Assembly (NCBI RefSeq): GCF_002160325.1 | Contig: NZ_NFKJ01000006.1 | Location: forward strand, 1-64,000 | Direction: 5' to 3' | Length of the DNA: 64,000 nt | From: Lachnoclostridium sp. An181 | GTDB lineage: Bacteria; Bacillota; Clostridia; Lachnospirales; Lachnospiraceae | Shown here: positions 1 through 64,000 of the stretch, piece after piece | Position numbering within the stretch: the first letter of the stretch is position 1 | Layout: each line of letters starts with the position of its first letter | Translations under genes and position numbers: made by a program | The notes under the pieces: model-generated | What the model was told of the DNA's origin: nothing | Seen by the model: only the letters and a program-made list of their open reading frames with translations | The model's database searches: none

Positions 1-61
1 ACAATTATGTTCGGCCTCATTCCTACAATAATTATTTAACACCAATGGAGGCCCGTTACAG

Positions 62-163
62 TTAGATATTTATCGAACAAAGTGTTACAAAAATGCTTGA
101 CCAGTACAATACCACTGTAGTTGCATAACGACCATCTGCTCGTTTTTTATATTTTTTTGCCAT
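62..163 (-). pseudogene. 5' fragment of a tyrosine-type integrase
   Basis: The minus-strand ORF begins MAKKYKKRADGRYATTV, a lysine/arginine-rich start ending in DGRY that is typical of the N-terminal arm-binding domain of integrases from Gram-positive mobile elements. A strong purine-rich ribosome site (GAGGAGAGGGGG) lies about 9 nt upstream. After about 17 codons the resemblance stops and the frame closes at a TAA, so only a stub of 33 codons remains. The DNA beyond about position 110 is probably foreign, perhaps the end of an insertion sequence. A copy of the GTACCG palindrome lies upstream. The identification rests on a short stretch and is tentative. Confidence 0.4.
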
Positions 164-189
164 TACATGAATCCCCCTCTCCTCGTACC

Positions 190-206
190 GTACCGAAATT
201 CGGTAC
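190..206. promoter_or_regulatory. GTACCG palindrome, copy 1
   Basis: This is the palindrome GTACCGAAATTCGGTAC, symmetric around a central A/T. It lies between the excisionase-like gene and the integrase stub, with TAAAAT directly before it on the minus strand and an extra CGTACC half-site beside it. It is the first of five copies in this element. It is probably an operator controlling the integrase; the binding protein is not known. Confidence 0.65.
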
Positions 207-209
207 ATT

Positions 210-503
210 TTATTTTTTCGTTTCTTTTCCTTTCCAGATATATCCTGTCAATTCATAGAATTTTTTCGGACTAATATAAGAGTTCCGGTATGATCGCACT
301 CCCTTTTTTCTGGCAGCTGTTGTTACAATTCCGATATCCAACTGACCAATTTCCATCAGATTTAAAATCGTTGTTCGATTCATTCCCAATACTTTTTCCG
401 CTACTTGCATTGGAACGCCTCCTACCCCGAACTCTGGGAGCGACTTCTTTTTCACTGCGTCTGCAATTCTATTTACCACTTCCATAATTTCCTGATCAGA
501 CAT
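210..503 (-). CDS. Excisionase-like winged-helix DNA-binding protein
   Basis: This 97-aa protein starts MSDQEIME. The ATG at 503 is chosen over the upstream GTG because AAGGGAG sits 8 nt before it. Residues about 33-75 contain a helix-turn-helix (VAEKVLGMNRTTILNL) followed by a short wing and the segment RSYRNSYISPKKFYELTG, as in small excisionase or MerR-like regulators of integrative elements. It sits directly upstream of the integrase stub on the same strand, which is the usual xis-int order. A GTACCG palindrome lies on each side of the gene. An element-specific transcription regulator is the alternative. The HTH fold is fairly sure, the excisionase role is inferred. Confidence 0.6.
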   Translation of the reverse strand: MSDQEIMEVVNRIADAVKKKSLPEFGVGGVPMQVAEKVLGMNRTTILNLMEIGQLDIGIVTTAARKKGVRSYRNSYISPKKFYELTGYIWKGKETKK

Positions 504-527
504 ATATTTCACTCCCTTCTACTTTTT

Positions 528-544
528 GTACCGAAATTCGGTAC
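528..544. promoter_or_regulatory. GTACCG palindrome, copy 2
   Basis: An exact copy of GTACCGAAATTCGGTAC lies about 25 bp upstream of the excisionase-like ATG (503) and just downstream of the 47-aa ORF. Its position suits an operator for the xis-int transcript. No clear -10 box lies next to this copy. Confidence 0.65.
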
Positions 545-562
545 GCTCTCATCCCGTTTATC

Positions 563-706
563 TCATGCCATTTTCTTCTTCCATTTAGCTCTCTCTTCTT
601 CTTTTCCTGCCATATATCCGGCCACAAAAGACTTTTCTGACTCTGGTAACTTTATAAACTTTTTTATCAATTTCTCGATGAATTCTTTACGTTCTTCTTT
701 CGTCAT
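563..706 (-). CDS. Small charged protein of the element (47 aa)
   Basis: The ORF reads MTKEERKEFIEKLIKKF and ends in a lysine/glutamate-rich helix (KEEERAKWKKKMA). A GAGAGG ribosome site precedes the ATG. It is divergent from the XRE repressor, the place of the first early gene in phage-like control regions. No domain is recognised, and the composition predicts a mostly helical, soluble, highly charged protein. Its own promoter is predicted at 746-774. I recall similar short ORFs beside repressors in Clostridia elements, but cannot name a function. Confidence 0.6.
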   Translation of the reverse strand: MTKEERKEFIEKLIKKFIKLPESEKSFVAGYMAGKEEERAKWKKKMA

Positions 707-745
707 ATTTGTCGCCTCTCTTTCTTTTTTGTTTCATTTGAGTAC

Positions 746-774
746 ATATTAATACTCTTATAGTACTTTTTCAA
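746..774 (-). promoter_or_regulatory. Promoter for the 47-aa ORF (early promoter)
   Basis: On the minus strand there is a -35 TTGAAA (774-769) and a -10 TAATAT (751-746) with a 17-bp spacer. An imperfect inverted repeat, GAGTAC...ATACTC, covers the -10 region (740-757). This is a textbook sigma-A geometry facing away from the repressor gene. Confidence 0.55.
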
Positions 775-782
775 TGTTTTTT

Positions 783-797
783 GTTCGCATTGCGTAC
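783..797. promoter_or_regulatory. Putative repressor operator between divergent promoters
   Basis: GTTCGCATTGCGTAC is a 15-bp palindrome with one mismatched pair (arms GTTCGCA/GTACGCA). It sits between the leftward early promoter and the rightward repressor promoter, the expected place for the XRE repressor to act. It differs from the GTACCG palindromes, so a different protein probably reads it. Confidence 0.5.
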
Positions 798-803
798 ATT
801 TTA

Positions 804-832
804 TTGTTTTTATTTTACTTTTATGCTATAGT
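804..832 (+). promoter_or_regulatory. Promoter of the XRE repressor gene
   Basis: There is a -35 TTGTTT (804-809) and a -10 TATAGT (827-832) with a 17-bp spacer. It is followed by AAAGGAGG and the repressor start. Confidence 0.5.
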
Positions 833-858
833 TTTGTTTAAAGGAGGTATTGTTCTTG

Positions 859-1257
859 ATGCAAAATGAACGAGTACGTACAATAAGAAAAGCCTGTGAT
901 TTAACTATGGAAAAATTTGGAGAACGAATAGGGGTTGCTAAAACTACAATATCTGGCATAGAATCAGGTCATCGTAACCTTACTGAACATATGAAAAAAT
1001 CAATCTGTCGTGAATTCAATGTCAACTACACCTGGTTGGATTCAGGTGAGGGTGAAATGTTTTTAGACTCTGATGATGAAATCATGGAAACAATCGACCG
1101 CATCATGGCTGGTGAAAATGAGTTTCATAAAAACCTCTTTAAAACCTTTGCCCGTTTAGATGAAGAAGATTTACTTGCATTGGAGCATGTGATCAATACT
1201 TTCCTTGACGTCAGCGGTAAAACGAAAAAATCTCCTCATTCCGAACAATCACTTTAA
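859..1257 (+). CDS. Phage-type XRE family transcriptional repressor
   Basis: This 132-aa protein has an N-terminal Cro/CI helix-turn-helix (residues about 4-60, with GERIGVAKTTISGIESG as the recognition unit), then the segment YTWLDSGEGEMF often seen in repressors of Firmicutes phages and integrative elements, and a helical C-terminus for oligomerisation. There is no peptidase domain. The ATG at 859 lies 11 nt after AAAGGAGG, and a TTG at 856 is an alternative start. It is divergent from the 47-aa ORF and is probably the master repressor of the element, binding the 783-797 palindrome and possibly others. Confidence 0.8.
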   Translation: MQNERVRTIRKACDLTMEKFGERIGVAKTTISGIESGHRNLTEHMKKSICREFNVNYTWLDSGEGEMFLDSDDEIMETIDRIMAGENEFHKNLFKTFARLDEEDLLALEHVINTFLDVSGKTKKSPHSEQSL

Positions 1258-1279
1258 TACATCTTTTCCTTTCTATAGC

Positions 1280-1313
1280 TCTGGTAATTTCTAATTACCG
1301 GGGTTTTTATTTT
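1280..1313 (+). terminator. Rho-independent terminator after the repressor
   Basis: A stem CTGGTAAT/ATTACCGG with a short loop is followed by a T-rich run, 23 nt after the repressor stop codon. Confidence 0.7.
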
Positions 1314-1355
1314 TCACACATCTCCTTTTACTTTCTACTTTCAAGTTCTGAAACG

Positions 1356-1616
1356 TCATCTTTTCTCGTACCGAATTTCGGTACATCTTTTATTTCTCTT
1401 TTCTCTTGTTTCATTTTTGGAAACTTCATGTGCAAAAAAAATTTGCTCTATGGATTCTCCAAAGTTATTGGAAATTGCTCTTGCCTCATTTAAAGAGAAT
1501 TTCACAGATCCTTTTTCTTTTTTACTATAATTTACTTTTGATGTATGTATGATTGCCGCAAAATCTTCCTGTTTAAGCCCTTTGCTTTCGCGAAACACTC
1601 GTACTGTTGTTACCAT
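1356..1616 (-). CDS. XRE family regulator (86 aa)
   Basis: The small protein is almost entirely one helix-turn-helix domain (residues 4-62, with QEDFAAIIHTSKVNYSKKEKG as the core) plus a basic tail. AAAGGAGG precedes the ATG. The gene is divergent from the tandem-HTH gene at 1779. GTTTC-N7-GAAAC boxes crowd the intergenic space and one lies inside its own 3' half, which suggests autoregulation and control of the divergent gene. A GTACCG palindrome overlaps its last codons. An antitoxin-like role is possible, but no toxin partner is seen. Confidence 0.7.
   Translation of the reverse strand: MVTTVRVFRESKGLKQEDFAAIIHTSKVNYSKKEKGSVKFSLNEARAISNNFGESIEQIFFAHEVSKNETREKRNKRCTEIRYEKR
1368..1384. promoter_or_regulatory. 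GTACCG palindrome, copy 3
   Basis: GTACCGAATTTCGGTAC overlaps the 3' end of the 86-aa XRE gene. It is the only copy not placed before a gene start, so it may act as an auxiliary or looping site, or be a remnant. Confidence 0.55.
1408..1424. promoter_or_regulatory. GTTTC-N7-GAAAC box inside the XRE gene
   Basis: GTTTCATTTTTGGAAAC is identical to the box at 1632-1648 in the control region but lies within the coding sequence of the XRE gene. An intragenic operator would let the protein block its own elongation or form a loop. Confidence 0.5.
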
Positions 1617-1631
1617 CTGTTCCTCCTTTCT

Positions 1632-1736
1632 GTTTCATTTTTGGAAACCTTTTGATTTTATCATAGTTTCTTTTTTTGAATTTGTCAACAGATATTTTCA
1701 TTTTTGGAAACCTTCATTGATTTCATTTTTTGAAAC
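1632..1736. promoter_or_regulatory. Cluster of GTTTC-N7-GAAAC operator-like boxes
   Basis: The intergenic region between the divergent XRE (1616) and tandem-HTH (1779) genes holds boxes at 1632-1648 (GTTTCATTTTTGGAAAC), 1695-1711 (first base changed) and 1720-1736, plus a degenerate one at 1666-1682. The 17-bp unit has inverted arms GTTTC/GAAAC around an AT-rich centre. Such clustering suggests cooperative binding by one of the flanking HTH proteins. Confidence 0.6.
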
Positions 1737-1778
1737 CTTATAATGAAACTTATCAAGAGAATATATGAGGTACAGATT

Positions 1779-2378
1779 ATGACATTTGGTGCAAAACTAA
1801 AAGAATTACGACAAAACAACGGATTAACTCAAAGTGAACTTGCTATAAAACTGGATACATCAAAATCCAATATTTCAAAATATGAGTCAAATTCCATTGA
1901 GCCCAATATAAAGACACTTTTACTCATATCGAAATATTTCCAAATCTCCATTGACGAATTGCTCGCCGAAGAAACAATGAATATTCCCTCTTCTCTTTCT
2001 TCAAATGGTCAACATTTTTGTAAAATTCTTTCTCATTTACGAAAAGAAAAAGGAATTTCTCAACACGAGTTAGCCAAGTATATTGGAATCAGCCGTGAGG
2101 CAATCACAAACTTGGAAATCAATAAAAGAAAACCTGATATGGAAATATTGATAAAACTTGCGGACTATTTTGACGTATCTACAGATTTTCTTCTGGGTCG
2201 AATTCCAGCAGATTCAAAATTCGATACTGCAGCACTAACAGCTGAAGAACAAGATATCTTGAACTACTATCATCAATTATCGCTTACTAATCAGCGTTGG
2301 ATTATGGGACAGATAATCGATTTAATCAAGCGATCTGAAGAAAACGATTCTGAATCTAAAAAGGCTATGGGGAAATAA
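1779..2378 (+). CDS. Regulator with two tandem XRE HTH domains
   Basis: The 199-aa protein carries two complete Cro/CI-type domains: residues about 3-60 (LTQSELAIKLDTSKSNISKYE) and about 75-138 (ISQHELAKYIGISREAITNLE), then a helical tail with WIMGQIIDLIKRSEEN. The ATG at 1779 follows TGAGG; an upstream ATG at 1743 lacks a ribosome site. Two DNA-binding domains in one chain could read a long palindrome as a monomer or tether two operators. Its closest relative in the window is the frameshifted gene at 2507, which shares the layout and the tail (RWIVGQMVDLIKKGE), so the two arose by duplication. Confidence 0.75.
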   Translation: MTFGAKLKELRQNNGLTQSELAIKLDTSKSNISKYESNSIEPNIKTLLLISKYFQISIDELLAEETMNIPSSLSSNGQHFCKILSHLRKEKGISQHELAKYIGISREAITNLEINKRKPDMEILIKLADYFDVSTDFLLGRIPADSKFDTAALTAEEQDILNYYHQLSLTNQRWIMGQIIDLIKRSEENDSESKKAMGK

Positions 2379-2432
2379 TTAATTTTTTTAAACGCCAATA
2401 ATCTATTCGTAGTTTTAGATTTACTTTATAAA

Positions 2433-2457
2433 AGGTGTACCGAATTTCGGTACACCT
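2433..2457. promoter_or_regulatory. GTACCG palindrome, copy 4 (extended)
   Basis: The core GTACCGAATTTCGGTAC (2437-2453) is extended here to a 25-bp palindrome by AGGT and ACCT arms, making it the longest copy. A TATAAA (2427-2432) lies just upstream, so the palindrome would cover the transcription start of the tandem-HTH pseudogene. Binding would block the promoter. Confidence 0.65.
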
Positions 2458-2506
2458 GATTTGCACACTGACTGAAAGCTTAACTTTTATACCTGGAGGT
2501 TTTCAT

Positions 2507-3141
2507 ATGATAGGGAATATGATTTGCAAGTTGAGAATGAAAAATCAATATACACGGAAGAACTGGCAACCTACTTGAATCTTTCTACAAGTACAATAGG
2601 AATGTACGAACAAAACCGTCGTTCACCCGATTTAGATACACTCTTACAACTTGCTGAGCTGTTTCATGTGTCTACAGATCAATTATTAGGTATTGAGCCT
2701 TATGAAGAAAACGATATATCCGAACCTTCAGCTTTTACTTTAGGTCAAAAAATTCGCTGTTTAAGAGAAAAGGAACATCTGACACAATACGAGCTAGCTC
2801 AAAAACTTTTTTTGACTCCCAAGATGATTTCCTTCTATGAGCATGATCAGCGAATTCCTCCAGCTGATATGTTGATCAAACTTACACAAATTTTCCATGT
2901 TAGCGCTGATTATCTACTGGGATTAGAGTACAAGAACAATCATACAGGTAAAACATCTCCATCCTGGAATGAAATTGTTTCCCTTTTTCCTAACGTTGCA
3001 TTACTCACAGATGAGGAAGAAGAACTGTTAAAATACTATCATTCTCTCTCCCTAATGAATAAACGATGGATAGTTGGACAAATGGTTGATTTAATCAAAA
3101 AAGGAGAAAAAAGTACTTCTATACAAAATCCAAAAGAATAG
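2507..3141 (+). pseudogene. Tandem-HTH XRE regulator, apparent 1-nt frameshift
   Basis: CTGGAGG and the ATG at 2507 open a frame reading MIGNMICKLR, the expected start of an XRE domain, but this frame ends within 25 codons. The continuation (NEKSIYTEELATYLNLS) is in another frame from about 2536. Restoring one A near 2534-2537 would join KLR to NEK and give about 211 residues with two HTH domains (second: LTQYELAQKLFLTPKMISFYE) and the same C-terminal tail as the neighbour at 1779. Either the gene is inactivated, a shift occurs in translation, or the read has an error. A TTG at 2524 could start the second frame but has no ribosome site. Confidence 0.65.
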
Positions 3142-3206
3142 CAAATACTTTTCAGCCTTCCGAAAATAATTTTTTATCTTTAAAATTTATTCTATTATAA
3201 ATAAGC

Positions 3207-3223
3207 GTACCGAATTTCGGTAT
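3207..3223. promoter_or_regulatory. GTACCG palindrome, copy 5
   Basis: GTACCGAATTTCGGTAT has one mismatch in the last base. TATAAA (3196-3201) lies 5 bp upstream, the same spacing as at copy 4, so the palindrome covers the probable start of transcription of the membrane protein gene at 3258. Confidence 0.6.
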
Positions 3224-3257
3224 GGTTTCTATATTAAGATGCAAAGGAGAAAAACCT

Positions 3258-4436
3258 ATGACTACATCTGAATTATTAAATATCCTTCTATCCTCTGCTG
3301 TCATTGTAGCATTGATTGAATGGATATCAAAAAACAAATCTAATTATCTGCAGCACATTACCAATAACCGAGCTGAATGGAGAAAAAGCCTGAAGGATAT
3401 CTCTGTCAAATTATATAAATCCGATAAAAGAACAATCGGTTCTGTTTTTACTGAATTAAAGGTAAATCTGAACAGTTACGGGTTGCACCCTTCTGGAAAC
3501 TATCCATTCCAAATAAAACTGGATTATTTGAAAGATGAACATTTATGGGCAGAAATGGACGAGATCCAAACTAATCTGTCCTCTATGTCTTCAAAAGAAT
3601 TTTTACAGAAAAAAGAACGTATGGTTGAAATGATCTCACTATTATTGAAATTTGATTGGGAACGTTCTAAAAGGGAAGTACATTCCAAAGTCATCATACC
3701 TTTTGGACTTGTGTTATATCTCTGTCCCCTTCTTTTTATAAATAAAAATCTACTACAGTCTGAACTTATTCCCATCGTAGTTTCTTTACTTGCATCTTAT
3801 TTTCTATTTTGGAGCCCATTTTTTATATATTCATATTCCCTTTTTCGTCACAGACATTGGTATAATGACCTCTCTTTACTACTTATTCTTTGGAGTATAG
3901 CTGTATTATTTTTGTTACAAGCAATCAACCTACTACCAAAACATCATTTTTCGATTATTTTTTTCTTATTGACCGTCCTAATTATCTTTTCTTATATTCT
4001 TGATTTTTATCAGATGTATGGGCGCTATGAACAAGCACTTTTACAATTTTATCCTTATAAAATTGCTGTCTTTGCATCAACTTTCAATTCCTGGACTACA
4101 CTCATGCTTCTACCTTTCTTATGCTGTTTTAATGACTACAACATTAAAATTGATGATCAAAAATTTACACGAGAATTTTTCCAGGATTCTGAGTTTCAAC
4201 TTATATTGTCAAAGCTCTCTTCTGAATCAATCATAAAAAAAGACTCCGATATCCTGAAGATCCGAAGTCGTGTTTGGTATTACTTTAAGAAAAAATTGAA
4301 TTCCAACTTATGTGTTTCCGAGTTTATTGCGAAAAAGCCTAAGCGTTGTCGTATAATCATTAAACACTGCAGTCACTCACATCCAACTTACACTCTTTGT
4401 TCACTCTTTAGAAATAAACAGTATTGGGAATCATAG
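3258..4436 (+). CDS. Multi-pass membrane protein of the element, unknown function
   Basis: The 392-aa protein starts at an ATG 9 nt after AAAGGAG; an upstream in-frame start at 3222 lacks one. A first hydrophobic segment (residues about 5-21) is followed by a basic stretch (ITNNRAEWRKSLKDI), then about five strongly hydrophobic segments between residues 145 and 290, and a basic cysteine-containing C-terminal tail. The N-terminal layout (one helix, then an RxxWR region) resembles membrane proteins I have seen on mobile elements, but no function is assigned. Control by the GTACCG palindrome ties it to the integration module. Effector roles in defence or superinfection exclusion are only guesses. 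Confidence 0.65.
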   Translation: MTTSELLNILLSSAVIVALIEWISKNKSNYLQHITNNRAEWRKSLKDISVKLYKSDKRTIGSVFTELKVNLNSYGLHPSGNYPFQIKLDYLKDEHLWAEMDEIQTNLSSMSSKEFLQKKERMVEMISLLLKFDWERSKREVHSKVIIPFGLVLYLCPLLFINKNLLQSELIPIVVSLLASYFLFWSPFFIYSYSLFRHRHWYNDLSLLLILWSIAVLFLLQAINLLPKHHFSIIFFLLTVLIIFSYILDFYQMYGRYEQALLQFYPYKIAVFASTFNSWTTLMLLPFLCCFNDYNIKIDDQKFTREFFQDSEFQLILSKLSSESIIKKDSDILKIRSRVWYYFKKKLNSNLCVSEFIAKKPKRCRIIIKHCSHSHPTYTLCSLFRNKQYWES

Positions 4437-4476
4437 AGAAACTAAATGTCTAATGATAAACATTTTTAATTTTTTT

Positions 4477-5187
4477 CTATTCTGCTGGATGCTTTGATAA
4501 ATATCTTGAATAATCAGTATCAAATTGTAGTGATTTAAGCTGTTCATCTATAATTTGTAAAAGATTCTTCCCTTCAAGAATAGATTCAAATTCCTTAATA
4601 GAAAAATCAATTATGCAATATCTATCTTCTATTCTTTCCTTATGAAGATAGAATTTCTTAATCAATCCCGCACCATTATTCCATCCTGTTCCACTAATAC
4701 CATGATATGAAAATAAAATCCCTAATTTTATATGATTTGTCAATAGTAAGCTACAAAATTTTCCTACATATGTAACGCTAACTGCTTTTTGGTAATTTTT
4801 ACATTCCCCTATAAAAGTTTTCAATCTTTTATCAATTATATGATTCCCTAATAAAATTTTCCCTTTTGGCGTTAAAGAAATAACTTGATCTATCTCATTT
4901 GTTGAGGTTCTCAAATTTGTATCTACACAAAAAATTCCTCCAGAAATAGACAACAGATATGATACTAGCCTTTCTAAAGCATCTCCCTTTAAATTATGTG
5001 AATTTTTAACCGCCTTATCTTCAGATGATATAAAATGAAATTTCTTAAATTCATTAAGTAAAGTTTTATAAGTATGTATTTGACAATCGCTTAATTGACA
5101 AATTTTTTCATATCTAAATTCATCAGAAAGAGAATTAAGTATATTCAATGCTTTAGAAATTTCTCGTTCTTCAAGATTAATCATCAC
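4477..5187 (-). CDS. PD-(D/E)xK nuclease, restriction-endonuclease-like (Mrr-like)
   Basis: The 236-aa protein has an N-terminal helical part and a nuclease core from about residue 65. Visible elements are E72 in KGDALERLV, D100 in STNEIDQVI, and E128-x-K130 in FIGECKNYQKAV, followed by a helix VGKFCSLL; these match the E, D and (D/E)xK positions of Mrr/AHJR-type endonucleases. It is the last gene of a four-gene operon and overlaps the zinc-ribbon protein by 11 nt, so translation is coupled. The likely role is cutting DNA when the partner proteins sense a foreign element. All core residues are present, so it looks active. Confidence 0.7.
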   Translation of the reverse strand: MMINLEEREISKALNILNSLSDEFRYEKICQLSDCQIHTYKTLLNEFKKFHFISSEDKAVKNSHNLKGDALERLVSYLLSISGGIFCVDTNLRTSTNEIDQVISLTPKGKILLGNHIIDKRLKTFIGECKNYQKAVSVTYVGKFCSLLLTNHIKLGILFSYHGISGTGWNNGAGLIKKFYLHKERIEDRYCIIDFSIKEFESILEGKNLLQIIDEQLKSLQFDTDYSRYLSKHPAE

Positions 5188-5542
5188 GTACCACCAAATA
5201 TATTAAAAATGAATTTTCTAATGTTGAAAGTTCACAATGACAAAGTTCACACTCAAAAAAATCCGGTAATTCATTAAATAATCGCACAACCCCCATAGAT
5301 TTTTGGCAGTTACTACAATATAACTCATAATAACTTTGTAAAATTCCTTGTTCTTCTAATGCTGATAAAAAATCATAAATTTCTGAAATAGATAGAGAAA
5401 ATTTTCTCTTTAAAACCCCTGGATAAATCCACATATTTTTCTTATAATTTCTAAAGAAATTAATTAAAGCGGTATTATCTACGTTCTTATTCAGTTTTTG
5501 CTGTATCGTCATTTCTATGGCTGATAATGTATTCAATAACAT
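5177..5542 (-). CDS. Small protein with HTH-like region and zinc ribbon
   Basis: In this 121-aa protein the C-terminal half carries two cysteine pairs, CSNC and CELC (with a further C-E-L), that would form a zinc ribbon. The N-terminal half (KFSLSISEIYDFLSALEEQGIL) looks like a winged helix. The start at 5542 overlaps the upstream gene by 56 nt; an in-frame ATG at 5512 reduces this to 26 nt. The nuclease gene starts before this one ends. A DNA-binding or sensing adaptor for the nuclease is plausible but inferred. Confidence 0.6.
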   Translation of the reverse strand: MLLNTLSAIEMTIQQKLNKNVDNTALINFFRNYKKNMWIYPGVLKRKFSLSISEIYDFLSALEEQGILQSYYELYCSNCQKSMGVVRLFNELPDFFECELCHCELSTLENSFLIYLVVRDD

Positions 5543-5705
5543 AATTCATCCGCTCCATTCCAATTAGCACGTTACTATAATAATATTGAATTAAAGAATA
5601 TGATTTATTCATATAGTTAGTAATCAATTTAATATGATTACTTCTGGTCTTTATTTCATTTTCCCATAACAATTCGATCCAAGGATAATCAGACATCTCT
5701 TCCAT
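5487..5705 (-). CDS. Hypothetical small protein of the four-gene operon
   Basis: This 72-aa protein is rich in aromatic and asparagine residues (WIELLWENEIKTRSNHIKLI, SYSLIQYYYSN) and looks helical. Its ATG directly follows the stop of the upstream 289-aa gene, and its 3' end overlaps the zinc-ribbon gene. No domain is recognised. The tight packing argues that it is a real subunit and not a chance frame. Confidence 0.5.
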   Translation of the reverse strand: MEEMSDYPWIELLWENEIKTRSNHIKLITNYMNKSYSLIQYYYSNVLIGMERMNYVIEYIISHRNDDTAKTE

Positions 5706-6575
5706 TTAAAACATAAATTGTTCTATTGCCACTCTAAAATCAGGTACTTTTTCTAGCTCAGCTTGTTTATCGTTTAGTAATGATCGAAGTTCTCCAATAA
5801 AAGGAAGTACATATTCTTGATTATTTCCAACTTCTAGCTGCGCATTTCCTCCACTAGGTAATATCATAGATTGAGCAATTAACTTTACGGTTTCATCATG
5901 TTTACATACATTAAGCATAAAATCTAAGTCCAAAGGAATTAAATCACACTCAAAATGTTCCTTCAAATAATCTATCATTTCATCAATTAAGCTAGAATAT
6001 ATGGTTACCTCTTTTTTATCAGACAAAAATACTCTCTTTAAAACATCAAAACGAAATTCTATTAGTTCACCTTTCTCATGAAAAACCACTAAAAATGGAT
6101 ATTTAGTTAAAAACTCTTCTTGTGTCAAAGGATGAATGGCTGCATACGCTAAATTAAATTTCAAAAAAAAGTAACCCTCTTGAGCATATGTGACTGGTCT
6201 TATAAACGAAGTATAAACGTACTCATTTTCGTAACAATCTTTAGAAGGAGAAATTTCTTTTACCTTTTTTAAAACAGCAGAAAAATCATTACAAGTAAAA
6301 ATAACTGAATATTTGTAGTCTTTCAAAAACTCCCATTTTTCTAAATATTGACGTGCGCGCTGACTTTGATTAAAACAAGCTAAAAACTGGTCTGATAATA
6401 CTTTTTCGGAAATATCTACAATTTCCATCCCATCCAAGTATAATTGTCCAGATGTATCTACTTGTTTCGTTGCAATCCCTTCCTCAATAAATTTTTTTAT
6501 CAAATGCCGTTTAACTTTATCTGGATAAGCTATTACTGTTTTTTTTAAATACTCTAAATAATTTTTTTCCTGCAT
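5706..6575 (-). CDS. Hypothetical protein, first gene of the four-gene operon
   Basis: The 289-aa protein has no motif that I recognise. It appears soluble, with an alternating alpha/beta pattern and no signal peptide or membrane segment. The N-terminus is basic and helical (LKKTVIAYPDKVKRHLIKKF), and the C-terminal part includes a glycine-containing turn (ILPSGGNAQLEVGNNQEY). It leads an operon of four genes that touch or overlap and end with the nuclease. A TATAAT (6611-6616, minus strand) lies upstream. AT-richness matches the rest of the element. A sensor or target-recognition role is only inferred from position. Confidence 0.55.
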   Translation of the reverse strand: MQEKNYLEYLKKTVIAYPDKVKRHLIKKFIEEGIATKQVDTSGQLYLDGMEIVDISEKVLSDQFLACFNQSQRARQYLEKWEFLKDYKYSVIFTCNDFSAVLKKVKEISPSKDCYENEYVYTSFIRPVTYAQEGYFFLKFNLAYAAIHPLTQEEFLTKYPFLVVFHEKGELIEFRFDVLKRVFLSDKKEVTIYSSLIDEMIDYLKEHFECDLIPLDLDFMLNVCKHDETVKLIAQSMILPSGGNAQLEVGNNQEYVLPFIGELRSLLNDKQAELEKVPDFRVAIEQFMF

Positions 6576-6853
6576 ATAACCACTCTTTTCCTATGTATAT
6601 CTTTATTCTGATTATACTTGATATAATAATAAAAAGCTATAAATAAGTAATAAATTACGCAGTTTTCTACATTTTTGTTATATTTAGTAAAAACCTCAAT
6701 TTCAAATACAACCATACTGAGTTTCAATACACAAATTAAAAACCTATTTTGATCTCTAGCTATTCTGACTATTTTTTTGACTACTTTTTTTCAGCAAATC
6801 TCAGCAAATTTAGCTCCATTTTAACAAATCTCTCTTTTAGAATACTATACACA
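6576..6853. other. Non-coding AT-rich junction next to tRNA-Thr
   Basis: There is no gene here. It holds the probable promoter of the four-gene operon (TATAAT on the minus strand at 6611-6616) and, near 6765-6815, short direct repeats: GACTA followed by T runs twice, and AGCAAAT twice. On the minus strand this gives repeated TAGTCA, a pattern I associate with integrase-proximal ends of Gram-positive elements. This is the likely right boundary of the integrated element, but no matching repeat could be identified at the other end because that lies outside the window. Confidence 0.4.
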
Positions 6854-6906
6854 AAAACACCGCAACCTCTTGAAATCCTTAGGATTCCTTGAGATTGCGG
6901 TGTTTT
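6854..6906 (-). terminator. Terminator of tRNA-Thr
   Basis: A long hairpin with arms AAAACACCGCA and TGCGGTGTTTT lies just downstream of the tRNA 3' end on its strand, with a T run at the end. Confidence 0.75.
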
Positions 6907-6915
6907 CTCTTTAAA

Positions 6916-6987
6916 GCTGGAAAAGGGACTTGAACCCTCGACCCCTTCATTACGAGTGAAGTGCTCTACCGACTGAGCTATTCCAGC
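6916..6987 (-). tRNA. tRNA-Thr (anticodon CGU)
   Basis: This 72-nt cloverleaf on the minus strand has acceptor arms GCTGGAA/TTCCAGC, anticodon stem CTTCA/TGAAG with loop CTCGTAA (anticodon CGT), and T arm GAGGG-TTCAAGT-CCCTT. CCA is not encoded. Its 3' end faces the integrated element at 1-6850, a classic integration position for tyrosine-recombinase elements. Confidence 0.95.
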
Positions 6988-7059
6988 TTGTAACTGCATG
7001 TCACAACGACTATTATATCATAAACTTGTGATTATGCAACTACTTTCTTCCCTTTTCTT

Positions 7060-7977
7060 TTATTTTTGATGAACAACGAGTTGAGGATAAGGAATTACAA
7101 TCTCATTTTCATCAAGCGTTAATTTGATCTTTTCAAGAATCCTCCACCTTGCAGGCCAATATTCATTTGTCTTAACCCAACATCTGGAACCGATCATCAC
7201 AGCACTGTCTGCCAGGCTGTCCACATACACGATCAGCTCTTCTGTCTGAAGGACCGATTCGTCTTCTCTCAAAATTTTCTCTATCGTCTCTTTTGCCGCT
7301 TTCAAATCCGCCTCATAACTGATTCCTACAGTCAGATCAAGTCTGCGTTCATCTTTGGCTGTCACATTGGTAAGACTGGTGTTGGCAAGTGTTCCATTTG
7401 GAATCACGATCGTCTTATTGTCCACGGTTGCAAGTTTGGTGTAGAAAATCTGGATTTCCTTTACTGTCCCTTCATTTTTGTTCGTATCCTCAATAATATA
7501 GTCTCCTACCACAAATGGTTTCAACAGCAAAATAAGAACCCCTCCTGCAAAGTTGGAAAGACTTCCCTGCAGGGCAAGACCTATGGCTACACCTCCGGAT
7601 GCCAAAAGAGCTGCAATGGAGGCAGGCTCCACACCGAGGCTGGTCACAATCATGATCAAAAGGAGCGCATACAGACCTGCTTTTAAAAATGAGTCTACAA
7701 ACTGTTTTACGCCGGCATCTGCGTTGGAACGCTCCAGTGACTTTCTCACCATTTTTCTCAAAATACTGATAATCTTCATCCCGATCAGGAAGAAAATAAT
7801 AGAAAACAAAATTTTCATTCCAAATGCAATCAAATCCGGGATATGGTCATTGACATATTTTTGCAGTTGTCCAACCTGGCTGGTGACTTCACCAGTCACT
7901 TCCTCAACCGCCTCAGCCGTCTCTTTGAGTGTATCGCCACTCTCAAGATCAGCCAAAAAAAATAGTATCTGGTTCAT
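7060..7977 (-). CDS. mscS: Small-conductance mechanosensitive channel, MscS family
   Basis: The 305-aa membrane protein releases solutes during hypo-osmotic shock. An N-terminal periplasmic/amphipathic stretch precedes about three transmembrane helices. The pore helix region GVAIGLALQGSLSNFAGGV (about residues 130-150) carries the conserved alternating Gly/Ala pattern of MscS TM3, followed by the beta domain (KPFVVGDYI...GTVKEI) and the cytoplasmic alpha/beta vestibule. Length is normal for the family. AAGGTG precedes the ATG. It is the last gene of the minus-strand run that begins far upstream, and follows pgeF by 21 nt. Confidence 0.93.
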   Translation of the reverse strand: MNQILFFLADLESGDTLKETAEAVEEVTGEVTSQVGQLQKYVNDHIPDLIAFGMKILFSIIFFLIGMKIISILRKMVRKSLERSNADAGVKQFVDSFLKAGLYALLLIMIVTSLGVEPASIAALLASGGVAIGLALQGSLSNFAGGVLILLLKPFVVGDYIIEDTNKNEGTVKEIQIFYTKLATVDNKTIVIPNGTLANTSLTNVTAKDERRLDLTVGISYEADLKAAKETIEKILREDESVLQTEELIVYVDSLADSAVMIGSRCWVKTNEYWPARWRILEKIKLTLDENEIVIPYPQLVVHQK

Positions 7978-7998
7978 AAAACACCTTCTTTCGTATTT

Positions 7999-8847
7999 TT
8001 ACTTTAACTGAAGAAATGCTCCAAGATTTCCTCTTTTTCCGTACGATGCCCTGTGAGAAAACAAAAGTTCCGGATTGCAACACGTACAAAGATTGGTGAC
8101 TGCCAGATGCTCTTCTAAAATCCCTGCCTCCCGCAGTACAAACTCATTTGCTTTCCAAAGATTTAACTGATATCTTCCATTTTCTTTCTTATAAAAAAGT
8201 TCTTTCCAGTATTCTTCCCGAAAATTCTTTTGAAATCCTTCTATGACATCTCCTGTCACTTCATAACAATCCTGGCAGATGGACGGCCCTACCGCGGCAT
8301 AAATATCCTCCGTTCTGCTCCCATATAACTGGGACATCTTTTCCACTGTTCTTTTCCCTATTTTTTCTACAGTTCCTCTCCAACCGGAGTGCGACAGCCC
8401 AATTGCCCGTTTTTTGGGATCCACAAAGAAAAGAGGTACACAGTCCGCATAGAATGTGGCAAGGCAAATGCCCGGAACATTGGTCACCAGGCCATCTACA
8501 TTATCGTAATCCATCTGCTTTGTAAGCCCTTTTCCTTTGTCCTCCAACGAAACTTCCCGCACGTTTGCAGTATGCGTCTGTTTGGAAAACGTAATTTCCT
8601 CTTCTTTCACTCCAATCGCTGCCGCAATCCTTTTAAAATTCTCTCTCACATCATGCTCATCGTCCCCTCTTTGGAAACTTAAATTCATACTCGCATATAT
8701 TCCTTGACTGACGCCGCCGATCCTTGTGGAAAATCCATGTCTGACAACATTGGTTTCCTCGATCAACGGAAAGGTAAGATATAAAACATCTCCTTTACGA
8801 TTCTCATGAAAGATTTTTCTATTATCTTTATAGTGAAATTTTTCCAT
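7999..8847 (-). CDS. pgeF: Peptidoglycan editing factor PgeF (YfiH/DUF152 family)
   Basis: The 282-aa cytosolic zinc-dependent enzyme belongs to the family described both as polyphenol oxidase-like and as a peptidoglycan editing amidase that removes wrongly added residues from muropeptide precursors. Family signatures are visible in order: HGFSTRIGGVS, KQTHTANV, FYADCVPLFF, LSHSGWRGT and the late Cys-rich LCTCCNPELLFSHR. The His/Cys residues of the metal site are all present. GGAGGGG precedes the ATG. It lies between yraN and mscS. Confidence 0.9.
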   Translation of the reverse strand: MEKFHYKDNRKIFHENRKGDVLYLTFPLIEETNVVRHGFSTRIGGVSQGIYASMNLSFQRGDDEHDVRENFKRIAAAIGVKEEEITFSKQTHTANVREVSLEDKGKGLTKQMDYDNVDGLVTNVPGICLATFYADCVPLFFVDPKKRAIGLSHSGWRGTVEKIGKRTVEKMSQLYGSRTEDIYAAVGPSICQDCYEVTGDVIEGFQKNFREEYWKELFYKKENGRYQLNLWKANEFVLREAGILEEHLAVTNLCTCCNPELLFSHRASYGKRGNLGAFLQLK

Positions 8848-8861
8848 TGTTCCCCTCCTTG

Positions 8862-9221
8862 CTATCCCTGGTATTCAAATGCGTTCCTGAGCCACACGAT
8901 CTCTTCTCCCAAAATTCCGATGACATCAAACCGTACCGCACAATCTGTGCACCTTGTATGCCCAAGATATGCTGCCGCACATCTGGAAATTATTCGCTGT
9001 TTCTTTTTTGTCACAGCCTCCAGCGGCAGTCCTTTGTCCGCATCTTTTCTGTACTTGATCTCAAAGAATACGATCACATCTTTCTCTTTCGCAATGATAT
9101 CTATCTCTCCAAATCTGCATCTGTAATTGCATACAACAATTTCAAGCCCCTTTTGCCGCAGATATGTGGCCGCCATTTTTTCATAACATGTTCCGATTTG
9201 TCTTTTATTTTTATTCTCCAT
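8862..9221 (-). CDS. YraN family (UPF0102) endonuclease-like protein
   Basis: The 119-aa protein has the compact PD-(D/E)xK-like layout of YraN: G-x-x-xE near the start (IGTCYEKMAATYL), GEIDIIA, then FFEIKYRKD, with the family E-x-K core. It is usually found between rnhB and other processing genes, as here. Function is not established; a role in DNA processing or recombination is suspected for the family. Length is normal. Confidence 0.85.
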   Translation of the reverse strand: MENKNKRQIGTCYEKMAATYLRQKGLEIVVCNYRCRFGEIDIIAKEKDVIVFFEIKYRKDADKGLPLEAVTKKKQRIISRCAAAYLGHTRCTDCAVRFDVIGILGEEIVWLRNAFEYQG

Positions 9222-9248
9222 CTTTTTACTGGCACATCGGATGGAAAC

Positions 9249-10013
9249 TTACACGAAATTTTTAATAAATGTCTTTCTGTGGATCGGTGTCGGTCCAAGT
9301 TCTTTCAATGCTTTGATGTGTTCCGCACTTCCATATCCCTTATTAGATGCAAAACCATATCCCGGAAGAATTTCTTCATACTGTTCCATCAACCTGTCTC
9401 TTGTCACTTTTGCGATGATACTTGCCGCAGCAATCGAAACGCTCTTTGCATCCCCTTTGATGATCGGGACCTGCATCATCGTGATATCCGGGATTGTCAC
9501 TGCATCGTTCAAAAGCACATCCGGCTTTACATTCAGATTTGCTATGGCCTGGCGCATCGCCTCATATGTTGCTTGCAAAATATTGATCTCATCGATTCTT
9601 GCAGGACTCGCCATTCCAATTCCGGTGGCAATCGCCTTTTCCATGATTTCTTCGTAAAGCTCTTCTCTTTTTTTTGCAGAAAGTTTTTTGGAGTCATTCA
9701 GGTAGAAAATCTTCTCTCCTTTGGGCAGAATGACAGCCCCGGCCACCACAGGACCGGCAAGAGGGCCTCTACCAACCTCATCAATACCGCATATGACCCC
9801 GTATTCCTCATACCTTTTTTCATAGCAGCACATCTTCTCCAGACGCAAAAGCTCCTCCCCTTGCTTTTCCTGCATCTTTTTGTATTTAGCAATCAGGCTG
9901 GCAACGCCAGCCCTGTCATCTTCGCCGTACTGTTCATACAACATACAAAGCTTTGCGCTGTCAGCCTGTTCAAATTCTTTCTTTATATCAGCAATCGATT
10001 TGTTTTTACTCAT
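9249..10013 (-). CDS. rnhB: Ribonuclease HII
   Basis: The 254-aa enzyme cleaves RNA in RNA:DNA hybrids and removes single ribonucleotides from DNA. The catalytic motif DEVGRGPLAGPVV and the later D in LNDAV and KGDAKSVSIAAASI are present. About 70 extra N-terminal residues with a helical KKEFEQADSAKLC region precede the core, as in many Firmicutes RNase HII proteins. Its start overlaps the end of lepB by 8 nt. Confidence 0.95.
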   Translation of the reverse strand: MSKNKSIADIKKEFEQADSAKLCMLYEQYGEDDRAGVASLIAKYKKMQEKQGEELLRLEKMCCYEKRYEEYGVICGIDEVGRGPLAGPVVAGAVILPKGEKIFYLNDSKKLSAKKREELYEEIMEKAIATGIGMASPARIDEINILQATYEAMRQAIANLNVKPDVLLNDAVTIPDITMMQVPIIKGDAKSVSIAAASIIAKVTRDRLMEQYEEILPGYGFASNKGYGSAEHIKALKELGPTPIHRKTFIKNFV

Positions 10014-10563
10014 GCTGTATCACTCCTATACTATCCAGTGGCCATATCCGAACCCACGCGCGCCCGATCAAATCCTTCCGGTGCAGAACACCAACGCTTG
10101 GATCTCTGCTGTCCGAACTGTGATTCCGATTATCGCCCAGTACAAAATACTCATCTTCGCCAAGTTTGATCGGATTTTCTGCAATCCCTGCCGAATTCAT
10201 GACTTCTTTTCCATAATGTTCATCTAACTTTTCTCCGTCAATGTACACATATCCATCTTTGACCTGAACAGTCTCACCCGGAAGTCCGATGATTCTCTTG
10301 ATATAATATGTATTCTTCTCATACTGATATGGAAATACAATGATTTCATATCTCTTCGGATCGCGGAACCGATAGGAAATCTTGTCCACGATCAAATTAT
10401 CACCATCATGAAGTGTATTCTCCATAGACTGCCCGCTCACTCTTGTCCTCTGTCCCACATATGTCACAATGAAAAAAGTCAACGCAACAATCACTGCCAG
10501 GTAAATGACCCAGCTTATCACTTCCCGTTTTATATCTGTCTTCTTTTCTGTCTCTTCTGGCAT
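10006..10563 (-). CDS. lepB: Signal peptidase I
   Basis: The 185-aa membrane protease cleaves signal peptides of secreted proteins outside the membrane. One N-terminal transmembrane helix (VISWVIYLAVIVALTFFIV) is followed by the catalytic Ser box SGQSMENTL, the Lys box YYIKRIIGLPGE, and the box GDNRNHSSDSR. The ATG at 10563 (MPEETEKK) is chosen because upstream in-frame starts run into rbgA. Length fits the short Gram-positive type. Confidence 0.93.
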   Translation of the reverse strand: MPEETEKKTDIKREVISWVIYLAVIVALTFFIVTYVGQRTRVSGQSMENTLHDGDNLIVDKISYRFRDPKRYEIIVFPYQYEKNTYYIKRIIGLPGETVQVKDGYVYIDGEKLDEHYGKEVMNSAGIAENPIKLGEDEYFVLGDNRNHSSDSRDPSVGVLHRKDLIGRAWVRIWPLDSIGVIQHE

Positions 10564-10597
10564 CCATACATCCCTCTTTTCCAGTCTTAGTTCTATT

Positions 10598-11449
10598 TTA
10601 TTGATATTCCTCCGGAAATTCAAGCGTAATTTTTCCAAGCCTTCCATCCCGGAAATCATCGATGAACAGCGCAGCAGCTTTTTTTGTATCTAACTCATTC
10701 CCTTTTAAAAGACAATGTCTGCTCTTTGCTATTGCACTCAGGCAAGCGTATGCATCCTCCGTTTCCTGGATACCATATTTTTCTTCCAGAACACCAGGAT
10801 AATGCTGCTCCATAAAGCCTATCATCTGTGCAGCCAGCTCCTCACTGTTGAGAATCTCATCCTTAATAGAACCGATAAATGCCAGTTTTCTTCCAACCTC
10901 CTGGTCCTCAAACTTCGGCCACAAGATTCCCGGCGTGTCCAAAAGCTCTACATTCTTGTTCAAACGGATCCATTGTTTTCCCTTTGTCACTCCGGGACGG
11001 TTTCCTGTCTTTGTACAAGCCTTACCTGCCAGGCTGTTGATAAACGTAGACTTTCCTACATTTGGAATTCCTGCAACCATAGCTCGTACCGGACGGTTTA
11101 AAATTCCCCTTTTTCTGTCACGCTCAATCTTCTCTCTGCATGCCTCCTGAATGACACTGTGAATGGATTTCATTCCTCCTCCCTTTCTGGAGTTCACAGT
11201 GACGGCAGAATATCCTTTTTCCCGGAAAAATTGCAGCCACTCTTCATTTTTTTTATCTTCCGCAAGATCTGCCTTGTTCAAAAGTATCAATCTTGCCTTG
11301 TTCTTACCAAGTTCATCAATATCCGGATTCCGGCTGCTCATCGGCACCCTCGCATCCACCAGTTCTATGACAAGATCAATAAGTTTTATATTTTCCTGCA
11401 TCATACGTTTTGCTTTTGTCATATGACCAGGATACCACTGAAAATGCAT
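10598..11449 (-). CDS. rbgA: Ribosome biogenesis GTPase RbgA (YlqF)
   Basis: The 283-aa protein is a circularly permuted GTPase that acts late in 50S subunit assembly. The G motifs appear in permuted order: G4 NKAD (residues about 57-60), G1 GIPNVGKST, then G3 DTPG. The C-terminal domain includes the helical ANTAR-like RNA-binding part. It stands between rplS and lepB, the usual Firmicutes position. GGAGAGAAAGG precedes the ATG. Confidence 0.95.
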   Translation of the reverse strand: MHFQWYPGHMTKAKRMMQENIKLIDLVIELVDARVPMSSRNPDIDELGKNKARLILLNKADLAEDKKNEEWLQFFREKGYSAVTVNSRKGGGMKSIHSVIQEACREKIERDRKRGILNRPVRAMVAGIPNVGKSTFINSLAGKACTKTGNRPGVTKGKQWIRLNKNVELLDTPGILWPKFEDQEVGRKLAFIGSIKDEILNSEELAAQMIGFMEQHYPGVLEEKYGIQETEDAYACLSAIAKSRHCLLKGNELDTKKAAALFIDDFRDGRLGKITLEFPEEYQ

Positions 11450-11490
11450 GCCTTTCTCTCCTTTTCCCTGTTAAATACTCTATGATATCA

Positions 11491-11526
11491 AAAAGGGACA
11501 ATATACATTGTCTGTATCTGTCCCTT
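11491..11526 (-). terminator. Terminator after rplS
   Basis: Arms AAGGGACA and TGTCCCTT are followed on the minus strand by TTTTTG, just downstream of the rplS stop. Readthrough may feed rbgA. Confidence 0.7.
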
Positions 11527-11535
11527 CCCTCATTC

Positions 11536-11883
11536 TTATTTTACTAATTCTTTTACCTTAGCAGCTTTTCCGATACGTCCTCTTAAGTAGTTCAGTTTCG
11601 CTCTTCTTACTTTACCTCTTCTTACAACATCCACTTTTACAACGTGTGGGGAATGTAATGGCCAAGTTTTCTCTACTCCGATTCCGTTGGAATTCTTTCT
11701 TACCGTAAATGTAGCTCTTGTGCTTCCGCCCTGTTTTTTCAAAACAGTTCCTTCAAACACCTGGATTCTTTCACGGTTTCCTTCTTTGATCAAAGCGTGT
11801 ACTCTTACAGTATCTCCTACATTGAACTGTGGTACTTCTGCTTTTAACTGTTCTGCCTCGATTTTTTTGATGATTTCGTTCAT
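11536..11883 (-). CDS. rplS: 50S ribosomal protein L19
   Basis: The 115-aa L19 lies at the 30S-50S interface. Characteristic stretches are [20 protein letters not shown] and the C-terminal [13 protein letters not shown]. Length is standard. A good ribosome site (AAGGAGG) precedes the ATG. The 114-nt gap to trmD holds a TATGATAAAAT-like -10 on the minus strand and may contain its own promoter and leader. Confidence 0.97.
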
Positions 11884-11997
11884 TGTGTGCCTCCTTCATA
11901 TTCCGACGTTCTTAATACATATTTTGTACCAGAGGACCATCTGTTTTCTTTCACAACATTCGCATTTTATCATATTCTGCCTGCATTGGCAAGCCTT

Positions 11998-12795
11998 TTA
12001 TTGAGATTTCCACGTTTCTTTCTCTGGGAGATATTCTTTTACAAGTTCCTTCTCTTTTTCCGTAAGCTCTGCCTTCCAAAGAAGATCCGGCCGCCTTTTC
12101 GCTGTTCGGATGACCGACTGTTCTCTGCGCCATTTTTCTATGTTCGCATGATGACCCGACATCAGAACTTCCGGCACTTTTTTTTCATGCCAGACTTCCG
12201 GTCTGGAATATTGCGGATATTCCAGAAGATTGTCCTGAAAACTTTCAAACTCTGCGGATACATCATTGTGCAATACTCCCGGAACCAGCCTGGAAATCGC
12301 ATCCACCATGACCATAGCCGGAAGCTCTCCTCCTGTGAGCACATAGTCGCCGATAGAAACATAATCTGTGACTATTTCCTCAAGAACCCGCTCGTCGATT
12401 CCCTCATAATGTCCGCACAACAAAATCAAATCTTCCTCTTTTGCAAACTCTTCTGCCATCTTCTGGTCAAATGTCCGCCCCTGTGGAGACAAATATACGA
12501 CCCGGACTTTTTTTTGTTCCGGCTCCTCACAGCCTGCCCCGTCTCCTGCTGTCTCATAGGCAATCTTTTCCATAATAGCCTGATAGGTCTGGTAAACCGG
12601 CTCTGCCTGCATGAGCATCCCTGCTCCGCCTCCGTATGGATAGTCATCTACACTTTGATGTTTATTAAATGCATAATCCCTGATATTGACAGCCTCTATA
12701 GAAAGCAGGCCTTTTGCAGCTGCCCGCCCTGTGATACTCGTGTGCAGTCCCTCTCTTACCATATCCGGAAACAGTGTCATAATATGAAAATTCAT
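11998..12795 (-). CDS. trmD: tRNA (guanine37-N1)-methyltransferase
   Basis: The 265-aa SPOUT methyltransferase makes m1G37 in tRNAs with GG in the anticodon region and so prevents frameshifts. Visible are [12 protein letters not shown], the acceptor segment DDYPYGGGAGM, and the knot region LLCGHYEGIDERV...SIGDYVLTGGE. The start at 12795 is fixed by a TAATG overlap with the rimM stop. Length is slightly above the usual 245 because of an inserted acidic stretch near residue 90. Confidence 0.96.
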   Translation of the reverse strand: MNFHIMTLFPDMVREGLHTSITGRAAAKGLLSIEAVNIRDYAFNKHQSVDDYPYGGGAGMLMQAEPVYQTYQAIMEKIAYETAGDGAGCEEPEQKKVRVVYLSPQGRTFDQKMAEEFAKEEDLILLCGHYEGIDERVLEEIVTDYVSIGDYVLTGGELPAMVMVDAISRLVPGVLHNDVSAEFESFQDNLLEYPQYSRPEVWHEKKVPEVLMSGHHANIEKWRREQSVIRTAKRRPDLLWKAELTEKEKELVKEYLPEKETWKSQ

Positions 12796-13301
12796 TACAG
12801 CAATCCCTCCATGATATGGACTGTCATCTGTCCCTCTTTTACATTCACATCCAGAATGCATTGTTTGATGGCCGGAAAGAGCACTTCCTTGCCGTCGTCC
12901 GTCATGATCACATACACATCATTGGCTCCTGTCGGCATCACATCCTTCAACTTCCCGAAATGCTGCCCATCCTCAGTAACCACATCCATCCCGATCATGT
13001 CCGCCACGTAATATTCATCTTTTTCCAGCGGGACTGCGTCCTCTCTCTTGACTAAAAGAGATTTGCCTTTGTATTTTTCAATTTCATTTATATTATCGAT
13101 GCCTTTAAACTTTACGATGACAAACTGTTTAAAAAACTTCACCCTCTCAATCTCCAAGGCAATCTGTTCTTTTCCTGTATCCAACAGCACATTTTTCAAT
13201 GCTTTAAACCTCGCGGCATCATCGGTTGTCGGAAATACCTTCACTTCCCCTCTGATACCGTGGGTGGAGGAAATCACTCCCACCTGAAATCTGTCTTCCA
13301 T
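12795..13301 (-). CDS. rimM: 16S rRNA processing protein RimM
   Basis: The 168-aa protein binds S19 and assists 30S head maturation. The N-terminal RimM domain ([22 protein letters not shown]) and C-terminal PRC barrel ([16 protein letters not shown]) are both complete. The start MEDRFQVG follows GAGGAAAA; longer in-frame extensions lack a site. It is translationally coupled to trmD. Confidence 0.94.
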
Positions 13302-13370
13302 TTTTCCTCGCTTTCTCCGCCTAACCTGGCGGATATCCTGTATATTCAAAACAAAAGGATTTTCCTATAG

Positions 13371-13405
13371 AAGAAAAAAGAGGATGCTGAAACATCCCCC
13401 TTTTT
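13371..13405 (-). terminator. Terminator between khpA and rimM
   Basis: Arms GGGGGATG and CATCCTC with a short loop and a following T run lie on the minus strand immediately after the khpA stop. The ffh-rpsP-khpA unit can end here, separating it from rimM-trmD. Confidence 0.75.
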
Positions 13406-13636
13406 CTACTGTAATATGTCTACTACAACTTTTTTCTCTTCCTTTGCTGCCGCTGCCTTTACAACAGAACGGATCGCTTTTGCAATCCTTCCCTGTTTTC
13501 CAATGACTTTTCCCATATCGGAATCCGCCACATGGACCTCCAGAATGGTTGTTTTCCCTTCTGTACGCTCATTGACAACAACGCTCGTCGGATCGTCTAC
13601 CAATGCTTTCGCAATGACTTCAACTAATTCTTTCAT
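13406..13636 (-). CDS. khpA: KH-domain RNA-binding protein KhpA (YlqC)
   Basis: The 76-aa protein is a single KH domain with the GxxG loop at GKQGRIAKAIR. In Firmicutes it pairs with KhpB (Jag) and influences cell elongation and small-RNA biology. The position between rpsP and rimM is conserved. AGGTGC-type ribosome site precedes the ATG. Confidence 0.93.
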   Translation of the reverse strand: MKELVEVIAKALVDDPTSVVVNERTEGKTTILEVHVADSDMGKVIGKQGRIAKAIRSVVKAAAAKEEKKVVVDILQ

Positions 13637-13659
13637 ACTCTTTGAGCACCTCCCGGGTA

Positions 13660-13905
13660 CTATTTTTCAATACCGGCTGCTTTAAAAATTTTGCTTACTA
13701 CTTCTGTAGGCTGTGCTCCGTTGTTAAGCCATCTCTTCGCTGCTTCTTCGTCAACTTTGAATGCGCTTGGCTCCTGATTCGGATCATATGTTCCGATTTC
13801 TTCGATGAATTTACCATCTCTTGGAGCTCTTCCATCAGCCACAATGATTCTATAGAAAGGAGCTTTTTTCTGTCCCATTCTTCTCAATCTGATTTTTACT
13901 GCCAT
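13660..13905 (-). CDS. rpsP: 30S ribosomal protein S16
   Basis: The 81-aa protein begins [19 protein letters not shown], diagnostic of S16. The ATG at 13905 follows AGGAGGTGAG; the longer frame from 13935 is unlikely. It lies 34 nt after ffh and before khpA. Confidence 0.97.
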
Positions 13906-13939
13906 CTCACTCACCTCCTTAAATATGATGATCATTTAT

Positions 13940-15286
13940 TTAAAAAGGAAATTTAAATTTACCCTTTTTACCGAATTTACCACCCAGCATTCCAGGGAGC
14001 TGTTTCATCATCTTCCTGGACTGTTCAAACTGTTTTACCATCCTGTTGACTTCAGAGATATCCACTCCCGCACCCCTTGCTATCCTGTGCTTTCTGGACG
14101 GATTCAAAAGGGAAGGATTCCTTCTCTCTTCCACGGTCATGGAATAGATCATAGCCTCCATCTGAGCCATCTTTTTCTCTCCGTTCTCCGCATCGGAATC
14201 GGAAAGCTGTGCACCCATGCCTGGCATCATGCCAAGGATACTTGTAAGACCACCCATTTTTTTCATCTGTTTCATACTCTCAAGGAAATCTTCAAAATCA
14301 AACTGAGCTTTCTTGAGTTTCTGGGTCATCTCTCTGGCTTTCTCTGCATCCATCTCCTGTCCGGCCTTCTCAATCAGAGTGAGTACATCCCCCATCCCAA
14401 GAATTCTTGAGGCCATTCTGTCCGGATAAAACTGTTCCAAATCAGATAATTTCTCACCCATTCCCACATAGAGAATCGGTCTTCCTGTCACAGCCTTGAT
14501 GGAAAGCGCAGCACCACCTCTCGTGTCGCCATCCAGCTTTGTGACTATGACTCCGTCAATGCCTATCTTATCGTTAAATGTTGAGGCAACATTGACCGCA
14601 TCCTGACCTGTCATGGCATCCACCACGAGAATAGTCTGATGCACTTCCACAGTTTCTTTGATCTCCTGAAGTTCCCGCATCATGTCCTCGTCAATGTGAA
14701 GACGTCCCGCTGTATCCAGGATCACAAGATTGTTGTTATTTTTCACTGCATGTTCCAGCGCTGCCTTCGCTATATCTGCAGGCCTGTGGTTCTCTCCCAT
14801 GGAAAATACTTCCACTCCCTGCTTTTCCCCGTTGATCTGCAGCTGCTTAATTGCTGCCGGACGGTATACATCACAGGCTACAAGCAAAGGTTTCTTTCCT
14901 TTCAGCTTAAACTTCCCTGCAAGCTTTGCTGTGGTCGTCGTCTTACCGGCACCTTGAAGTCCTGCCATCATGATGACTGTGATCGCCTTTCCAGGCTGCA
15001 GGGCAATCTCCGTCGTCTCGGAACCCATCAGCTTTACAAGCTCCTCGTTTACGATCTTGATCACCATCTGACCAGGGTTCAGACCGTTCATCACATCCTG
15101 CCCGATCGCCCTCTCCTGTACATCTTTTACAAAACTTTTAACCACTTTAAAGTTTACATCTGCCTCCAGGAGCGCCATCTTGACTTCCTTCAGTGCTGTT
15201 TTGACATCGTCCTCTGTCAGTCTGCCTTTTCCTCTTAAGTTTTTAAATACATTCTGAAGTTTTTCTGTCAAACTGTCAAATGCCAT
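13940..15286 (-). CDS. ffh: Signal recognition particle protein Ffh (SRP54)
   Basis: The 448-aa GTPase binds 4.5S/6S SRP RNA and signal sequences of nascent membrane proteins. N domain (1-85), G domain with GLQGAGKTTT, DTAGR, TKLDGD, and the methionine-rich M domain (MEAMIYSMTVEERRNP, GMMPGMGAQ) are complete. It starts 3 nt after the ylxM stop, so the two are coupled. Confidence 0.97.
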   Translation of the reverse strand: MAFDSLTEKLQNVFKNLRGKGRLTEDDVKTALKEVKMALLEADVNFKVVKSFVKDVQERAIGQDVMNGLNPGQMVIKIVNEELVKLMGSETTEIALQPGKAITVIMMAGLQGAGKTTTTAKLAGKFKLKGKKPLLVACDVYRPAAIKQLQINGEKQGVEVFSMGENHRPADIAKAALEHAVKNNNNLVILDTAGRLHIDEDMMRELQEIKETVEVHQTILVVDAMTGQDAVNVASTFNDKIGIDGVIVTKLDGDTRGGAALSIKAVTGRPILYVGMGEKLSDLEQFYPDRMASRILGMGDVLTLIEKAGQEMDAEKAREMTQKLKKAQFDFEDFLESMKQMKKMGGLTSILGMMPGMGAQLSDSDAENGEKKMAQMEAMIYSMTVEERRNPSLLNPSRKHRIARGAGVDISEVNRMVKQFEQSRKMMKQLPGMLGGKFGKKGKFKFPF

Positions 15287-15289
15287 ACT

Positions 15290-15634
15290 TTATAACTCCT
15301 CTATGATCTCTGCCGAGATTTCTTCTATCTGCACAAGCAATACCTCGTCCTTCTGACTTCGGTATTCCTCCAGCAAACTGTCAATACGGTGTACTTTCTC
15401 TTTGATAGATAAGAACTTTTTCACGAGGTGTAATTTTTCCTCATATCCTTCCAGCGTCTTTACGCACCGTTTGATCAAATCATGGACCCCCTGACGGCTG
15501 ATACCTTTTTCAGCGGCAATCTCCCCCAGCGACAAATCCTCCATGACAAACTGTTCGTAAATCTCTTTCTGATGTTTTGTCAGTAATTCACCATAAAAGT
15601 CGTATAAAAGCGACTGCTCTAAAAGTTCATTCAT
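15290..15634 (-). CDS. ylxM: YlxM-type putative DNA-binding protein (UPF0122)
   Basis: The 114-aa helical protein has a sigma-70 region-4-like HTH ([23 protein letters not shown]). In streptococci YlxM modulates the SRP GTPases, which fits its conserved placement directly before ffh. The ATG at 15634 (MNELLEQS) is the usual family start. Confidence 0.92.
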
Positions 15635-15699
15635 TTCTATCACCTTTGGTATCATATACCATACGCTTTTTCCTGTCAAGTATTTTTTCTTTACACCTT

Positions 15700-16620
15700 T
15701 TAAAATTTTTCATACTGCATCAACTTCCCCACATGTAGCATTCCCCATCCGTGCTGTTTATGATCACCTGCAATCTCTTCACAGCTGTCCCTGAGTTTCA
15801 ATTTTACTTCCACATTGGATGCATCCGGGTATTTGGATAAGAAACAAGCGACCGCTCCTGACACCACGGGAGTTGCCATGGACGTGCCGCTTTTTCGCAC
15901 ATACGCTTTTTGGGTCTTCCTATACTCAGCATTACATGAAAAAATACCTGACCCCGGAGCAGACAAATCCGGTTTGCAAATACATTCCTGCGTCGGGCCT
16001 CTTCCAGAATAATTTTTCCGCGTATTTTTCTGTGGGTATAAAGGCTCTTCATCATCGCTGGCGCCCACTGTTATCACTTTCCTGCTGCTACCAGGCACTG
16101 TCACGCTTCCTTTTCCCGGCCCGTAATTTCCTGCCGCCGTGACAACGATAAGGCCTGCATCCCAAAGCCGCTCTACTGCTCTTAAAAGCCTTTTCTCCAT
16201 ACTATCCTCTCTGTTTGGAAGTGTACCTATCGAAATATTTACAATGCGGATATGGTACTGGTCTTTATTCTCCAAAATCCATTCTATCCCTTTTAATACA
16301 TCCTTCATTTCTCCATTTCCACTTTTGTCCAGCACTTTTAGTGCGATCAAATCACATTCCGGTGCCATACCTGCATACACACCGTTTGACATTCGCCCGC
16401 TCCCTGCCAGAATCCCGCACACATGCGTACCATGTCCACAGTCATCGTAAGGGTCCCTCCTCCCGTCAAGAAAATCTTTGAACAGCACGATCCTTCCATT
16501 TAAATCCGGATGCTTTACAACCCCTGTGTCAAGCACTGCAATCCCTATATGTTTTCCAATATATCTATTTTTTACAATATCCTGACACCAGTATCCTACC
16601 AATTGTTTTACACGTCTCAT
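15700..16620 (-). CDS. Subtilisin-like serine protease (S8), intracellular type
   Basis: In this 306-aa protease the catalytic triad is visible: D31 in AVLDTGV, H63 in [10 protein letters not shown]247 in SGTSMATP; the oxyanion N165 lies in TAAGN. There is no signal peptide and only a very short N-terminal extension, as in intracellular subtilisins. The start at 16620 follows AAAAAGG; an upstream in-frame GTG at 16656 is possible. It stands alone, divergent from the NSS transporter. Confidence 0.88.
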
Positions 16621-16665
16621 ATATTTCGAACCTTTTTCATTTATCATATTCCTCACAAAGATGGA

Positions 16666-16695
16666 TTGACAATCATAATCCTTCTTTAATATACT
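16666..16695 (+). promoter_or_regulatory. Promoter of the NSS transporter gene
   Basis: A perfect -35 TTGACA (16666-16671) and a -10 TATACT (16690-16695) with an 18-bp spacer lie about 70 nt before the ATG. Confidence 0.6.
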
Positions 16696-16720
16696 GTTGA
16701 CGTATTTAAATTCAGTATAT
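16689..16720. promoter_or_regulatory. Inverted repeat overlapping the transporter promoter
   Basis: ATATACTG (16689-16696) and CAGTATAT (16713-16720) form a perfect 8-bp inverted repeat separated by 16 bp. The left arm covers the -10 box, so a bound regulator would block transcription. Confidence 0.45.
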
Positions 16721-16761
16721 CTGTGTGAAATACAAATCTAAAAGAATGGAGATTTATTTTT

Positions 16762-18129
16762 ATGGAAAGAGAAAAACTTGGTTCCCGCCTTGGTTTCATT
16801 CTGCTCTCCGCAGGATGTGCTATAGGTATTGGAAATGTATGGAAATTTCCATACATGGCAGGTCAGTACGGAGGGGGCGCTTTCGTCCTGTTTTATATTT
16901 TCTTCCTGCTCATCCTTGGTCTTCCGATCATGAGTATGGAATTTGCAATCGGACGTGCCAGCCGCAAAAGTCCGGTCAAGGCGTACAATGTGTTGGAAAA
17001 GAAAGGCCAAAAATGGCATCTTCATGGATATGTGGCGCTCCTTGGCAATTATCTGCTGATGATGTTCTACACAACAGTTTCCGGATGGATGCTGCACTAC
17101 TTCTACCTGACTGCAACCGGACATTTTGTAAATGCTGACGCAGAACAAGTATCCTCCATCTTCTCCGATATGCTCGGACAGCCGAAAGTGATGGTTTTCT
17201 GGATGCTCATTGTAGTCATCTTGGGATTTGGGATCTGCTCTTTTGGACTGCAAAAAGGACTTGAGCGCATCACAAAAGTGATGATGATCGCACTGCTCGT
17301 CATCATGGTTGTGCTGGCAGTAAACAGCGTTTTTATGGATGGAGCAAAAGAAGGCCTCCAATTTTATCTGGCACCTAATTTTGAAAAAATGAAAGAGATT
17401 GGTATCGGCACCACCATTGTAGGAGCAATGAACCAGGCATTCTTTACGCTAAGCCTTGGTATCGGCGCTATGGCCATTTTCGGCAGCTATATCGGAAAAG
17501 AGAGAGCACTTCTTGGCGAAGCAGTGAACGTGGCTATTTTAGACACTTTTGTAGCTCTGGTATCCGGAATGATCATCTTTCCGGCATGTTTTTCCTTTGG
17601 CGTGGAGGCAGACAGCGGACCGAGTCTGATCTTCCTGACTTTGCCAAATATTTTTAATCATATTCCTCTTGGAAGATTGTGGGGAAGCCTTTTCTTTATC
17701 TTTATGGCGTTTGCGGCATTCTCCACTGTGCTTGCTGTGTTTGAGAACATCATCTCGTGCGGCATGGACCTGACCGGATGTACAAGAAAGAAGGCAGCTT
17801 TTATCAACGGAATCGCAATGTTCTTCCTCTCCCTTCCTTGTGTACTCGGATATAATGTTTTCTCCTCCTTCCAGCCATTTGGGAAGGGGTCCACGATCAT
17901 GGACCTGGAGGATTTCCTTGTAAGCAATATCCTTCTTCCGCTCGGCTCCTTTGTATATCTGCTCTTCTGCGTGTCCAGATATGGATGGGGATGGAAAAAC
18001 TATACAGATGAGGCCAACACTGGAAAAGGCTTAAAGGTGGCAAAATGGATGAGAGGGTACTTTACCTATATTCTTCCAGTCATTGTCCTTGTTCTTTTTG
18101 CAATCGGAATCAAAGACAAGTTTTTTTAA
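16762..18129 (+). CDS. Sodium-dependent transporter, NSS/SNF family
   Basis: The 455-aa protein has about 11 membrane helices. The family hallmark in helix 1 (SRLGFILLSAGCAIGIGNVWKFPY) contains the Gly-rich unwound segment that binds Na+ and substrate. The family takes up amino acids or related amines with sodium. The substrate cannot be read from sequence. It is a single-gene unit with its own promoter and a possible operator. Confidence 0.92.
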   Translation: MEREKLGSRLGFILLSAGCAIGIGNVWKFPYMAGQYGGGAFVLFYIFFLLILGLPIMSMEFAIGRASRKSPVKAYNVLEKKGQKWHLHGYVALLGNYLLMMFYTTVSGWMLHYFYLTATGHFVNADAEQVSSIFSDMLGQPKVMVFWMLIVVILGFGICSFGLQKGLERITKVMMIALLVIMVVLAVNSVFMDGAKEGLQFYLAPNFEKMKEIGIGTTIVGAMNQAFFTLSLGIGAMAIFGSYIGKERALLGEAVNVAILDTFVALVSGMIIFPACFSFGVEADSGPSLIFLTLPNIFNHIPLGRLWGSLFFIFMAFAAFSTVLAVFENIISCGMDLTGCTRKKAAFINGIAMFFLSLPCVLGYNVFSSFQPFGKGSTIMDLEDFLVSNILLPLGSFVYLLFCVSRYGWGWKNYTDEANTGKGLKVAKWMRGYFTYILPVIVLVLFAIGIKDKFF

Positions 18130-18170
18130 GTGCAGATTTCCTCAGCAGAAAAAACATAAATTTTTCGGAA

Positions 18171-18198
18171 ACTTGTGCAAGCCCTTCTACATATGATA
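18171..18198 (+). promoter_or_regulatory. Sigma-K-like sporulation promoter
   Basis: AC (18171-18172), a 17-bp spacer, then CATATGATA (18190-18198) match the sigma-K consensus AC-N17-CATANNNTA exactly. The predicted start is about 25 nt before the ATG at 18230. This points to late mother-cell expression of the cysteine-rich protein. Confidence 0.6.
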
Positions 18199-18229
18199 CA
18201 TTGTAAACATTAAACCTGGAGGTTTTACA

Positions 18230-18454
18230 ATGAGTGATTTAACTGCAACAAACTGTGGATGTGGATGCGAAACAGCTTCTAACGGAGGAAACAACTGTCT
18301 TTGGATCATTCTTTTGTTGGCTTGCTGCGGCGGATGCGGCGGCAGTGGATTTAGCGGATTCGGCGGATGTGGAGACAACAGCTGTCTTTGGATCATCCTT
18401 CTGCTGATCTTCTGTGGCGGATGCGGCAACACATTCAACAATGGATGCTGCTAG
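18230..18454 (+). CDS. Cysteine/glycine-rich small protein, probable spore coat component
   Basis: The 74-aa protein is built of two repeats: CLWIILLLACCGGCGG and CLWIILLLIFCGGCGN, each a short hydrophobic core followed by Cys-Gly clusters, with a further CGCGC near the start and CC at the end. It has 14 or more cysteines. It resembles entries annotated as chorion class high-cysteine proteins in Clostridia. The upstream sigma-K-like promoter supports a coat or crust protein that is disulfide-crosslinked. A strong CTGGAGG precedes the ATG. Confidence 0.65.
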   Translation: MSDLTATNCGCGCETASNGGNNCLWIILLLACCGGCGGSGFSGFGGCGDNSCLWIILLLIFCGGCGNTFNNGCC

Positions 18455-18497
18455 AAACAGAATAGGAAACAACTGATCAACTAACAGATGAAACAAA

Positions 18498-18534
18498 GAA
18501 AACGGCTGCAGCTTTTCAAGCTGCAGCCGTTTTC
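18498..18534 (+). terminator. Terminator between convergent small genes
   Basis: A perfect long hairpin with arms GAAAACGGCTGCAGCTT and AAGCTGCAGCCGTTTTC serves the coat-like gene and, on the other strand, the 53-aa ORF. Confidence 0.85.
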
Positions 18535-18536
18535 CT

Positions 18537-18698
18537 TTATCTTCGATGGTTATAATAAGTTTCTTTCCACTCTTTCAAATTCCTCGTCTCTCTTTTGGTA
18601 TCCTCCATATTTTTTTCCGCATCCAGCTGCTTTTTCAACATACATTCCTCGTCCAGCTCAAAAACAGCATTTCCATCAATGATCAATTTTCGTTTCAT
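18537..18698 (-). CDS. Small conserved-looking hypothetical protein (53 aa)
   Basis: The ORF starts MKRKLIIDGNAVFELDEECM and continues as a charged helix ending in KEWKETYYNHRR. AGAGGAT lies about 11 nt upstream of the ATG. It ends directly at the shared bidirectional terminator, which supports a real transcript. No domain is recognised; it looks cytosolic. Confidence 0.6.
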   Translation of the reverse strand: MKRKLIIDGNAVFELDEECMLKKQLDAEKNMEDTKRETRNLKEWKETYYNHRR

Positions 18699-18803
18699 AT
18701 GTTTTCAATCCTCTCTTTTCTCTCTTTATTATATGAGGATTTCATATTTTGGCCTTTTTATACATATATATGATTCAGTATTATCAAAGGAAGGAGGAGC
18801 TCT

Positions 18804-19319
18804 ATGAAAGAAAACAAGACATACCCAATGACTCCTTTTGATCTTGAAACTACGGATGATTCTCTACGGATGATGAAATTGTTTCTCCCGTATCTCCCTC
18901 CTTCTTATCAAAAAATGCTTGGCATCTACATCAAGTTTCAGGAGCTTCAGCATACGCTTACGGTCCTGTCTTTTCCCATAAAAGCTATGCATACGCAGTC
19001 TCTACCTCCGGCTCCCCCCTCTTTTTTCTCCATTTTGGAAGAAATTCGGCCTTATTTGCCCGAGCAGACAGCTGCCGCCCTGGAACAGGCTGCACAGATG
19101 ATGCAGATGCTGGACTTGATTGGACATATGCAGTCTGAGGAAAATGCAAATCCCATGGACATGATCATGAGTATGATGAAACCTGAGGACAAGGAAATGT
19201 TTGAAACTTACAGTTCTATGTTTTCTGATATTGGAGACTTCCAGAAAGGAGGTGACACCGAAGATGAACGAATGGATAAATCACCCGGCGATGGAGAACC
19301 TGGATCCTCTCAAACTTGA
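18804..19319 (+). CDS. Hypothetical protein, methionine-rich helical
   Basis: The 171-aa soluble protein has an N-terminal helical region (RMMKLFLPYLPPSYQKMLGIY), a proline-rich linker near residue 70 (LPPAPPSFF), and a methionine-rich segment (PMDMIMSMMKPEDKEMFE). A strong AAGGAGGAG precedes the ATG. The upstream DNA contains ATA-N16-CATATATA, a weak sigma-E-like match. The next gene starts inside its 3' end, so the two are coupled and probably interact. I do not recognise the family. Confidence 0.6.
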   Translation: MKENKTYPMTPFDLETTDDSLRMMKLFLPYLPPSYQKMLGIYIKFQELQHTLTVLSFPIKAMHTQSLPPAPPSFFSILEEIRPYLPEQTAAALEQAAQMMQMLDLIGHMQSEENANPMDMIMSMMKPEDKEMFETYSSMFSDIGDFQKGGDTEDERMDKSPGDGEPGSSQT

Positions 19320-19554
19320 GCTGATCAAAAAAGCAGCTGAGCAGACCCGCGGAAAAAACGGGAAATCTCTTGCTCCTGTGATGATGGCTCTGATTCATGC
19401 GGCAAACCAAAAGGGAGTTCGTTTTACATCCGAGGAAATGGATCTGATTCTGTCTTTAATGAAAGAGGGCAAATCTGAGGCTGAAAAGCAACAGATCGAC
19501 CAGACAATTGCCATGGTATCATCACTCATGAAAACCCAAACAAAAGAAAAATGA
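19264..19554 (+). CDS. Hypothetical helical protein coupled to upstream gene
   Basis: The 96-aa protein begins MNEWINHPAMENLDPLKLEL and is predicted to be all helical, with a lysine/glutamate-rich C-terminal half (MKEGKSEAEKQQIDQ). The ATG follows AGGAGGTGA within the end of the upstream gene. An upstream in-frame ATG at 19201 lacks a ribosome site. Its repeated MM/LM pattern is similar in style to the partner, so both may derive from one helical fold. Function unknown. Confidence 0.6.
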   Translation: MNEWINHPAMENLDPLKLELIKKAAEQTRGKNGKSLAPVMMALIHAANQKGVRFTSEEMDLILSLMKEGKSEAEKQQIDQTIAMVSSLMKTQTKEK

Positions 19555-19572
19555 AGGGGATATATTCCCCTT

Positions 19573-20046
19573 CTAAAATCCTTCTTCTTTTCTCATCTTT
19601 CTCATCTGGCGCCTTTTTTTCGCGCCCTCCCACTCTGCCATCTCAGTCTTTGACTCAATCAGGAGTCCCGGAACTTGTTTTGGTGTATCATTTTCATCAA
19701 GAGCCACCAGCGTAACATAAGCTCTGTTGATGGGCCTCCTCTCCCCTGCAATATTCTCAACATAAGTATCCACCCGCACTTCCATGGATGTATTTCCCAC
19801 AAATGTCAGGTATCCGATCACAACCAGTGTATCTCCCTGATACGCTCCTTTGATAAATCTTAAATTATCCACGGATGCAGTCGTAATATTGGAGCGGGAA
19901 TGACGTTTCGCCACAAGCCCTGCTACCTCGTCAATCCACTGCATCAGGATACCGCCAAACAATCTTCCTGCACTGTTTAGATGGTTCGGACGAATCAAAT
20001 GCATGGTCTCCACTCTGGAATCAGCCACTTTTCTTTTTTCCTGCAT
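19573..20046 (-). CDS. Acyl-CoA thioesterase, hot-dog fold
   Basis: The 157-aa protein has the YciA/BFIT-like signature: MHLIRPNHLNSAGRLFGGILMQWIDEVAG, with the hot-dog helix and the Asn/Asp catalytic region, then ASVDNLRF. It hydrolyses acyl-CoA to fatty acid and CoA; chain-length preference is unknown. The C-terminus is unusually basic (KKRRQMRKMRK). The start at 20046 follows GAGGAG. Confidence 0.88.
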   Translation of the reverse strand: MQEKRKVADSRVETMHLIRPNHLNSAGRLFGGILMQWIDEVAGLVAKRHSRSNITTASVDNLRFIKGAYQGDTLVVIGYLTFVGNTSMEVRVDTYVENIAGERRPINRAYVTLVALDENDTPKQVPGLLIESKTEMAEWEGAKKRRQMRKMRKEEGF

Positions 20047-20173
20047 AGTTTTCTCCTCTTTTTCTAAAGTACTTTTATTGTACCACACCCTCTGCTATAC
20101 TAAAACCAGTTTTACAAAACAATTGAAAGCAGGCTTAGCTTACTTTCAATCGTCATGAACAAAGGAGACGCAT

Positions 20174-20926
20174 ATGAAAAATATAAAATTATATCTGCAG
20201 TACGATGGATCAAGATATCTTGGCTGGTCAGATGGAAAAAAGTCTGACTCTCCTCGTTTTATATCTGTACGGCTTGCCAACATTATAGAAAAACTCTCTG
20301 TTTTCCCTGCCACATTGTACTGCTCCCAAAAAACAGAAAAAGGCGTTCACGCTCTTTCCCAATGTGTGAGTTTTCCTTTTTCCGGCTCTCATTCCCCCAA
20401 AGAACTTGCGGACTATATCAATACCTATCTGCCCGCTGACATAACATTACTCTCTGCGAAGGAGGCTCCTCCTGCTTTCCGCGCGGATCTCTACATCTCG
20501 AAAAAATGTTTTGAATACCGCATATGTACGGACAAGTCTTTCTTTCCTTTTGCAAAAGACTTTCAGTACCTTTTTGATGAACCTCTTCCTTTGGAGAAAC
20601 TTCGTGCTGCCGCACAGCTGTTCGCTGGAAAGCACGATTTTTCGGCCTTCTCTATATCCCGCAAAAAGAAGGGAAATGAGAAGACCGTTTTTCGCTGTGA
20701 CATTCATCTGAATGCGCACGGAGCCACTCTTTCTTTTGAGGCCAACGACTTCCTTCCCGGTATGGCACTTGCCATTCCCGGCGCTATCCTTGCATATGCG
20801 AAAGACGAGCTTACTCTGGAAGACATCCGACTTGCCCTTGCAAAACAGCAGAAACATAAAATTCCTTTTGCCCCTGCCCATGCACTTTACCTGAAAGAAG
20901 TTGTCTACCGTCAGCCATCTGATTAA
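20174..20926 (+). CDS. TruA-like pseudouridine synthase with altered active site
   Basis: The 250-aa protein has the TruA fold: LQYDGSRYLGW at the N-terminus, GVHALSQ, FRADLYISKKCFEYRI and a C-terminal half with FLPGMALAIPGAIL. TruA normally converts U38-40 of tRNA to pseudouridine using the Asp of GRTDxGVHA. Here the same place reads SQKTEKGVHA, so the catalytic Asp is Glu55 and the preceding GR is QK. The segment that normally reads NTIQG is also lost. It is probably a paralogue with changed or no activity; a standard truA is expected elsewhere. Its 3' end overlaps the convergent patatin gene by 4 nt. Confidence 0.75.
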   Translation: MKNIKLYLQYDGSRYLGWSDGKKSDSPRFISVRLANIIEKLSVFPATLYCSQKTEKGVHALSQCVSFPFSGSHSPKELADYINTYLPADITLLSAKEAPPAFRADLYISKKCFEYRICTDKSFFPFAKDFQYLFDEPLPLEKLRAAAQLFAGKHDFSAFSISRKKKGNEKTVFRCDIHLNAHGATLSFEANDFLPGMALAIPGAILAYAKDELTLEDIRLALAKQQKHKIPFAPAHALYLKEVVYRQPSD

Positions 20927-21780
20927 ATTTCCAAAAACTTCGTCAGTCTGTCCGCCTGCTCTTTCATACTGTCATATCCGTGTTCATAGAACGTGAGCAG
21001 TTTCTCATAGTCTTTTTCCATCCGGCCAATGGTTGGCATACTTGGCCGGAGAACAAAGATTTTCCCCTCCTCTTCCAGCTTTTCGATCCACTGCGCTGTC
21101 CGGTTATACACGATCGGACGTCTCAGAATACTCTTTACCAATTCCGGATATCTACGATAAGCTCTTCGGTAAATATTTGCCTCTGCCTTTGAAACCGGTT
21201 TTTTCCTGTAACCTTTTTGTCTTGTCAAAATAAGAATGATCTTCTTATTTCCAATCTCAACTGCTCTTTTAACAGGAATGGAATCCGCCAATCCCCCGTC
21301 CAGATACGGGATTCCGTCGATTTTTACGATTGGAGAAACTAGCGGCATGCTGCTGGATGCCCGGCAGATTTTCATCAGTTTTTCCTTGTCTTTATCTTCT
21401 GTCAGATATTCCGCTTTTCCTGTCATACAGTTTGTCACAACACATTCACAGACTGCATCAGAAGAAAAATATGTCTCAAAATCAAACGGAAAATCCTCCA
21501 TCGGAAATCGGTGAAACAGTTTTTCCATATCAATCAAAGTCCTCTCCTTCACGATCGTGCGAAAATCTGCAATATAGCTGTATTCTTTTTCTCTTTGAAT
21601 CATACAGTCCTTGGAACGCCCCGGCTGTCTGGAGACATAATCGATCGCATTGCACGATCCTGCGGATACACCCACAACATGGGAAACATACAGGTCATTG
21701 TCCATCAGAAAATCCAACGCCCCCGCAGTAAACACTCCTCTCTTGGCTCCGCCTTCCAGAACCATTGTCGCTTTTATCAT
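20923..21780 (-). CDS. Patatin-like phospholipase
   Basis: The 285-aa cytosolic protein has a glycine-rich oxyanion loop (LEGGAKRGVF), the nucleophile Ser in GVSAG, and the Asp of the dyad in YLDGGLADSIP. It hydrolyses lipid acyl esters; the family relation is to YjjU/RssA-type bacterial patatins. A basic segment (RKKPVSKAEANIYRRAYRRYP) may bind membranes. Single-gene unit, convergent with the truA-like gene. Confidence 0.9.
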   Translation of the reverse strand: MIKATMVLEGGAKRGVFTAGALDFLMDNDLYVSHVVGVSAGSCNAIDYVSRQPGRSKDCMIQREKEYSYIADFRTIVKERTLIDMEKLFHRFPMEDFPFDFETYFSSDAVCECVVTNCMTGKAEYLTEDKDKEKLMKICRASSSMPLVSPIVKIDGIPYLDGGLADSIPVKRAVEIGNKKIILILTRQKGYRKKPVSKAEANIYRRAYRRYPELVKSILRRPIVYNRTAQWIEKLEEEGKIFVLRPSMPTIGRMEKDYEKLLTFYEHGYDSMKEQADRLTKFLEI

Positions 21781-21981
21781 ATATCATACCTACTTTCTGA
21801 ATTCTTCTTCTCATTCCATATTTACTAATTATATACCTTTTTGTGAAGGATGCAACAAAAGAAAATTTCTTAAGTCAAAGGGAATCCTCGCCCTGTCCTT
21901 GCAACCATTTTCTACTTATGATAATATAAGCGTTGGTAAAGAACAAGAAAGCTTAACAATAATTATCAAGGAGATTTTTTC

Positions 21982-23613
21982 ATGATTAGTGCAAATAACA
22001 TTACATTGCGTGTTGGAAAAAAAGCATTGTTTGAAGATGTCAATATTAAATTCACAGAGGGAAACTGCTATGGACTTATCGGTGCAAATGGAGCCGGAAA
22101 ATCCACATTTTTGAAGATTCTATCCGGCCAGCTGGAACCGACAAACGGAGATGTATGCATCACTCCAGGGGAACGTCTTTCCTTCCTTCAGCAGGACCAC
22201 TTTCAGTACGATGAATTTCCGGTGTTGGATACTGTCATCATGGGGAATAAACGCCTTTATGAGATCATGAAAGAGAAAGAAGCCATCTATGCAAAGGAAG
22301 ATTTCACCGATGAGGACGGTATGAAAGCCAGTGAACTGGAAGGTGAATTTGCGGCAATGAACGGCTGGGAGGCTGAATCCGATGCTGCCACTTTGCTCAA
22401 CGGTCTTGGTATCGAGACTGAACTTCACTACAAATATCTAAAAGAGCTTACAGGTCCGGAAAAGGTAAAGGTTCTTCTTGCCCAGGCCCTGTTCGGAAAC
22501 CCGGACATCCTTCTTTTGGACGAGCCGACCAACCACCTGGATCTGGATGCCATTGCATGGCTGGAAGAATTTTTGATCAACTTTGACAACACGGTCATCG
22601 TTGTATCTCACGACCGCTATTTTCTCAATAAAGTCTGTACCCAGATTGCAGACATCGACTACGGAAAGATTCAGCTTTTCGCCGGAAACTACGACTTCTG
22701 GTATGAGTCCAGCCAGCTTTTGATCCGCCAGATGAAAGAGGCGAACAAAAAGAAAGAGGAAAAAATCAAAGAACTGCAGGATTTTATCTCCCGTTTCAGC
22801 GCCAATGCATCCAAGTCCAAACAGGCGACTTCCAGAAAACGTGCGCTTGAAAAAATTCAGTTGGACGAGATCCGACCTTCCAGCAGAAAATATCCTTACA
22901 TTGATTTTAAGCCAAACCGTGAAATCGGAAACGAGGTTCTTTTTGTGGAAGATCTGACAAAGACTATTGACGGAGAACTTGTGCTCGACCACGTTTCCTT
23001 TACCTTGAATCGTGAGGATAAAGTGGCGTTTGTAGGCGGGAATGAGCTTGCCAAGACAACACTCTTTAAAATTTTGACCGGAGAGATGGAGCCGGACGAA
23101 GGGACATACAAATGGGGTGTTACCACCACACAGGCATATTTTCCAAAAGACAGCACAAAGGAATTTGACAATGAGTACACCATCGTGGATTGGCTGACCC
23201 AGTATTCTGAAGAAAAGGATGCCACTTATGTGCGCGGTTTCCTCGGAAGGATGCTTTTCTCCGGAGATGACGGTGTCAAAAAGGTAAAGGTGCTCTCAGG
23301 AGGGGAAAAGGTGCGCTGCCTGCTCTCCAAAATGATGATTTCCGGTGCAAATATTCTCATTATGGATGAGCCGACCAACCATCTGGATATGGAATCCATC
23401 ACTGCCTTAAATAACGGTATGATAAAATTCCCTGGTGTTATCCTTTTTACATCCCATGACCATCAAGTTGTGCAGACAACCGCAAACAGAATTATGGAAA
23501 TTCTTCCTGGCGGAAAAATGATCGACAAAGTCACAACATACGACGAATATCTGGAGAGCGATGAAATGGCAAGAAAACGCCAGATATATTCTGTAACAGA
23601 AGAAGACAATTAA
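21982..23613 (+). CDS. ABC-F family ATPase (YbiT-like)
   Basis: This 543-aa soluble protein has two ATP-binding domains and no membrane part. Domain 1 has GANGAGKST and [12 protein letters not shown], with signature LTGPEKVK in place of LSGGE. Domain 2 has an unusual Walker [10 protein letters not shown], and a standard LSGGEK and [10 protein letters not shown]. The charged linker at about residues 245-290 ([14 protein letters not shown]) is the ribosome P-site tRNA interaction motif of ABC-F factors. It likely acts on stalled ribosomes. A direct resistance role is less likely because the linker is short. luxS follows by 23 nt. Confidence 0.9.
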
Positions 23614-23636
23614 TCAAAAAATTTGGAGGGATCCTG

Positions 23637-24119
23637 ATGGAAAAAATCACAAGTTTTACAATCGACCATTTAAAACTCGTTCCTGGTCTGTACGTTTCGC
23701 GCATAGACTTGGTAAACGGTTTCCCGGTCACAACCTTTGACATCCGCATTACCAACCCAAATGAAGAACCCGTTCTCAACACTGCGGAAGTCCACACAAT
23801 GGAACACCTTGGCGCTACGTTTTTGCGGAACCACAAAGAATACGGTTCAAAGACTCTCTATTTTGGACCTATGGGATGCCGCACTGGTTTTTATCTTCTG
23901 CTCGCAGGAAAGTACGAATCCCGCGACATTGTCCCTTTGATAAAAGAATTATTTTCTTTTATGGCTGACTTTGAAGGTGAAGTGCCTGGGGCATCTGCAA
24001 AAGACTGCGGCAATTATCTGGACATGAACCTTCGAATGGCAAAATATATTTCCAGAAAATACCTGACAGAAGTGTTGGAAAAGATAGATGATTCCAGGTT
24101 GATCTATCCAAACTCCTGA
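23637..24119 (+). CDS. luxS: S-ribosylhomocysteine lyase (autoinducer-2 synthesis)
   Basis: The 160-aa metalloenzyme splits S-ribosylhomocysteine into homocysteine and DPD, the precursor of AI-2. The metal site is complete: H53-T-M-E56-H57 and C124 in KDCGNY; the catalytic C81 lies in [20 protein letters not shown] precedes the ATG. It is transcribed with the ABC-F gene. No pfs is nearby. Confidence 0.97.
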
Positions 24120-24135
24120 TACAAATTTAACTTTA

Positions 24136-24186
24136 AAAAGGAGGATGTTCCCAAGTCATTTTATAACTTGGGGAATATCCTCCTTC
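24136..24186. terminator. Bidirectional terminator after luxS
   Basis: A long stem (AAAAAGGAGGAT with ATCCTCCTT plus an inner CCCAAGT/ACTTGGG) has T runs on both sides and serves luxS and the convergent gene at 24161-24718, whose 3' end lies within it. Confidence 0.85.
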
Positions 24187-24718
24187 TTTTTTTCTTCAAC
24201 ACTTTTTTTCTGATATAGGCAAATGTCTTATCCTCCCCTTCTTTTGCCAGCATAAAGAGAAGTTTTTCCAGCAGCGCTCTTGTCTCCTTGTGCAGGATAT
24301 GGTATGCAGCTCCCCTCTGATAATATTCCAGTGGAGAGCAGTCCGTATATTTTTCCTTCATATAGGTCTTCGAGGCAGCGATTCTGTCCATAAACATTTC
24401 CACCACATACTGCACCGGCATCTTCATTCCGGAAATGCCTTTTTCCTCTCCGATCCCATAATCCAGCCAATACTCCAGATGGTGCTTATTCCTTCCTTTA
24501 TGGTGAAGCCACGCAGAAGAATACCCCTTTGTCTCTCTCTCTGCATTGTTGGGACTTCTGTTTCCCTGATAATATTTACAGCCCACCAAAAATTCTGTAG
24601 GTGAATATTTCGATAAATCGTGCATCAGTCCCTGCCGGTAAAGTCCTACTCTAAAACAACCTTTCATCACCAGCCATTTGTGATGATTGATCGTGCGGAA
24701 ATGTTTCCACGCTTTCAT
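24161..24718 (-). CDS. DUF5662 family protein (HD-like)
   Basis: The 185-aa protein has conserved His/Asp positions in NHHKWLVMKGCF, LMHDLSKYSPTEF and HHKGRNKHHLEYW, resembling the metal-binding pattern of HD phosphohydrolases. This matches DUF5662, often seen in Clostridia and their phages. The substrate is unknown. The C-terminus is strongly basic (KKVLKKKRRR). It is 30 nt downstream of traX on the same strand. Confidence 0.75.
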   Translation of the reverse strand: MKAWKHFRTINHHKWLVMKGCFRVGLYRQGLMHDLSKYSPTEFLVGCKYYQGNRSPNNAERETKGYSSAWLHHKGRNKHHLEYWLDYGIGEEKGISGMKMPVQYVVEMFMDRIAASKTYMKEKYTDCSPLEYYQRGAAYHILHKETRALLEKLLFMLAKEGEDKTFAYIRKKVLKKKRRRIFPKL

Positions 24719-24748
24719 TCTCTGTATCTTCCTTTCTTCAAATCCGTC

Positions 24749-25393
24749 TTATATCATTTTTTGCAGTATATACAGAATCAGCAAATGTACGGGATAAAAA
24801 CAATAAAAAAGTTTCTGTCTTTTCCTGCCCTCTTTCCCATTGTAAGTCCATGTGAGAAATACTCCTATCACTGCATATCTCTGCCATACATTTCTAAGGC
24901 AGACATCAGCCACAACCATCCATGCACAGGAAAGCACAGTCTTTACTGCCTTCCTCTCCCTAAACCAATAAAACAGCAGCACAAGAACAACTCCTCTGAA
25001 TCCATAGTCTGCACGGATAAATTCTGCCAGCCACGATGCAAACACACACCACAACACTTTATTTGCCCCACTCTGTTCCCACTCTATCATCCAGAGCAGG
25101 CAAACGCAAATGAGCAACGTAAAAAACACATTTTGATCTTTCCATTCCAATACAGTACCTGAAAACGCCAAATCATATGGGATTTCAGAGAACAAAGCAA
25201 ATATTCCAAGTCTTTTTGCATAGCAGCGGATATCTCCTGTATGCAACACTCCCTCCACAATGAGAAAGGCAAACACCGGAAATGATATTCTTCCAATAAT
25301 CCGAAACCAGGCGCATGAGGGAAAGAACAAAATACCGACATGATCCACGACCATGGCTGCTGCCGCTGCCCATTTCAATTGGTAAGCACTCAT
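24749..25393 (-). CDS. TraX family membrane protein
   Basis: The 214-aa protein has about six to seven membrane helices, starting LKWAAAAAMVVDHVGILFF, with the conserved VDHVG motif and RISFPVFAFLIVEG that define TraX. In F plasmid TraX acetylates pilin; chromosomal Firmicutes copies have no known substrate and may acylate other surface polymers. Its ATG overlaps the end of the isoamylase-like gene by 4 nt, so both are co-translated. Confidence 0.88.
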   Translation of the reverse strand: MSAYQLKWAAAAAMVVDHVGILFFPSCAWFRIIGRISFPVFAFLIVEGVLHTGDIRCYAKRLGIFALFSEIPYDLAFSGTVLEWKDQNVFFTLLICVCLLWMIEWEQSGANKVLWCVFASWLAEFIRADYGFRGVVLVLLFYWFRERKAVKTVLSCAWMVVADVCLRNVWQRYAVIGVFLTWTYNGKEGRKRQKLFYCFYPVHLLILYILQKMI

Positions 25394-27081
25394 TCTTTGA
25401 CTGCCTGCAAGACAGCTACAGCTCTTGCTCCTACTTTGACACCGCGCTCAGATTCCAGGGGTGTCTCTTCAAACATTCCGTCCTGGGTACTCAAAAGCTG
25501 GCGCCAGTGCTCCTCTTTCGCAAGACTTGGCAAGCCAAATGTATGCTCCTCCCAGTGCATATTGTAAGCCACAAAGAGTTTTTCTTCCTTACAATAGAAA
25601 ACTCCAAGCTGACGGCTTACATACTCATCCGGCACATGCCAGGCGCTCTCTCCGTGATAGGATACATCCGGTAGGCCACAGCTTGTGCGGTCAATCCCTA
25701 AGAACTCATCTGATGGGTGAAATACTTTATATTTTTTGCGGAATGCGATCAGATTTTTGACAAAAGAAAACAACTCTTGTTCCTTTTCCAGCTTTCTCCA
25801 GTCCAACCAGCCTGTCGCATTGTCTTGGCAGTAAGCATTATTATTTCCATTTTGGGAATTTCCAAACTCATCTCCTGCAAGAATACAAGGAGTTCCTTGG
25901 GCCAGCAAAAGAAATACAAACGCATTTCTCATCTGTTTTTCTCTCATCTGGACAATTGATTTTTTCCTGCTTGGCCCCTCCACTCCGCAGTTCCAGCTAA
26001 AATTGTAATCCGGCCCGTCTTCGTTTCTCTCTCCGTTCTCTTCATTGTGTTTCCGGTCATAGGAAACCAGGTCACAGAGAGTAAAACCGTTATGGCTTGT
26101 CATATAATTAAAAACCCCATCCTGAAAGGATACTTGTTTGAGCCGTCCGATGACTTCTCCAACCATTCCCTCGTCACCTTTTAGAAATCTTCTCATGACT
26201 GCCTGGAAGGTATCCTGGTATTTCATAATCTTGATATCCTTCAAAAGTGCATCTTTTCTTACGTCCTCCGGTGAGAGCACAGCCGGATTGACGATAAAAC
26301 CATCCACATGGTATTCCAACATGTAATATCTCAGACATTCGTTCATCATATGCACAGAATATCCATACTCAAATGCCATCTCAAGGATAACCTCTATTCC
26401 GGCCTTATGGCATGCCTTCACCATATCTTTCAATTCGTTCACCGGATCTTTTGATGATGAATAGGATGCTTTTGGCGCAAAATAAAAGGCAGGCCCATAC
26501 CCCCAGTAGTTCACTTTGTCCTCCAGGCACTCCTCAAACTCATAGACCGGCATGCAGTGAATTTGGTTGATCCCCAATTCCTTTAAATATGGAATCTTCT
26601 CAATTACCCCCGCAAATGTCCCTTTCTTTTTGACTTTTGATGAACTGTGTCTTGTAAAACCTCTGACATGGAGTTCATAGGCAACCACATCCTCATATGG
26701 AATCTTCAACCATTCGTCATCTTCCCAGTCATAATCGGATGAGACAAACCTGCCACGGATTTCGTGTGCACTTCTGTCAGCCTCTTTCCCCCATATTTCT
26801 TTTCCTGCAACCGCTTTCGCACAGTTATCTGTCACGATCTCTCCATCGATCAGATAATTGTATTCATATTTTTTTATGTCGATTCCCTGAACTTCCAGAA
26901 ACCTGACGTTCCCAATTGCATCTTCTTCTTTCATTTCAAATGTATAGGCAGGTTTTGTGCTGCCCACTCTATAGAGAAGAAGACTGCATTCTTTCCCCTT
27001 TTCTGCCACAATGGAAAAATTGACTCCCCCTTCTTTTATCAAAATTCCTATCGGCAATGGGTTCCCTTTTAATCTCTTCAT
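25390..27081 (-). CDS. Isoamylase/GlgX-like GH13 protein lacking catalytic acids
   Basis: The 563-aa protein has an N-terminal CBM48-like beta domain (residues 5-110), a GH13 barrel and a C-terminal beta domain. It aligns with glycogen-debranching enzymes by VVAYELHVRGFT, VNYWGYGP, SHNGFTLCDLVSYDRKHNEENGE and LAGDEFGNSQNGNNNAYCQDN. The active site is gone: DVVxNH reads EMAFEYG (234-240), the nucleophile position GFRFDxA reads GFIVNPA (N265), the acid/base Glu motif is not found between 270 and 310, and the HD of motif IV is HN (N331). The barrel is also shortened. It is likely a glucan-binding pseudoenzyme. Coupled to traX. Confidence 0.85.
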   Translation of the reverse strand: MKRLKGNPLPIGILIKEGGVNFSIVAEKGKECSLLLYRVGSTKPAYTFEMKEEDAIGNVRFLEVQGIDIKKYEYNYLIDGEIVTDNCAKAVAGKEIWGKEADRSAHEIRGRFVSSDYDWEDDEWLKIPYEDVVAYELHVRGFTRHSSSKVKKKGTFAGVIEKIPYLKELGINQIHCMPVYEFEECLEDKVNYWGYGPAFYFAPKASYSSSKDPVNELKDMVKACHKAGIEVILEMAFEYGYSVHMMNECLRYYMLEYHVDGFIVNPAVLSPEDVRKDALLKDIKIMKYQDTFQAVMRRFLKGDEGMVGEVIGRLKQVSFQDGVFNYMTSHNGFTLCDLVSYDRKHNEENGERNEDGPDYNFSWNCGVEGPSRKKSIVQMREKQMRNAFVFLLLAQGTPCILAGDEFGNSQNGNNNAYCQDNATGWLDWRKLEKEQELFSFVKNLIAFRKKYKVFHPSDEFLGIDRTSCGLPDVSYHGESAWHVPDEYVSRQLGVFYCKEEKLFVAYNMHWEEHTFGLPSLAKEEHWRQLLSTQDGMFEETPLESERGVKVGARAVAVLQAVKE

Positions 27082-27150
27082 GTCTTTTTCCTTTCTGCTC
27101 TCGTATCATCTGATAATTCTATTATACATGATATCCTTTTGTTTTCATAG

Positions 27151-27180
27151 AAAAAGCCGCAGAAACTTCTGCAGCTTTTT
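27151..27180 (-). terminator. Terminator after the sugar-binding lipoprotein
   Basis: A hairpin with arms AAAAAGC-GCAGAA and TTCTGC-GCTTTTT follows the lipoprotein stop at 27183 on the minus strand. Confidence 0.75.
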
Positions 27181-27182
27181 CT

Positions 27183-28175
27183 CTATTGCCATCCGTCTTC
27201 TCCAAACAGATTTATATTCTCTTCATTGATATAATTGACATCCTCAAAAATCTCTTTCTCCTCAGGGCGCTCTCCGTTCAGAAGACCCTGCCCGATTTCA
27301 ACAGCCTTCTTCCCAATACTAATCGGGGACTGAGCCACTGTTCCCGCGATCAGACTGCCTTCCTCCATCATTGCCTGTTTCAGCTGTGGAGACGCGTCCA
27401 CACTGTAGATACGTATGTCATTTCTGCCAATTTCTTTTGCCGCCTGTTCGGCTCCAAGAGCAATCTGGTCATTGCCGCACATCAAGGCTTTCAATTCTGG
27501 GTGGGCCTGTAAAATTTTCTGACACTCTTCCTTTGCCTTTTCTCTGTCACCATCTGTCTCTGCCCTTCCAACAATCTCAAATCCGCAGTCAGCCTTTGCG
27601 ATTGTCTCCTCAAAGCTTTTGATTCGCTCTTTTATGGAATTGACAGCCTGACACTCCAGGATTCCTATTGCTCCGCCCTCAGAGAAATCCTCGATCATAT
27701 ATTCTCCGCACAGTTCCCCTGCCTTGAGGTTGTCAGAACCAATATATGTATCCACAGCCTCAATCTCTTTTACCTGTGTATCAATATTGATGATTTTTAC
27801 ATCTGCTTCTTTTAAAGAATTCAGGCTTGGAGTAATTTTTTCCCAATCCACCGGACTTAAAAAAATCGCCTCCACGCCTCTGTCAATCATGTTTTGAATC
27901 TGCTGTGCCTGCGTATTTGCATCCCCTTTTGGATCCTCCGTGATCAGTGTGCTGCCAAGCATCTCCACCTCGTTGCGGACTGTTCCTTCCAGCGCTTTAT
28001 AAAACGGATTATCCATCGTGATCGCAGAAAATCCATATATATGTGCCACAGGCTCTTCTTCTTTCTCTTTTGGTATTGCATTATCCTCAGGGGTTCCCAC
28101 ATTCTTTTTACACCCCATCATCATAAAAGAAAAGGCAAAAATCAAAATACATGCTTTCCATAATCTCCTTTTCAT
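27183..28175 (-). CDS. Sugar-type ABC substrate-binding lipoprotein (RbsB/LacI fold), orphan
   Basis: The 330-aa protein starts with a lipoprotein signal ending MMMGCKK, so it is anchored outside the membrane. It follows the periplasmic-binding-protein type I pattern: GFSAITMDNPFYKALEGTV, IDRGVEAIFLSPVDW, and the hinge ALMCGNDQIALGAEQAAKE. Family members bind monosaccharides or related ligands. No permease or ATPase is nearby, so it may feed a remote transporter or act as a receptor. GGGAGGA precedes the ATG. Confidence 0.88.
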   Translation of the reverse strand: MKRRLWKACILIFAFSFMMMGCKKNVGTPEDNAIPKEKEEEPVAHIYGFSAITMDNPFYKALEGTVRNEVEMLGSTLITEDPKGDANTQAQQIQNMIDRGVEAIFLSPVDWEKITPSLNSLKEADVKIINIDTQVKEIEAVDTYIGSDNLKAGELCGEYMIEDFSEGGAIGILECQAVNSIKERIKSFEETIAKADCGFEIVGRAETDGDREKAKEECQKILQAHPELKALMCGNDQIALGAEQAAKEIGRNDIRIYSVDASPQLKQAMMEEGSLIAGTVAQSPISIGKKAVEIGQGLLNGERPEEKEIFEDVNYINEENINLFGEDGWQ

Positions 28176-28336
28176 CGGTATCCTCCCATATAATAATCAC
28201 TGTCTTGTAAGTATTCAGTATTATATTCTATCCTTTTTAGGTACAAAGTCAATAGTTTTAGTTTTAACTTGCATTTCTTCCTCTTGTCTGATAGAGTAGG
28301 TTTATAATACGAATGTACAAAAAGGAGATTATTTCA

Positions 28337-28666
28337 ATGGAAAAACACGATGAAAACTGCAGCTGCGGATGCTGCGAAGACGAGGTAACCGTAACACTCT
28401 CTCTGGACAATGGACAGGATGTGGAATGCGCAGTGCTCGTCATCCTCTCTTCTGAGGAAACCGGAAATGACTACATCGCTCTTCTTCCTCTTGATGAAAA
28501 TGGAGAGCAGGCCGGAGACGATGTTTACCTCTACCGCTATATTGAGCATGCAGACAGTGAACCTGAACTTGAAAACATTGAAGAAGACGATGAATACGAA
28601 ATCGCCGCGGATTTGTTTGACCAGTGGCTCGATGAGATGGAGTTTGAAGAATCAACACAAGAGTAA
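28337..28666 (+). CDS. DUF1292 family protein
   Basis: The 109-aa acidic protein has an N-terminal cluster CSCGCC, then VTVTLSLDNGQDVECAVL and YIALLPLDENGE, the core of DUF1292. The family is widespread in Firmicutes, often near yrzB/yrrK genes, and has no proven role. The ATG at 28337 follows AAGGAG. Its 3' end overlaps the convergent helicase gene by 15 nt. Confidence 0.88.
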   Translation: MEKHDENCSCGCCEDEVTVTLSLDNGQDVECAVLVILSSEETGNDYIALLPLDENGEQAGDDVYLYRYIEHADSEPELENIEEDDEYEIAADLFDQWLDEMEFEESTQE

Positions 28667-30487
28667 TTCCTCTACGAAACGGGAAGGATATCGGTCCTTT
28701 CCGTTTTTTGTTTTTACATAACTAACGACAAGATTTCGCTTTGCTCTTGTCATCGCCACATAGAAAAGTCTTCTCTCCTCCTCAATCTCTGCTTTTACTT
28801 CCGCTTTTTTGTAAGGAATGATGTCCTCATTGGCATGCATCAAAAACACTCTGTCAAATTCCAGCCCTTTTGCCCCGTGCATGGTCAGGATTCTCACGGC
28901 ATCTTCTTTTTCCTGATAATGTTTTGCCCACTCTTTCATTTCCTGGCCATACCTTTCAATATGTACAAACCATTCTTCAATTGTCCCAAACTGCTTGGAA
29001 CGCTCCTGCACCTCATCAAGCCTCTCGTACAGTTCATCCTTTTTGATACCCCTGGACTTTGCGTACTCTCTCAAATACTCATCATAGCCTACTGTTTTTC
29101 GGATATAACGGATGGCCGCATATGGGGTCATCTTCTGCAGCAGCTTTAAATCCCACTCCAGCTGATCGATCCTTTTTTGCATCCAGTCCTTATCGCAGTA
29201 AAATCTGCGGATTTCTTCAAAGGAAAAAATACTTCCGTCGACACAGCCACGCTCCAGATAACGTAAAGGCTTATTCATCACAGAAAATAAATCTTTCCTC
29301 TCTCTGCCTCCTATGGCCATGCGAAGATAGCTTTGTATATCTTTTGCCGTAAAATGTTCGTACATATTCGGAATGAACTCCTTCATCCAAAACGGAATTC
29401 CTCGCTCCATCAAGACTTCTGTGAGTACCCCTGCATCTTTATTCGTCCGGAACAGTGCTGCCATTTCTCTGTAAGGGGTTCCTGACTCATAGGCCTTCTC
29501 TATTCTGTTGGCAACAAAGGTTGCCTCCTCGGACGCATCCCTCACTTCCTGAATATGCACGGTATCCCCTCTTTCTCCGGGCGCAGCGATCTTCTTTTGA
29601 TATCTGTTCTCATTGTTCTCTATGACCCGCGCTGCAGCGCTCGCTATCGATTTTGTAGAACGGAAATTCTGGTCCAGAATCCACTTTTTCGCCCCCGGAT
29701 AATCTTTCTCAAAATTCAGGATAATCTCCGGCCTTGCCCCGCGGAATCCGTAGATAGACTGATCATCATCTCCGACCACAAAAAGATTATTAAAAGGTGC
29801 AGCCAAAAGACGGATCGTATCGTACTGTATCTGATTGATATCCTGAAATTCATCCACCAGGATATATCGGAATTTTTTCCTCCAAAGATTCAACACATCC
29901 TCCCTTGTGCGGAACAATTCATAGCAAGTAGTTAAAATATCGTCAAAATCCAGCTTTCTCTTCTGTTTTCTCTTTCTCTCATAAGAGGTATACACTTTCA
30001 GAAAATTTTCTTTTCCGCACGTATGGCATTCATACTCTTTTGGATTTAGTCTGTTGTTTTTTATCAGACTGATCTCATTGACAATGCCCTCCACAAATTC
30101 CTTTTCTTCTTCAGCCTCTATCTTCTCCTGGGCCAGTGTTTCACAGATCATAGCTCTTTTTTCTTCCTCGGAAAGAATGTTACCCGCATCCATCCGGTAC
30201 GCCCATTTTAGTATTCCGTAATATACCCCGTGAAAGGTGCCAAAAGTAACCCCCTTTTTTCCATTTTTGAGGGAAAGGAATCTTTCCTTCATCTCCCTTG
30301 CCGCTGCCTTTGTAAACGTCACAACAAGAATGTCCTCTGGCGGGACTTTGTATTGTTTTATCAGATATTCAATCCTCTTTACAATGGTAAGTGTTTTCCC
30401 GGATCCTGGTCCTGCCAATACAAGGCATGCCCCGTCTTTGTGTGTGACTGCTTTCTTTTGAATGTCGCTTAACTCCAAATCTTCCAC
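28652..30487 (-). CDS. UvrD/REP family DNA helicase
   Basis: The 611-aa superfamily-1 helicase has motif I GPGSGKT, motif II VDEFQDIN, motif III VVGDDDQSIYGFRGA, motif V LTMHGAKGLEFD and motif VI RRLFYVAMTRAKRN. It is shorter than PcrA (about 740) and lacks the PcrA C-terminal RNA-polymerase-binding tail, so it is a PcrA-like paralogue probably used in DNA repair. The terminator hairpin of the DUF1292 gene lies inside its last codons. Confidence 0.92.
   Translation of the reverse strand: MEDLELSDIQKKAVTHKDGACLVLAGPGSGKTLTIVKRIEYLIKQYKVPPEDILVVTFTKAAAREMKERFLSLKNGKKGVTFGTFHGVYYGILKWAYRMDAGNILSEEEKRAMICETLAQEKIEAEEEKEFVEGIVNEISLIKNNRLNPKEYECHTCGKENFLKVYTSYERKRKQKRKLDFDDILTTCYELFRTREDVLNLWRKKFRYILVDEFQDINQIQYDTIRLLAAPFNNLFVVGDDDQSIYGFRGARPEIILNFEKDYPGAKKWILDQNFRSTKSIASAAARVIENNENRYQKKIAAPGERGDTVHIQEVRDASEEATFVANRIEKAYESGTPYREMAALFRTNKDAGVLTEVLMERGIPFWMKEFIPNMYEHFTAKDIQSYLRMAIGGRERKDLFSVMNKPLRYLERGCVDGSIFSFEEIRRFYCDKDWMQKRIDQLEWDLKLLQKMTPYAAIRYIRKTVGYDEYLREYAKSRGIKKDELYERLDEVQERSKQFGTIEEWFVHIERYGQEMKEWAKHYQEKEDAVRILTMHGAKGLEFDRVFLMHANEDIIPYKKAEVKAEIEEERRLFYVAMTRAKRNLVVSYVKTKNGKDRYPSRFVEELLLC
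28677..28709 (+). terminator. Terminator of the DUF1292 gene, inside the helicase 3' end
   Basis: Arms AAACGGGAAGGA and TCCTTTCCGTTT with a T run lie 11 nt after the DUF1292 stop. The sequence also codes for the helicase C-terminus on the other strand. Confidence 0.75.
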
Positions 30488-30552
30488 CTTTCCATGAATC
30501 AGAAGGGGCGCTGCACCAAACTGGCAGCACCCTCTTCTTTTCGTCTCTTTTT

Positions 30553-32004
30553 TTATTTGCTTAACAGTTCAATTCCTTTGCGGATACGGGCAAGGGATTC
30601 CTCTTTTCCGATAATCTCCATAATCTCTGTGGCACCTCCCGGTGTATTCTGCTTTCCGGACACCGCTGTCCGGATCGGCCACATCACGTATCCGTTTTTG
30701 CATCCTTTTTCCGCCACATACTGTTTCAATCGCTCAAACAAAGCATCATTGCTGTAATCTTCCTGCTCTTCAAAGATCGGGAGAAGTTCTTTTAGCACTT
30801 CCAGAGACGACTCCTCTGTTGTCTTCATCTTCTTATGCGCATACATTGCCGTATCATACTCTGGCAGCTCTTCAAAGAAATCCACCAGCTCTTTGATGTC
30901 AGGGAATACTTCAATTCTTGTCTTCACAAGGGCTGCTATCTTCTTGAGATCATAATCTTTTGTGATACACTCCTCAAGATACGGTTTTGCCATCTCGTAA
31001 AATCTGTCAAAATCCATGGCCTTTAAATATTCGCTATTCATCCATTTCAGTTTTACAATATCAAAGACAGCCGGAGATTTGCTGATATGATGATAATCAA
31101 AAGCTTTTACCAGCTCTTCCAGAGAAAAAATCTCTGTATTGTCAGAAGGGCTCCATCCAAGCAAAGCCACATAATTGACAACTGCCTCTGAGACAAATCC
31201 CTGTTCGATCAAATCCTCATAGGAGGAATGCCCGCTTCGTTTGCTCAGTTTTTTGTGCTCTTCGTTTGTGATCAACGGGCAATGGACATAGACAGGTACT
31301 TCCCATCCAAAAGCCTCATACAGACGATTGTATTTCGGAGCTGAGGAGAGGTATTCATTTCCTCTCACAACATGCGTAATTTTCTGAAGATGATCATCCA
31401 CTACGTTTGCAAAATTATATGTTGGATATCCGTCAGACTTTATAAGGATCATGTCATCCAGCTCGCTGTTATCCACTGTGATATCTCCGTAAATCTCATC
31501 GTGGAACGTTGTCGTTCCCTCTGTCGGCATATTGATACGGATGACATACGGTTTGCCAGCTGCAAGATTTGCCTCAATCTCCTCTTTGCTAAGATGCAGG
31601 CAGTGCTTGTCATAGGCAACGATCTCTTCACCGTTGACTGTCCTTTTTAAGGAATCCAGCCTTTCTTTGTCACAAAAACAGTAGTAGGCATCTCCCTGCT
31701 CGATCAACTGTTTTGCGTATTTCAAATACAATCCCTGTGCGTTTCTCTCGCTCTGAACATATGGTCCGTATTCCCCTTCCATATCCGGGCCCTCATCATG
31801 TTTCAGTCCTGTTTTTTCCAGTGTTCGATATATAATATCAAGAGCGCCCTCTACATAACGCTCCTGGTCCGTATCCTCAATGCGGAGCACAAAATCTCCA
31901 TCTTCATGCTTTGCGATCAAATATGCATAGAGCGCTGTTCTCAGATTTCCTACATGCATCCTTCCGGTAGGGCTTGGGGCAAATCTTGTTCTTACTTTAC
32001 TCAT
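30553..32004 (-). CDS. gltX: Glutamyl-tRNA synthetase
   Basis: The 483-aa class I synthetase charges tRNA-Glu (and tRNA-Gln in organisms that use the amidotransferase). HIGH-type motif [13 protein letters not shown] and KMSKS-type KLSKRSGH are present, followed by an alpha-helical anticodon-binding domain. The start at 32004 follows GGAG. No T-box was seen upstream. It lies 51 nt upstream of the helicase on the same strand (transcription order gltX then helicase). Confidence 0.97.
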
Positions 32005-32107
32005 TTTCTCCACTCCTAATTCAGTATTAAGGCCAAAGAGCCTCATTGCTTATCATTATATAATATTCCTCCTCTCTTTTCCAGTAAGAATTTCTTGTAT
32101 ATCAAAA

Positions 32108-32149
32108 ATGGCACTGTACAAAATCCCTGACAGGATCGCACAGTGCCAT
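32108..32149 (-). terminator. Terminator after the Sir2-like gene
   Basis: Perfect arms ATGGCACTGT and ACAGTGCCAT enclose a 22-nt loop, located between the Sir2-like stop (32167) and gltX on the minus strand. Confidence 0.65.
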
Positions 32150-32166
32150 CACATGCTTATTCTTCT

Positions 32167-32934
32167 CTAATCGTTTCTTTTCTTTTTCATATAGGTTATA
32201 AGCTCCTCAAGAGTGTCATCCACTCGCTGATTTATGACCATATCCGCCAACTTGTCCGAGTAATGCGGATACAGAGTGATCAGGATCAGTTTCGAGCCCT
32301 CATAGTAGCCGGTCAGCTGCCTGCAAAGTGCAGAAGACAATTTTGTTCCCAGTACGAGCAGTACATCCGCCTTGGATACTTCCTCCGCAGCTCTGGTGAT
32401 CACGCTGTTATCCACCTGTTCTCCAAACAATACAATATCCGGCTTGATCGGAGTATTGCACACTTCACACAACGGAACTTTTGTTGAATCACGAATATAT
32501 TCCATTGGATATGCTTTGCCACAATGAGGACAATGGTTGTTGTATACACTTCCATGCAAATTAATGACATTTTTACACCCTGCCCTCTGCGGAAGTCCAA
32601 AAATCCTTCTCGTGATAATCTGTCCAACCAGTCCTTCATCCTCCATCTCTTTTAAGATCTGAAATCCTTTTCCAGGCGGAATATCCAAAGGTTTCAGAAT
32701 CTCATTCCGATAAAAATCAAAGAATAGTTCTTTTCTCGTAGAATAGAAAGAACTGTGGAGCAACTCTTCAAGGGAATATCCATACTTTTGCTCAATATCA
32801 TAAGAGATATCTCCATCTCTTAAGGCTGGATACCCGCTCTCGATAATCATACCATAGCCGCTCAGGACAACTGTATACTTACTGTTCTCGAGTATTTCTG
32901 CCAATTTCTCCAATACCTTTTTTTCCAATGCCAT
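32167..32934 (-). CDS. Sir2-family protein with degenerate NAD pocket
   Basis: The 255-aa protein keeps the sirtuin scaffold: the zinc ribbon CPHC (135,138) and CEVC (156,159), H127 in NLHGS, PDIVLFGE and LGTKLSS. The cofactor motifs are changed: GAGISxxSGIPDFR reads SGYGMIIESGYPALR, losing the Asp of DFR, and TQNIDGLH reads TRRIFGLP (108-115), losing the Asn and Asp that hold nicotinamide ribose. Deacetylase activity is doubtful; an ADP-ribose-binding or regulatory role is possible. Own promoter and terminator are likely. Confidence 0.78.
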   Translation of the reverse strand: MALEKKVLEKLAEILENSKYTVVLSGYGMIIESGYPALRDGDISYDIEQKYGYSLEELLHSSFYSTRKELFFDFYRNEILKPLDIPPGKGFQILKEMEDEGLVGQIITRRIFGLPQRAGCKNVINLHGSVYNNHCPHCGKAYPMEYIRDSTKVPLCEVCNTPIKPDIVLFGEQVDNSVITRAAEEVSKADVLLVLGTKLSSALCRQLTGYYEGSKLILITLYPHYSDKLADMVINQRVDDTLEELITYMKKKRND

Positions 32935-33118
32935 ACAGTTCCCACCTTCCTGTTTTAAATTATTTCCATTTTACCACATATAGTAATTATGTTCAATATT
33001 TGATCTAAAGCATTTGATTTTTTATGTATTTTTCACAGTATCATTGGAAAACTTTACAAGTTTTTTATTTGTATTATAATAATAGGGTAGATTTTATCAG
33101 GAAAAGAGGTTGCATCAT

Positions 33119-34471
33119 ATGAACTCAGAACATAATTTCGGCACAGGAAGTATCTGGAAAAACATCATGTCCCTTGCCATTCCCATGACCATTGCCCAGC
33201 TTATCAATGTACTGTACAGTGTTGTGGACCGCATCTATATCGGACATATCCCAGATGCCTCCACACAGGCTCTGACAGGCATTGGTCTGACCTTGCCGAT
33301 CATCACCATTATCACTGCGTTTGCAAATCTTTTCGGAATGGGTGGGGCTCCTCTCTTTTCCATCGCCAGGGGCGCTGGTGAAGACGAACGGGCAAAAAAA
33401 ATCATGGGCACCTCCTTCTCCATGCTGGTGCTCACTTCCTTTGTTCTCATGGCAGTGTTCTTTATCTGGAAACGACCTCTTCTCATTCTTTTCGGAGCCA
33501 GCAGCTCCACTTTACCTTATGCGGACAGTTATCTGAATATTTATCTTTTCGGAACTTTGTTTGTCATGGTAAGCCTGGGGATGAACAGCTTTATCAATGC
33601 CCAGGGGTTCGGCCGTACTGGTATGTGTACAGTCCTTATTGGTGCTGTTATGAATATTATTTTGGACCCGGTCTTTATCTTTGTTTTCCATATGGGTGTA
33701 GAAGGAGCAGCCATTGCGACCGTGATTTCCCAGGGAGTTTCTTCTGTCTTTGTTTTCTCTTTTCTGCGCGGGAAAAAAACTCTGTTTCAGCTTACAAAGT
33801 CTTCTGTCAAAATTGAAATTTCTTTGTTAAAAGAAATTTCCGGGTTGGGACTTTCCGGGTTTGTAATGTCAGTCACCAATGGCTCTGTACAAATTGTGTG
33901 CAATGCAGTACTCTCCCGTTTTGGAGGGGATTTGTATGTTGGAATCATGACCGTATTAAACTCTGTGAGGGAACTGATCACCATGCCTGTCACCGGCCTT
34001 ACCAATGCTGCCCAGCCGGTGATTGGATTCAACTACGGAGCCGGGGAATACAAAAGAGTGAAATCAGCCATCCGTTTTATGTCTGTATTCTGTATTGTCT
34101 TTACAACTCTGATGTGGGCTTTCCTTTTCTTTTTCCCGCAGGGATTCATCCATCTATTCAACAGTGACCCTGCTCTTTTAAAAGAAGGCGTGCCTGCAAT
34201 GAAACTTTACTTTTTCGGCATCTTTATGATGTCACTGCAGTTTTCCGGCCAATCCACCTTTGTTGCTCTTGGTAAATCAAAACAGGCGGTTTTCTTCTCC
34301 CTGTTTCGCAAAGTCATTATTGTCATACCACTCACGCTTTTTCTTCCGTCACTTTTCAATCTTGGAACAGACGGCGTCTTCCTTGCAGAGCCAATTTCCA
34401 ACTTTATCGGCGGAAGTGCCAGCTTTTTCACCATGTATTTCACAGTCTGGAGAAAGTTGCCAAACCGTTAA
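33119..34471 (+). CDS. MATE family efflux transporter
   Basis: The 450-aa protein has 12 predicted helices and exports drugs or metabolites in exchange for Na+ or H+. Family features are MSLAIPMTIAQLINVLYSVVDRIYIGH, GMNSFINAQGFGRTGM and the second-half QPVIGFNYGAGEYKR. AGAGG precedes the ATG at 33119, and a TATAAT-like box lies in the upstream TTGTATTATAATAATAGG. Single-gene unit. Confidence 0.92.
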   Translation: MNSEHNFGTGSIWKNIMSLAIPMTIAQLINVLYSVVDRIYIGHIPDASTQALTGIGLTLPIITIITAFANLFGMGGAPLFSIARGAGEDERAKKIMGTSFSMLVLTSFVLMAVFFIWKRPLLILFGASSSTLPYADSYLNIYLFGTLFVMVSLGMNSFINAQGFGRTGMCTVLIGAVMNIILDPVFIFVFHMGVEGAAIATVISQGVSSVFVFSFLRGKKTLFQLTKSSVKIEISLLKEISGLGLSGFVMSVTNGSVQIVCNAVLSRFGGDLYVGIMTVLNSVRELITMPVTGLTNAAQPVIGFNYGAGEYKRVKSAIRFMSVFCIVFTTLMWAFLFFFPQGFIHLFNSDPALLKEGVPAMKLYFFGIFMMSLQFSGQSTFVALGKSKQAVFFSLFRKVIIVIPLTLFLPSLFNLGTDGVFLAEPISNFIGGSASFFTMYFTVWRKLPNR

Positions 34472-34497
34472 AAAAGGATGCTTTACGCATCCTTTTT
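34471..34497 (+). terminator. Terminator after the MATE gene
   Basis: Hairpin AAAAAGGATG-cttta-CGCATCCTTTTT directly after the stop codon, with T runs suited to both strands. Confidence 0.85.
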
Positions 34498-34514
34498 TTT
34501 ATCCATTCCTGCTG

Positions 34515-34964
34515 TCAGCTTTTCAATTTACCCCTGTTTTTCCAGTAATCCATCTGAAAATATCTTTTAGGGATAGATACTACAAAAGTAATCCCAAGCA
34601 CGATCGCAAATGCGATCTTCAAAGACGAAAGCCCTTTTTCCGCTGCCAGCACCATATTGTTTTCCACAATATAATACGCTGTATAGTACACTCCAGCTCC
34701 CGGAACAAGTGGGAAGATTCCTGATACCAAAAAAACCGTGATCGGACACTTCATATACACTGCCAGTATCCTGGAACACAAAACTACAGCAACTGTCCCG
34801 AAAAACGAGGACATAGACGGCGTCATCCATTGGATCATCAGGCAATACACAAGCCATCCGAGCATTCCTGCAAGGCCGCATCCCAGATAATATTTTTTCT
34901 GCACATTAAACAGTACAGAAAATGCGATCGTCCCGACAAAGGAACACAAAATACTCGCTATCAC
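34515..34964 (-). CDS. ThrE-type exporter, C-terminal half (DUF3815), copy A
   Basis: The 149-aa membrane protein has about four to five helices, with KCPITVFLVSGIFPLVPGAGVYYTAYYIV, the core repeated in threonine/serine exporters. It corresponds to the C-terminal half of one-chain ThrE. It overlaps its partner (34961-35803) by 4 nt (ATGA). The pair is a near copy of the neighbouring pair at 35862-37095. Confidence 0.85.
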   Translation of the reverse strand: MIASILCSFVGTIAFSVLFNVQKKYYLGCGLAGMLGWLVYCLMIQWMTPSMSSFFGTVAVVLCSRILAVYMKCPITVFLVSGIFPLVPGAGVYYTAYYIVENNMVLAAEKGLSSLKIAFAIVLGITFVVSIPKRYFQMDYWKNRGKLKS

Positions 34965-35803
34965 TGCAGCATCCCTCCCCTCAAACCGTCAAATCCGGCT
35001 AACACTGTTCCCACTCCGATTGCGATATACACAAACACAAGCAGTGCATCGATCATTTTAACGGTTCCTGACAAAAAGTCGCTCCGAGCGATATCCCTTA
35101 TAGAGTTGGTGAATGCCACTCCCGGCACCAGGGGCAGAATGGAACCCACAAGCAGCTTATCCTGTCTTAAAACGAACGGTAATCCTATATTACAGTAGAT
35201 AAGAGCTAAAATGGTGATAAACGCTCCTCCAAGCAAATTGACAAGAATTTTTGAAATATTGTGCTTTTCTGCAAAGATCACGCCTGCAAACAAGAGCATA
35301 CCGCTTAGCACGGTCAGCATGCATTCCCAGAAATTAGCTCCCAAAAGGTATGCAAAGGTTGCACTGCCCACACCTGACGCTATAATACGAAACCAATTGT
35401 TATTCGGAGGCATCTTTTCAATTTTCTTCAAGATCATCCACGCTTCATCCAAATCAACCTTCCCACTCGAAATCTCCCTTGAAAGGTTGTTGACTTCTGT
35501 CACAATGCCAAGATTGATTCCTCTCATCGGAACATGCTTGACACGGGCAAATACCTCTTTTGTTCCATCGTGCGCTGTAATAAAAATTCCATTGCTCAGG
35601 ACAAATGTATCCACCCCTTTGATATCAAACCTCCTGCAGATATGCTCCACAGTCTCCTCGACACGGAAAATCTCTGCTCCGTTGCACAGCAGAACCCTGC
35701 TGGCCTCCATAGCAAATTCCAGTACTTTGCTCATCTTATCTGATGTATCCTGTACATGGATTTCTGTTCTTTCCTTTTCCTTTAACATCTTTTTTTCTTT
35801 CAT
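34961..35803 (-). CDS. ThrE-type exporter, N-terminal half (DUF1212), copy A
   Basis: The 280-aa protein has an N-terminal cytosolic domain (MEASRVLLCNGAEIFRVEETV) followed by about five membrane helices and ILPLVPGVAFTNSIRDIARSDFLSG, the ThrE/DUF1212 signature. With the DUF3815 partner it likely exports amino acids or small organic acids. The N-terminal extension of about 22 charged residues is longer than in copy B. Confidence 0.85.
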   Translation of the reverse strand: MKEKKMLKEKERTEIHVQDTSDKMSKVLEFAMEASRVLLCNGAEIFRVEETVEHICRRFDIKGVDTFVLSNGIFITAHDGTKEVFARVKHVPMRGINLGIVTEVNNLSREISSGKVDLDEAWMILKKIEKMPPNNNWFRIIASGVGSATFAYLLGANFWECMLTVLSGMLLFAGVIFAEKHNISKILVNLLGGAFITILALIYCNIGLPFVLRQDKLLVGSILPLVPGVAFTNSIRDIARSDFLSGTVKMIDALLVFVYIAIGVGTVLAGFDGLRGGMLQ

Positions 35804-35861
35804 CTCACACCAGCTTTATCACTTTTCTACGTTATAACTTTAATCTATTCTATTCAAATGT

Positions 35862-36314
35862 CTATGTCAACTCTCTTCTTTGAAAAATGCTCTTCTTTTT
35901 TGTAAAAATTCTAAAAATAGCGTCTGCAAAAAAGATTCCAAGCGCTATGACTCCAGCTACCTTCAGTGTCTCAAAGAAATAATAACTGGCCATACTGTTA
36001 TCTCCTGCAATCACATAGTGGACAATCCGGTACATACCTGCCCCAGGAACTGTTGGAAAGATTCCAGCGATCAAGAATATAGTCACAGGAGTCTTCACAA
36101 CCCTTGCCAGAATCTGGGATACCAGTGAAACGGAAAATGCAGACAAAAAAGATGCCGCCACATTCCCAAGTGACATCTGCACACTCAAAAGATAAATGGC
36201 ACCGCCGATAATTCCCACAAGTCCTACATGCGGAAGATATTTTTTTGGCGTATCCAGCATCATGGCAAATCCGATTGCAGAGATCAAGGCTCCGATCATT
36301 CCCTCTACCAGCAT
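35862..36314 (-). CDS. ThrE-type exporter, C-terminal half (DUF3815), copy B
   Basis: The 150-aa membrane protein has VVKTPVTIFLIAGIFPTVPGAGMYRIVHYV, closely parallel to copy A. It lies 16 nt after its DUF1212 partner and 58 nt before copy A. Confidence 0.85.
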   Translation of the reverse strand: MLVEGMIGALISAIGFAMMLDTPKKYLPHVGLVGIIGGAIYLLSVQMSLGNVAASFLSAFSVSLVSQILARVVKTPVTIFLIAGIFPTVPGAGMYRIVHYVIAGDNSMASYYFFETLKVAGVIALGIFFADAIFRIFTKKKSIFQRRELT

Positions 36315-36330
36315 GTTTTCTCCCTCCTTA

Positions 36331-37095
36331 TCACAAGTTTCCCATCACAGCCAGTCCGACTCCCACGCCCAGTGCGATGGCTGCAGCTTTCAAAAATGCC
36401 TCCAGCATCCTTGCTCCTCCTGACACATAGTCGCCCTGGAGTGTGTCTCTGATGGCGTTGGTGATCGCCACCCCCGGCACCAGGGGCATCATGGCACTGA
36501 TGATGACAATATCCATATTTATCGAAGGCCATACGTATTCCATCAAAAGGCAGACAGATGCCGAAATACTCATAGATGTAATGATATCATAGATGACCGC
36601 ATTCATTTTCAGCCGCTTACACACTGTGATCATGGCTGAAAGCACTGCCCCAGCCACTGCAGCTGCCAGCACATCTGTCAATGTCCCTTTTGAGAACATC
36701 GCAAATCCAAAGGCGATACAGATGATCGCAAGGTTGTACTGTAATATGGAATATTGTTTTTTTGGCATATTCGATAATTTGGCATAGGCGTCTTCCAGGC
36801 TCAGTTTCCCGGAACAATACTCTCTCGAAATAGCATTCACTCTCATCACTCGATACAGGCAGGTGCCTCTTTCACTGACCCGGTAGATGGCTGTCATAGG
36901 CTGTGTAAGCCTCTCGTCATTCATGGTCGCCATCATTCCTGTCACTGTGACATACGCCTCAACTTTCTGAAGTCCTGATGTCTCTAAAATTCTCTTCATT
37001 GTGTCCTCTGTCCGGTAGGTTTCCGCTCCGCTTTTGAGCATAAGTTCGCCGGCCAGCATAGCTGTCTCCATCAGAAGTTTATAATCCTTCTTCAT
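36331..37095 (-). CDS. ThrE-type exporter, N-terminal half (DUF1212), copy B
   Basis: The 254-aa protein has MLAGELMLKSGAETYRTEDTM at the N-terminus, then five helices and MMPLVPGVAITNAIRDTLQGDYVSG. It is the first gene of the four-gene run. Divergence between copies A and B is clear by eye, so the duplication is old or the two pairs have different substrates. Confidence 0.85.
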   Translation of the reverse strand: MKKDYKLLMETAMLAGELMLKSGAETYRTEDTMKRILETSGLQKVEAYVTVTGMMATMNDERLTQPMTAIYRVSERGTCLYRVMRVNAISREYCSGKLSLEDAYAKLSNMPKKQYSILQYNLAIICIAFGFAMFSKGTLTDVLAAAVAGAVLSAMITVCKRLKMNAVIYDIITSMSISASVCLLMEYVWPSINMDIVIISAMMPLVPGVAITNAIRDTLQGDYVSGGARMLEAFLKAAAIALGVGVGLAVMGNL

Positions 37096-37206
37096 ATCTT
37101 TATCCTTTCAAATGAATATTCTACCGGAGATATTATACACATTCCTTCCTGTAATTGCCACTTCTTTCTGACAAAGAAGGAATTCTTTTTACTGGAGAAA
37201 ACAGCG

Positions 37207-37243
37207 CCCCCATAAATCGGACATAAAATCTGATTTATGGGGG
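37207..37243 (-). terminator. Terminator after purB
   Basis: A strong hairpin with arms CCCCCATAAATC and GATTTATGGGGG lies 32 nt after the purB stop on the minus strand, followed by TTTTC. Confidence 0.8.
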
Positions 37244-37274
37244 TCAGTTCTCACCGTGCTCTTCCCGCTCTCAT

Positions 37275-38705
37275 CTATACGTTGATTTCTGCTTTCATTC
37301 CAAGCATCTCTTTATTCTTTTCCAACACAGGTCTTATCACATGATCCAAAAATGCATCCACCTGCTCTTTTGCACGTCCTGTATACCTGGAAGGCTCCAT
37401 TGTTTTCTTTAAATCTTCCAGAGTAAGATTGAATGCCGGCTCCGCTGCGATCAGCTCCAAAAGATTGTTTTCTTTTCCATTCACTTTGACGTTTTTGCCG
37501 GCTTCCATGGAAAGCTCCCTGATCTTTTCGTGCAGCTCCTGACGGTCTCCGCCTGCTTTCACGGCATCCATCATGATATTTTCTGTAGCCATAAACGGCA
37601 GCTCCGCCATCAGATGCTTTTCAATCACCTTTGGATATACGACAAGGCCGTCCACCACGTTCAAACACAAATCCAGAATTCCGTCCACTGCCAAAAATCC
37701 TTCCGGAACACTCAGCCTTTTATTTGCAGAATCGTCAAGTGTTCTCTCAAACCACTGTGTCGCGGATGTGATTGCCGGATTCAGGGCATCCACCATCACA
37801 TATCGGGAAAGGGATGCAATTCTCTCACTTCTCATTGGATTTCTCTTATAAGCCATGGCAGAAGAGCCGATCTGAGATTTCTCGAACGGTTCCTCCACTT
37901 CTTTTAAATGCTGTAAAAGACGGATATCGTTGGAGAATTTGTGGGCACTTGCAGCGATCCCAGCAAGAATGTTGACTACTCTTGAATCTACCTTTCTGGA
38001 GTAAGTCTGACCAGAGACAGGATAACACTCTTTAAATCCCATTTTCTCTGCGATCATAGGCTCAATCTTTTCTATTTTTTTCTGATCTCCGTCAAACAGC
38101 TCCTGGAAACTTGCCTGTGTACCTGTTGTCCCTTTTGAACCCAAAAGTTTCAGGCTGCCCAGTACATAATCCAGATCTTCCAGATCCATCAAAAATTCCT
38201 GCATCCAAAGCGTTGCTCTTTTTCCAACAGTTGTCGGCTGTGCAGGCTGGAAATGTGTGAACGCCAGTGTTGGAAGATCTTTGTATTTATCTGCAAAATC
38301 CGCAAGCTCTGCGAGCACATTGACAAGTTTCTTTTTCACCAGTTTCAGTGCCTCGCGCATGAGGATCATATCCGTGTTGTCTCCCACATAGCAGGAAGTT
38401 GCTCCCAGGTGGATGATTCCCTTGGCTTTCGGACATTGCTGCCCATATGCATACACATGCGCCATCACATCGTGACGGACAACTTTTTCTCTCTCTTTTG
38501 CAACTTCATAATTGATGTCGTCCGCATGTGCTTTCAGCTCTTCAATCTGCTCGTCTGTGATATTCAATCCTAATTCTTTTTCTGTCTGGGCAAGCGCGAT
38601 CCAAAGTTTTCTCCATGTGCGGAATTTCATATCCGGTGAAAAAATATACTGCATCTCCTTGCTTGCGTATCTCTCCGATAATGGACTTTTATATTTGTTA
38701 TTCAC
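37275..38705 (-). CDS. purB: Adenylosuccinate lyase
   Basis: The 476-aa tetrameric lyase acts twice in purine synthesis (SAICAR to AICAR, adenylosuccinate to AMP). The signature SSAMAYKRNPMRSE with the catalytic Ser loop is present, along with HLGATSCYVGDNTD. Two starts compete: the ATG at 38711 touches the GGAGG site with only 1 nt between, while the GTG at 38705 has 7 nt, so GTG is preferred. It follows purF by 19 nt and is probably co-transcribed. Confidence 0.95.
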   Translation of the reverse strand: MNNKYKSPLSERYASKEMQYIFSPDMKFRTWRKLWIALAQTEKELGLNITDEQIEELKAHADDINYEVAKEREKVVRHDVMAHVYAYGQQCPKAKGIIHLGATSCYVGDNTDMILMREALKLVKKKLVNVLAELADFADKYKDLPTLAFTHFQPAQPTTVGKRATLWMQEFLMDLEDLDYVLGSLKLLGSKGTTGTQASFQELFDGDQKKIEKIEPMIAEKMGFKECYPVSGQTYSRKVDSRVVNILAGIAASAHKFSNDIRLLQHLKEVEEPFEKSQIGSSAMAYKRNPMRSERIASLSRYVMVDALNPAITSATQWFERTLDDSANKRLSVPEGFLAVDGILDLCLNVVDGLVVYPKVIEKHLMAELPFMATENIMMDAVKAGGDRQELHEKIRELSMEAGKNVKVNGKENNLLELIAAEPAFNLTLEDLKKTMEPSRYTGRAKEQVDAFLDHVIRPVLEKNKEMLGMKAEINV

Positions 38706-38724
38706 ATTCATTCCTCCGGTTCTT

Positions 38725-40134
38725 TTATTCTTCTCTTCCAGGAATCTCCATCGGATAGTTTCCTGTAAAACATGCATCGCAGTAACAGATATCCCCGACT
38801 GTCTCCTGCAATTTGTCCAACTCCATGTACCCTAAGGAGTCCGCTCCAATCATCTTCTGGATCTCCTCCTGTGTGTGCGTGTGTGCAATCAGGACATCAT
38901 TGGACGGCACATCTGTCCCAAAATAGCAAGGATACAAAAACGGAGGGGAACTGATTCTTACGTGCACTTCTGTTGCTCCTGCTGATTTTAACATCTTAAT
39001 GATGTTCGCGCAAGTCGTCCCGCGCACAATGGAGTCATCTACCATGACAATCCTCTTGCCTTTTACCACCTCGGAGAGAACATTGAGTTTAATCTTTACA
39101 CTGGACTCTCTCTGGCTCTGCTTTGGCTTGATGAATGTCCTTCCCACATAGCTGTTTTTGTGGAATGCGATTCCATAAGGAATCCCTGACCCTTCTGCAT
39201 ATCCTTTTGCTGCTGCAATTCCGGAATCCGGAACCCCCACAACCAAATCTGCTTCCACAGGATAAGATTTTGCAAGCGCTTTTCCGGCCAGAATTCTGGA
39301 ATGATATACATTCATCCCATCAATCGTGCTGTCCGGACGCGCAAAGTAGATATACTCAAAAATACATCTTGCCTGTTTTTCTTTTGGAATAGCCATAGTT
39401 TTGTCTGACAACAGGCCATCCTTTGTAATCGTTACAACTTCTCCCGGCTCCACATCACGCACAAATTCAGCGCCGATTGCGGAAAGCGCGCAGCTTTCCG
39501 ATGCCAGATAATATCCGTGTTCCGTCTTCCCGATACATAGAGGTTTCAGTCCGTATGGGTCGCGTGCTCCGATCAGCTTTCTCGGGCTTGCGATCACCAG
39601 AGCATAGGCCCCTTTCATTTTGCCCATGGCGCTCTTGACGGCATTTTCCACTGTGTGGGAATGAATACGCTCTCTTGCTACATGGTAAGCAATGACCTCT
39701 GAGTCATTCCTTGACTGGAAGATCGCTCCTGTCTTTGTCAATTCATCTCTCAACTCTTCTGCATTCACAAGGCTGCCATTGTAAGAAATCGCAAGCGTGC
39801 CTTTTATGTAATTGATCACAAGCGGCTGTGCACTCACACCGGCTCCTTTGTCAGCCGAGTACTGTACATGACCGACTCCTAAGTTCCCCTTCAACTGGTC
39901 CAGCATTTCTTCATTGAACACTTCATTGACAAGCCCCTGATCCTTTATGACTTTCATCTTCACATCGTCCGTTGTGTCCGTCACAGCGATCCCGCATGTC
40001 TGCTGTCCGCGATGCTGCAGTGCAAACAATGCATAATAAATGGAGGATGTGACATCCTCACCTGTCAATTCATACGCCCCAAATACCCCGCACTCCTCAT
40101 GGAGTCCGCTTTCCATCTGATGATTTTCCTGCAT
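38725..40134 (-). CDS. purF: Amidophosphoribosyltransferase
   Basis: The 469-aa enzyme makes the first committed purine intermediate, phosphoribosylamine. A short propeptide ends before the nucleophile Cys of ECGVFGAYE; the glutaminase domain is followed by the PRPP motif IVMVDDSIVRGTT. Four-cysteine Fe-S ligands seem likely: CIFEYIYFAR, CYFGTD and CDACF are visible. The ATG at 40134 follows AAGGAG. Confidence 0.95.
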   Translation of the reverse strand: MQENHQMESGLHEECGVFGAYELTGEDVTSSIYYALFALQHRGQQTCGIAVTDTTDDVKMKVIKDQGLVNEVFNEEMLDQLKGNLGVGHVQYSADKGAGVSAQPLVINYIKGTLAISYNGSLVNAEELRDELTKTGAIFQSRNDSEVIAYHVARERIHSHTVENAVKSAMGKMKGAYALVIASPRKLIGARDPYGLKPLCIGKTEHGYYLASESCALSAIGAEFVRDVEPGEVVTITKDGLLSDKTMAIPKEKQARCIFEYIYFARPDSTIDGMNVYHSRILAGKALAKSYPVEADLVVGVPDSGIAAAKGYAEGSGIPYGIAFHKNSYVGRTFIKPKQSQRESSVKIKLNVLSEVVKGKRIVMVDDSIVRGTTCANIIKMLKSAGATEVHVRISSPPFLYPCYFGTDVPSNDVLIAHTHTQEEIQKMIGADSLGYMELDKLQETVGDICYCDACFTGNYPMEIPGREE

Positions 40135-40178
40135 TTTCTTTCTCCTTATTGAATGAAATTTGAGCACTTCTATGTGAA

Positions 40179-40207
40179 ATTATAGTACAAGGCGGGTGGA
40201 AAAGCAA
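40179..40207 (-). promoter_or_regulatory. purF promoter
   Basis: On the minus strand there is a -35 TTGCTT (40207-40202) and a perfect -10 TATAAT (40184-40179) with a 17-bp spacer. The hairpin at 40191-40221 overlaps the spacer and the -35. Confidence 0.6.
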
Positions 40208-40221
40208 TATTCCCACCCGCC
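40191..40221. repeat. GC-rich inverted repeat overlapping the purF promoter
   Basis: GGCGGGTGG and CCACCCGCC (9 bp each) flank a 13-bp centre. It could be the terminator-like end of another transcript or an operator that covers the purF -35. It has no adjoining T run on the minus strand. Confidence 0.5.
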
Positions 40222-40331
40222 CTGCGGCGCGTTCACTCATTATTTATTAATGCGATACTTTATTAGTACAACTTATATATGTGAATTATTTATTAGATAT
40301 GGCTCTAAATACACACATTTTTTGGATGAAT

Positions 40332-41015
40332 TTATTCTGCAAATTTTCCGAGAAATTCTTTCATTCGCACATTGTCAGATCCAAAGACCTCCTCCGGCGT
40401 CCCCTCCTCGGCAATTACGCCCTTATCCATAAAAATCACTTTATCCGAAACATTTTTTGCAAAATTCATCTCATGGGTTACGATCACCATCGTCATATGT
40501 TCTGCTGCCAAATCTTTGATCACCTTCAAGATTTCACCTGTAAGCTCCGGGTCCAAGGCCGAAGTAGGTTCATCAAAAAACAAAATATCCGGATTCATGG
40601 CAAGGGCTCTTGCAATAGAGACTCTCTGCTGCTGTCCTCCTGAAAGCTGAAACGGATAGGCCTTCTCCTTGTCCGCCAAGCCCATCTTCTTTAGAAGTTC
40701 CCTTGCTTCTTTCAAAACTTCATCCTTTTTTCTCTTTTGTACTTTCAAAGGCGCATCCGTAATATTCTTCAAAACAGAATAATGCGGAAACAAATTAAAA
40801 TTCTGGAACACAAGGCCAAATGTTCCTTGATATATGATCTCTCCGCCGTCCGGTTTCTCAAGTCCGGTTGCACAGCGCAAAAGAGTTGATTTTCCAGAAC
40901 CGGAAGGGCCGATGATAGAGAGCACTTCGCCCTTCTCCACTTCCAGTGAAATATCCTTCAACACTTCCAAATCATCAAATTGTTTTCTGAGATGGCTTAT
41001 TTTCAACAGACTCAT
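40332..41015 (-). CDS. Polar amino-acid ABC transporter, ATP-binding protein
   Basis: The 227-aa GlnQ/HisP-type ATPase has Walker [10 protein letters not shown], signature LSGGQQQR and Walker [13 protein letters not shown]. It is about 13 residues shorter than usual, lost between GGEIIYQG and the Q-loop [12 protein letters not shown]. It is the last gene of the operon SBP-permease-ATPase; spacing to the permease is 10 nt. Confidence 0.92.
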
Positions 41016-41025
41016 AGCTACTCTC

Positions 41026-41676
41026 CTATCTGTAATAATTCAATTTCTTTTCCAGACGCTCCATCAAAAATGCAACTATCAGATTGAACAGATAGTAGAA
41101 AATTCCAGCGAACAAAAACGGCAGCATGGATGCCTGGGAAGACACAAGCGCCTTGGAAACCGTAAACATTTCCATAACTCCAATAGTGAAGGCTAAAGAA
41201 GTGTCTTTGACAAGAGTGATCGTCTCATTTGTCACTGACGGCAGAATCCTCTTCACAACCTGTGGGAAAATGATTCTCATAAACGTCTGTATTTTATTGT
41301 ATCCGAGAATCTTTGCTGCCTCATATTGTCCTACCGGCATGGACTCGATTCCCCCTCTGTATATTTCTGCAAAATACGCCGCATAATTCAAAATAAATCC
41401 AATGGCAGCCGCTGTATTTTTATATGTAGGGGAAATCTGCATTCCCAGAATATAATGCGGTCCAAAATAGATGACCATGAGCTGCAGCATCAAAGGGGTT
41501 CCGCGCATAATGGAGATGTACAACTTGAAAATGGTGCGCACAGCCGGATTTTTTGCCATTCTTCCAAATGAGATCAAAAGCCCCAAAGGAAGAGAAAAAA
41601 TAAGCGTAGTGCCAAAAATCAGCAAAGACACCCACATTCCGTCTATCAGCTTGTCCAGCATAATTGATATTTCCAT
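41026..41676 (-). CDS. Polar amino-acid ABC transporter, permease
   Basis: The 216-aa permease has five membrane helices and the EAA loop [22 protein letters not shown] of the HisMQ/GlnP family. The ATG at 41676 follows AGAAGGAG. It forms a homodimer with the ATPase. The substrate is inferred only as a polar amino acid. Confidence 0.92.
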
Positions 41677-41701
41677 GATCTTACTCCTTCTCACAGAAAA
41701 T

Positions 41702-41725
41702 GAGGGCGCTGCCTCCAACACCCTC
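41702..41725 (-). terminator. Intercistronic hairpin between SBP and permease genes
   Basis: GAGGGTG/CGCCCTC form a 7-bp stem on the minus strand, without a T run. Such hairpins typically stabilise the abundant binding-protein transcript and lower permease expression. Confidence 0.5.
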
Positions 41726-41733
41726 CTCATCTG

Positions 41734-42528
41734 CTATTTTCCTATTATTGTGATATCCTCACCAAACCATTTTTCGGAGATTTTGCCCATTGTGCCGTCT
41801 TTTGCCATCTCCTCCAATGTGTCCTGAACTTTATCCCTCAGCTCCTCGTTGCCCTTTTTAAAGGCTACTCCGTACTCCTCGGTTGCAATCACATCATCAA
41901 GGATCTTAAATCCGTCTCCTCTTTTCTGTATCTGATATGCCGCAACTACGCTGTCCATAGCAACTGCATCCACAGCCCCTGACTCAAGCTCCATCAAACC
42001 GGTGTTGTAATCCGGTACTACCTGCATGGTAAAAGTATTGGAAAGTTCTGTGTTTTCCTCAAGAGCTGCCTGGGCAGATGATTCTGTCTGTACATCCACA
42101 ATCTTGCCTTCCAGATCCTTGGCAGATGAAATCCCGGAATCCGCTTTTACGACAAACACCTGCTCATTATCCAGATATGGTTCTGTCCATGCATATGCAT
42201 CCTCTCTTCCCTGCATGGTAAATCCATTCCAGATACAGGTAATTCCTCCTGCCTCCAGCTCTGCGTCCTTGACATCCCACTCGATCGGCTTTTCCACAAA
42301 CTTCATATCCAGCCTGTCTGCCACCTCTTTTGCCAGCTCAAGATCAAAGCCTGTGTACTCTCCGTCATCTCCGACAAATCCCATCGGCGGAAAATTCTGA
42401 TCAAAACCTACAATAAATTCATCCGTCTTGGCTTTCTCTTCTCCCCCGCTGTTTTTATTGCCGCATCCTGACAGAATTGCCGATGCAACAAGCACTGCTG
42501 AGAGTGCAACTGCTAATTTCTTTTTCAT
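41734..42528 (-). CDS. Polar amino-acid ABC transporter, substrate-binding lipoprotein
   Basis: The 264-aa protein has a lipobox (AILSGCGNK) and the SBP_bac_3 fold: FIVGFDQNFPPMGFVGDDGEYTGFDLELAKEVADRL, ITCIWNGFTM and a C-terminal KWFGEDITI. It is the first gene of the operon. Homologues bind cystine, glutamine or basic amino acids; the residues do not let me decide. Confidence 0.92.
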   Translation of the reverse strand: MKKKLAVALSAVLVASAILSGCGNKNSGGEEKAKTDEFIVGFDQNFPPMGFVGDDGEYTGFDLELAKEVADRLDMKFVEKPIEWDVKDAELEAGGITCIWNGFTMQGREDAYAWTEPYLDNEQVFVVKADSGISSAKDLEGKIVDVQTESSAQAALEENTELSNTFTMQVVPDYNTGLMELESGAVDAVAMDSVVAAYQIQKRGDGFKILDDVIATEEYGVAFKKGNEELRDKVQDTLEEMAKDGTMGKISEKWFGEDITIIGK

Positions 42529-42599
42529 TTTTCATTCCTCCAGACCGCTTTATTATTTTAGTAATTGACTACTCTACCAGACTAAATCATGCGGTAATT

Positions 42600-43391
42600 C
42601 TAGCACACTTTTTCCTGTTTGTCAAACATTTCCCCGGCCCGGTAACGCTCCTTTAAGTCTTCCAGCAAGGATGGCCCGGCAGGCTGCAGTTTCATTTTCT
42701 CATCTTGCAGGCGCTTTTTCAGCTCCTCCTCAATTTTCCCATATGCCTCTTTTCCCTTTATCAGCGTTTCATACGCTTGTTTATCCATATATTTTCTGCA
42801 GCAGTAAAGATAAGGGGCGAGCAGTGACTCTTCCTTCCATACTTCGTATGCCTTCTCGTACATTGCTGCCGCCTGTTCATACAAGAACTGTTTTCCGTAC
42901 AAGGCCCCCATACACGCATAAACTCTTCCCTCAAACTCTTTTTTTGTTTCCTCTTTTTCCCTGATGTCTTTGAGAATCTCCATGTACACGAGCATTGCCT
43001 CCTCCAGCTGGCCATCATCAGCCAGGCTGTCTGCCTTGAATTTTTTGCGCTCTGTCTCATTTTGATTTTTCAGTTTCTCCAGAACGGATGCAACCTTTTC
43101 CAATTCCTTTTCCGTATAGAGCGGGATGCTTTTTAGAATGAGCATGACAAACTGTTCCGGAGAACCGCAAGACCTGCATATCCGAAAGAGCCTTCCCGCC
43201 AATGCCTCCATTCCAAGTTCCTCAAAAATCCATGAACAGAGTCCCTCATTTAAGATACCCTCATCAACCATATATAAATATTCATTCAAATAGTATCCAA
43301 GCTCCTCCAACGTATAAACCTTCCGGTGTATTCCTGCCAGTTCATACGGCTGGGATGCCTTTTGGCTATAGCAAAGAATTAAACTGCCCAT
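42600..43391 (-). CDS. Helical-repeat (TPR-like) protein of the DUF5717/DUF5716 cluster
   Basis: In this 263-aa soluble protein, residues 110-230 show TPR-like pairs (AMLVYMEILKDIREKEETKKEFEGRVYACMGALYGKQF, AAAMYEKAYEVWKEE). A CRSCGS turn lies near residue 75. It starts 26 nt inside the end of the DUF5716 gene, so it belongs to the same operon. Probably a scaffold subunit of the same complex; function unknown. Confidence 0.65.
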   Translation of the reverse strand: MGSLILCYSQKASQPYELAGIHRKVYTLEELGYYLNEYLYMVDEGILNEGLCSWIFEELGMEALAGRLFRICRSCGSPEQFVMLILKSIPLYTEKELEKVASVLEKLKNQNETERKKFKADSLADDGQLEEAMLVYMEILKDIREKEETKKEFEGRVYACMGALYGKQFLYEQAAAMYEKAYEVWKEESLLAPYLYCCRKYMDKQAYETLIKGKEAYGKIEEELKKRLQDEKMKLQPAGPSLLEDLKERYRAGEMFDKQEKVC

Positions 43392-44649
43392 TGCTGCCTC
43401 CTAACTGGATCTTCCTCTCTGTCTTCCGCCCCGCAGGTGCAAAAAACTCTCCAAATCCAATATCTTCCACTGATATTTTACACATCTTTTCATTCTCAAA
43501 AATGACCTGGATCTTCAGACGCACAGAATAGCCTTTTCTCCTTGGAAAACCTTTCAGACTGAGCGGATAGTGTCTCTTTTCACCTGTCACCAAGGATTCA
43601 ACGATTATGTTGATTTCATCCAGATCATCTGCAATAGCCTCCCACTCGCCGTCTGATTCATACCATCTCGCACCCCAAAAAACAAGTGGCTGCCAGAATT
43701 CTCCTTCACCTTTGCGCACCTTCACGGAAATCTGCTCCATCATCTTTGTCTCATCCAGGTATACAGCCCCGTCCCAGAACCCGCAATGTCTTCGAAATGC
43801 AGTATAGCAGGCTCCTTTGCTGTAAAGATTGTTTCCGGCAAACGCTTTTCTTCCATTGCACAACACTTTTAAAGAATCCGGAAACCAGCGTGTATCAAAT
43901 CCCTCTCCTGTCAAATACACGGAAGAGATCAGCTTTTTTTCAAAGACCCCTTCAATAAAGCGTTTAAACTGCAGATCTGCATTCTTGGCAGCTTCTTTGT
44001 CCACCATGGAGTAGACAGTTTCCATCTCCGAAATCTGTGCTCCTGCCACTTCATCCACAGTCACAAACACTCTCTCATCTGTGGTCTTTGGACTTTTCAC
44101 TTTTCTAAGCATAAAAGCACGGATTTCTGTATGGTCACAGTAAAAAAGCGCCGCCTCATACTGCCACAGCTCCTTTGGCTGGTAAAACATGTACTGACAG
44201 AAACTTTCCTTGTAATCCTGGACATAAACATTCTCTTTTCTGACACCAATCCTCTGGGCCACACCTTTTAAAATCTTTGCAAGATCAATGTTCATCTTTG
44301 GGACAGAGAAGGTAATCCCATCAATCTTTTGAAATTTCTGCAGGGAAAGCTGGACAAATTTTGCAAGAAGCCAGACAGACTCATATATGTTTCCTTCTAT
44401 TTCTATTTTTTCCTGAAGCATGACAAGGGAGAGAAGACCGGATACCGTGACCCCTTTTCCAAGCCTTTCCATCTCAACAGCATCCTTGCCATAACTCCAT
44501 GTGTCATGGGAATAGCCGAGCACCATCGGAATCTGGTCATAATCATCTTCCGCTTCCAATGTAAGGGGCTCCTGCGTTATTTCATCATAATAGCTGATTT
44601 GGCAGCCTCTGTCATTCAAATCATATCCTATGATACTGCCTTTCCTCAT
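43366..44649 (-). CDS. DUF5716 family protein (actin/HSP70-like fold)
   Basis: The 427-aa protein starts MRKGSIIGYDLNDRGCQISYY, an actin/HSP70-like first beta hairpin, with VTFSVPKMN... and KENVYVQDYKESFCQYMFYQPKELWQY resembling the HSP70 ATPase core layout. Standard phosphate loops (DLGTT, GGG) are degenerate, so ATP hydrolysis is uncertain. The C-terminal 100 residues form a beta-rich domain. The ATG at 44649 lies after GGAGG, 20 nt downstream of the DUF5717 stop. It matches the DUF5716 family of Clostridia. Confidence 0.75.
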   Translation of the reverse strand: MRKGSIIGYDLNDRGCQISYYDEITQEPLTLEAEDDYDQIPMVLGYSHDTWSYGKDAVEMERLGKGVTVSGLLSLVMLQEKIEIEGNIYESVWLLAKFVQLSLQKFQKIDGITFSVPKMNIDLAKILKGVAQRIGVRKENVYVQDYKESFCQYMFYQPKELWQYEAALFYCDHTEIRAFMLRKVKSPKTTDERVFVTVDEVAGAQISEMETVYSMVDKEAAKNADLQFKRFIEGVFEKKLISSVYLTGEGFDTRWFPDSLKVLCNGRKAFAGNNLYSKGACYTAFRRHCGFWDGAVYLDETKMMEQISVKVRKGEGEFWQPLVFWGARWYESDGEWEAIADDLDEINIIVESLVTGEKRHYPLSLKGFPRRKGYSVRLKIQVIFENEKMCKISVEDIGFGEFFAPAGRKTERKIQLGGSNGQFNSLL

Positions 44650-44669
44650 GTTTTCCCTTCCTCCATTCT

Positions 44670-47600
44670 TTAGTACAATACAAACATCTCTTCTGCTGCC
44701 ATTTCTTCTGACTGATAGCCGTCCATCCCTTTTATCGAGCCTTTTTCTTTGCACATTTGATTGATTCTTCCGTACCTTCCCTCCGCATCAGTATCTTTTG
44801 GAAGATAAGACATTTTTTCACTCACACTTTCTTTTTCTTCCCTTATCTCTTTCCACTGATAGCGAAGACATTCGTCCGAAAATACAACAATCTCCTTTAC
44901 ATAAATATTCTCAAACACCGGCTCCAAAATCTCAGACTGATACACTGCCCCCTCCAGCTCTTCCGGGCCAATCTGATAATAAAGCTTTACTTTTCCTCCA
45001 AATTTTGCATGGTATTCCACCATCACCTTATCGTGTAGCATCAGTTCCTGCAGCCACTGTTTTGGATATTTCAGATAGAACGGAAAGAGAATGCTCTTTA
45101 AGCGCATTTCCTTCATGAATCCTTTGAGCATGGAGCCCAGCGTTTCGGATAACTCTTTTCCTGCATAGAATTTAAGAAGAGCAATCCTGCAAACCTGCGC
45201 AAGCTCTTCTCCTTGCCCAAACTCTTTTTCCATGATTTCAAAAATACAGGAGGACACAATCCTTTCCTTCACGACATATTCCTGTGCCATATAAGCCAAA
45301 TATGCCTGTTTGATCCTGAAATACGGCTCTCTCTCATAGTAATACTGAAAAATTTCTTCGCTTCCTGTCACTTCCTCTGCAAACAGCATCTGTGTAATAA
45401 TTTTCTCTGCCAGATTTTGTGCGGAAATTTTCTTTTCCACAGCAGCATGCCAAAGTCTTTTCATCTTTTTGGTAGCCCCGCAATAATACTGCGCCAGATA
45501 AGCAAGGCTCACCTGATCATACTGACCCCTTTCAAACAGCCAAAAAGCTAAAAAGGTTAAATAATCGTCCTCTGCGTACTCCGTTTCTTGAATCTTCCCT
45601 GTACATACCTTCAATACATCAGCCAGTTCATAGGCATCCGGTCCTTTTTGTTTTACGCTGTCAAAGGTCACTTCTTCTATCTCCTGTGCCCCTTTCCTGT
45701 CTCCGGATCCATCCATGTAGGTTTTACAAAGTTCAATGTAGATTGGCTCATAAAACAGTCTTTCCGTATCATAGCCAATGGAATCCGTATAGTACATCCC
45801 GTCCTTTGACTCCCACACAATCCGTGCCTCTTTGTCATAGAGATAGACTTTTGTCCCTTCCCCTTTGTATGGGATATGCTGGTTTACTTTTCCGTCTTTT
45901 TCTATCACAAGAATCCACTTCATCCGTGGATTTTTTGTCTTCACCTCATAGGCATGGCATATGTCATTGAGCGCATTCATCCGCTTTGCATCCAGATACC
46001 TCACATTTAAGAATTTCCGGTATATAATGCGCAGCTGCTCATTGATATGACGTTTCGACAGCTGGCTCCATGCAAACTTTTCCATTTCTTCTCTGTAATG
46101 TCTGTAAATCTGCCCTTCTTCATCCTCGTTTTGAATTATATCTGCATACAGAAACGCAGCTTTTTTATATGGAAGTGTGTTGCCGTACATAAAGTAAAGA
46201 TGGACACTCTTCTGCAGCCTTCCCCGAAACTTCCTGACATCCAAAGACAGCATATAGTATTCGTAGAGCTGGGCAATCTTTAATCCTTCCTGCACAGCCA
46301 TTTCATACCATTTAAAGTATTCTCCGGAAGTTCTGTTGTCTTTAATCAGCATCGTGCAGATTGCAAACAGGAGTGATTTTTCCTTGTATTCCCCATACAG
46401 ACGCATCAAAAGACGCAGCAGCATCCGGTTGAATTCCTTTTTCTGGCTAGCGAGATTTGCAATGTAAAAGGCCATCTCAGATGAGATAAGTCGGTATTTT
46501 GCCGCAAAATTCAGAACCTGGATTTCAAATGCTCCCAGTCGTTTGAGAGTTTCCTTTTTCTCCCTGTAACAACGGTAACACTCTCTGTAAAACAAAATTT
46601 CATTCGCCCCGATCGGTGCCTGTGTTTTGATCGCCTTCAGTCTCTTCTCCGGTGTTTTGTACTCCGGATGGATATTGAGCATCATACAGAAAAGACTCCA
46701 GGAATCTGTGTTCTGAGAATATGCTTTTTCTATCTCCTCTATCACCCGTTGCACATGGCTTCCTTCTTTGCGGATGCAGGCTGTTAAAAAGAGATAATAT
46801 GAATTTTTCTCCGGCCATTCGCTCAATTGCAACCGATTGTAATCATAGTTTTCCAAAATCCATTTAGCCTTCTCTTCTTTTCCTGCATACAGACATGCAT
46901 GTGCCTGCATGAAAAGATAGATTTCATTTCTGCTCTCCTCATACAGCTTTTTCAGACTTTCCAGCGAATCTTTCAGCCATACCTCTTTTCCCAGATCTCC
47001 CCGGTCGCATTTAAGAAGATTTTTCAAGATGTTTGCCAGAACAAGACGCTCCCCGCAAGAAACCTGTTCCTTTGGTTCTTTCCACACATCCACCTGATAC
47101 ACAAGCTCCTCGTATGGAGTATAAAAAATGATTTTCCCGTAATTGTGACCCGCATGCAGTTTCTTGTCATCAATTGTATACGCAAAATCATATACATTTG
47201 AAATAAAATGTTCTGTGCAGAACTCCTCCCGCTCTGTTGACAAAAATTCTCCGACAGTCTCTGCCTTTATCTTCATATATCCCCATGTATTTTTCTCAAT
47301 TGGAATCAATTCTTTCACCGGCTCAGATATATTGGAAAATTTCTTTTCATTCTCCTTAAGAGTGAGAAAAATCCTCTCTTTTTGTTTGATTCCGACCAAA
47401 AACTCTTCCATAGCCTGCTCGCCAAGAGACCACCTTCTCATATTGCCGTATAAATTGTAAATCCTTGGCTCTTCATGCTTGAGCAGCCCGTAAAATTCTC
47501 TGGAGCGGAACAGGCGATGTGCCACATCATAATCCTGCATGGCAAGATTTTTAAAATCTCTGATGCTCTGAATTTTCCCATACTCTGTCATCAAATAGGG

Positions 47601-47942
47601 TTTTTCGATCACAGCCGTGAATTTGATGTCATACTCTCCGCCATTGCACACAACAGTGAAAGCCCCGCACTCAACATTGCCAGGCATCAGTCCTCTTCCA
47701 TCATAAACAAACTCCAGTTTCACTGCAGTCCCCTCAAATCCCTGTTCTTTAAAACGCACTCTCAAGGAAGAGGTATAGACAAGCCCCCTTATCTTTCCTC
47801 CTCCCTTCCCTTTGATCTCAAAATTTCCTCTATACTGTTTTCCCTCTTCCACATGTATGATGATCTGTGTCTTAGGAAAAATAATATCCGGATGCGTCAT
47901 CTGGAAATTTCCTTTTGCAAATTTATTTATTTTATTCTTCAT
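44670..47942 (-). CDS. DUF5717 family large helical-solenoid protein
   Basis: The 1090-aa protein has no signal peptide or membrane segment. The N-terminal about 130 residues form a beta-sandwich with IIFPKTQIIIHVEEGKQYRGNFEIKG and KGGGKIRGLVYTSSLRVRF; the middle (about 300-980) is a long run of helical hairpins, and the C-terminal 80 residues are beta-rich. It matches DUF5717, which is usually beside DUF5716. It leads the three-gene operon. A role as a large scaffold binding a partner (perhaps a chaperone-like complex) is my inference. Confidence 0.75.
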   Translation of the reverse strand: MKNKINKFAKGNFQMTHPDIIFPKTQIIIHVEEGKQYRGNFEIKGKGGGKIRGLVYTSSLRVRFKEQGFEGTAVKLEFVYDGRGLMPGNVECGAFTVVCNGGEYDIKFTAVIEKPYLMTEYGKIQSIRDFKNLAMQDYDVAHRLFRSREFYGLLKHEEPRIYNLYGNMRRWSLGEQAMEEFLVGIKQKERIFLTLKENEKKFSNISEPVKELIPIEKNTWGYMKIKAETVGEFLSTEREEFCTEHFISNVYDFAYTIDDKKLHAGHNYGKIIFYTPYEELVYQVDVWKEPKEQVSCGERLVLANILKNLLKCDRGDLGKEVWLKDSLESLKKLYEESRNEIYLFMQAHACLYAGKEEKAKWILENYDYNRLQLSEWPEKNSYYLFLTACIRKEGSHVQRVIEEIEKAYSQNTDSWSLFCMMLNIHPEYKTPEKRLKAIKTQAPIGANEILFYRECYRCYREKKETLKRLGAFEIQVLNFAAKYRLISSEMAFYIANLASQKKEFNRMLLRLLMRLYGEYKEKSLLFAICTMLIKDNRTSGEYFKWYEMAVQEGLKIAQLYEYYMLSLDVRKFRGRLQKSVHLYFMYGNTLPYKKAAFLYADIIQNEDEEGQIYRHYREEMEKFAWSQLSKRHINEQLRIIYRKFLNVRYLDAKRMNALNDICHAYEVKTKNPRMKWILVIEKDGKVNQHIPYKGEGTKVYLYDKEARIVWESKDGMYYTDSIGYDTERLFYEPIYIELCKTYMDGSGDRKGAQEIEEVTFDSVKQKGPDAYELADVLKVCTGKIQETEYAEDDYLTFLAFWLFERGQYDQVSLAYLAQYYCGATKKMKRLWHAAVEKKISAQNLAEKIITQMLFAEEVTGSEEIFQYYYEREPYFRIKQAYLAYMAQEYVVKERIVSSCIFEIMEKEFGQGEELAQVCRIALLKFYAGKELSETLGSMLKGFMKEMRLKSILFPFYLKYPKQWLQELMLHDKVMVEYHAKFGGKVKLYYQIGPEELEGAVYQSEILEPVFENIYVKEIVVFSDECLRYQWKEIREEKESVSEKMSYLPKDTDAEGRYGRINQMCKEKGSIKGMDGYQSEEMAAEEMFVLY

Positions 47943-48071
47943 AGTATCTTTTGCTTCCCCTACCCGTACTTTGCATTTTTATCCAATTGCGCTATAATGG
48001 ATTATTATAGCATTACTGTGATACCAAAAGCAATGCCGTATCTTACATAAATAAGAAATGAGGTCGATAAG

Positions 48072-49169
48072 ATGAACATAAAACCATCCTTCCATGGAAG
48101 TGATCTAGAAAAAGTTGCAGAATACTATCACATTCCCCGGGATAAAATTGTCTGCTACAGCGCAAATGTAAATCCACTCGGTCTTTCCGAACATCTAAAA
48201 GATCTTTTATGTCAAAATCTGGATATCCTAAGTTCCTATCCGGACCGTGAGTACAGATCATTGCGCATGCATGCTGCACGTTACTGCAATACATCTGACG
48301 AATATATTGTCCCCGGAAACGGAACGACAGAGCTTATCACGCTTGCAATCTCTGTTCTGGGTCCAAAACATGCCTTGCTGCTTGGTCCTTCTTATTCCGA
48401 ATACACAAGAGAACTTACACTTGCCGGCTGCTCTTACAAAAGCTACTATCTGAAAAAAAGGCAGGATTTCCGTCTTGACATGGATGACTTTTTGAAAACA
48501 CTTTCAGAACACCCTGAGGTGGATTTTATAATTTTGTGCAATCCAAACAACCCAACTTCATCCGCACTGACAGTTGACGAAATCCGCATTCTTCTAAAGA
48601 CATGCCAAAAACATAATGTATTTGTCATGATCGATGAAACATACTGTGAATTTTCTCCAAAAAATATCAGCGCAGTACCGCTTGTTGTTTCCTTTAAAAA
48701 CCTTCTCGTTTTACGGGGCCTGTCCAAATTTTTTGCAGCCCCTGGACTTCGGCTTGGATACGGCGTGACAAGCAGTCCATATCTTCTAAGACAGATGCGG
48801 GAAGTCCAAAACCCGTGGAGCGTCAACAGCGCTGCTGCCTTTGCCGGGGAAGTCCTCTTTGACGACACAAGCTATATCGGCAATGTGCGTTCACTTATCG
48901 AGGAGGAGCGCAGCCGTATGATGCGGGAACTGTCCAGTTGGAAAAATATCAGGCTGTATCCTGCCTATGCAAACTTTATCCTGATTGAAATCACAAAGCC
49001 TCACACCACATCGTATGACGTGTTTGAATATCTGATCCAAAACCATCTGATGGTGAGGGACTGCAGCTCATTTCCGGGTCTTGACGGAGAATTCATCCGT
49101 TTCTGCATTATGCTTCCGAAAGAAAATGACCGGCTTTTGCAGCATTTGAAGACATTTCTTGAGACATAG
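48072..49169 (+). CDS. Class I aminotransferase, CobD/HisC-like
   Basis: The 365-aa PLP enzyme has ANVNPLGLSE, PGNGTTELI, CNPNNPTS, DETYCEF and the PLP lysine K219 in LRGLSKFFAAPGLRLGYG. The pattern fits threonine-phosphate decarboxylase (CobD) or histidinol-phosphate aminotransferase. No cobalamin or histidine genes flank it, so the role cannot be settled by context. It is divergent from the DUF5717 gene and has its own terminator. Confidence 0.85.
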   Translation: MNIKPSFHGSDLEKVAEYYHIPRDKIVCYSANVNPLGLSEHLKDLLCQNLDILSSYPDREYRSLRMHAARYCNTSDEYIVPGNGTTELITLAISVLGPKHALLLGPSYSEYTRELTLAGCSYKSYYLKKRQDFRLDMDDFLKTLSEHPEVDFIILCNPNNPTSSALTVDEIRILLKTCQKHNVFVMIDETYCEFSPKNISAVPLVVSFKNLLVLRGLSKFFAAPGLRLGYGVTSSPYLLRQMREVQNPWSVNSAAAFAGEVLFDDTSYIGNVRSLIEEERSRMMRELSSWKNIRLYPAYANFILIEITKPHTTSYDVFEYLIQNHLMVRDCSSFPGLDGEFIRFCIMLPKENDRLLQHLKTFLET

Positions 49170-49175
49170 AAAAAC

Positions 49176-49220
49176 CCCCTTAAGTAGATTTTGGTTATTT
49201 ACCTTTTCTACTTAAGAGGG
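49176..49220. terminator. Bidirectional terminator
   Basis: Arms CCCTTAAGTAGA and TCTACTTAAGAGGG lie between the convergent aminotransferase and ABC permease genes. Confidence 0.85.
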
Positions 49221-49247
49221 ATCATATCATTTTCCGGACCGCTTTTT

Positions 49248-51224
49248 CTATTTGACAATTCTGTAATATTCTCTCGCTGTAGCCATATATACCACTGCAT
49301 AAACAGCGGCAAAAACGAACACTGTTCCCACGGTTCCCTTCACGAACATCTCTGCATTATTCAAATTCATCACCGCAAGTATTTTCTTCATCATGCTAAA
49401 TGCCGCCACCACATGGATACATGCGCACACAAGAGGTATAAAGAATACCATCAGTGTCTGGCTTCTGATGCTGGCCCTGATTTCTTTTTCACTCATTCCT
49501 ACCTTTTTCATAATCTCAAATCTTGCCTTGTCATCATGTCCTTCCGATATCTGTTTATAGTAGATGATCAGCACTGTGGCCATGATAAAGATGGCTCCTA
49601 GGAACAGCCCAAGGAACAAAAATCCCCCGTAAAACTGGGAAAAAGTTTCTCTGTTTTCTTCCCTTCCCTCAACACTTCCGGCAAGTCCATGTTCCCGAAG
49701 ATAAGCAGATACCTGTGCGGACACCTGTTTCTCCGTCTCTTTCGTGTCATTGACAAGTGTGATGCCTTTATAATATTCCATACCTTCCGTATTGACATCT
49801 GTGCCCTCATAATATTTTGCGGCAAACTCCATAGCATCCTCCTGGTTCATCACAAAGATGTACACATCTCCCATGAAAGCCGCATACTCCCCGGCAACCG
49901 GAACCTTTGAAATCTGTTTTACAATCTTCCAGCTTTTGTCTTCGTAGCTGATCACACCATCCAGTTTTTCTCCCCTTAAGGCAAAGACTCCGATCTGTCC
50001 TTTGTTCAGCTTTAGATCATCTCCACAGATTCGATTGTAATCTCCAATCTCCAAAAGCAAAATCCCCGTCAGGTTCGTCATATCACCCAGTTTGTTGAAA
50101 TTCTTGATCCTTCCGTCTTTTACAACAGTTGTCAACGAATAACTGCGGTAAGAGATTTCCGTTTTCTTTTCTAAATGGCTGTCGGTTAAAATATTATCAA
50201 CTGTCTTTGACAGTTTGTCTGCCTCTTCCCTGCTTACATTTTTTACCTCTATACTTAAGCTTGCCGGATAACGGGTATGGATAATGTCTTCAATTCCCAC
50301 ATTCATGCTGACCGTTGTCGATACCATGACAAGCACCATTGTGGAAAGAATACAGATGTTTGCCAATCCCACTGCATTTTGTTTCATTCGGTATATCATT
50401 CCGGAAACCATTGTAAAATGATTTGGTTTATAATAAAATTTTTTATTCTTTTTTAGGAATTTCAACAAAAGAATGCTGCCTGCACTGAAGACGAAATAGG
50501 TTCCCACGATCACAAACAGGACGGAAATAAAAAATTTAAACATGGCCTCCACCGGAGATTCCACCGTGTTCGCAATATAATATCCAATTCCCACAAACAA
50601 AAACCCCAAAATTCCAGTGATCCATTTTGTTTTTGGCTCCTTTTCTCCAACCTGCCCTCCCTTTAAAAGCTCCACTGGATTGGAAAGATGGATCTGACGG
50701 ACTGCATTTGCATAAATGAAAAGAAAAATAACCCCAAACATGCACGCCGAAACTAAGATTCCATGAATATTGATCTCAATCCCAAATACAACATGGAAAT
50801 CCATGATGCGCAACAGCAAAAGCAAGACTAGTTTGCTTAAAAATATTCCAAAGATGATTCCGCCCGCAAAGCTGACAAATGCAATGTACACGGTCTCAAA
50901 AAACATCATTTTTGCGATATGTTTTTTCTCCATTCCCAGAATATTGTAAAGCCCAAATTCTTTTTTCCTTCTCTTTATAAGAAAACTATTTGTATAAAAC
51001 AGGAAGATCACTGCAAACAGTCCGACAATGATCACCCCATAAAACAGTAACGTGCGGATTGTACTCGCTTCCGGAAGAGTATCCATGCTCTTTGAAAATG
51101 TAAGAGCATAGATAATATAAAACATCGCGATCGTTCCAACACAGGTAAGCATATAAGGAACATAATCCTTTCTGTTCTTTTTCATATTCTCGCGCGCCAG
51201 TTTCCAAAAAAATCCTTTATTCAT
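49248..51224 (-). CDS. BceB-like ABC transporter permease (FtsX family)
   Basis: The 658-aa protein has ten predicted membrane helices and a large extracytoplasmic domain between helices 7 and 8 (about residues 310-510), the hallmark of BceB-type transporters that detoxify or sense cell-wall-active peptides. FtsX motifs appear in NILGMEKKHIAKMMFFETVYIAF and KVGMSEKEIRASIRSQTLMVFF. The ATG at 51224 overlaps the ATPase stop by 8 nt. The sensor kinase upstream shares no ligand domain, so this transporter likely acts as the sensor. Confidence 0.9.
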   Translation of the reverse strand: MNKGFFWKLARENMKKNRKDYVPYMLTCVGTIAMFYIIYALTFSKSMDTLPEASTIRTLLFYGVIIVGLFAVIFLFYTNSFLIKRRKKEFGLYNILGMEKKHIAKMMFFETVYIAFVSFAGGIIFGIFLSKLVLLLLLRIMDFHVVFGIEINIHGILVSACMFGVIFLFIYANAVRQIHLSNPVELLKGGQVGEKEPKTKWITGILGFLFVGIGYYIANTVESPVEAMFKFFISVLFVIVGTYFVFSAGSILLLKFLKKNKKFYYKPNHFTMVSGMIYRMKQNAVGLANICILSTMVLVMVSTTVSMNVGIEDIIHTRYPASLSIEVKNVSREEADKLSKTVDNILTDSHLEKKTEISYRSYSLTTVVKDGRIKNFNKLGDMTNLTGILLLEIGDYNRICGDDLKLNKGQIGVFALRGEKLDGVISYEDKSWKIVKQISKVPVAGEYAAFMGDVYIFVMNQEDAMEFAAKYYEGTDVNTEGMEYYKGITLVNDTKETEKQVSAQVSAYLREHGLAGSVEGREENRETFSQFYGGFLFLGLFLGAIFIMATVLIIYYKQISEGHDDKARFEIMKKVGMSEKEIRASIRSQTLMVFFIPLVCACIHVVAAFSMMKKILAVMNLNNAEMFVKGTVGTVFVFAAVYAVVYMATAREYYRIVK

Positions 51225-51984
51225 ATCTTCCACCACCTGTCGCTATCATGGTCAGAGTATCTGAAATCTTCTGATACAGCTCTTCATTGGTGAGATTTCC
51301 GCGGTATATCTGATGATACACCTGGCCGTCTTTGATAAATAAAACTCTGCCCGCATGGCTCGCTGCTTTCGTACTGTGCGTCACCATCAAAATGGTCTGT
51401 CCTTCTGCATTGATGTCCGAAAACAATCCCAAAAGCTGATCTGATGACCGGGAGTCCAGTGCTCCTGTCGGTTCGTCCGCCAAAATAAGTTTTGGATTTG
51501 TGATCAGTGCCCTTGCCACCGCTGTTCTCTGTTTCTGCCCTCCGGAAACTTCATAAGGATATTTAGAAAGAATATTTCCAATCTCTAATTTTCTCGCTAT
51601 AGGGAAAAGTCTTTTTTGCATCTCATCGTATTTGACTCCCGCCAAAACAAGGGGAAGGAAAATATTATCCTGAAGAGAAAAGGTATCCAAAAGATTAAAA
51701 TCCTGGAATACAAACCCCAGGTTTTCTCTCCGGAATGCTGCTATCTCCTTTTCCCTGATTGTTGAAAGATCCATTCCATTCAGCAATACTTGCCCGGATG
51801 TGGCCTTGTCAAGCGCTGCCAAAATGTTCAAAAGCGTTGTCTTTCCTGAGCCGGACTCGCCCATGATCGCCACGTACTCTCCTTTTTCCACAGAAAAAGT
51901 AACATCTTCCAGCGCATTTACCCTTTGTTTTCCAAACCTCGTTGTGTATATCTTTTTTACATGATTGACTTTTAAAATGCTCAT
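51217..51984 (-). CDS. BceA-like ABC transporter ATP-binding protein
   Basis: The 255-aa ATPase has Walker A GESGSGKTT, signature VSGGQKQR and Walker B LILADEPTGALD. It pairs with the BceB-like permease. The gap of 119 nt to the kinase gene contains an operator-like region at 52051-52098. Confidence 0.92.
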   Translation of the reverse strand: MSILKVNHVKKIYTTRFGKQRVNALEDVTFSVEKGEYVAIMGESGSGKTTLLNILAALDKATSGQVLLNGMDLSTIREKEIAAFRRENLGFVFQDFNLLDTFSLQDNIFLPLVLAGVKYDEMQKRLFPIARKLEIGNILSKYPYEVSGGQKQRTAVARALITNPKLILADEPTGALDSRSSDQLLGLFSDINAEGQTILMVTHSTKAASHAGRVLFIKDGQVYHQIYRGNLTNEELYQKISDTLTMIATGGGRYE

Positions 51985-52050
51985 CTCTTCTGCCTCCTTT
52001 TTCTGTTAACAGTATACCGAAAAAAAGAAATGCAACACCATTGTTTCTCG

Positions 52051-52098
52051 TTACATTTCTTTGTTTTAACCTTACACTTTTGAAAGGTTCCCTGTAAG
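52051..52098. promoter_or_regulatory. Putative response-regulator operator before bceA-like gene
   Basis: TTACA occurs at 52051 and again at 52072 (21 bp, two helical turns apart), and the second is mirrored by TGTAAGG at 52092-52098. Spaced TTACA/TGTAA elements resemble BceR-type binding sites upstream of BceAB operons. It lies in the leader of the transporter genes, so stress-induced transcription would start there. Confidence 0.45.
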
Positions 52099-52103
52099 GA
52101 CGG

Positions 52104-53099
52104 CTATTCAATTTCTACTTTGCGCATTGTAAAGTCAATGGAAACTTTTGTGCCCTCCCCAGGAGCCGATGTAATCTCTATTTTGTGGGACAGACCAGAT
52201 AAAATTTCTTTACAAAGATATAGTCCGATACCGCTGGCTCTTTTTTCTTCCCTTCCGTTGTAGCCGGTAAACCCTCTTTCAAATACCCGCGGAAGATCTT
52301 CCGGTGCAATTCCTATGCCTTCATCTTCCACGATCAATTTCATCCCTTCGTTCCGGATATGGATGATCCCACCCCTCTTGGTATATTTCAGTGCATTGGA
52401 GAGAATCTGCTCCAGAACAAAGGAGCTCCACTTCTCATCTGTCAGCACTTCTGTCCAAAATTCATCCATATCCAAGCGTATCCTCTTCCGTATAAAGGAG
52501 CCACTGTATTTTTTTACAGCCGTCTTTGTCATCTCGAATAAATCTGTTTTTTTAAGTACAAGATCCTGCGACATATCTCCAAGCCGTGCATACTGGAGAA
52601 CCATCTCCACATACTGTTCTGTGCGAAAAAGTTCATCCTGCATTTCCTCTCTGGAAATCTCTTCATCGGACTGCACCATCAGGCGCATTGCTGCGATCGG
52701 TGTTTTTATTTGGTGCGCCCAGAGAGTGTAGTAATCCAGCGCATCTTTTTTCTTCTGAACTTCCCTCTCCAGATTTTGTCTTCCCTGTCTGTCTATGGCG
52801 CGCAAAGCGTTCCGGTATGCCCCCTCAAGTGCTGACTCTGTCTCCGGAAACTCGTCCAGAACAAGAATATTCCCGTCCTCTACACTGTTTAGACTGGACA
52901 TTTTCTCTTTCCACTTAGGATATTCCAGAAACAGAGTCCCTGTCTCTATCGCCAAAAATATCAGTACCATGTAGACAAAACTTTCTGCAGATATCCGGTA
53001 TAGATAGCCAATGAGTGCCACCGCCACAAAAAATATTGCCACCCTGATCCAACTTCTTTTATATTCTCCGATATAGCGCAGCATAGTATTTTGCCCCAT
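52104..53099 (-). CDS. BceS-like sensor histidine kinase
   Basis: The 331-aa kinase has two membrane helices (residues 18-35 and 42-58) separated by only a few residues, so it lacks a sensing domain, as in intramembrane-sensing kinases. The phosphoacceptor H129 lies in LWAHQIKTPIAAMRL; the ATPase has ILSNALKYT, VEDEGIGI and GIGLYLCKEIL. It relies on the BceAB-like transporter for signal detection. Confidence 0.92.
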   Translation of the reverse strand: MGQNTMLRYIGEYKRSWIRVAIFFVAVALIGYLYRISAESFVYMVLIFLAIETGTLFLEYPKWKEKMSSLNSVEDGNILVLDEFPETESALEGAYRNALRAIDRQGRQNLEREVQKKKDALDYYTLWAHQIKTPIAAMRLMVQSDEEISREEMQDELFRTEQYVEMVLQYARLGDMSQDLVLKKTDLFEMTKTAVKKYSGSFIRKRIRLDMDEFWTEVLTDEKWSSFVLEQILSNALKYTKRGGIIHIRNEGMKLIVEDEGIGIAPEDLPRVFERGFTGYNGREEKRASGIGLYLCKEILSGLSHKIEITSAPGEGTKVSIDFTMRKVEIE

Positions 53100-53116
53100 A
53101 TTTTTTCCCCCTGATT

Positions 53117-53788
53117 CTAGTCAACTGTATAGCCGATCCCTTTTTTTGTCCTGACATAATCCACAAGCCCAACATTGGCAAGTTTTTTTCTAAGCCTTGT
53201 CACATTCACGGTCAAGGTATTATCATCAACAAAACTCTCCGTCTCCCAGAGACGTTTCATCAATTCATCCCTGGAGACAATTTTTCCACTGTTTTCCAGG
53301 AGAACCTCCAGAATCCGGAATTCATTTTTTGTCAGTTCCACTTTTTCCTCTTTATATAAGAATGTTGCATCTTTCAGACTGAGCACAAGTCCTCTGTGTT
53401 CAATGATATTCATGGTACCCTGATAAGCATAACTGCGCCTTACCATAGCCTGGATTTTGGCGGTGATCACATCCAGATCAAACGGTTTTTCAATGAAATC
53501 GTCTCCTCCCATATTCATAGCCATCACAATATTCATATTGTCCGAGGATGAGGAGATGAAAATGACAGGGATCGTACTAACTTTTCTTATCTCCTGACAC
53601 CAATGAAAACCATTGAAAAATGGGAGACTGATATCCATCAGGATCAGATCCGGACTAAAAGCGCTTACTTTTGCCATCACATTTTTGAAATCTTCCACAT
53701 AATCGACTTCGTAATTCCATTTCTTCAGATGCCCCTTCAGGATTCGTGCAATTGTCACATCATCTTCCACGATCAGTATTTTGTACAT
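53117..53788 (-). CDS. BceR-like response regulator (OmpR family)
   Basis: The 223-aa protein has receiver residues D9, D10 and phospho-acceptor D52 (LILMDISLP), K in EKPFDLD, and a C-terminal winged helix with KNEFRILEVLLENSGKIVSRDEL and TVNVTRLRKKL. The ATG at 53788 follows GAGAGGAGA; longer in-frame extensions run into the carB terminator. It is 17 nt upstream of the kinase gene. Confidence 0.93.
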   Translation of the reverse strand: MYKILIVEDDVTIARILKGHLKKWNYEVDYVEDFKNVMAKVSAFSPDLILMDISLPFFNGFHWCQEIRKVSTIPVIFISSSSDNMNIVMAMNMGGDDFIEKPFDLDVITAKIQAMVRRSYAYQGTMNIIEHRGLVLSLKDATFLYKEEKVELTKNEFRILEVLLENSGKIVSRDELMKRLWETESFVDDNTLTVNVTRLRKKLANVGLVDYVRTKKGIGYTVD

Positions 53789-53818
53789 GTCTTCTTCTCC
53801 TCTCAAAATACAGAACTT

Positions 53819-53860
53819 GGCAGGATGCCAAAAAGTTTCCTCTCTTTTTGACACCCTGCC
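53819..53860 (-). terminator. Terminator between carB and the response regulator
   Basis: Arms GGCAGGGTGTCAAAAAG and CTTTTTGGCATCCTGCC (minus strand) separate the carB transcript from the bceRS-like genes. Confidence 0.7.
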
Positions 53861-53873
53861 ATCTGTGGTTTTT

Positions 53874-56800
53874 CTATTCGATTGTGGCGATATCCACAAG
53901 AGTAAGTTTATCCACTGTGTTATCTTCCAGACTGGTGATGAGTGCTTCCGCTGTATCCATGGCTGTCAAAACATTGACACCTGTCTCAATTGCATTTCTG
54001 CGGATGACAAAACCATCCCTTGCTCTGTCCGCACCCTGCGGCGGCAGGTCAATGATAAGATCGATTTCATGTCCTAAGATCAAATCCATCAGGTTCGGGG
54101 ATTCCTGCTCGATCTTATTGACAGGGATTGCCTTCACTCCAGCTGCGTTCAGCGCATCTGCAGTTCCTCTTGTCGCAAAAATACGGTACCCGATGTTTGC
54201 AAATCTGCGACCGATCTCCACAGCCTCCGCTTTTTCAGAGTCGCGGATCGTCATGATCATATTTTTATGTTTCGGAAGATTGATGCCTGCTCCTAAAAAC
54301 GCTTTATAGAGAGCCTCATCAAAAGTCTTTGCAATTCCAAGGCATTCTCCTGTTGATTTCATCTCAGGTCCAAGGCTGATGTCCGCGCCGCGGATTTTCT
54401 CAAAGGAAAATACCGGCATCTTGATCGCAAAATATTCTGCCTCTTTTTGGAGTCCAGGTGTGTAGCCAAGTTCTTTTATCTTCTTTCCGGTGATCACTTT
54501 TGTTGCCAGCGGAACGATCGGGATTCCGGTCACTTTGCTGATATATGGAACTGTACGGCTGGAACGAGGGTTTACCTCGATGACATACACCTCTTCTCCG
54601 CACACAATGAACTGGATGTTGATCAGTCCGATCACATGCAAAGACTTCGCCAGCCTTTTTGTGTATTCTTCGATTTTCTTCTTTGTCGTCTCGCTGATAC
54701 TTTTTGCCGGGTAAACGGAGATACTGTCTCCGGAGTGAATACCTGCACGTTCAATGTGTTCCATGATTCCAGGAATCAGGATATCCTCCCCGTCACAGAC
54801 CGCATCAACTTCAATCTCTTTTCCTACCAGGTACTTGTCTACAAGAATCGGGTGATCCTGTGCAATGCGGTTGATGATTCCGATAAACTCTTCAATATCA
54901 TGGTCATTGATGGCAATCTGCATACCCTGTCCGCCGAGAACATAAGAAGGTCTTACAAGCACCGGATAGCCCAGTCTGTTTGCGACTTCCTTTCCTTCTT
55001 CCGCTGTGAACACAGTACCTCCCTTTGGACGAGGGATTCCGCATTTTTCAAGAATTTCGTCAAAAAGTTCTCTATCTTCTGCAGCGTCCACGTTCTCAGC
55101 GGATGTTCCAAGGATCTGTACACCCATTTTCATGAGCGCCTCTGTCAATTTGATCGCTGTCTGGCCGCCAAACTGTACGACCGCTCCGTCCGGTTTCTCC
55201 AAGTCCACGATCGCCTCCACATCTTCCGGAGTCAATGGCTCGAAGTAAAGTTTATCTGCAATGTCAAAGTCTGTACTTACTGTTTCCGGATTATTGTTGA
55301 TGATGATCGTCTCATAACCTTCTTTTTCAAATGCCCATGTACAATGAACAGAACAGAAGTCAAATTCGATTCCCTGTCCGATACGGATTGGGCCGGAACC
55401 AAGGACAAGTACTTTCTTTTTGTCATTGGACGGCAGCGCCTCATTCTTTCCTCCGTATACAGAATAGTAATACGGTGTGGATGCCTCAAATTCTGCTGCA
55501 CAGGTATCTACCATCTTGTAAGCTGGTATGATGTCATTGTCTTTTCTCATCTTGCGCACTTCTTCTGTCGTCCTGCCGCTTAAGGAGGCGATCAGATAAT
55601 CCGGAAATTCCATCCGTTTTGCCTCTTTTAAAAGCTCCGGCGTAAGCTCTTCTTTCCTCAATGCATCTTCCATCTTGACAAGATTATGGATTTTATCAAT
55701 AAACCATCTGTCAATCTTTGTGATGTTGAAAATCTCATCGTAGGAGATTCCTTTTCTGAGTGCTTCTGCGATCACCCAGATTCTTCTGTCGTCCACCACG
55801 TGGAGCTGTTCAATGAGCTCGTCCCTTGAAAGAGCCGTAAAGCCATAGGACATCAGGCTGTCCACATGCTGCTCCAAAGAACGGATGGCTTTCATAAGTC
55901 CACCCTCAAAATTGTCACAGATACTCATTACTTCTCCGGTCGCCTTCATCTGCGTTGTCAATGTTCTCTTTGCACTGATAAATTTATCAAACGGAAGTCT
56001 TGGAAGTTTTACAACGCAGTAATCCAGTGTCGGCTCATAGCTTGAGAATGTTGTCTTTGTGATGGCATTCGGAATCTCATCCAATGTATACCCGAGTGCG
56101 ATCTTTGCAGCTACCTTTGCGATCGGATATCCTGTCGCTTTTGACGCAAGCGCTGAAGAACGGCTCACCCTAGGATTTACCTCAATAACGCAATACTCAA
56201 AGCTGTCCGGATGAAGCGCAAACTGTACGTTACATCCTCCTGTAATCTTCAGCTCAGTGATGATATTCAGAGCGGATGTACGAAGCATCTGATATTCTTT
56301 ATCTCCAAGTGTCTGGGACGGTGCCACTACGATACTGTCTCCTGTGTGTACGCCAACCGGATCAATATTCTCCATATTACAGATTGTAATACAGTTGCCA
56401 GCGCTGTCCCTCATCACCTCATACTCTACCTCTTTCCATCCTGCGATACATCTCTCTACGAGAACTTGTCCTACACGGGAAAGACGCAGACCATTTTCCA
56501 GGATCTCCACCAGCTCCTCTTCATTGTGGGCAATTCCGCCGCCGCTTCCTCCCAGTGTATAAGCTGGTCTTAACACAACCGGATATCCGATTTTCGCAGC
56601 AAAATCACGTCCGTCTTCCACATTCTCCACAACTAAAGACGCTGCGATCGGCTCGCCGATTTTTTCCATCGTCTCTTTAAATTCCAATCGGTCTTCTGCC
56701 TTTTTGATCGTCTCGCTCGTTGTACCGATCAATCTTACGTTATTTTCCTTCAAAAACCCTTTCTCTTCAAGCTCCATGGCAAGGTTTAAGCCCGCCTGGC

Positions 56801-57074
56801 CTCCCAATGTAGGAAGTACACTGTCTGGCCTTTCTTTCTTGATAATCTGCTCTACTACTTCTACAGTCAATGGTTCAATATATACGCGGTCTGCAATATC
56901 TTTGTCTGTCATAATCGTTGCCGGGTTGGAATTGACGAGTACAACTTCCATTCCTTCCTCTTTAAGTGAACGGCATGCCTGTGTGCCCGCATAGTCAAAT
57001 TCCGCTGCCTGACCGATAACAATTGGACCGGAGCCAATGACAAGTACTTTCTTGATTTCTTTATTCTTTGGCAT
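53874..57074 (-). CDS. carB: Carbamoyl-phosphate synthase large subunit
   Basis: The 1066-aa enzyme makes carbamoyl phosphate for arginine and pyrimidines with the glutaminase CarA. It has two tandem ATP-grasp halves (KKVLVIGSGPIVIGQAAEFDYAG and KVLVLGSGPIRIGQGIEF), with ENIDPVGVHTGDS in the first half and a C-terminal MGS-like allosteric domain. Length is normal. No carA lies on either side in this window, which is unusual. Confidence 0.97.
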   Translation of the reverse strand: MPKNKEIKKVLVIGSGPIVIGQAAEFDYAGTQACRSLKEEGMEVVLVNSNPATIMTDKDIADRVYIEPLTVEVVEQIIKKERPDSVLPTLGGQAGLNLAMELEEKGFLKENNVRLIGTTSETIKKAEDRLEFKETMEKIGEPIAASLVVENVEDGRDFAAKIGYPVVLRPAYTLGGSGGGIAHNEEELVEILENGLRLSRVGQVLVERCIAGWKEVEYEVMRDSAGNCITICNMENIDPVGVHTGDSIVVAPSQTLGDKEYQMLRTSALNIITELKITGGCNVQFALHPDSFEYCVIEVNPRVSRSSALASKATGYPIAKVAAKIALGYTLDEIPNAITKTTFSSYEPTLDYCVVKLPRLPFDKFISAKRTLTTQMKATGEVMSICDNFEGGLMKAIRSLEQHVDSLMSYGFTALSRDELIEQLHVVDDRRIWVIAEALRKGISYDEIFNITKIDRWFIDKIHNLVKMEDALRKEELTPELLKEAKRMEFPDYLIASLSGRTTEEVRKMRKDNDIIPAYKMVDTCAAEFEASTPYYYSVYGGKNEALPSNDKKKVLVLGSGPIRIGQGIEFDFCSVHCTWAFEKEGYETIIINNNPETVSTDFDIADKLYFEPLTPEDVEAIVDLEKPDGAVVQFGGQTAIKLTEALMKMGVQILGTSAENVDAAEDRELFDEILEKCGIPRPKGGTVFTAEEGKEVANRLGYPVLVRPSYVLGGQGMQIAINDHDIEEFIGIINRIAQDHPILVDKYLVGKEIEVDAVCDGEDILIPGIMEHIERAGIHSGDSISVYPAKSISETTKKKIEEYTKRLAKSLHVIGLINIQFIVCGEEVYVIEVNPRSSRTVPYISKVTGIPIVPLATKVITGKKIKELGYTPGLQKEAEYFAIKMPVFSFEKIRGADISLGPEMKSTGECLGIAKTFDEALYKAFLGAGINLPKHKNMIMTIRDSEKAEAVEIGRRFANIGYRIFATRGTADALNAAGVKAIPVNKIEQESPNLMDLILGHEIDLIIDLPPQGADRARDGFVIRRNAIETGVNVLTAMDTAEALITSLEDNTVDKLTLVDIATIE

Positions 57075-57324
57075 TATTTACTTCCTCCATTCATTTTTTA
57101 AAGTCTTCATAGTGACACAAAAATAGAAGGAACAAGTTTTTGTTCCTTTCTTTTATTCCTTTGTGAAGGCTTCAAAATTCCTTGAAGCTTTGCGCAAGTC
57201 TCCTCCGCAAAAAAAGACGCTCTAGCAGAAGTCTTTCTAGAGCGCCCTCATTCTCAAATTGTAAAAAGTGTAACATAAGTTGTGTCATTTTTCAACACTT
57301 TTTCGGGCATGGATACACAGAAAT
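57075..57324. other. Non-coding spacer upstream of carB
   Basis: No gene is seen. It holds two short hairpins (57129-57147, GGAACAAG/CTTGTTCC type, and about 57168-57187, GCTTCAA/TTGAAGC) upstream of carB and the terminator at 57216-57248 of the gene before it. The hairpins close to carB could be an attenuator, but no PyrR box or known riboswitch is recognised. Confidence 0.4.
57216..57248 (-). terminator. Terminator after the transglutaminase-like gene
   Basis: Arms CGCTCTAG and CTAGAGCG around an 11-nt loop lie on the minus strand about 80 nt after the stop codon at 57325, with T-rich sequence following. Confidence 0.65.
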
Positions 57325-58539
57325 TTAATCGCCTCCGTATTTCCAGTATACCGTGAGCCTGTTTGACTCTTCTGCTTCCTCATAGCTGTAAGTCACAACA
57401 TCCAGTCCGTAAAGTTTTCCAAGATACTGCACTGACTCCTCCAAAAGAGAGTCAAATAAAAGCTCATGCGCGTTTTCGTACTGTGTTCTATCATGAAATT
57501 TGAAAGAGACCGACTCCTTTTTTTGCTGAATGGATGCCCTCATGGCCTTCCTCATATCCTCTGCATCTGCAGTTTCGTAATACATACCGTTTAACCGATA
57601 ATAATTGTTCTTCTCAGAAACACATGCAGGATAGTCATACTCTTCACTTTCTGTGTGGGTCTTAAAAAGCTCCTCATCTGAGCAGCACAGATAATCATAG
57701 ACAATGCTTCCGTAAGTTTCCGTTCCCTCTTCCCTTAAAAACACCGGCTCTCCCCATGTTGTATCCACATGATAATACTCTCCCTGACATTCTACGATAT
57801 TCCAGGCATGCGCTCCCTGTCCGGATACGGATCCCACCACATAAATACATGGGATCCCAAACATATCCAGAAGATACTTTGTCGTCTTTGCGTATCCTGC
57901 GCAGACAGACTTCCGGTTTACGAGCGCACTATAAATATTCTGATTATCCGGTGAATCCAGCTCATACTCTGTCCAGCGTATGATTTCCTCAAACACAGAC
58001 TTTATCGTCTCATAAGAATCTCCCAAAATGGTGATCCGGCTTTTCAATTCCGCGGCCGCCTTTTTCAGTTCTTCCTTCTTTTTTGCACGCTCCTCCCCAT
58101 AACAGCTGTATTCAGGTGTCAAAATAGATGAGCTGTCTTCGCTCTCATACCCGGCGGTTTCACTGTTTCCTGTGCACCAAAAATACTTTGGATAATCCAT
58201 AAGCACCATCTGATAGATGCGGTTGACCCGCTTAGGATCGTTTAAATGAACCGTGATCTTCTCCTCCTCGTTTTCAATCCCGGCAAGAATTTCTTCGTAC
58301 GCCACTTTTTCCTCGTCTGTCCGCAGTATATTATAATAAAAATTTTCTTTTATCTGCCTGTGCATGGAATCCGGTATCCTCTCCACTGCCTGGGACACTT
58401 CCTTTGCCTTCTTTTGGTCAAGCCTCTCAAAACAATCATGTATGCCCTTGACGCCAGCCAGCGCAAACAGAAGAATCCCAAAAACACAAATCAGCATCCG
58501 AATCAGCGCGCAACCTTTTCTCCTCTGTCTTTTTTTCAT
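57325..58539 (-). CDS. Transglutaminase-like domain membrane-anchored protein
   Basis: The 404-aa protein has an N-terminal transmembrane segment (residues 11-31) and an extracellular domain with the Cys-His-Asp triad C213 (SVCAGYAK), H244 (GAHAWNIV) and D259 (YYHVDTTW). This is the transglutaminase/protease-like fold, often peptidase or crosslinker in the envelope. Substrate unknown. It is divergent from sleC, sharing the intergenic region with it. Confidence 0.85.
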   Translation of the reverse strand: MKKRQRRKGCALIRMLICVFGILLFALAGVKGIHDCFERLDQKKAKEVSQAVERIPDSMHRQIKENFYYNILRTDEEKVAYEEILAGIENEEEKITVHLNDPKRVNRIYQMVLMDYPKYFWCTGNSETAGYESEDSSSILTPEYSCYGEERAKKKEELKKAAAELKSRITILGDSYETIKSVFEEIIRWTEYELDSPDNQNIYSALVNRKSVCAGYAKTTKYLLDMFGIPCIYVVGSVSGQGAHAWNIVECQGEYYHVDTTWGEPVFLREEGTETYGSIVYDYLCCSDEELFKTHTESEEYDYPACVSEKNNYYRLNGMYYETADAEDMRKAMRASIQQKKESVSFKFHDRTQYENAHELLFDSLLEESVQYLGKLYGLDVVTYSYEEAEESNRLTVYWKYGGD

Positions 58540-58582
58540 ATATCAGCTCCTTTTCTCTCTTAAAAAATACCTTTTTTCAGAC

Positions 58583-58609
58583 ACATTGTAAACAAAAATG
58601 CATAAGCTA
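58583..58609 (+). promoter_or_regulatory. Possible sigma-K-type promoter of sleC
   Basis: CATAAGCTA (58601-58609) matches the sigma-K -10 CATANNNTA, with AC (58583-58584) 16 bp upstream. The predicted start lies about 25 nt before the ATG. The spacer is one base shorter than the usual 17. Confidence 0.4.
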
Positions 58610-58639
58610 TATAGTAATATATGAAATTGAGGTGCTTTT

Positions 58640-59902
58640 ATGAAACGCAAAATGATACAGGCGGACACCCCGGATATAGGTACGTTAAAAATCAATCTGA
58701 CTTCTGCTGTCACTTCCTATCCCATCTCCGACGCCCGCATACTTTTGTCCTACACTGGGGTTCCCGAGAATACACTGGAAGAACTGACCACGGACAGCCT
58801 TGGGCAGAGTGAAACCCTTTCGCTTGAAACCCCGCCGCTGGAATACAGTCTCGACGTAAACTCAGACCAGCAGCCTTATTCCGAATATACGATTCAGGTG
58901 ACTGCACCCGGCTATTTTCCCGTCACCATATCTGGAATTGAAATCCTGCCGGAAACAGCTGCCATTCAAAATGTAGTACTGCGGCCAATGGACAGCTCCA
59001 GCAATCCTGACTTTGTGTACTCTATACCTGCCCACACTTTGTATGGCTATTATCCTCCCAAAATCGCAGAGGATGAAATCAAACCAGTAGATGAAACCGG
59101 AGAGATTGTCTTAAGCCGTGTTGTCATTCCGGAATATATTGTTGTCCATGACGGCTCCCCACGGGATAATACCGCCCAAAATCATTATGTAAAATATAAA
59201 GACTATATCAAAAACGTTGCATCCAGTGAAATCTATGCGACCTGGCCGCAAAACACCATCCGCGCAAATGTGCTGGCTATTATGTCATTTACACTAAACC
59301 GTGTCTATACAGAGTGGTACAGAAATCAAGGATATGATTTCACCATCACCTCCTCCACGGCTTTTGACCACAAATGGATCCCAAACCGAAATATCTTTGA
59401 ACCTATTTCACAGGTTGTTGATGAACTGTTCTCCAACTATCTCTCAAGGCCAAATGTCCGCCAGCCTATCCTCACACAGTACTGCGACGGAAGGCGTGTC
59501 CAGTGTCCGAATTGGATGACACAATGGGGCTCCAAAAGTCTTGGTGACCAGGGATATTCCGCCATTGAAATCTTAAGATACTACTACGGAGATGATATGT
59601 ACATCAACACAGCCCAGGAGATATCCGGCATACCCGCCTCATGGCCTGGATACACACTGGATATCGGCTCTTCAGGTGACAAAGTGCGGCAGATGCAGGA
59701 ACAACTGAACGTCATCGCAGGCGCATATCCTTTGATTCCGAAAATCTCTGCAGACGGAATCTATGGTCCTGCCACAGCTGAGGCTGTACGGGTATTCCAA
59801 TCCGTTTTCGGTCTGCCGGAAACCGGAACTGTCGACTACCGCACCTGGTATAAAATATCAGAAATTTATGTCGGCGTATCACGCATCGCGGAGCTTAGCT
59901 GA
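58640..59902 (+). CDS. sleC: Spore cortex-lytic enzyme SleC
   Basis: The 420-aa protein follows the SleC layout: an N-terminal immunoglobulin-like prodomain (residues 14-115, LKINLTSAVTSYPISDARILL), then YSIPAHTLYGYYPPK and the SpoIID-like catalytic domain from VVIPEYIVVHDG to about 320, and a C-terminal peptidoglycan-binding domain (335-415, IGSSGDKVRQMQEQLNVIAG). The catalytic Glu is expected at E197 in NVASSEIYATWP. SleC is a germination lytic transglycosylase deposited in the spore as a prepro-form. The CspB-type activating protease is not seen nearby. Confidence 0.85.
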   Translation: MKRKMIQADTPDIGTLKINLTSAVTSYPISDARILLSYTGVPENTLEELTTDSLGQSETLSLETPPLEYSLDVNSDQQPYSEYTIQVTAPGYFPVTISGIEILPETAAIQNVVLRPMDSSSNPDFVYSIPAHTLYGYYPPKIAEDEIKPVDETGEIVLSRVVIPEYIVVHDGSPRDNTAQNHYVKYKDYIKNVASSEIYATWPQNTIRANVLAIMSFTLNRVYTEWYRNQGYDFTITSSTAFDHKWIPNRNIFEPISQVVDELFSNYLSRPNVRQPILTQYCDGRRVQCPNWMTQWGSKSLGDQGYSAIEILRYYYGDDMYINTAQEISGIPASWPGYTLDIGSSGDKVRQMQEQLNVIAGAYPLIPKISADGIYGPATAEAVRVFQSVFGLPETGTVDYRTWYKISEIYVGVSRIAELS

Positions 59903-59922
59903 TTTTTTTGTTTCTCTTCCGG

Positions 59923-59951
59923 CAGGGATGCCCTACCAGGCATCCCTGTTT
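59923..59951 (+). terminator. Terminator after sleC
   Basis: Hairpin CAGGGATGCC-ctac-CAGGCATCCCTG followed by TTTTT. Confidence 0.9.
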
Positions 59952-60016
59952 TTATGCCAAATTTTAAAATGCTGCATATAATACCAAATAAAACTCTATT
60001 GAAAGGAGGATACGTC

Positions 60017-60997
60017 ATGCAAAAGCAGATCATCGATGTGTCCCATCACAACGGGGAGATTGATTGGAATTTGGTCAAACCTCATATTGCAGGTGCCATT
60101 ATCCGTTGTGGTTACGGGGACGATATCTCTTCCCAGGATGACACACAGTGGAGCAGAAACAGTGCCCAGTGCGAAAAACTTGGCATCCCCTACGGAGTAT
60201 ACCTCTACTCTTATGCAGCCACTCAAAAGCAGGCCGCATCCGAAGCCGCACATGTTCTTCGTCTGATAAAAGGAAAACATCTTTCTCTTCCTGTCTACTG
60301 GGATATGGAGGAAGACACGATCGCCAAATTAACCACAAGGCAGCTGGAAGACTTCTACCAAATTTTTCGCAGTCAAATTCAAAAATCCATCTCCTGCAAA
60401 GTAGGAATTTATTCCAATGACAACAATTTTAAGACAAAACTAAAAGGAGATGTTTTTGGAAGAGACTCTGTATGGATTGCAAGATATGCAGCCGCAAAAC
60501 CAGAGGGCAGGAAATTTGACATCTGGCAGTACACGTCAAAAGGATCCGTTCCTGGAATTTCGGGCAATGTAGATATGAATTATCTCTACGATGAAAGTCT
60601 TCTTGGAGCCGTCCCTTCTCCTGCCCTTAAAACAAATATGATGGGACAACGGGGACCAACCCCTGTGCGGAAGTACAGCATGCTCTACGACAGCAGGGTG
60701 CAGAAATTACAGATCATTCTCAAAGAAAATGCAGGTTATACCGGCAGAACAGATGGGGTTGCAGAGGATACTCTCTATACTTTTCTATCAAAAAATTACA
60801 CGGTACACGAAAAAGACCGTGGCAACCTCATCCGTTGGACACAGGAGCGCCTCAACGATTTAGGTTACGATGCCGGTTATGCTGACGGCTACGCTGAAAG
60901 TCCAACCATGAACGGGATCGCCAGGTTTCAAAATGCCTATGGATTGGGTGTTGGATATCTTGGCGGTACAGACTGGTACTATATGATCGAGTCATAA
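60017..60997 (+). CDS. GH25 lysozyme with peptidoglycan-binding domains
   Basis: The 326-aa protein has a GH25 barrel with D7 (IIDVSHHNG) and catalytic D96/E98 (YWDMEED), then GNVDMNYLYDE. The C-terminal 110 residues hold two PG-binding-like repeats (VQKLQIILKENAGYTGRTDG, WTQERLNDLGYDAGYADG). There is no signal peptide, so it may leave by lysis or work in the spore; the neighbourhood of sleC supports a spore-related role. CATATAATA before it fits both sigma-A and sigma-K -10 boxes. AAAGGAGG precedes the ATG at 60017. Confidence 0.9.
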   Translation: MQKQIIDVSHHNGEIDWNLVKPHIAGAIIRCGYGDDISSQDDTQWSRNSAQCEKLGIPYGVYLYSYAATQKQAASEAAHVLRLIKGKHLSLPVYWDMEEDTIAKLTTRQLEDFYQIFRSQIQKSISCKVGIYSNDNNFKTKLKGDVFGRDSVWIARYAAAKPEGRKFDIWQYTSKGSVPGISGNVDMNYLYDESLLGAVPSPALKTNMMGQRGPTPVRKYSMLYDSRVQKLQIILKENAGYTGRTDGVAEDTLYTFLSKNYTVHEKDRGNLIRWTQERLNDLGYDAGYADGYAESPTMNGIARFQNAYGLGVGYLGGTDWYYMIES

Positions 60998-61001
60998 TGA
61001 T

Positions 61002-61045
61002 CCGGCAAGGGATACCGCAAATAATCGCCGGTATCCCTTTGCCGG
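61002..61045 (+). terminator. Terminator after the GH25 gene
   Basis: A long perfect-looking hairpin with CCGGCAAGGGATACCG and CGGTATCCCTTTGCCGG arms follows the stop codon. Confidence 0.85.
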
Positions 61046-61145
61046 TCTTTCATTTTCCAATTCCTGGTTCTAATTCAGCACTTTTTTGCATATAACAATA
61101 TAAGATGGACAAACTGATAGAATCAAACAGGAAGGAATATGTAAA

Positions 61146-61394
61146 ATGAAAAAAATCTTACCCAAAATCGGAATATGCCTCATGCTTGCGTTATTTCTGT
61201 TCACAGGATGTAAAAACCAAAAACCAAAAGCAGCTGACGAGCCTGCATCCATAGAAATCAATACAGAACCCGTCACCATGGTGGAAATCTATGACACAGA
61301 CGGGACAGAAATCTACTCCTATATGGGGACCTCAAAAACCACCTACCGCGATGGAGTTAAAATCATCCAAATATATACCCATATGGACGAATAA
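61146..61394 (+). CDS. Small lipoprotein (82 aa)
   Basis: The N-terminus MKKILPKIGICLMLALFLFTGCK is a lipoprotein signal with lipobox LFTGC. The mature part of about 60 residues is a beta-type domain (VTMVEIYDTDGTEIYSYMG). Ribosome site AGGAAT. No family is recognised. Its terminator (61401-61450) abuts the tRNA-Ser gene. Confidence 0.65.
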   Translation: MKKILPKIGICLMLALFLFTGCKNQKPKAADEPASIEINTEPVTMVEIYDTDGTEIYSYMGTSKTTYRDGVKIIQIYTHMDE

Positions 61395-61400
61395 ACGAAA

Positions 61401-61450
61401 AAATAACAGCCGGAAAATCCAGTTTTGCTGGAAATCGCCGACTGTTATTT
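61401..61450 (+). terminator. Terminator after the small lipoprotein gene
   Basis: AATAACAG and CTGTTATT arms with an inner CCAG..CTGG stem are followed by TTTTG. Confidence 0.7.
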
Positions 61451-61461
61451 TGTTGCTGGAG

Positions 61462-61546
61462 CGCTGCAGGAGGGATTCGAACCCCCGTGCCCTGACGGAC
61501 CAACGGATTTCGAGACCGTGCCATTCAGCCTCTCTGGCACTGCAGC
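61462..61546 (-). tRNA. tRNA-Ser (anticodon CGA)
   Basis: This 85-nt class II tRNA on the minus strand has acceptor arms GCTGCAG/CTGCAGC, anticodon loop CTCGAAA (CGA), a 16-nt variable arm, and T arm GGGGG-TTCGAAT-CCCTC. CCA is not encoded. The base pair closing the anticodon stem looks like T-T, a weakness worth checking. Confidence 0.88.
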
Positions 61547-61858
61547 TCATTCAAAACCGAAAATATTATATCACAAAGCATCTCTTTCTTCCAGTTCTTC
61601 TTTCAAATTTTGATACATATTTAAAAACCTGGAATCCCGGACAATCACTCCCGCATATATTAGAAAAGGGCTTTGGCCTTTCTATTTTCATCCTGAGTCC
61701 GGACATAAAGGTAGCCGGGGCGGGTTCCCCGGCTTTGGAAAAGTTATGAAAAAGAAAAGTATCTATTTACTTTTCATATATTAATATACCCCGAAATTGT
61801 GATAAAAATGTGATGAGCTTTTGAAAATTTTATGAACCAAAACAGGAGGTTGTAAACT
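61547..61858. other. Intergenic region between tRNA-Ser and the 46-aa ORF
   Basis: No protein gene is seen in about 310 bp. There is a GC-rich hairpin GCCGGGG...CCCCGGC at 61713-61732 followed by TTTGG, with the segment GGGCTTTGGCC upstream. The arrangement looks like a small structured RNA or a leader with a terminator-like hairpin for the 46-aa ORF. No known riboswitch class could be assigned. Confidence 0.35.
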
Positions 61859-61999
61859 ATGACAGCACAAAAATCAGACTTTTCAACACCCAAGAAAATA
61901 TTTAATAAAAAAGAAATCAAAAAGCATGCGTATCCAAATTACGAGGTCAAAGATTTTTTAAAAAAACTTGGAATTGATATTTCCGCACTTCAAAAATAA
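61859..61999 (+). CDS. Short basic protein (46 aa)
   Basis: MTAQKSDFSTPKKIFNKKEI opens a lysine-rich ORF that ends LGIDISALQK. A strong CAGGAGG lies 8 nt before the ATG and a hairpin terminator follows at 62010-62039. No domain is recognised; nearly a quarter of residues are lysine. The strong translation signals argue for a real gene. Confidence 0.55.
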   Translation: MTAQKSDFSTPKKIFNKKEIKKHAYPNYEVKDFLKKLGIDISALQK

Positions 62000-62009
62000 A
62001 TAAAAAAGA

Positions 62010-62039
62010 AGGGATTGAAATCCAAGTTCTTCAATCCCT
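62010..62039. terminator. Terminator between the 46-aa ORF and rseP
   Basis: Arms AGGGATTGAA and TTCAATCCCT lie between the convergent genes. Confidence 0.75.
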
Positions 62040-62047
62040 CCCTATCA

Positions 62048-63085
62048 TCAGAATAATATTCTCTTTATATCATTAAACATGACAAAGACCATCAACGCCA
62101 TCAGCAGGGCAAATCCTGCAAAGTTTATCATACTTTCCTTCTCCTGGCTCCATTTCTTTCCTCTTATCGCCTCCACGATCAAAAACAACAGCCTTCCACC
62201 GTCTAAAGCCGGAATCGGCAAAAGATTCATGACTCCCAAGTTTGCGGAGATGAGTATGGCGATATTCATAAATGTAGAGACGACCGCCCCAATCCCATAT
62301 ACTTTATTTGCATCATAGGAATCGTCCACCAGATTCACAATCCCAACCGGTCCTGACAACTGATCCACACCAACTGCACCGGTAAACAACATCTTGAGAC
62401 TGTCAATGGTTGTGCTGATCCAGTATTTTACCTCATATAACCCATACTGCAGCGCAGTCAATGGATTCGCCTTTGTATTCCCGTTTCCGGAAATCCCAAA
62501 CAGATAGCTCCCATCCTCACTTTTTTGTGGCTGAATGGCGACTGTGTCACGCTTTCCATCTCTTTCATATGTCACCTTTACTTCTTTCCCTGCATTCATT
62601 TGATTATACACAGTAATCTCACGGAAAATATGGATTGTTTTATTATCCATCTTCACAATCCTGTCACCTTCCTGAAGTCCTGCCTCCCAGGCCGGTGAAT
62701 TTTCTACAATCCCCCCTGCTACAGGCTGGTCATAGCCAAGCCATCCAACCAAAATTACGGACAAGAGGAATGCCAGAATAAAATTAGCAGCAGGCCCTGC
62801 AAAAATCACAGCCATTCTGGCCCACACGGATTTATTGTTAAAACTGTTCTCCGTCAGATTCTCCACATCCGTATCATCCTCGCCCATAGCGCAGAAACCG
62901 CCTATCGGCAGCAACCTGATGGAGTACAAGGTCCCTTTATATTCTTTTCCTATGAGTTTCGGTCCCATTCCGATCGCAAATTCCATGACATCGATGTGGT
63001 TCTTTTTTGCAATAATGAAATGTCCAAACTCATGAATCGTGATGATCGCTGAAAAAATCAGCAGTGCAAATATAATACCCAACAA
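62048..63085 (-). CDS. rseP: RIP metalloprotease RseP (site-2 protease)
   Basis: The 345-aa membrane zinc protease has HEFGH with H18, E19 and H22 in the first helix, one PDZ domain in the middle (PAWEAGLQEGDRIVKM), and the third metal ligand in NLLPIPALDGGRLLF. It cuts anti-sigma factors or signal-peptide remnants in the membrane. Directly follows dxr (adjacent stop and start), the standard dxr-rseP operon. Confidence 0.95.
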   Translation of the reverse strand: MLGIIFALLIFSAIITIHEFGHFIIAKKNHIDVMEFAIGMGPKLIGKEYKGTLYSIRLLPIGGFCAMGEDDTDVENLTENSFNNKSVWARMAVIFAGPAANFILAFLLSVILVGWLGYDQPVAGGIVENSPAWEAGLQEGDRIVKMDNKTIHIFREITVYNQMNAGKEVKVTYERDGKRDTVAIQPQKSEDGSYLFGISGNGNTKANPLTALQYGLYEVKYWISTTIDSLKMLFTGAVGVDQLSGPVGIVNLVDDSYDANKVYGIGAVVSTFMNIAILISANLGVMNLLPIPALDGGRLLFLIVEAIRGKKWSQEKESMINFAGFALLMALMVFVMFNDIKRILF

Positions 63086-64000
63086 CTACCACCTTCCTTC
63101 TATATACTCGTAGGTTTCCCTTTCCGCCTCCAATATCTCTTCCACAGAAGGATGAAAGACCGATCTGTGGTTTTCCATACATCGTTGAATAATCTCTGGT
63201 ATTTGAAGATACGAAATCTTTCTGTCAAGAAACAGGCTCACAGCCTTCTCATTCGCTGCATTGAACACTGTGGAAAGTGTACTGTCTTCTCTCCCCGCCT
63301 CATATGCAAGTCTCAGTCCATAGAAGGTATCCATATCCGGTTTCTCAAAATCCAGTTTTCCAATTTTCCAAAAATCCAGTCTGTCACCTGAAAGAAGACG
63401 TCTTTTTGGATAATACAGGGCATACTGGATCGGTAGTTTCATATCCGGTGTTCCAAGCTGGGCCATCACTGCTCCATCCACAAATTCCACCATGGAATGA
63501 ATCACGCTCTGAGGCTGTACCACGACCTGTACATCATCCACAGAAACTCCAAACAGCCACTTTGCCTCTATCACTTCCAGTCCCTTGTTCACCATGGTGG
63601 AGGAGTCGATCGTAATCTTCCTGCCCATACTCCAGTTTGGATGTTTCAGCGCATCCTCCACCTTAATCTTTGTCAATTCTTCTTTTTTCATTCCCCGAAA
63701 CGGACCTCCTGAAGCAGTCAAAAGGATTTTTTTCACTTCACTCCTGTTACTGCCCTGCATGGATTGAAAAATCGCACTGTGCTCACTGTCCACCGGAAGG
63801 ATTGCACTGTCGTACTCTTTTGCAAGCGGCATGATCAAGTGCCCTGCTGTGACAAGAGTCTCCTTGTTTGCAAGTGCAATATCCTTCCCGCGCTGAATGG
63901 CAGCAATGGTAGGGCGAAGCCCAATCATCCCTACAATAGCTGTCACCAGAATTTCCATCCTTTCATCTGTTGCCACTTCTATCAGGCCTTCCATACCCGA
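63086..64000 (-). CDS. dxr: 1-deoxy-D-xylulose 5-phosphate reductoisomerase, partial
   Basis: The enzyme makes methylerythritol phosphate, the second step of the non-mevalonate isoprenoid pathway. The visible 305 residues include ANKETLVTAG, LPVDSEHSAIFQ, LTASGGPFRG and PNWSMGRKITIDSSTM(V)NKGLEVIEA, the metal and substrate-binding regions. The frame stays open at the window edge (codons before the ATG at 63994 read S-G), so the N-terminal NADPH-binding part is beyond 64000. Confidence 0.95.
   Translation of the reverse strand, partial: SGMEGLIEVATDERMEILVTAIVGMIGLRPTIAAIQRGKDIALANKETLVTAGHLIMPLAKEYDSAILPVDSEHSAIFQSMQGSNRSEVKKILLTASGGPFRGMKKEELTKIKVEDALKHPNWSMGRKITIDSSTMVNKGLEVIEAKWLFGVSVDDVQVVVQPQSVIHSMVEFVDGAVMAQLGTPDMKLPIQYALYYPKRRLLSGDRLDFWKIGKLDFEKPDMDTFYGLRLAYEAGREDSTLSTVFNAANEKAVSLFLDRKISYLQIPEIIQRCMENHRSVFHPSVEEILEAERETYEYIEGRW

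Follow-up and report, generated by a model that had tools for sequence, protein, structure and literature searches.

What does a compact, AT-rich block of minus-strand genes beside a tRNA-Thr gene encode, and do its products form a defence system? The question arises at 4477–6575 of a 64,000-nt stretch of Lachnoclostridium sp. An181 DNA (hereafter, the window), where a first-pass annotation had read a four-gene operon, carried as cargo by an element and ending in a Mrr-like nuclease, as a candidate system that had not been described before.

A three-gene cassette carried by a mobile element

Four minus-strand open reading frames (ORFs) of 289, 72, 121 and 236 codons were confirmed at this locus, abutting or overlapping one another. 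However, the 289-codon ORF continues in frame into the 72-codon ORF, with nothing but a TAA at 5706–5708 between them, and every close relative with an intact gene carries in their place a single uninterrupted ORF (~340–390 aa among relatives). Single ORFs covering both pieces also occur in genome G147 and viral contig L007, as well as in genomes that are less closely related. The locus therefore holds three genes, designated A, B and C, of which the first is broken. Four separate genes are ruled out by the shared frame; the number, strand, lengths and tight packing of the ORFs in the first-pass annotation stand. The features are as follows.

5487–6575, minus strand: gene A over its full frame of 362 codons, the in-frame stop counted; encodes a protein not yet described, predicted to have an RdgC-like fold, and is interrupted here
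5706–6575, minus strand: 5′ fragment of A, 289 codons
5706–5708, minus strand: in-frame TAA in gene A, codon 290, with an ATG directly after it
5487–5705, minus strand: 3′ fragment of A, 72 codons; the C-terminal part of A and not a separate gene
5177–5542, minus strand: gene B, 121 aa; winged-helix-like N-terminal part and CxxC...CxxC; overlaps A by 56 nt
4477–5187, minus strand: gene C, 236 aa, GTG start; predicted Mrr_cat-like PD-(D/E)xK nuclease; overlaps B by 11 nt
4972–4974, minus strand: E72 of the C nuclease core, invariant in 36 homologues
4888–4890, minus strand: D100 of the C nuclease core (in TNEID), invariant in 36 homologues
4798–4806, minus strand: E128-C-K130 of the C nuclease core (in GECKNY), invariant in 36 homologues
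4448–6850, no strand: stretch with the whole cassette, absent from sister element L095 (sister comparison)
3222–4436, plus strand: gene of the host element for a 404-aa putative membrane protein, outside the cassette (ORF call and sister comparison)
6914–6988, minus strand: tRNA-Thr(CGT), marking the element's end on the attachment side; the sister element repeats ~46 nt from the 3′ part of this gene

The AT-richness noted earlier is evident in a GC content of ~27–30% across the cassette stretch versus ~43% in the chromosome beyond 7000, and the tRNA-Thr gene lies beside the cassette as described. The cargo status of the genes was borne out by a sister element (L095) on contig C1 of the same genome. 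This element carries the same 404-aa gene (84.6% identical at the DNA level) and a tRNA-side end 94.6% identical to that of the window, and has 154 nt where the window has 2.4 kb holding the cassette. The absence of this 2.4 kb from the sister element identifies the cassette as a discrete cargo unit. The sister copy of the 404-aa gene has an in-frame stop near codon 103. On the other side of the element in the window, four HTH-type regulators are encoded at 850–3141, two of which have two HTH-like segments each; short repeats beside them, near 189–215 and 3195–3222, recur in the sister element. A promoter and terminator scan performed no better than on shuffled sequences.

The stop in A is either recent, tolerated through a restart at the adjacent ATG, or an assembly or sequencing error. 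Because A is interrupted in the window, this copy may be inactive; barring a translational restart at that ATG, it probably has no activity or has lost it recently. A related reading, which concerns this copy and is compatible with any function of intact copies, takes the cassette in this genome for a decaying pseudo-operon. We hold it to be about as likely as not. The stop itself speaks for decay, as do broken copies elsewhere, in which A (L030, L042 and L067) or C (L023, L074 and L077) is truncated or split. Against it, neither B nor C is disrupted, the invariant catalytic residues are in place, and the window cassette contains no further stop or frameshift besides the TAA. Moreover, dN/dS relative to the nearest relatives is low for both halves of A, for B and for C, mostly 0.08–0.2 (B versus L031, 0.33), and the 3′ fragment scores as low as the rest of A. 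The further broken copies indicate that loss of the cassette is recurrent; intact copies are common, and those are the ones worth studying.

Conservation and spread of the cassette

Within the family, a search with A was positive for 6 of the 397 genomes, counting the source genome. Scanning with an alignment of C recovered 9 viral contigs and, across a collection covering 84,980 species, 50 loci. The loci are mostly from Lachnospiraceae and other Clostridia, with further members in Lactobacillus, Lactococcus, Desulfosporosinus, Clostridium and Caloranaerobacter. By profile mapping, A, B and C keep one order and lie on one strand in ~45 loci, a constancy that refers to loci neither broken nor cut by a contig end; the genes singled out in the window stay together across many genomes and mobile elements. 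All three are full length in 39 of these loci, and A and B overlap by 41–110 nt in every one of the 39. Pairwise protein distances are strongly correlated (A–B, 0.96; A–C, 0.92; B–C, 0.88), with 0 of 999 permutations as high, and the three genes have one common history. The unit is a three-gene cassette encoding proteins of ~360 aa (A), ~121 aa (B) and ~236 aa (C).

Natural fusions suggest that the proteins act together. B and C form one protein in the distant relative L014, and a 420-aa protein of a proteobacterial prophage (L024) is probably an A–B fusion, its B part being recognized weakly (E = 0.029). A possible one-gene relative is encoded at positions 376–1965 of L015: one protein of 529 aa, whose C-terminal Mrr-like domain is related to C, with neither A nor B adjacent.

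The cassette is mobile cargo. Copies reside in Firmicutes chromosomes, prophages, conjugative elements and chromosomal insertions, and some stand alone in ordinary chromosomal surroundings (for example, L008 and L028). Seven Staphylococcus phage records, Henu2 and six others, carry it; in the two that were inspected, Henu2 among them, it sits between the endolysin and integrase genes and is annotated as hypothetical proteins. In viral contig L007 the cassette adjoins an integrase gene and phage packaging genes, the packaging gene being what we take it to be from reading its ORF. The 138 flanking ORFs of relatives include 5 phage integrases, 5 DUF5720 and 2 DUF961 proteins, resolvases, type II methyltransferases, and 4 OloA and 2 OloB matches, from the Olokun defence system; these are raw counts without a control set and so do not amount to a test of enrichment. 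DUF5720 and DUF961 proteins are known from conjugative elements. In five related conjugative elements (L036, L037, L040, L042 and L048), the cassette apparently occupies one position after a DUF5720-like gene, and in several of them it is followed by a two-gene unit (~616 and 535 aa) which probably accounts for the Olokun match. Searches of a plasmid collection with window C, with a distant C and with the DNA all came back empty.

Sequence and predicted structure of the three proteins

Several observations indicate that C is a nuclease. Numbered as in the window protein, residues E72, D100, E128 and K130 do not vary among 36 homologues, in agreement with the E, D and E-x-K positions named in the first-pass annotation. 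The Pfam family Mrr_cat matched 12 of 14 homologues (E up to 0.1; best, 6.6e-6); window C by itself gave E = 0.024 and 15.2 bits, below the Pfam cut-off of 21 bits. The AlphaFold model of C (pLDDT 86.7) has a PD-(D/E)xK fold and resembles the Nt.BspD6I nickase (Z = 10.9), AF1548 (10.6), FokI (9.9), Card1 (8.9), AspBHI (8.7), Can2 (8.5), NucC (7.7) and McrC (7.1). No significant sequence relatives of C were found in the PDB, and the Mrr N-terminal DNA-binding domain was not among the Pfam matches of the 14 homologues. Thus, the assignment of C, by predicted fold and active site, as a PD-(D/E)xK nuclease related to Mrr_cat is well supported, and the original label of a Mrr-like nuclease holds.

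For B, the proposed combination of a winged-helix-like part and a CxxC...CxxC ribbon is likewise upheld. Its cysteines (C76-x2-C79 and C98-x2-C101) are at least 90% conserved in 36 homologues. The N-terminal part has weak winged-helix matches, including eS25 at 3.6e-5 in a PDB profile search, and a few B members match HTH families of the TrmB, MarR, FUR or IclR type; the C-terminal part has weak zinc-ribbon matches. Considered together with the gene overlaps and natural fusions, these features suggest that B may serve as an adapter or read DNA.

A was said to resemble nothing known, and by sequence this proved correct: no significant match was found in Pfam, PADLOC or NCBIfam, PHROGs returned families of unknown function only, and no significant relatives were found in the PDB. 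Among 15 A members searched against PADLOC, one gave a match, to GajA at 0.0079. No homology between A and C was detected. A structural lead comes from the AlphaFold model of an A homologue (L028; pLDDT 80.8, pTM 0.83). Foldseek ranked RdgC first (E = 9e-4, probability 0.97, TM ~0.3), and VIA-align also placed RdgC first, with Z scores of 10.2 and 9.9 over ~200 residues, against a usual noise level that the tool states as Z ~7–8. In a viral library the top match was a phage protein named “exonuclease” (probability 1.00), a frequent name of phage RdgC proteins. The next matches, to the kinetochore proteins Iml3/CENP-L and CENP-N, have Z ~7, within the usual noise.

Sequence comparison gives no such connection. 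Profile alignment with hhalign returned probabilities of 0.2% for A versus RdgC and 0.1% for A versus RexA, HMM searches of A against the two families scored below shuffled controls, and neither the Pfam scans nor a search of the source genome matched A to RdgC (PF04381). Membership of A in RdgC or RexA by sequence is thereby ruled out. Since this sequence relation is missing, the resemblance to the RdgC fold stays a lead of moderate strength, and we assign A to neither family. For lambda RexA, a published crystal structure is reported to have the same fold relatives, RdgC, Iml3 and Chl4, and the protein is reported to bind DNA non-specifically (PMC11077077). With a predicted fold like that of RdgC, A may perhaps resemble RexA too.

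Proposed function and comparison with known systems

Based on these data, we propose, with a probability of roughly 55%, that A–B–C encodes a mobile nuclease system, not described so far, that targets DNA and most likely serves as a module for phage defence or exclusion, carried by prophages, conjugative elements and elements at tRNA sites. C would be the effector, a PD-(D/E)xK DNase. A would engage the DNA of the invader or a replication or recombination intermediate of it, and B would join A to C and/or read DNA, such that recognition by A and B would license C to cut with neither an ATPase nor a helicase involved. Gene content, order, overlaps, joint inheritance, conserved catalytic residues, the modelled nuclease fold and mobility are direct observations; the defence function, its trigger and the role of A are inferred. 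A more specific version, which we put forward tentatively and regard as doubtful, is that A, with a fold of the RdgC, RexA and Iml3–Chl4 kind, clamps or encloses invading DNA and loads the nuclease through a winged-helix/zinc adapter. This would constitute a nucleotide-independent DNA-sensing defence and might make A a prokaryotic relative of CENP-L/N outside RdgC and RexA.

Two other readings compete most closely with a defence module: restriction that depends on DNA modification, and regulation of the life cycle of the element itself. In the former, B and/or A would read a modified base or site and C would cut, as in Mrr, McrBC and MspJI-type enzymes. The kinship of C with Mrr_cat, its structural matches to AspBHI and McrC, and the fact that no methyltransferase belongs to the cassette all fit such a type IV-like enzyme. 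However, neither an N-terminal Mrr domain nor any known type of reader domain (SRA, PUA-like) turned up among the matches of A, B and C, and no GTPase or other motor is encoded; we consider this reading unlikely. A similarly low likelihood attaches to a life-cycle or maintenance module acting in replication, recombination or the control of lysis and lysogeny, with A working like RdgC or RexA and C processing the element's own DNA. The predicted fold of A resembles a recombination-associated protein, RexA has been reported to bias the lambda switch (PMC11077077), and many copies lie in prophages. Yet the sister element in the same genome does without the cassette, which moreover is found on element types unrelated to one another and, in chromosomes, on its own, and in Henu2 its position between endolysin and integrase is outside the replication module. 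A toxin–antitoxin-like arrangement, in which C would be a toxic nuclease restrained by A and B, could account for translationally overlapped genes that end in a nuclease and for their mobile distribution; with three components, and with no significant match to a known toxin or antitoxin family among the scanned proteins, it appears quite improbable.

The defence reading would bear on a compact, conserved cassette of gut Clostridia, lactic acid bacteria and Staphylococcus aureus phages whose products are called “hypothetical protein” wherever we saw an annotation. If A–B–C serves in defence or exclusion, it provides a further layout, one in which an ATPase, a methyltransferase and a signalling enzyme are all absent. 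If the proposed fold of A is also correct, an RdgC/RexA-type fold, paired in lambda with a membrane protein, is here tied to a DNase, and what Rex-like proteins sense, a problem that has long resisted solution, becomes testable with a clear enzymatic read-out.

No description of the three-gene layout was found in PADLOC, Pfam, NCBIfam or the open-access papers searched, and the open-access literature returned nothing for “Rst_3HP”. In PADLOC-DB 2.0.0, neither A nor the layout had a significant match, and window B and window C had none. A known PADLOC, Pfam or NCBIfam system is ruled out by this lack of a significant match for A and the layout, and the first-pass annotation's suspicion of an undescribed system was sustained by the profile searches in all three databases. 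Its statement that no methyltransferase, ATPase or helicase is present also agrees with the ~45 loci, where the conserved set comprises A, B and C only and has no ATPase domain. Cassettes with a nuclease effector are common, and the present combination, with no ATPase, methyltransferase or signal enzyme and with a partner that may be RdgC-like, matches none that could be tested.

Individual components can be set beside known proteins. C shares with Mrr and Mrr_cat (PF04471) the E...D...E-x-K core, the profile match and the modelled PD-(D/E)xK fold, but its chain is without the Mrr N-terminal domain and it belongs to a fixed three-gene set. Weak profile matches connect some of the 36 C homologues to the PADLOC candidate system PDC-S02 (5 homologues; best, 3.5e-4) and to PD_DExK nucleases (4 homologues; best, 5.3e-5), although these lack the three-gene layout, A has no significant match, and window C is unmatched. 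Gabija, Lamassu, Septu, DISARM, BREX and ABC-3C depend on an ATPase or helicase, in contrast to A–B–C. RdgC, a recombination-associated DNA ring (PF04381; PDB 2owl and 2owy), is the best structural match of the A model; A differs in having no detectable sequence relation to it, an extra N-terminal domain of ~80 residues and a tie to a nuclease. Iml3/CENP-L and Chl4/CENP-N are the next structural matches, with CENP-N aligned from residue 3, but they are eukaryotic, score within the usual noise and are absent from the results of the PDB profile search with A, so that a relation of A to these kinetochore proteins is a lead only. The RexAB phage exclusion system is likewise prophage-carried, and its RexA is reported to have the RdgC/Iml3/Chl4 fold (PMC11077077); RexABpp of Pseudomonas putida is a reported anti-phage system (PMC12894663). 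A–B–C departs from RexAB in its partners: in all complete loci, A is accompanied by a nuclease and a winged-helix/zinc protein rather than by the membrane protein RexB.

Follow-up and report, generated by a model that had tools for sequence, protein, structure and literature searches.

What do three neighbouring genes do that almost every member of a bacterial family retains? The question is raised by the DUF5717, DUF5716 and TPR genes in the window, the stretch of 64,000 nucleotides of Lachnoclostridium sp. An181 DNA that was analysed in this study. The trio is near-universal in Lachnospiraceae, a family that ranks among the main bacteria of the gut. The locus had initially been annotated as one overlapping operon on the core chromosome, with no process assigned. 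The three genes were as follows:

42600..43391, minus strand: TPR-type gene, 263 aa, with sub-threshold Pfam TPR matches
43366..44649, minus strand: DUF5716 gene, 427 aa, Pfam PF18980
44670..47942, minus strand: DUF5717 gene, 1090 aa, Pfam PF18984 and PF18983

The ORF check found the three reading frames at the position first claimed for them, adjacent and all on the minus strand. Pfam matched DUF5717_N (6e-203) and DUF5717 C-terminal (4e-85) in the 1090-aa protein and DUF5716_C (4e-94) in the second protein. Adjacent, co-oriented genes in a fixed order agreed with one operon, and the absence of membrane segments was confirmed for the three proteins of the window by hydropathy. The claimed overlap held at one junction, where the DUF5716 and TPR genes share 26 bp. 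The 462-aa reading of DUF5716 was a GTG extension, and the start common to relatives was at 44649 (427 aa). Therefore, DUF5717 and DUF5716 do not overlap and are spaced by 20 bp.

Whole-genome searches were confined to the class. DUF5717_N was present in 117 of 120 Lachnospiraceae genomes (one per genus) and DUF5716_C in 59 of 60, consistent with the placement on the core chromosome. The two genes were adjacent in 41/41 Lachnospiraceae loci. By profile, the TPR gene came next in 40 of the 41, a count that includes two DUF5716-TPR gene fusions (L049 and L070); the exception was L047. The adjacency of the trio was therefore not due to chance. With automatic starts, the DUF5717-DUF5716 gap had a median of 17 bp and was at most 60 bp in 99/113 loci, and the DUF5716 and TPR genes overlapped in 92/106 loci. 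Both DUF5717 and DUF5716_C were absent from G029; DUF5717 was absent from G020 (67% complete), where DUF5716_C was present, and from G091 (DUF5717 search only). The trio was apparently inherited vertically at one locus. The three-gene form (short operon) was also observed in G560, a genome labelled as another family (f85), which may reflect contamination or transfer.

DUF5716 is a degenerate Hsp70

Sequence and structure comparisons showed that DUF5716 is a degenerate Hsp70 consisting of two domains, without a lid:

43774..44649, minus strand: degenerate nucleotide-binding domain (NBD), residues 1-292, from motif counts
43405..43773, minus strand: peptide-binding beta domain (SBDbeta), residues 293-415, boundary approximate

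The DUF5716 profile matched DnaK in the PDB at 2e-7 for the whole sequence; the NBD was matched, and the SBDbeta weakly. The DUF5716 model matched DnaK over nearly the whole length (Foldseek E 2e-17). VIA-align gave Z 21.9 and rmsd 7.2 over 386 residues for DnaK, and Z 21.8 and rmsd 4.2 over 283 residues for an NBD alone. The NBD fold of the Hsp70/actin superfamily was found by both programs, and an SBDbeta after it by the whole-length structural alignments. The SBDbeta assignment was based on a weak alignment to DnaK at about 399-461 together with the whole-length structural match to DnaK 2-513; the sequence alignments to DnaK 399-461 and 437-501 were not significant alone. The best 50 structural matches listed were Hsp70-type chains or larger complexes.

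DxGTTN, SxKR, DFGGGTxD, and GGS(S/T) were retained in nearly all of 50 Hsp70s from the operons of related families. Across 121 Lachnospiraceae DUF5716 members, the catalytic motifs of an active Hsp70 (DxGTT, the Lys of SxKR, and DxGGGT) were not found, with TT, the catalytic K, and GGGT lost. Judged against intact Hsp70 paralogues, both phosphate loops were thus lost, as the initial annotation had proposed in calling them degenerate. The distance from loop 2 to the adenosine motif had a median of 77 residues in DUF5716 versus 143 in the 50 operon Hsp70s (145-179 across the three Hsp70 groups). Some 66 residues ahead of the adenosine motif, comprising much of subdomain IIB, were gone (n = 121), and in the conserved IIB helix (ERLS) 4 of 6 columns were gapped in 97-100% of DUF5716. 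The DUF5716-like proteins of sister families (n = 18) had a motif state intermediate between Hsp70s and DUF5716. Many DUF5716 members still have a G-x-D in loop 1 and a G-x-G in the adenosine site, and from these sequences residual nucleotide binding may persist. The NBD lobes and the SBDbeta were equally conserved in Lachnospiraceae DUF5716 (0.42 each); therefore, the peptide-binding part was not singled out.

Like DnaK and HscA, DUF5716 has an NBD followed by an SBDbeta, with the same folds, and its phosphate-1 and adenosine-loop positions are recognisable. It differs from them in its size (427 aa) and in lacking the lid, the catalytic lysine, TT, GGGT, and much of subdomain IIB, and its gene has no adjoining GrpE or J-protein gene.

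The long Hsp70/GrpE operon and the origin of the trio

In other Lachnospirales families, a long operon was found in the order DUF5717 (often split), intact Hsp70, GrpE-domain protein, DUF5716-like protein, second intact Hsp70, Hsp70-VWA fusion, and TPR. The sample comprised 23 genomes from nine families, and not each gene was found in each family. Intact Hsp70 'a' was present in 22/23 genomes, the GrpE-type gene in 20/23 (two of the three misses run off the contig), and the DUF5716-like gene and Hsp70 'c' in 18/23 each. Among the 13 genomes in which the downstream stretch was examined, 12 had Hsp70-VWA and 11 had TPR. A second GrpE was found in 19/20 genomes with the long operon, and no operon-type GrpE in the 21 Lachnospiraceae genomes examined. 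In G585, DUF5717 was split and the Hsp70 genes were not adjoining; in G525, a 412-aa protein without a match occupied the DUF5716 position.

Neither operon form was described in the literature searched, where DUF5717 and DUF5716 gave nothing relevant, and as far as these searches show, the long operon is an undescribed Hsp70 system. Myxococcus DnaK2, which has its own GrpE, is similar in that a gene for a dedicated exchange factor accompanies a specialised Hsp70 (PMC11019930). It differs in being a single DnaK paralogue, and scaffold genes and a pseudo-Hsp70 are not mentioned in the part of that account that was available.

The relative order of the DUF5717, DUF5716-like, and TPR genes was the same in the long and short operons, with TPR orthology between them based on a common N-terminal motif. 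A divergent aminotransferase neighbour was common to both forms. Since the locus of the other families is larger and has the same gene order, the trio of the window is a dedicated Hsp70/GrpE operon in reduced form. This origin is well supported, as is the loss of the Hsp70s, the Hsp70-VWA, and the GrpE-type gene on the branch to Lachnospiraceae. In the DUF5717 tree (unrooted, midpoint drawn, quick search), all short-operon loci were on one side of a branch with an SH-aLRT of 97, and a long-operon genome adjoined the short-operon branch (99). The polarity of the loss rests on the Hsp70 fold itself.

A gene for C5, a membrane coiled-coil protein, was next after TPR in 14/41 loci. C5 was considered as a fourth component and rejected. 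It also adjoined valS in genomes without DUF5717, with the same aminotransferase on the other side in three, and it had no match in the window's genome. C5 is therefore an old neighbour of the insertion site, not a shown partner. Tentatively, a machine of several Hsp70s, GrpE, and Hsp70-VWA may have inserted once, in the ancestry of Lachnospirales, between the aminotransferase and C5-valS and lost its ATPases in Lachnospiraceae, leaving a motor-less peptide-binding complex that was hard to lose. Nearly every Lachnospiraceae cell would then carry an ATP-independent chaperone assembly based on a pseudo-Hsp70.

A putative ATP-independent complex

The following features were assigned in DUF5717:

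47601..47888, minus strand: first PapD/MSP-like Ig domain, residues 19-114, from structure alignment
47070..47375, minus strand: second PapD-like Ig domain, residues 190-291, from structure alignment
45045..47063, minus strand: TPR-like alpha-solenoid, residues 294-966, from model secondary structure

By VIA-align, residues 19-114 matched FimC (Z 11.2, rmsd 2.0 Å over 92 residues) and residues 190-291 the PapD-like domain of HYDIN (Z 10.2, rmsd 2.4 Å over 98 residues). The N-terminus of DUF5717 had the PapD-like Ig fold by structure, without a sequence match. In the AlphaFold2 model (pLDDT 83.9, pTM 0.49), a beta insert at about 664-728 breaks the solenoid, and a C-terminal beta domain closes the protein. 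Matches of the solenoid were weak, for example to the Paf1 complex (Z 9.9, rmsd 15.4). Foldseek with the whole model gave low TM-scores, and the domains were assigned from VIA-align instead. The DUF5717 sequence had only marginal TPR matches in the PDB (E 0.07 and worse). For the TPR protein of the window, every Pfam TPR match was under the Pfam cut-offs; its orthologues in other families had unmistakable TPRs. It has a conserved N-terminal domain with a PY..IYSxEEL.Y-type motif.

The loss of the Hsp70 motors and the retention of the trio suggest an assembly that resembles a chaperone and works independently of ATP. The trio is probably a dedicated Hsp70 chaperone operon in the reduced form found across the family, acting as an ATP-independent complex. 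The three remaining proteins would form this complex in the cytosol. DUF5717 would be the scaffold, with PapD-like adaptors on a TPR-like solenoid, and the TPR protein, which is fused to DUF5716 in some genera, would dock DUF5716. Without cycling ATP, the beta domain of DUF5716 would hold either a client peptide or a partner's tail. We infer that the complex acts either as an ATP-independent client-holding scaffold or as an adaptor to the housekeeping DnaK. The long operon thus points to Hsp70-type client handling for a locus to which no process had been assigned. Once DUF5716 is read as an Hsp70 that has eroded and the locus as what a dedicated Hsp70/GrpE operon left behind, the "unknown" yields testable claims: DUF5716 should lack ATPase activity, the three proteins should form a stable complex, and their client should be the one that the full machine of related families handles. 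If true, this would give a clear example from nature of an Hsp70 machine that was kept after losing its motor.

The best CIRCE candidates upstream of DUF5717 in 115 loci had 6/18 mismatches and the best in the window's operon region had 7, both within the range of random windows (6-9). By contrast, a perfect CIRCE was present at dnaK in the window's own genome, and likewise in two further genomes. For a CtsR-type repeat, the closest candidate, in a single locus, had 3 mismatches; every other locus had more, counted without a random comparison. Lacking a heat-shock operator upstream, the trio does not belong to the classical stress chaperones. Scans for promoters and terminators gave results close to the shuffled expectation.

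Alternative readings of the locus

The trio could instead serve the housekeeping DnaK/DnaJ/GrpE system as co-chaperone or adaptor, with an Ssz1-like DUF5716 and with DUF5717 and the TPR protein bringing DnaK to a fixed place or client. Ssz1 of yeast is a non-hydrolysing Hsp70 that aids another Hsp70 and pairs with the J-protein Zuotin. Like DUF5716 with its lid-less layout, Ssz1 has an Hsp70 NBD and SBDbeta, and it works in a dedicated complex, the eukaryotic ribosome-associated complex. DUF5716 matched the solved Ssz1 structures 4gni, 5mb9, and 6sr6 at Z 21-22, including 21.8 and 21.5 (VIA-align), the former level with its match to DnaK. The canonical dnaK-grpE locus is kept in the window's genome and could supply the ATPase after loss of the dedicated Hsp70s. 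Ssz1 was solved with ATP; DUF5716 has lost more of the site and is accompanied by a PapD/TPR scaffold. However, a profile scan of the three proteins found no J-domain, and subdomain IIB, much of which is missing, is the GrpE-binding side in DnaK. This adaptor role was judged rather unlikely.

That the locus is an Hsp70/GrpE-type system for biological conflict or defence against phages was considered very improbable. GTPase-centred loci of firmicutes and actinobacteria (GAP1-N2) with HSP70, GrpE, and FNIII-TPR proteins have been published; in firmicutes, the Hsp70 and GrpE genes of these loci likewise adjoin genes for TPR/FNIII proteins (PMC7159879). The names DUF5716 and DUF5717 were not found in the available part of that account. 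Here, no GTPase was found among ten flanking or in-locus proteins scanned, and a near-universal trio, apparently vertically inherited at one fixed chromosomal locus, does not fit such a system. With PADLOC, neither DUF5717 nor DUF5716 had a match at E 0.01, and the others had weak NBD/TPR matches only; the TPR protein matched an 'unknown' model at 1.4e-3.

An actin-like filament or an FtsA/PilM-like protein, with the trio as a cytoskeletal or cell-division assembly, is slightly less credible still. The NBD fold is common to Hsp70 and actin, and sister Hsp70s match MreB models weakly. However, DUF5716 agrees with Hsp70 at the sequence level and along its full length, including the SBDbeta, which actins lack, and its long-operon paralogues are Hsp70s beside GrpE. 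Of the initial label "actin/HSP70-like", the Hsp70 half is therefore kept and the actin half dropped.

A role in sporulation or motility, both common in Lachnospiraceae, is the least probable reading: FliG had no match in the window's genome, and Spo0A was found in 82/120 and FliG in 66/120 of the genomes in which DUF5717 reached 117, so that DUF5717 occurs in at least 35 genomes that lack a Spo0A match and in at least 51 that lack one for FliG, and the trio is tied to neither.

Composition and distribution of the trio

The genes for DUF5717, DUF5716 and a TPR-type protein were adjacent on the minus strand of the window:

44670-47942, minus strand, DUF5717 gene, 1090 aa
start 44649, stop 43366, minus strand, DUF5716 gene, 427 aa
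42600-43391, minus strand, TPR-type protein gene, 263 aa

Reading DUF5716 from an upstream GTG gave 462 aa. Since the later start was common to relatives, the DUF5717 and DUF5716 genes were 20 bp apart, and DUF5716 and TPR overlapped by 26 bp. The gene order was identical throughout 41 loci, which came from the window and from 40 further genomes of its family, Lachnospiraceae, with DUF5717 and DUF5716 in 41/41 and TPR in 40/41 by profile; DUF5716 and TPR formed a single protein in two of them (L049 and L070). ORF calling on 80 further loci, taken from named records as the best 80 of 155 relatives, found DUF5717 in 79/80, DUF5716 in 77/80 and TPR in 76/80. By record titles, these were mostly Lachnospiraceae genera, the others being labelled Eubacteriales bacterium, Clostridium sp., Eubacterium sp. 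or "bacterium". The DUF5716 gene thus has fixed partners in DUF5717 and TPR. In [Ruminococcus] faecis JCM 15917, DUF5717 (L153:5708-8985) lay in two overlapping frames and the TPR gene was short (190 aa), reflecting frameshifts or draft errors.

DUF5717_N was present in 117 of 120 family genomes, sampled as one per genus (99/101 of good quality); Spo0A and FliG occurred in 82 and 66 of the same 120. DUF5716_C was present in 59/60 family genomes. At class level (Clostridia), it was found in 10/291 genomes, all ten from this family, and DUF5717_N in 10/245, of which nine belonged to the family and one scored below the cut-off. At order level (Lachnospirales), DUF5717_N was found in 145/295 genomes, which led to the long operon described below.

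The DUF5717 model (pLDDT 83.9, pTM 0.49; placement of domains unsure) contained a pair of PapD/MSP/ASH-type Ig domains at residues 19-114 and 190-291. These were followed by a helical solenoid, spanning roughly residues 294 to 966 and interrupted by a beta insert, and, at the C-terminus, by a beta domain that also had helices. The solenoid gave weak structural matches (Z 9.9, rmsd 15.4).

The long operon of other families

The orthologous locus was taken from 23 genomes in nine other families of the order.

Gene order of the long operon
1, DUF5717 N-terminal part
2, DUF5717 C-terminal part, fused to the N-terminal part in some
3, Hsp70 "a" (PF00012, 7e-70)
4, 560-650 aa protein with C-terminal GrpE domain (3e-13)
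5, DUF5716-like protein (PF18980 + PF00012)
6, Hsp70 "c" (1e-60)
7, Hsp70-VWA, a fusion of Hsp70 with a von Willebrand A domain (PF00012 6e-92, VWA_4 5e-12)
8, TPR protein, about 390 aa

Hsp70 "a" was present in 22/23 genomes, the GrpE-type protein in 20/23, and the DUF5716-like protein and Hsp70 "c" in 18/23 each. Among the 13 genomes with the downstream stretch fetched, Hsp70-VWA was found in 12 and TPR in 11. The GrpE-type protein was 279 aa in one genome, and the GrpE domain of the L172 copy was missed by Pfam. L168:1077-12034 and L172:8564-18996, with L194 and L197, exemplify two intact Hsp70s with GrpE-domain, DUF5716-like, Hsp70-VWA and TPR proteins. The C-terminal von Willebrand A domain of the fusions at L195:13373-15463, L197, L194 and L201 carried a DTTGSM motif. 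Because an N-terminal motif of PY..IYSxEEL.Y type was common to both, the long-operon TPR protein is a true orthologue of the TPR protein of the window. The long operon, present in several families of the order, seems to be an Hsp70 system that has not been described before.

Immediately 5' of the long operon lay the gene of a coiled-coil protein in which two or three segments were membrane-like (L169:10328-11650; L180:1821-2993; L183:7696-9144; L175:5770-7155; L186:11645-12940). Its only matches, to ZorA/TACC, were weak. It might act as a membrane tether of the long-operon machine.

DUF5716 and the Hsp70 fold

A profile from 28 DUF5716 proteins matched DnaK in the PDB at 2e-7, over the nucleotide-binding domain and, weakly, the peptide-binding beta domain. 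The AlphaFold2 model of DUF5716 (pLDDT 76, pTM 0.71) matched DnaK over nearly its full length (Foldseek 2e-17). VIA structural alignment gave Z 21.9 and rmsd 7.2 over 386 residues for DnaK, and Z 21.8 and rmsd 4.0 over 280 residues for Ssz1, which is not known to hydrolyse ATP. DUF5716 ended where the DnaK lid would start.

Motifs were counted with all groups in one alignment. Nearly every row of the 50 intact long-operon Hsp70s retained DxGTTN, SxKR, DFGGGTxD and GGS(S/T); where the Hsp70-VWA group had gaps, these were traced to one truncated row. In the 18 sister DUF5716-like proteins, the first Asp was retained in 94%, and TT, Lys and GGGT were largely gone. In 121 family DUF5716 proteins, TT, Lys and GGGT were gone, the Asp position was Asp in 61% and Glu in 37%, and about 66 residues of subdomain IIB, which GrpE binds in DnaK, were missing. 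By this stepwise loss, the erosion is traceable and DUF5716 is a pseudo-Hsp70. It has a common origin with the Hsp70s, and has lost the catalytic motifs and retained the peptide-binding beta domain.

Origin and proposed role

A divergent aminotransferase gene adjoined the window operon at 48072-49169, and the same gene flanked the long operon in 11/23 genomes. At three loci (L211, L212 and L215) from two families without DUF5717, it directly adjoined valS and the gene of C5, a membrane coiled-coil protein, with no operon between; this is probably the insertion site before the operon arrived. In a midpoint-rooted tree, computed by a quick method from 67 rows of the C-terminal part of DUF5717, all short-operon (trio) loci grouped to the same side of a branch with SH-aLRT 97. 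One long-operon genome, G411, stood next to them (99), with the remaining long operons beyond (99). The simplest reading is an ancestral long operon, then a single reduction in Lachnospiraceae. An eroded Hsp70 site must also come after an intact one. In G438, a genome without DUF5717, a small cluster of GrpE-like, Hsp70, TPR and TPR genes (L219:9642-14887) is possibly related to the ancestor of the long operon.

A second GrpE gene was found in 19/20 long-operon genomes, the exception (G413) having a cut contig. Among Lachnospiraceae genomes, 19/21 had a single GrpE match; the second match of G012 fell short of the cut-off, and three of canonical length occurred in G005 (6% contamination). In the genome of the window, the sole strong Hsp70 match was dnaK adjoining grpE (contig C1), besides two weaker matches.

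We propose that DUF5717 would be the scaffold of a three-protein complex in which the TPR protein holds DUF5716, and DUF5716 may bind a stretch of extended peptide from a client or a partner with no ATP cycle. In long-operon families, the Hsp70s, GrpE and VWA fusion would work on the same client using ATP. In the principal alternative, the housekeeping DnaK would be recruited by the trio. The dnaK locus of this genome had a perfect CIRCE operator and none was present 5' of DUF5717, which makes HrcA control of the trio appear unlikely.

In the literature searched, DUF5717 was unmentioned and DUF5716 had no relevant mention. Among the nearest published loci were GTPase-centred HSP70/GrpE conflict systems (PMC7159879) and the specialised DnaK2-GrpE pair of Myxococcus (PMC11019930); the available parts of these papers describe neither the trio nor the long operon.

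At 49248-53899, the window carried a large FtsX-type permease and an ABC ATPase, then two more genes on the same strand. By eye, this is a putative module for export or peptide sensing, together with a two-component system.
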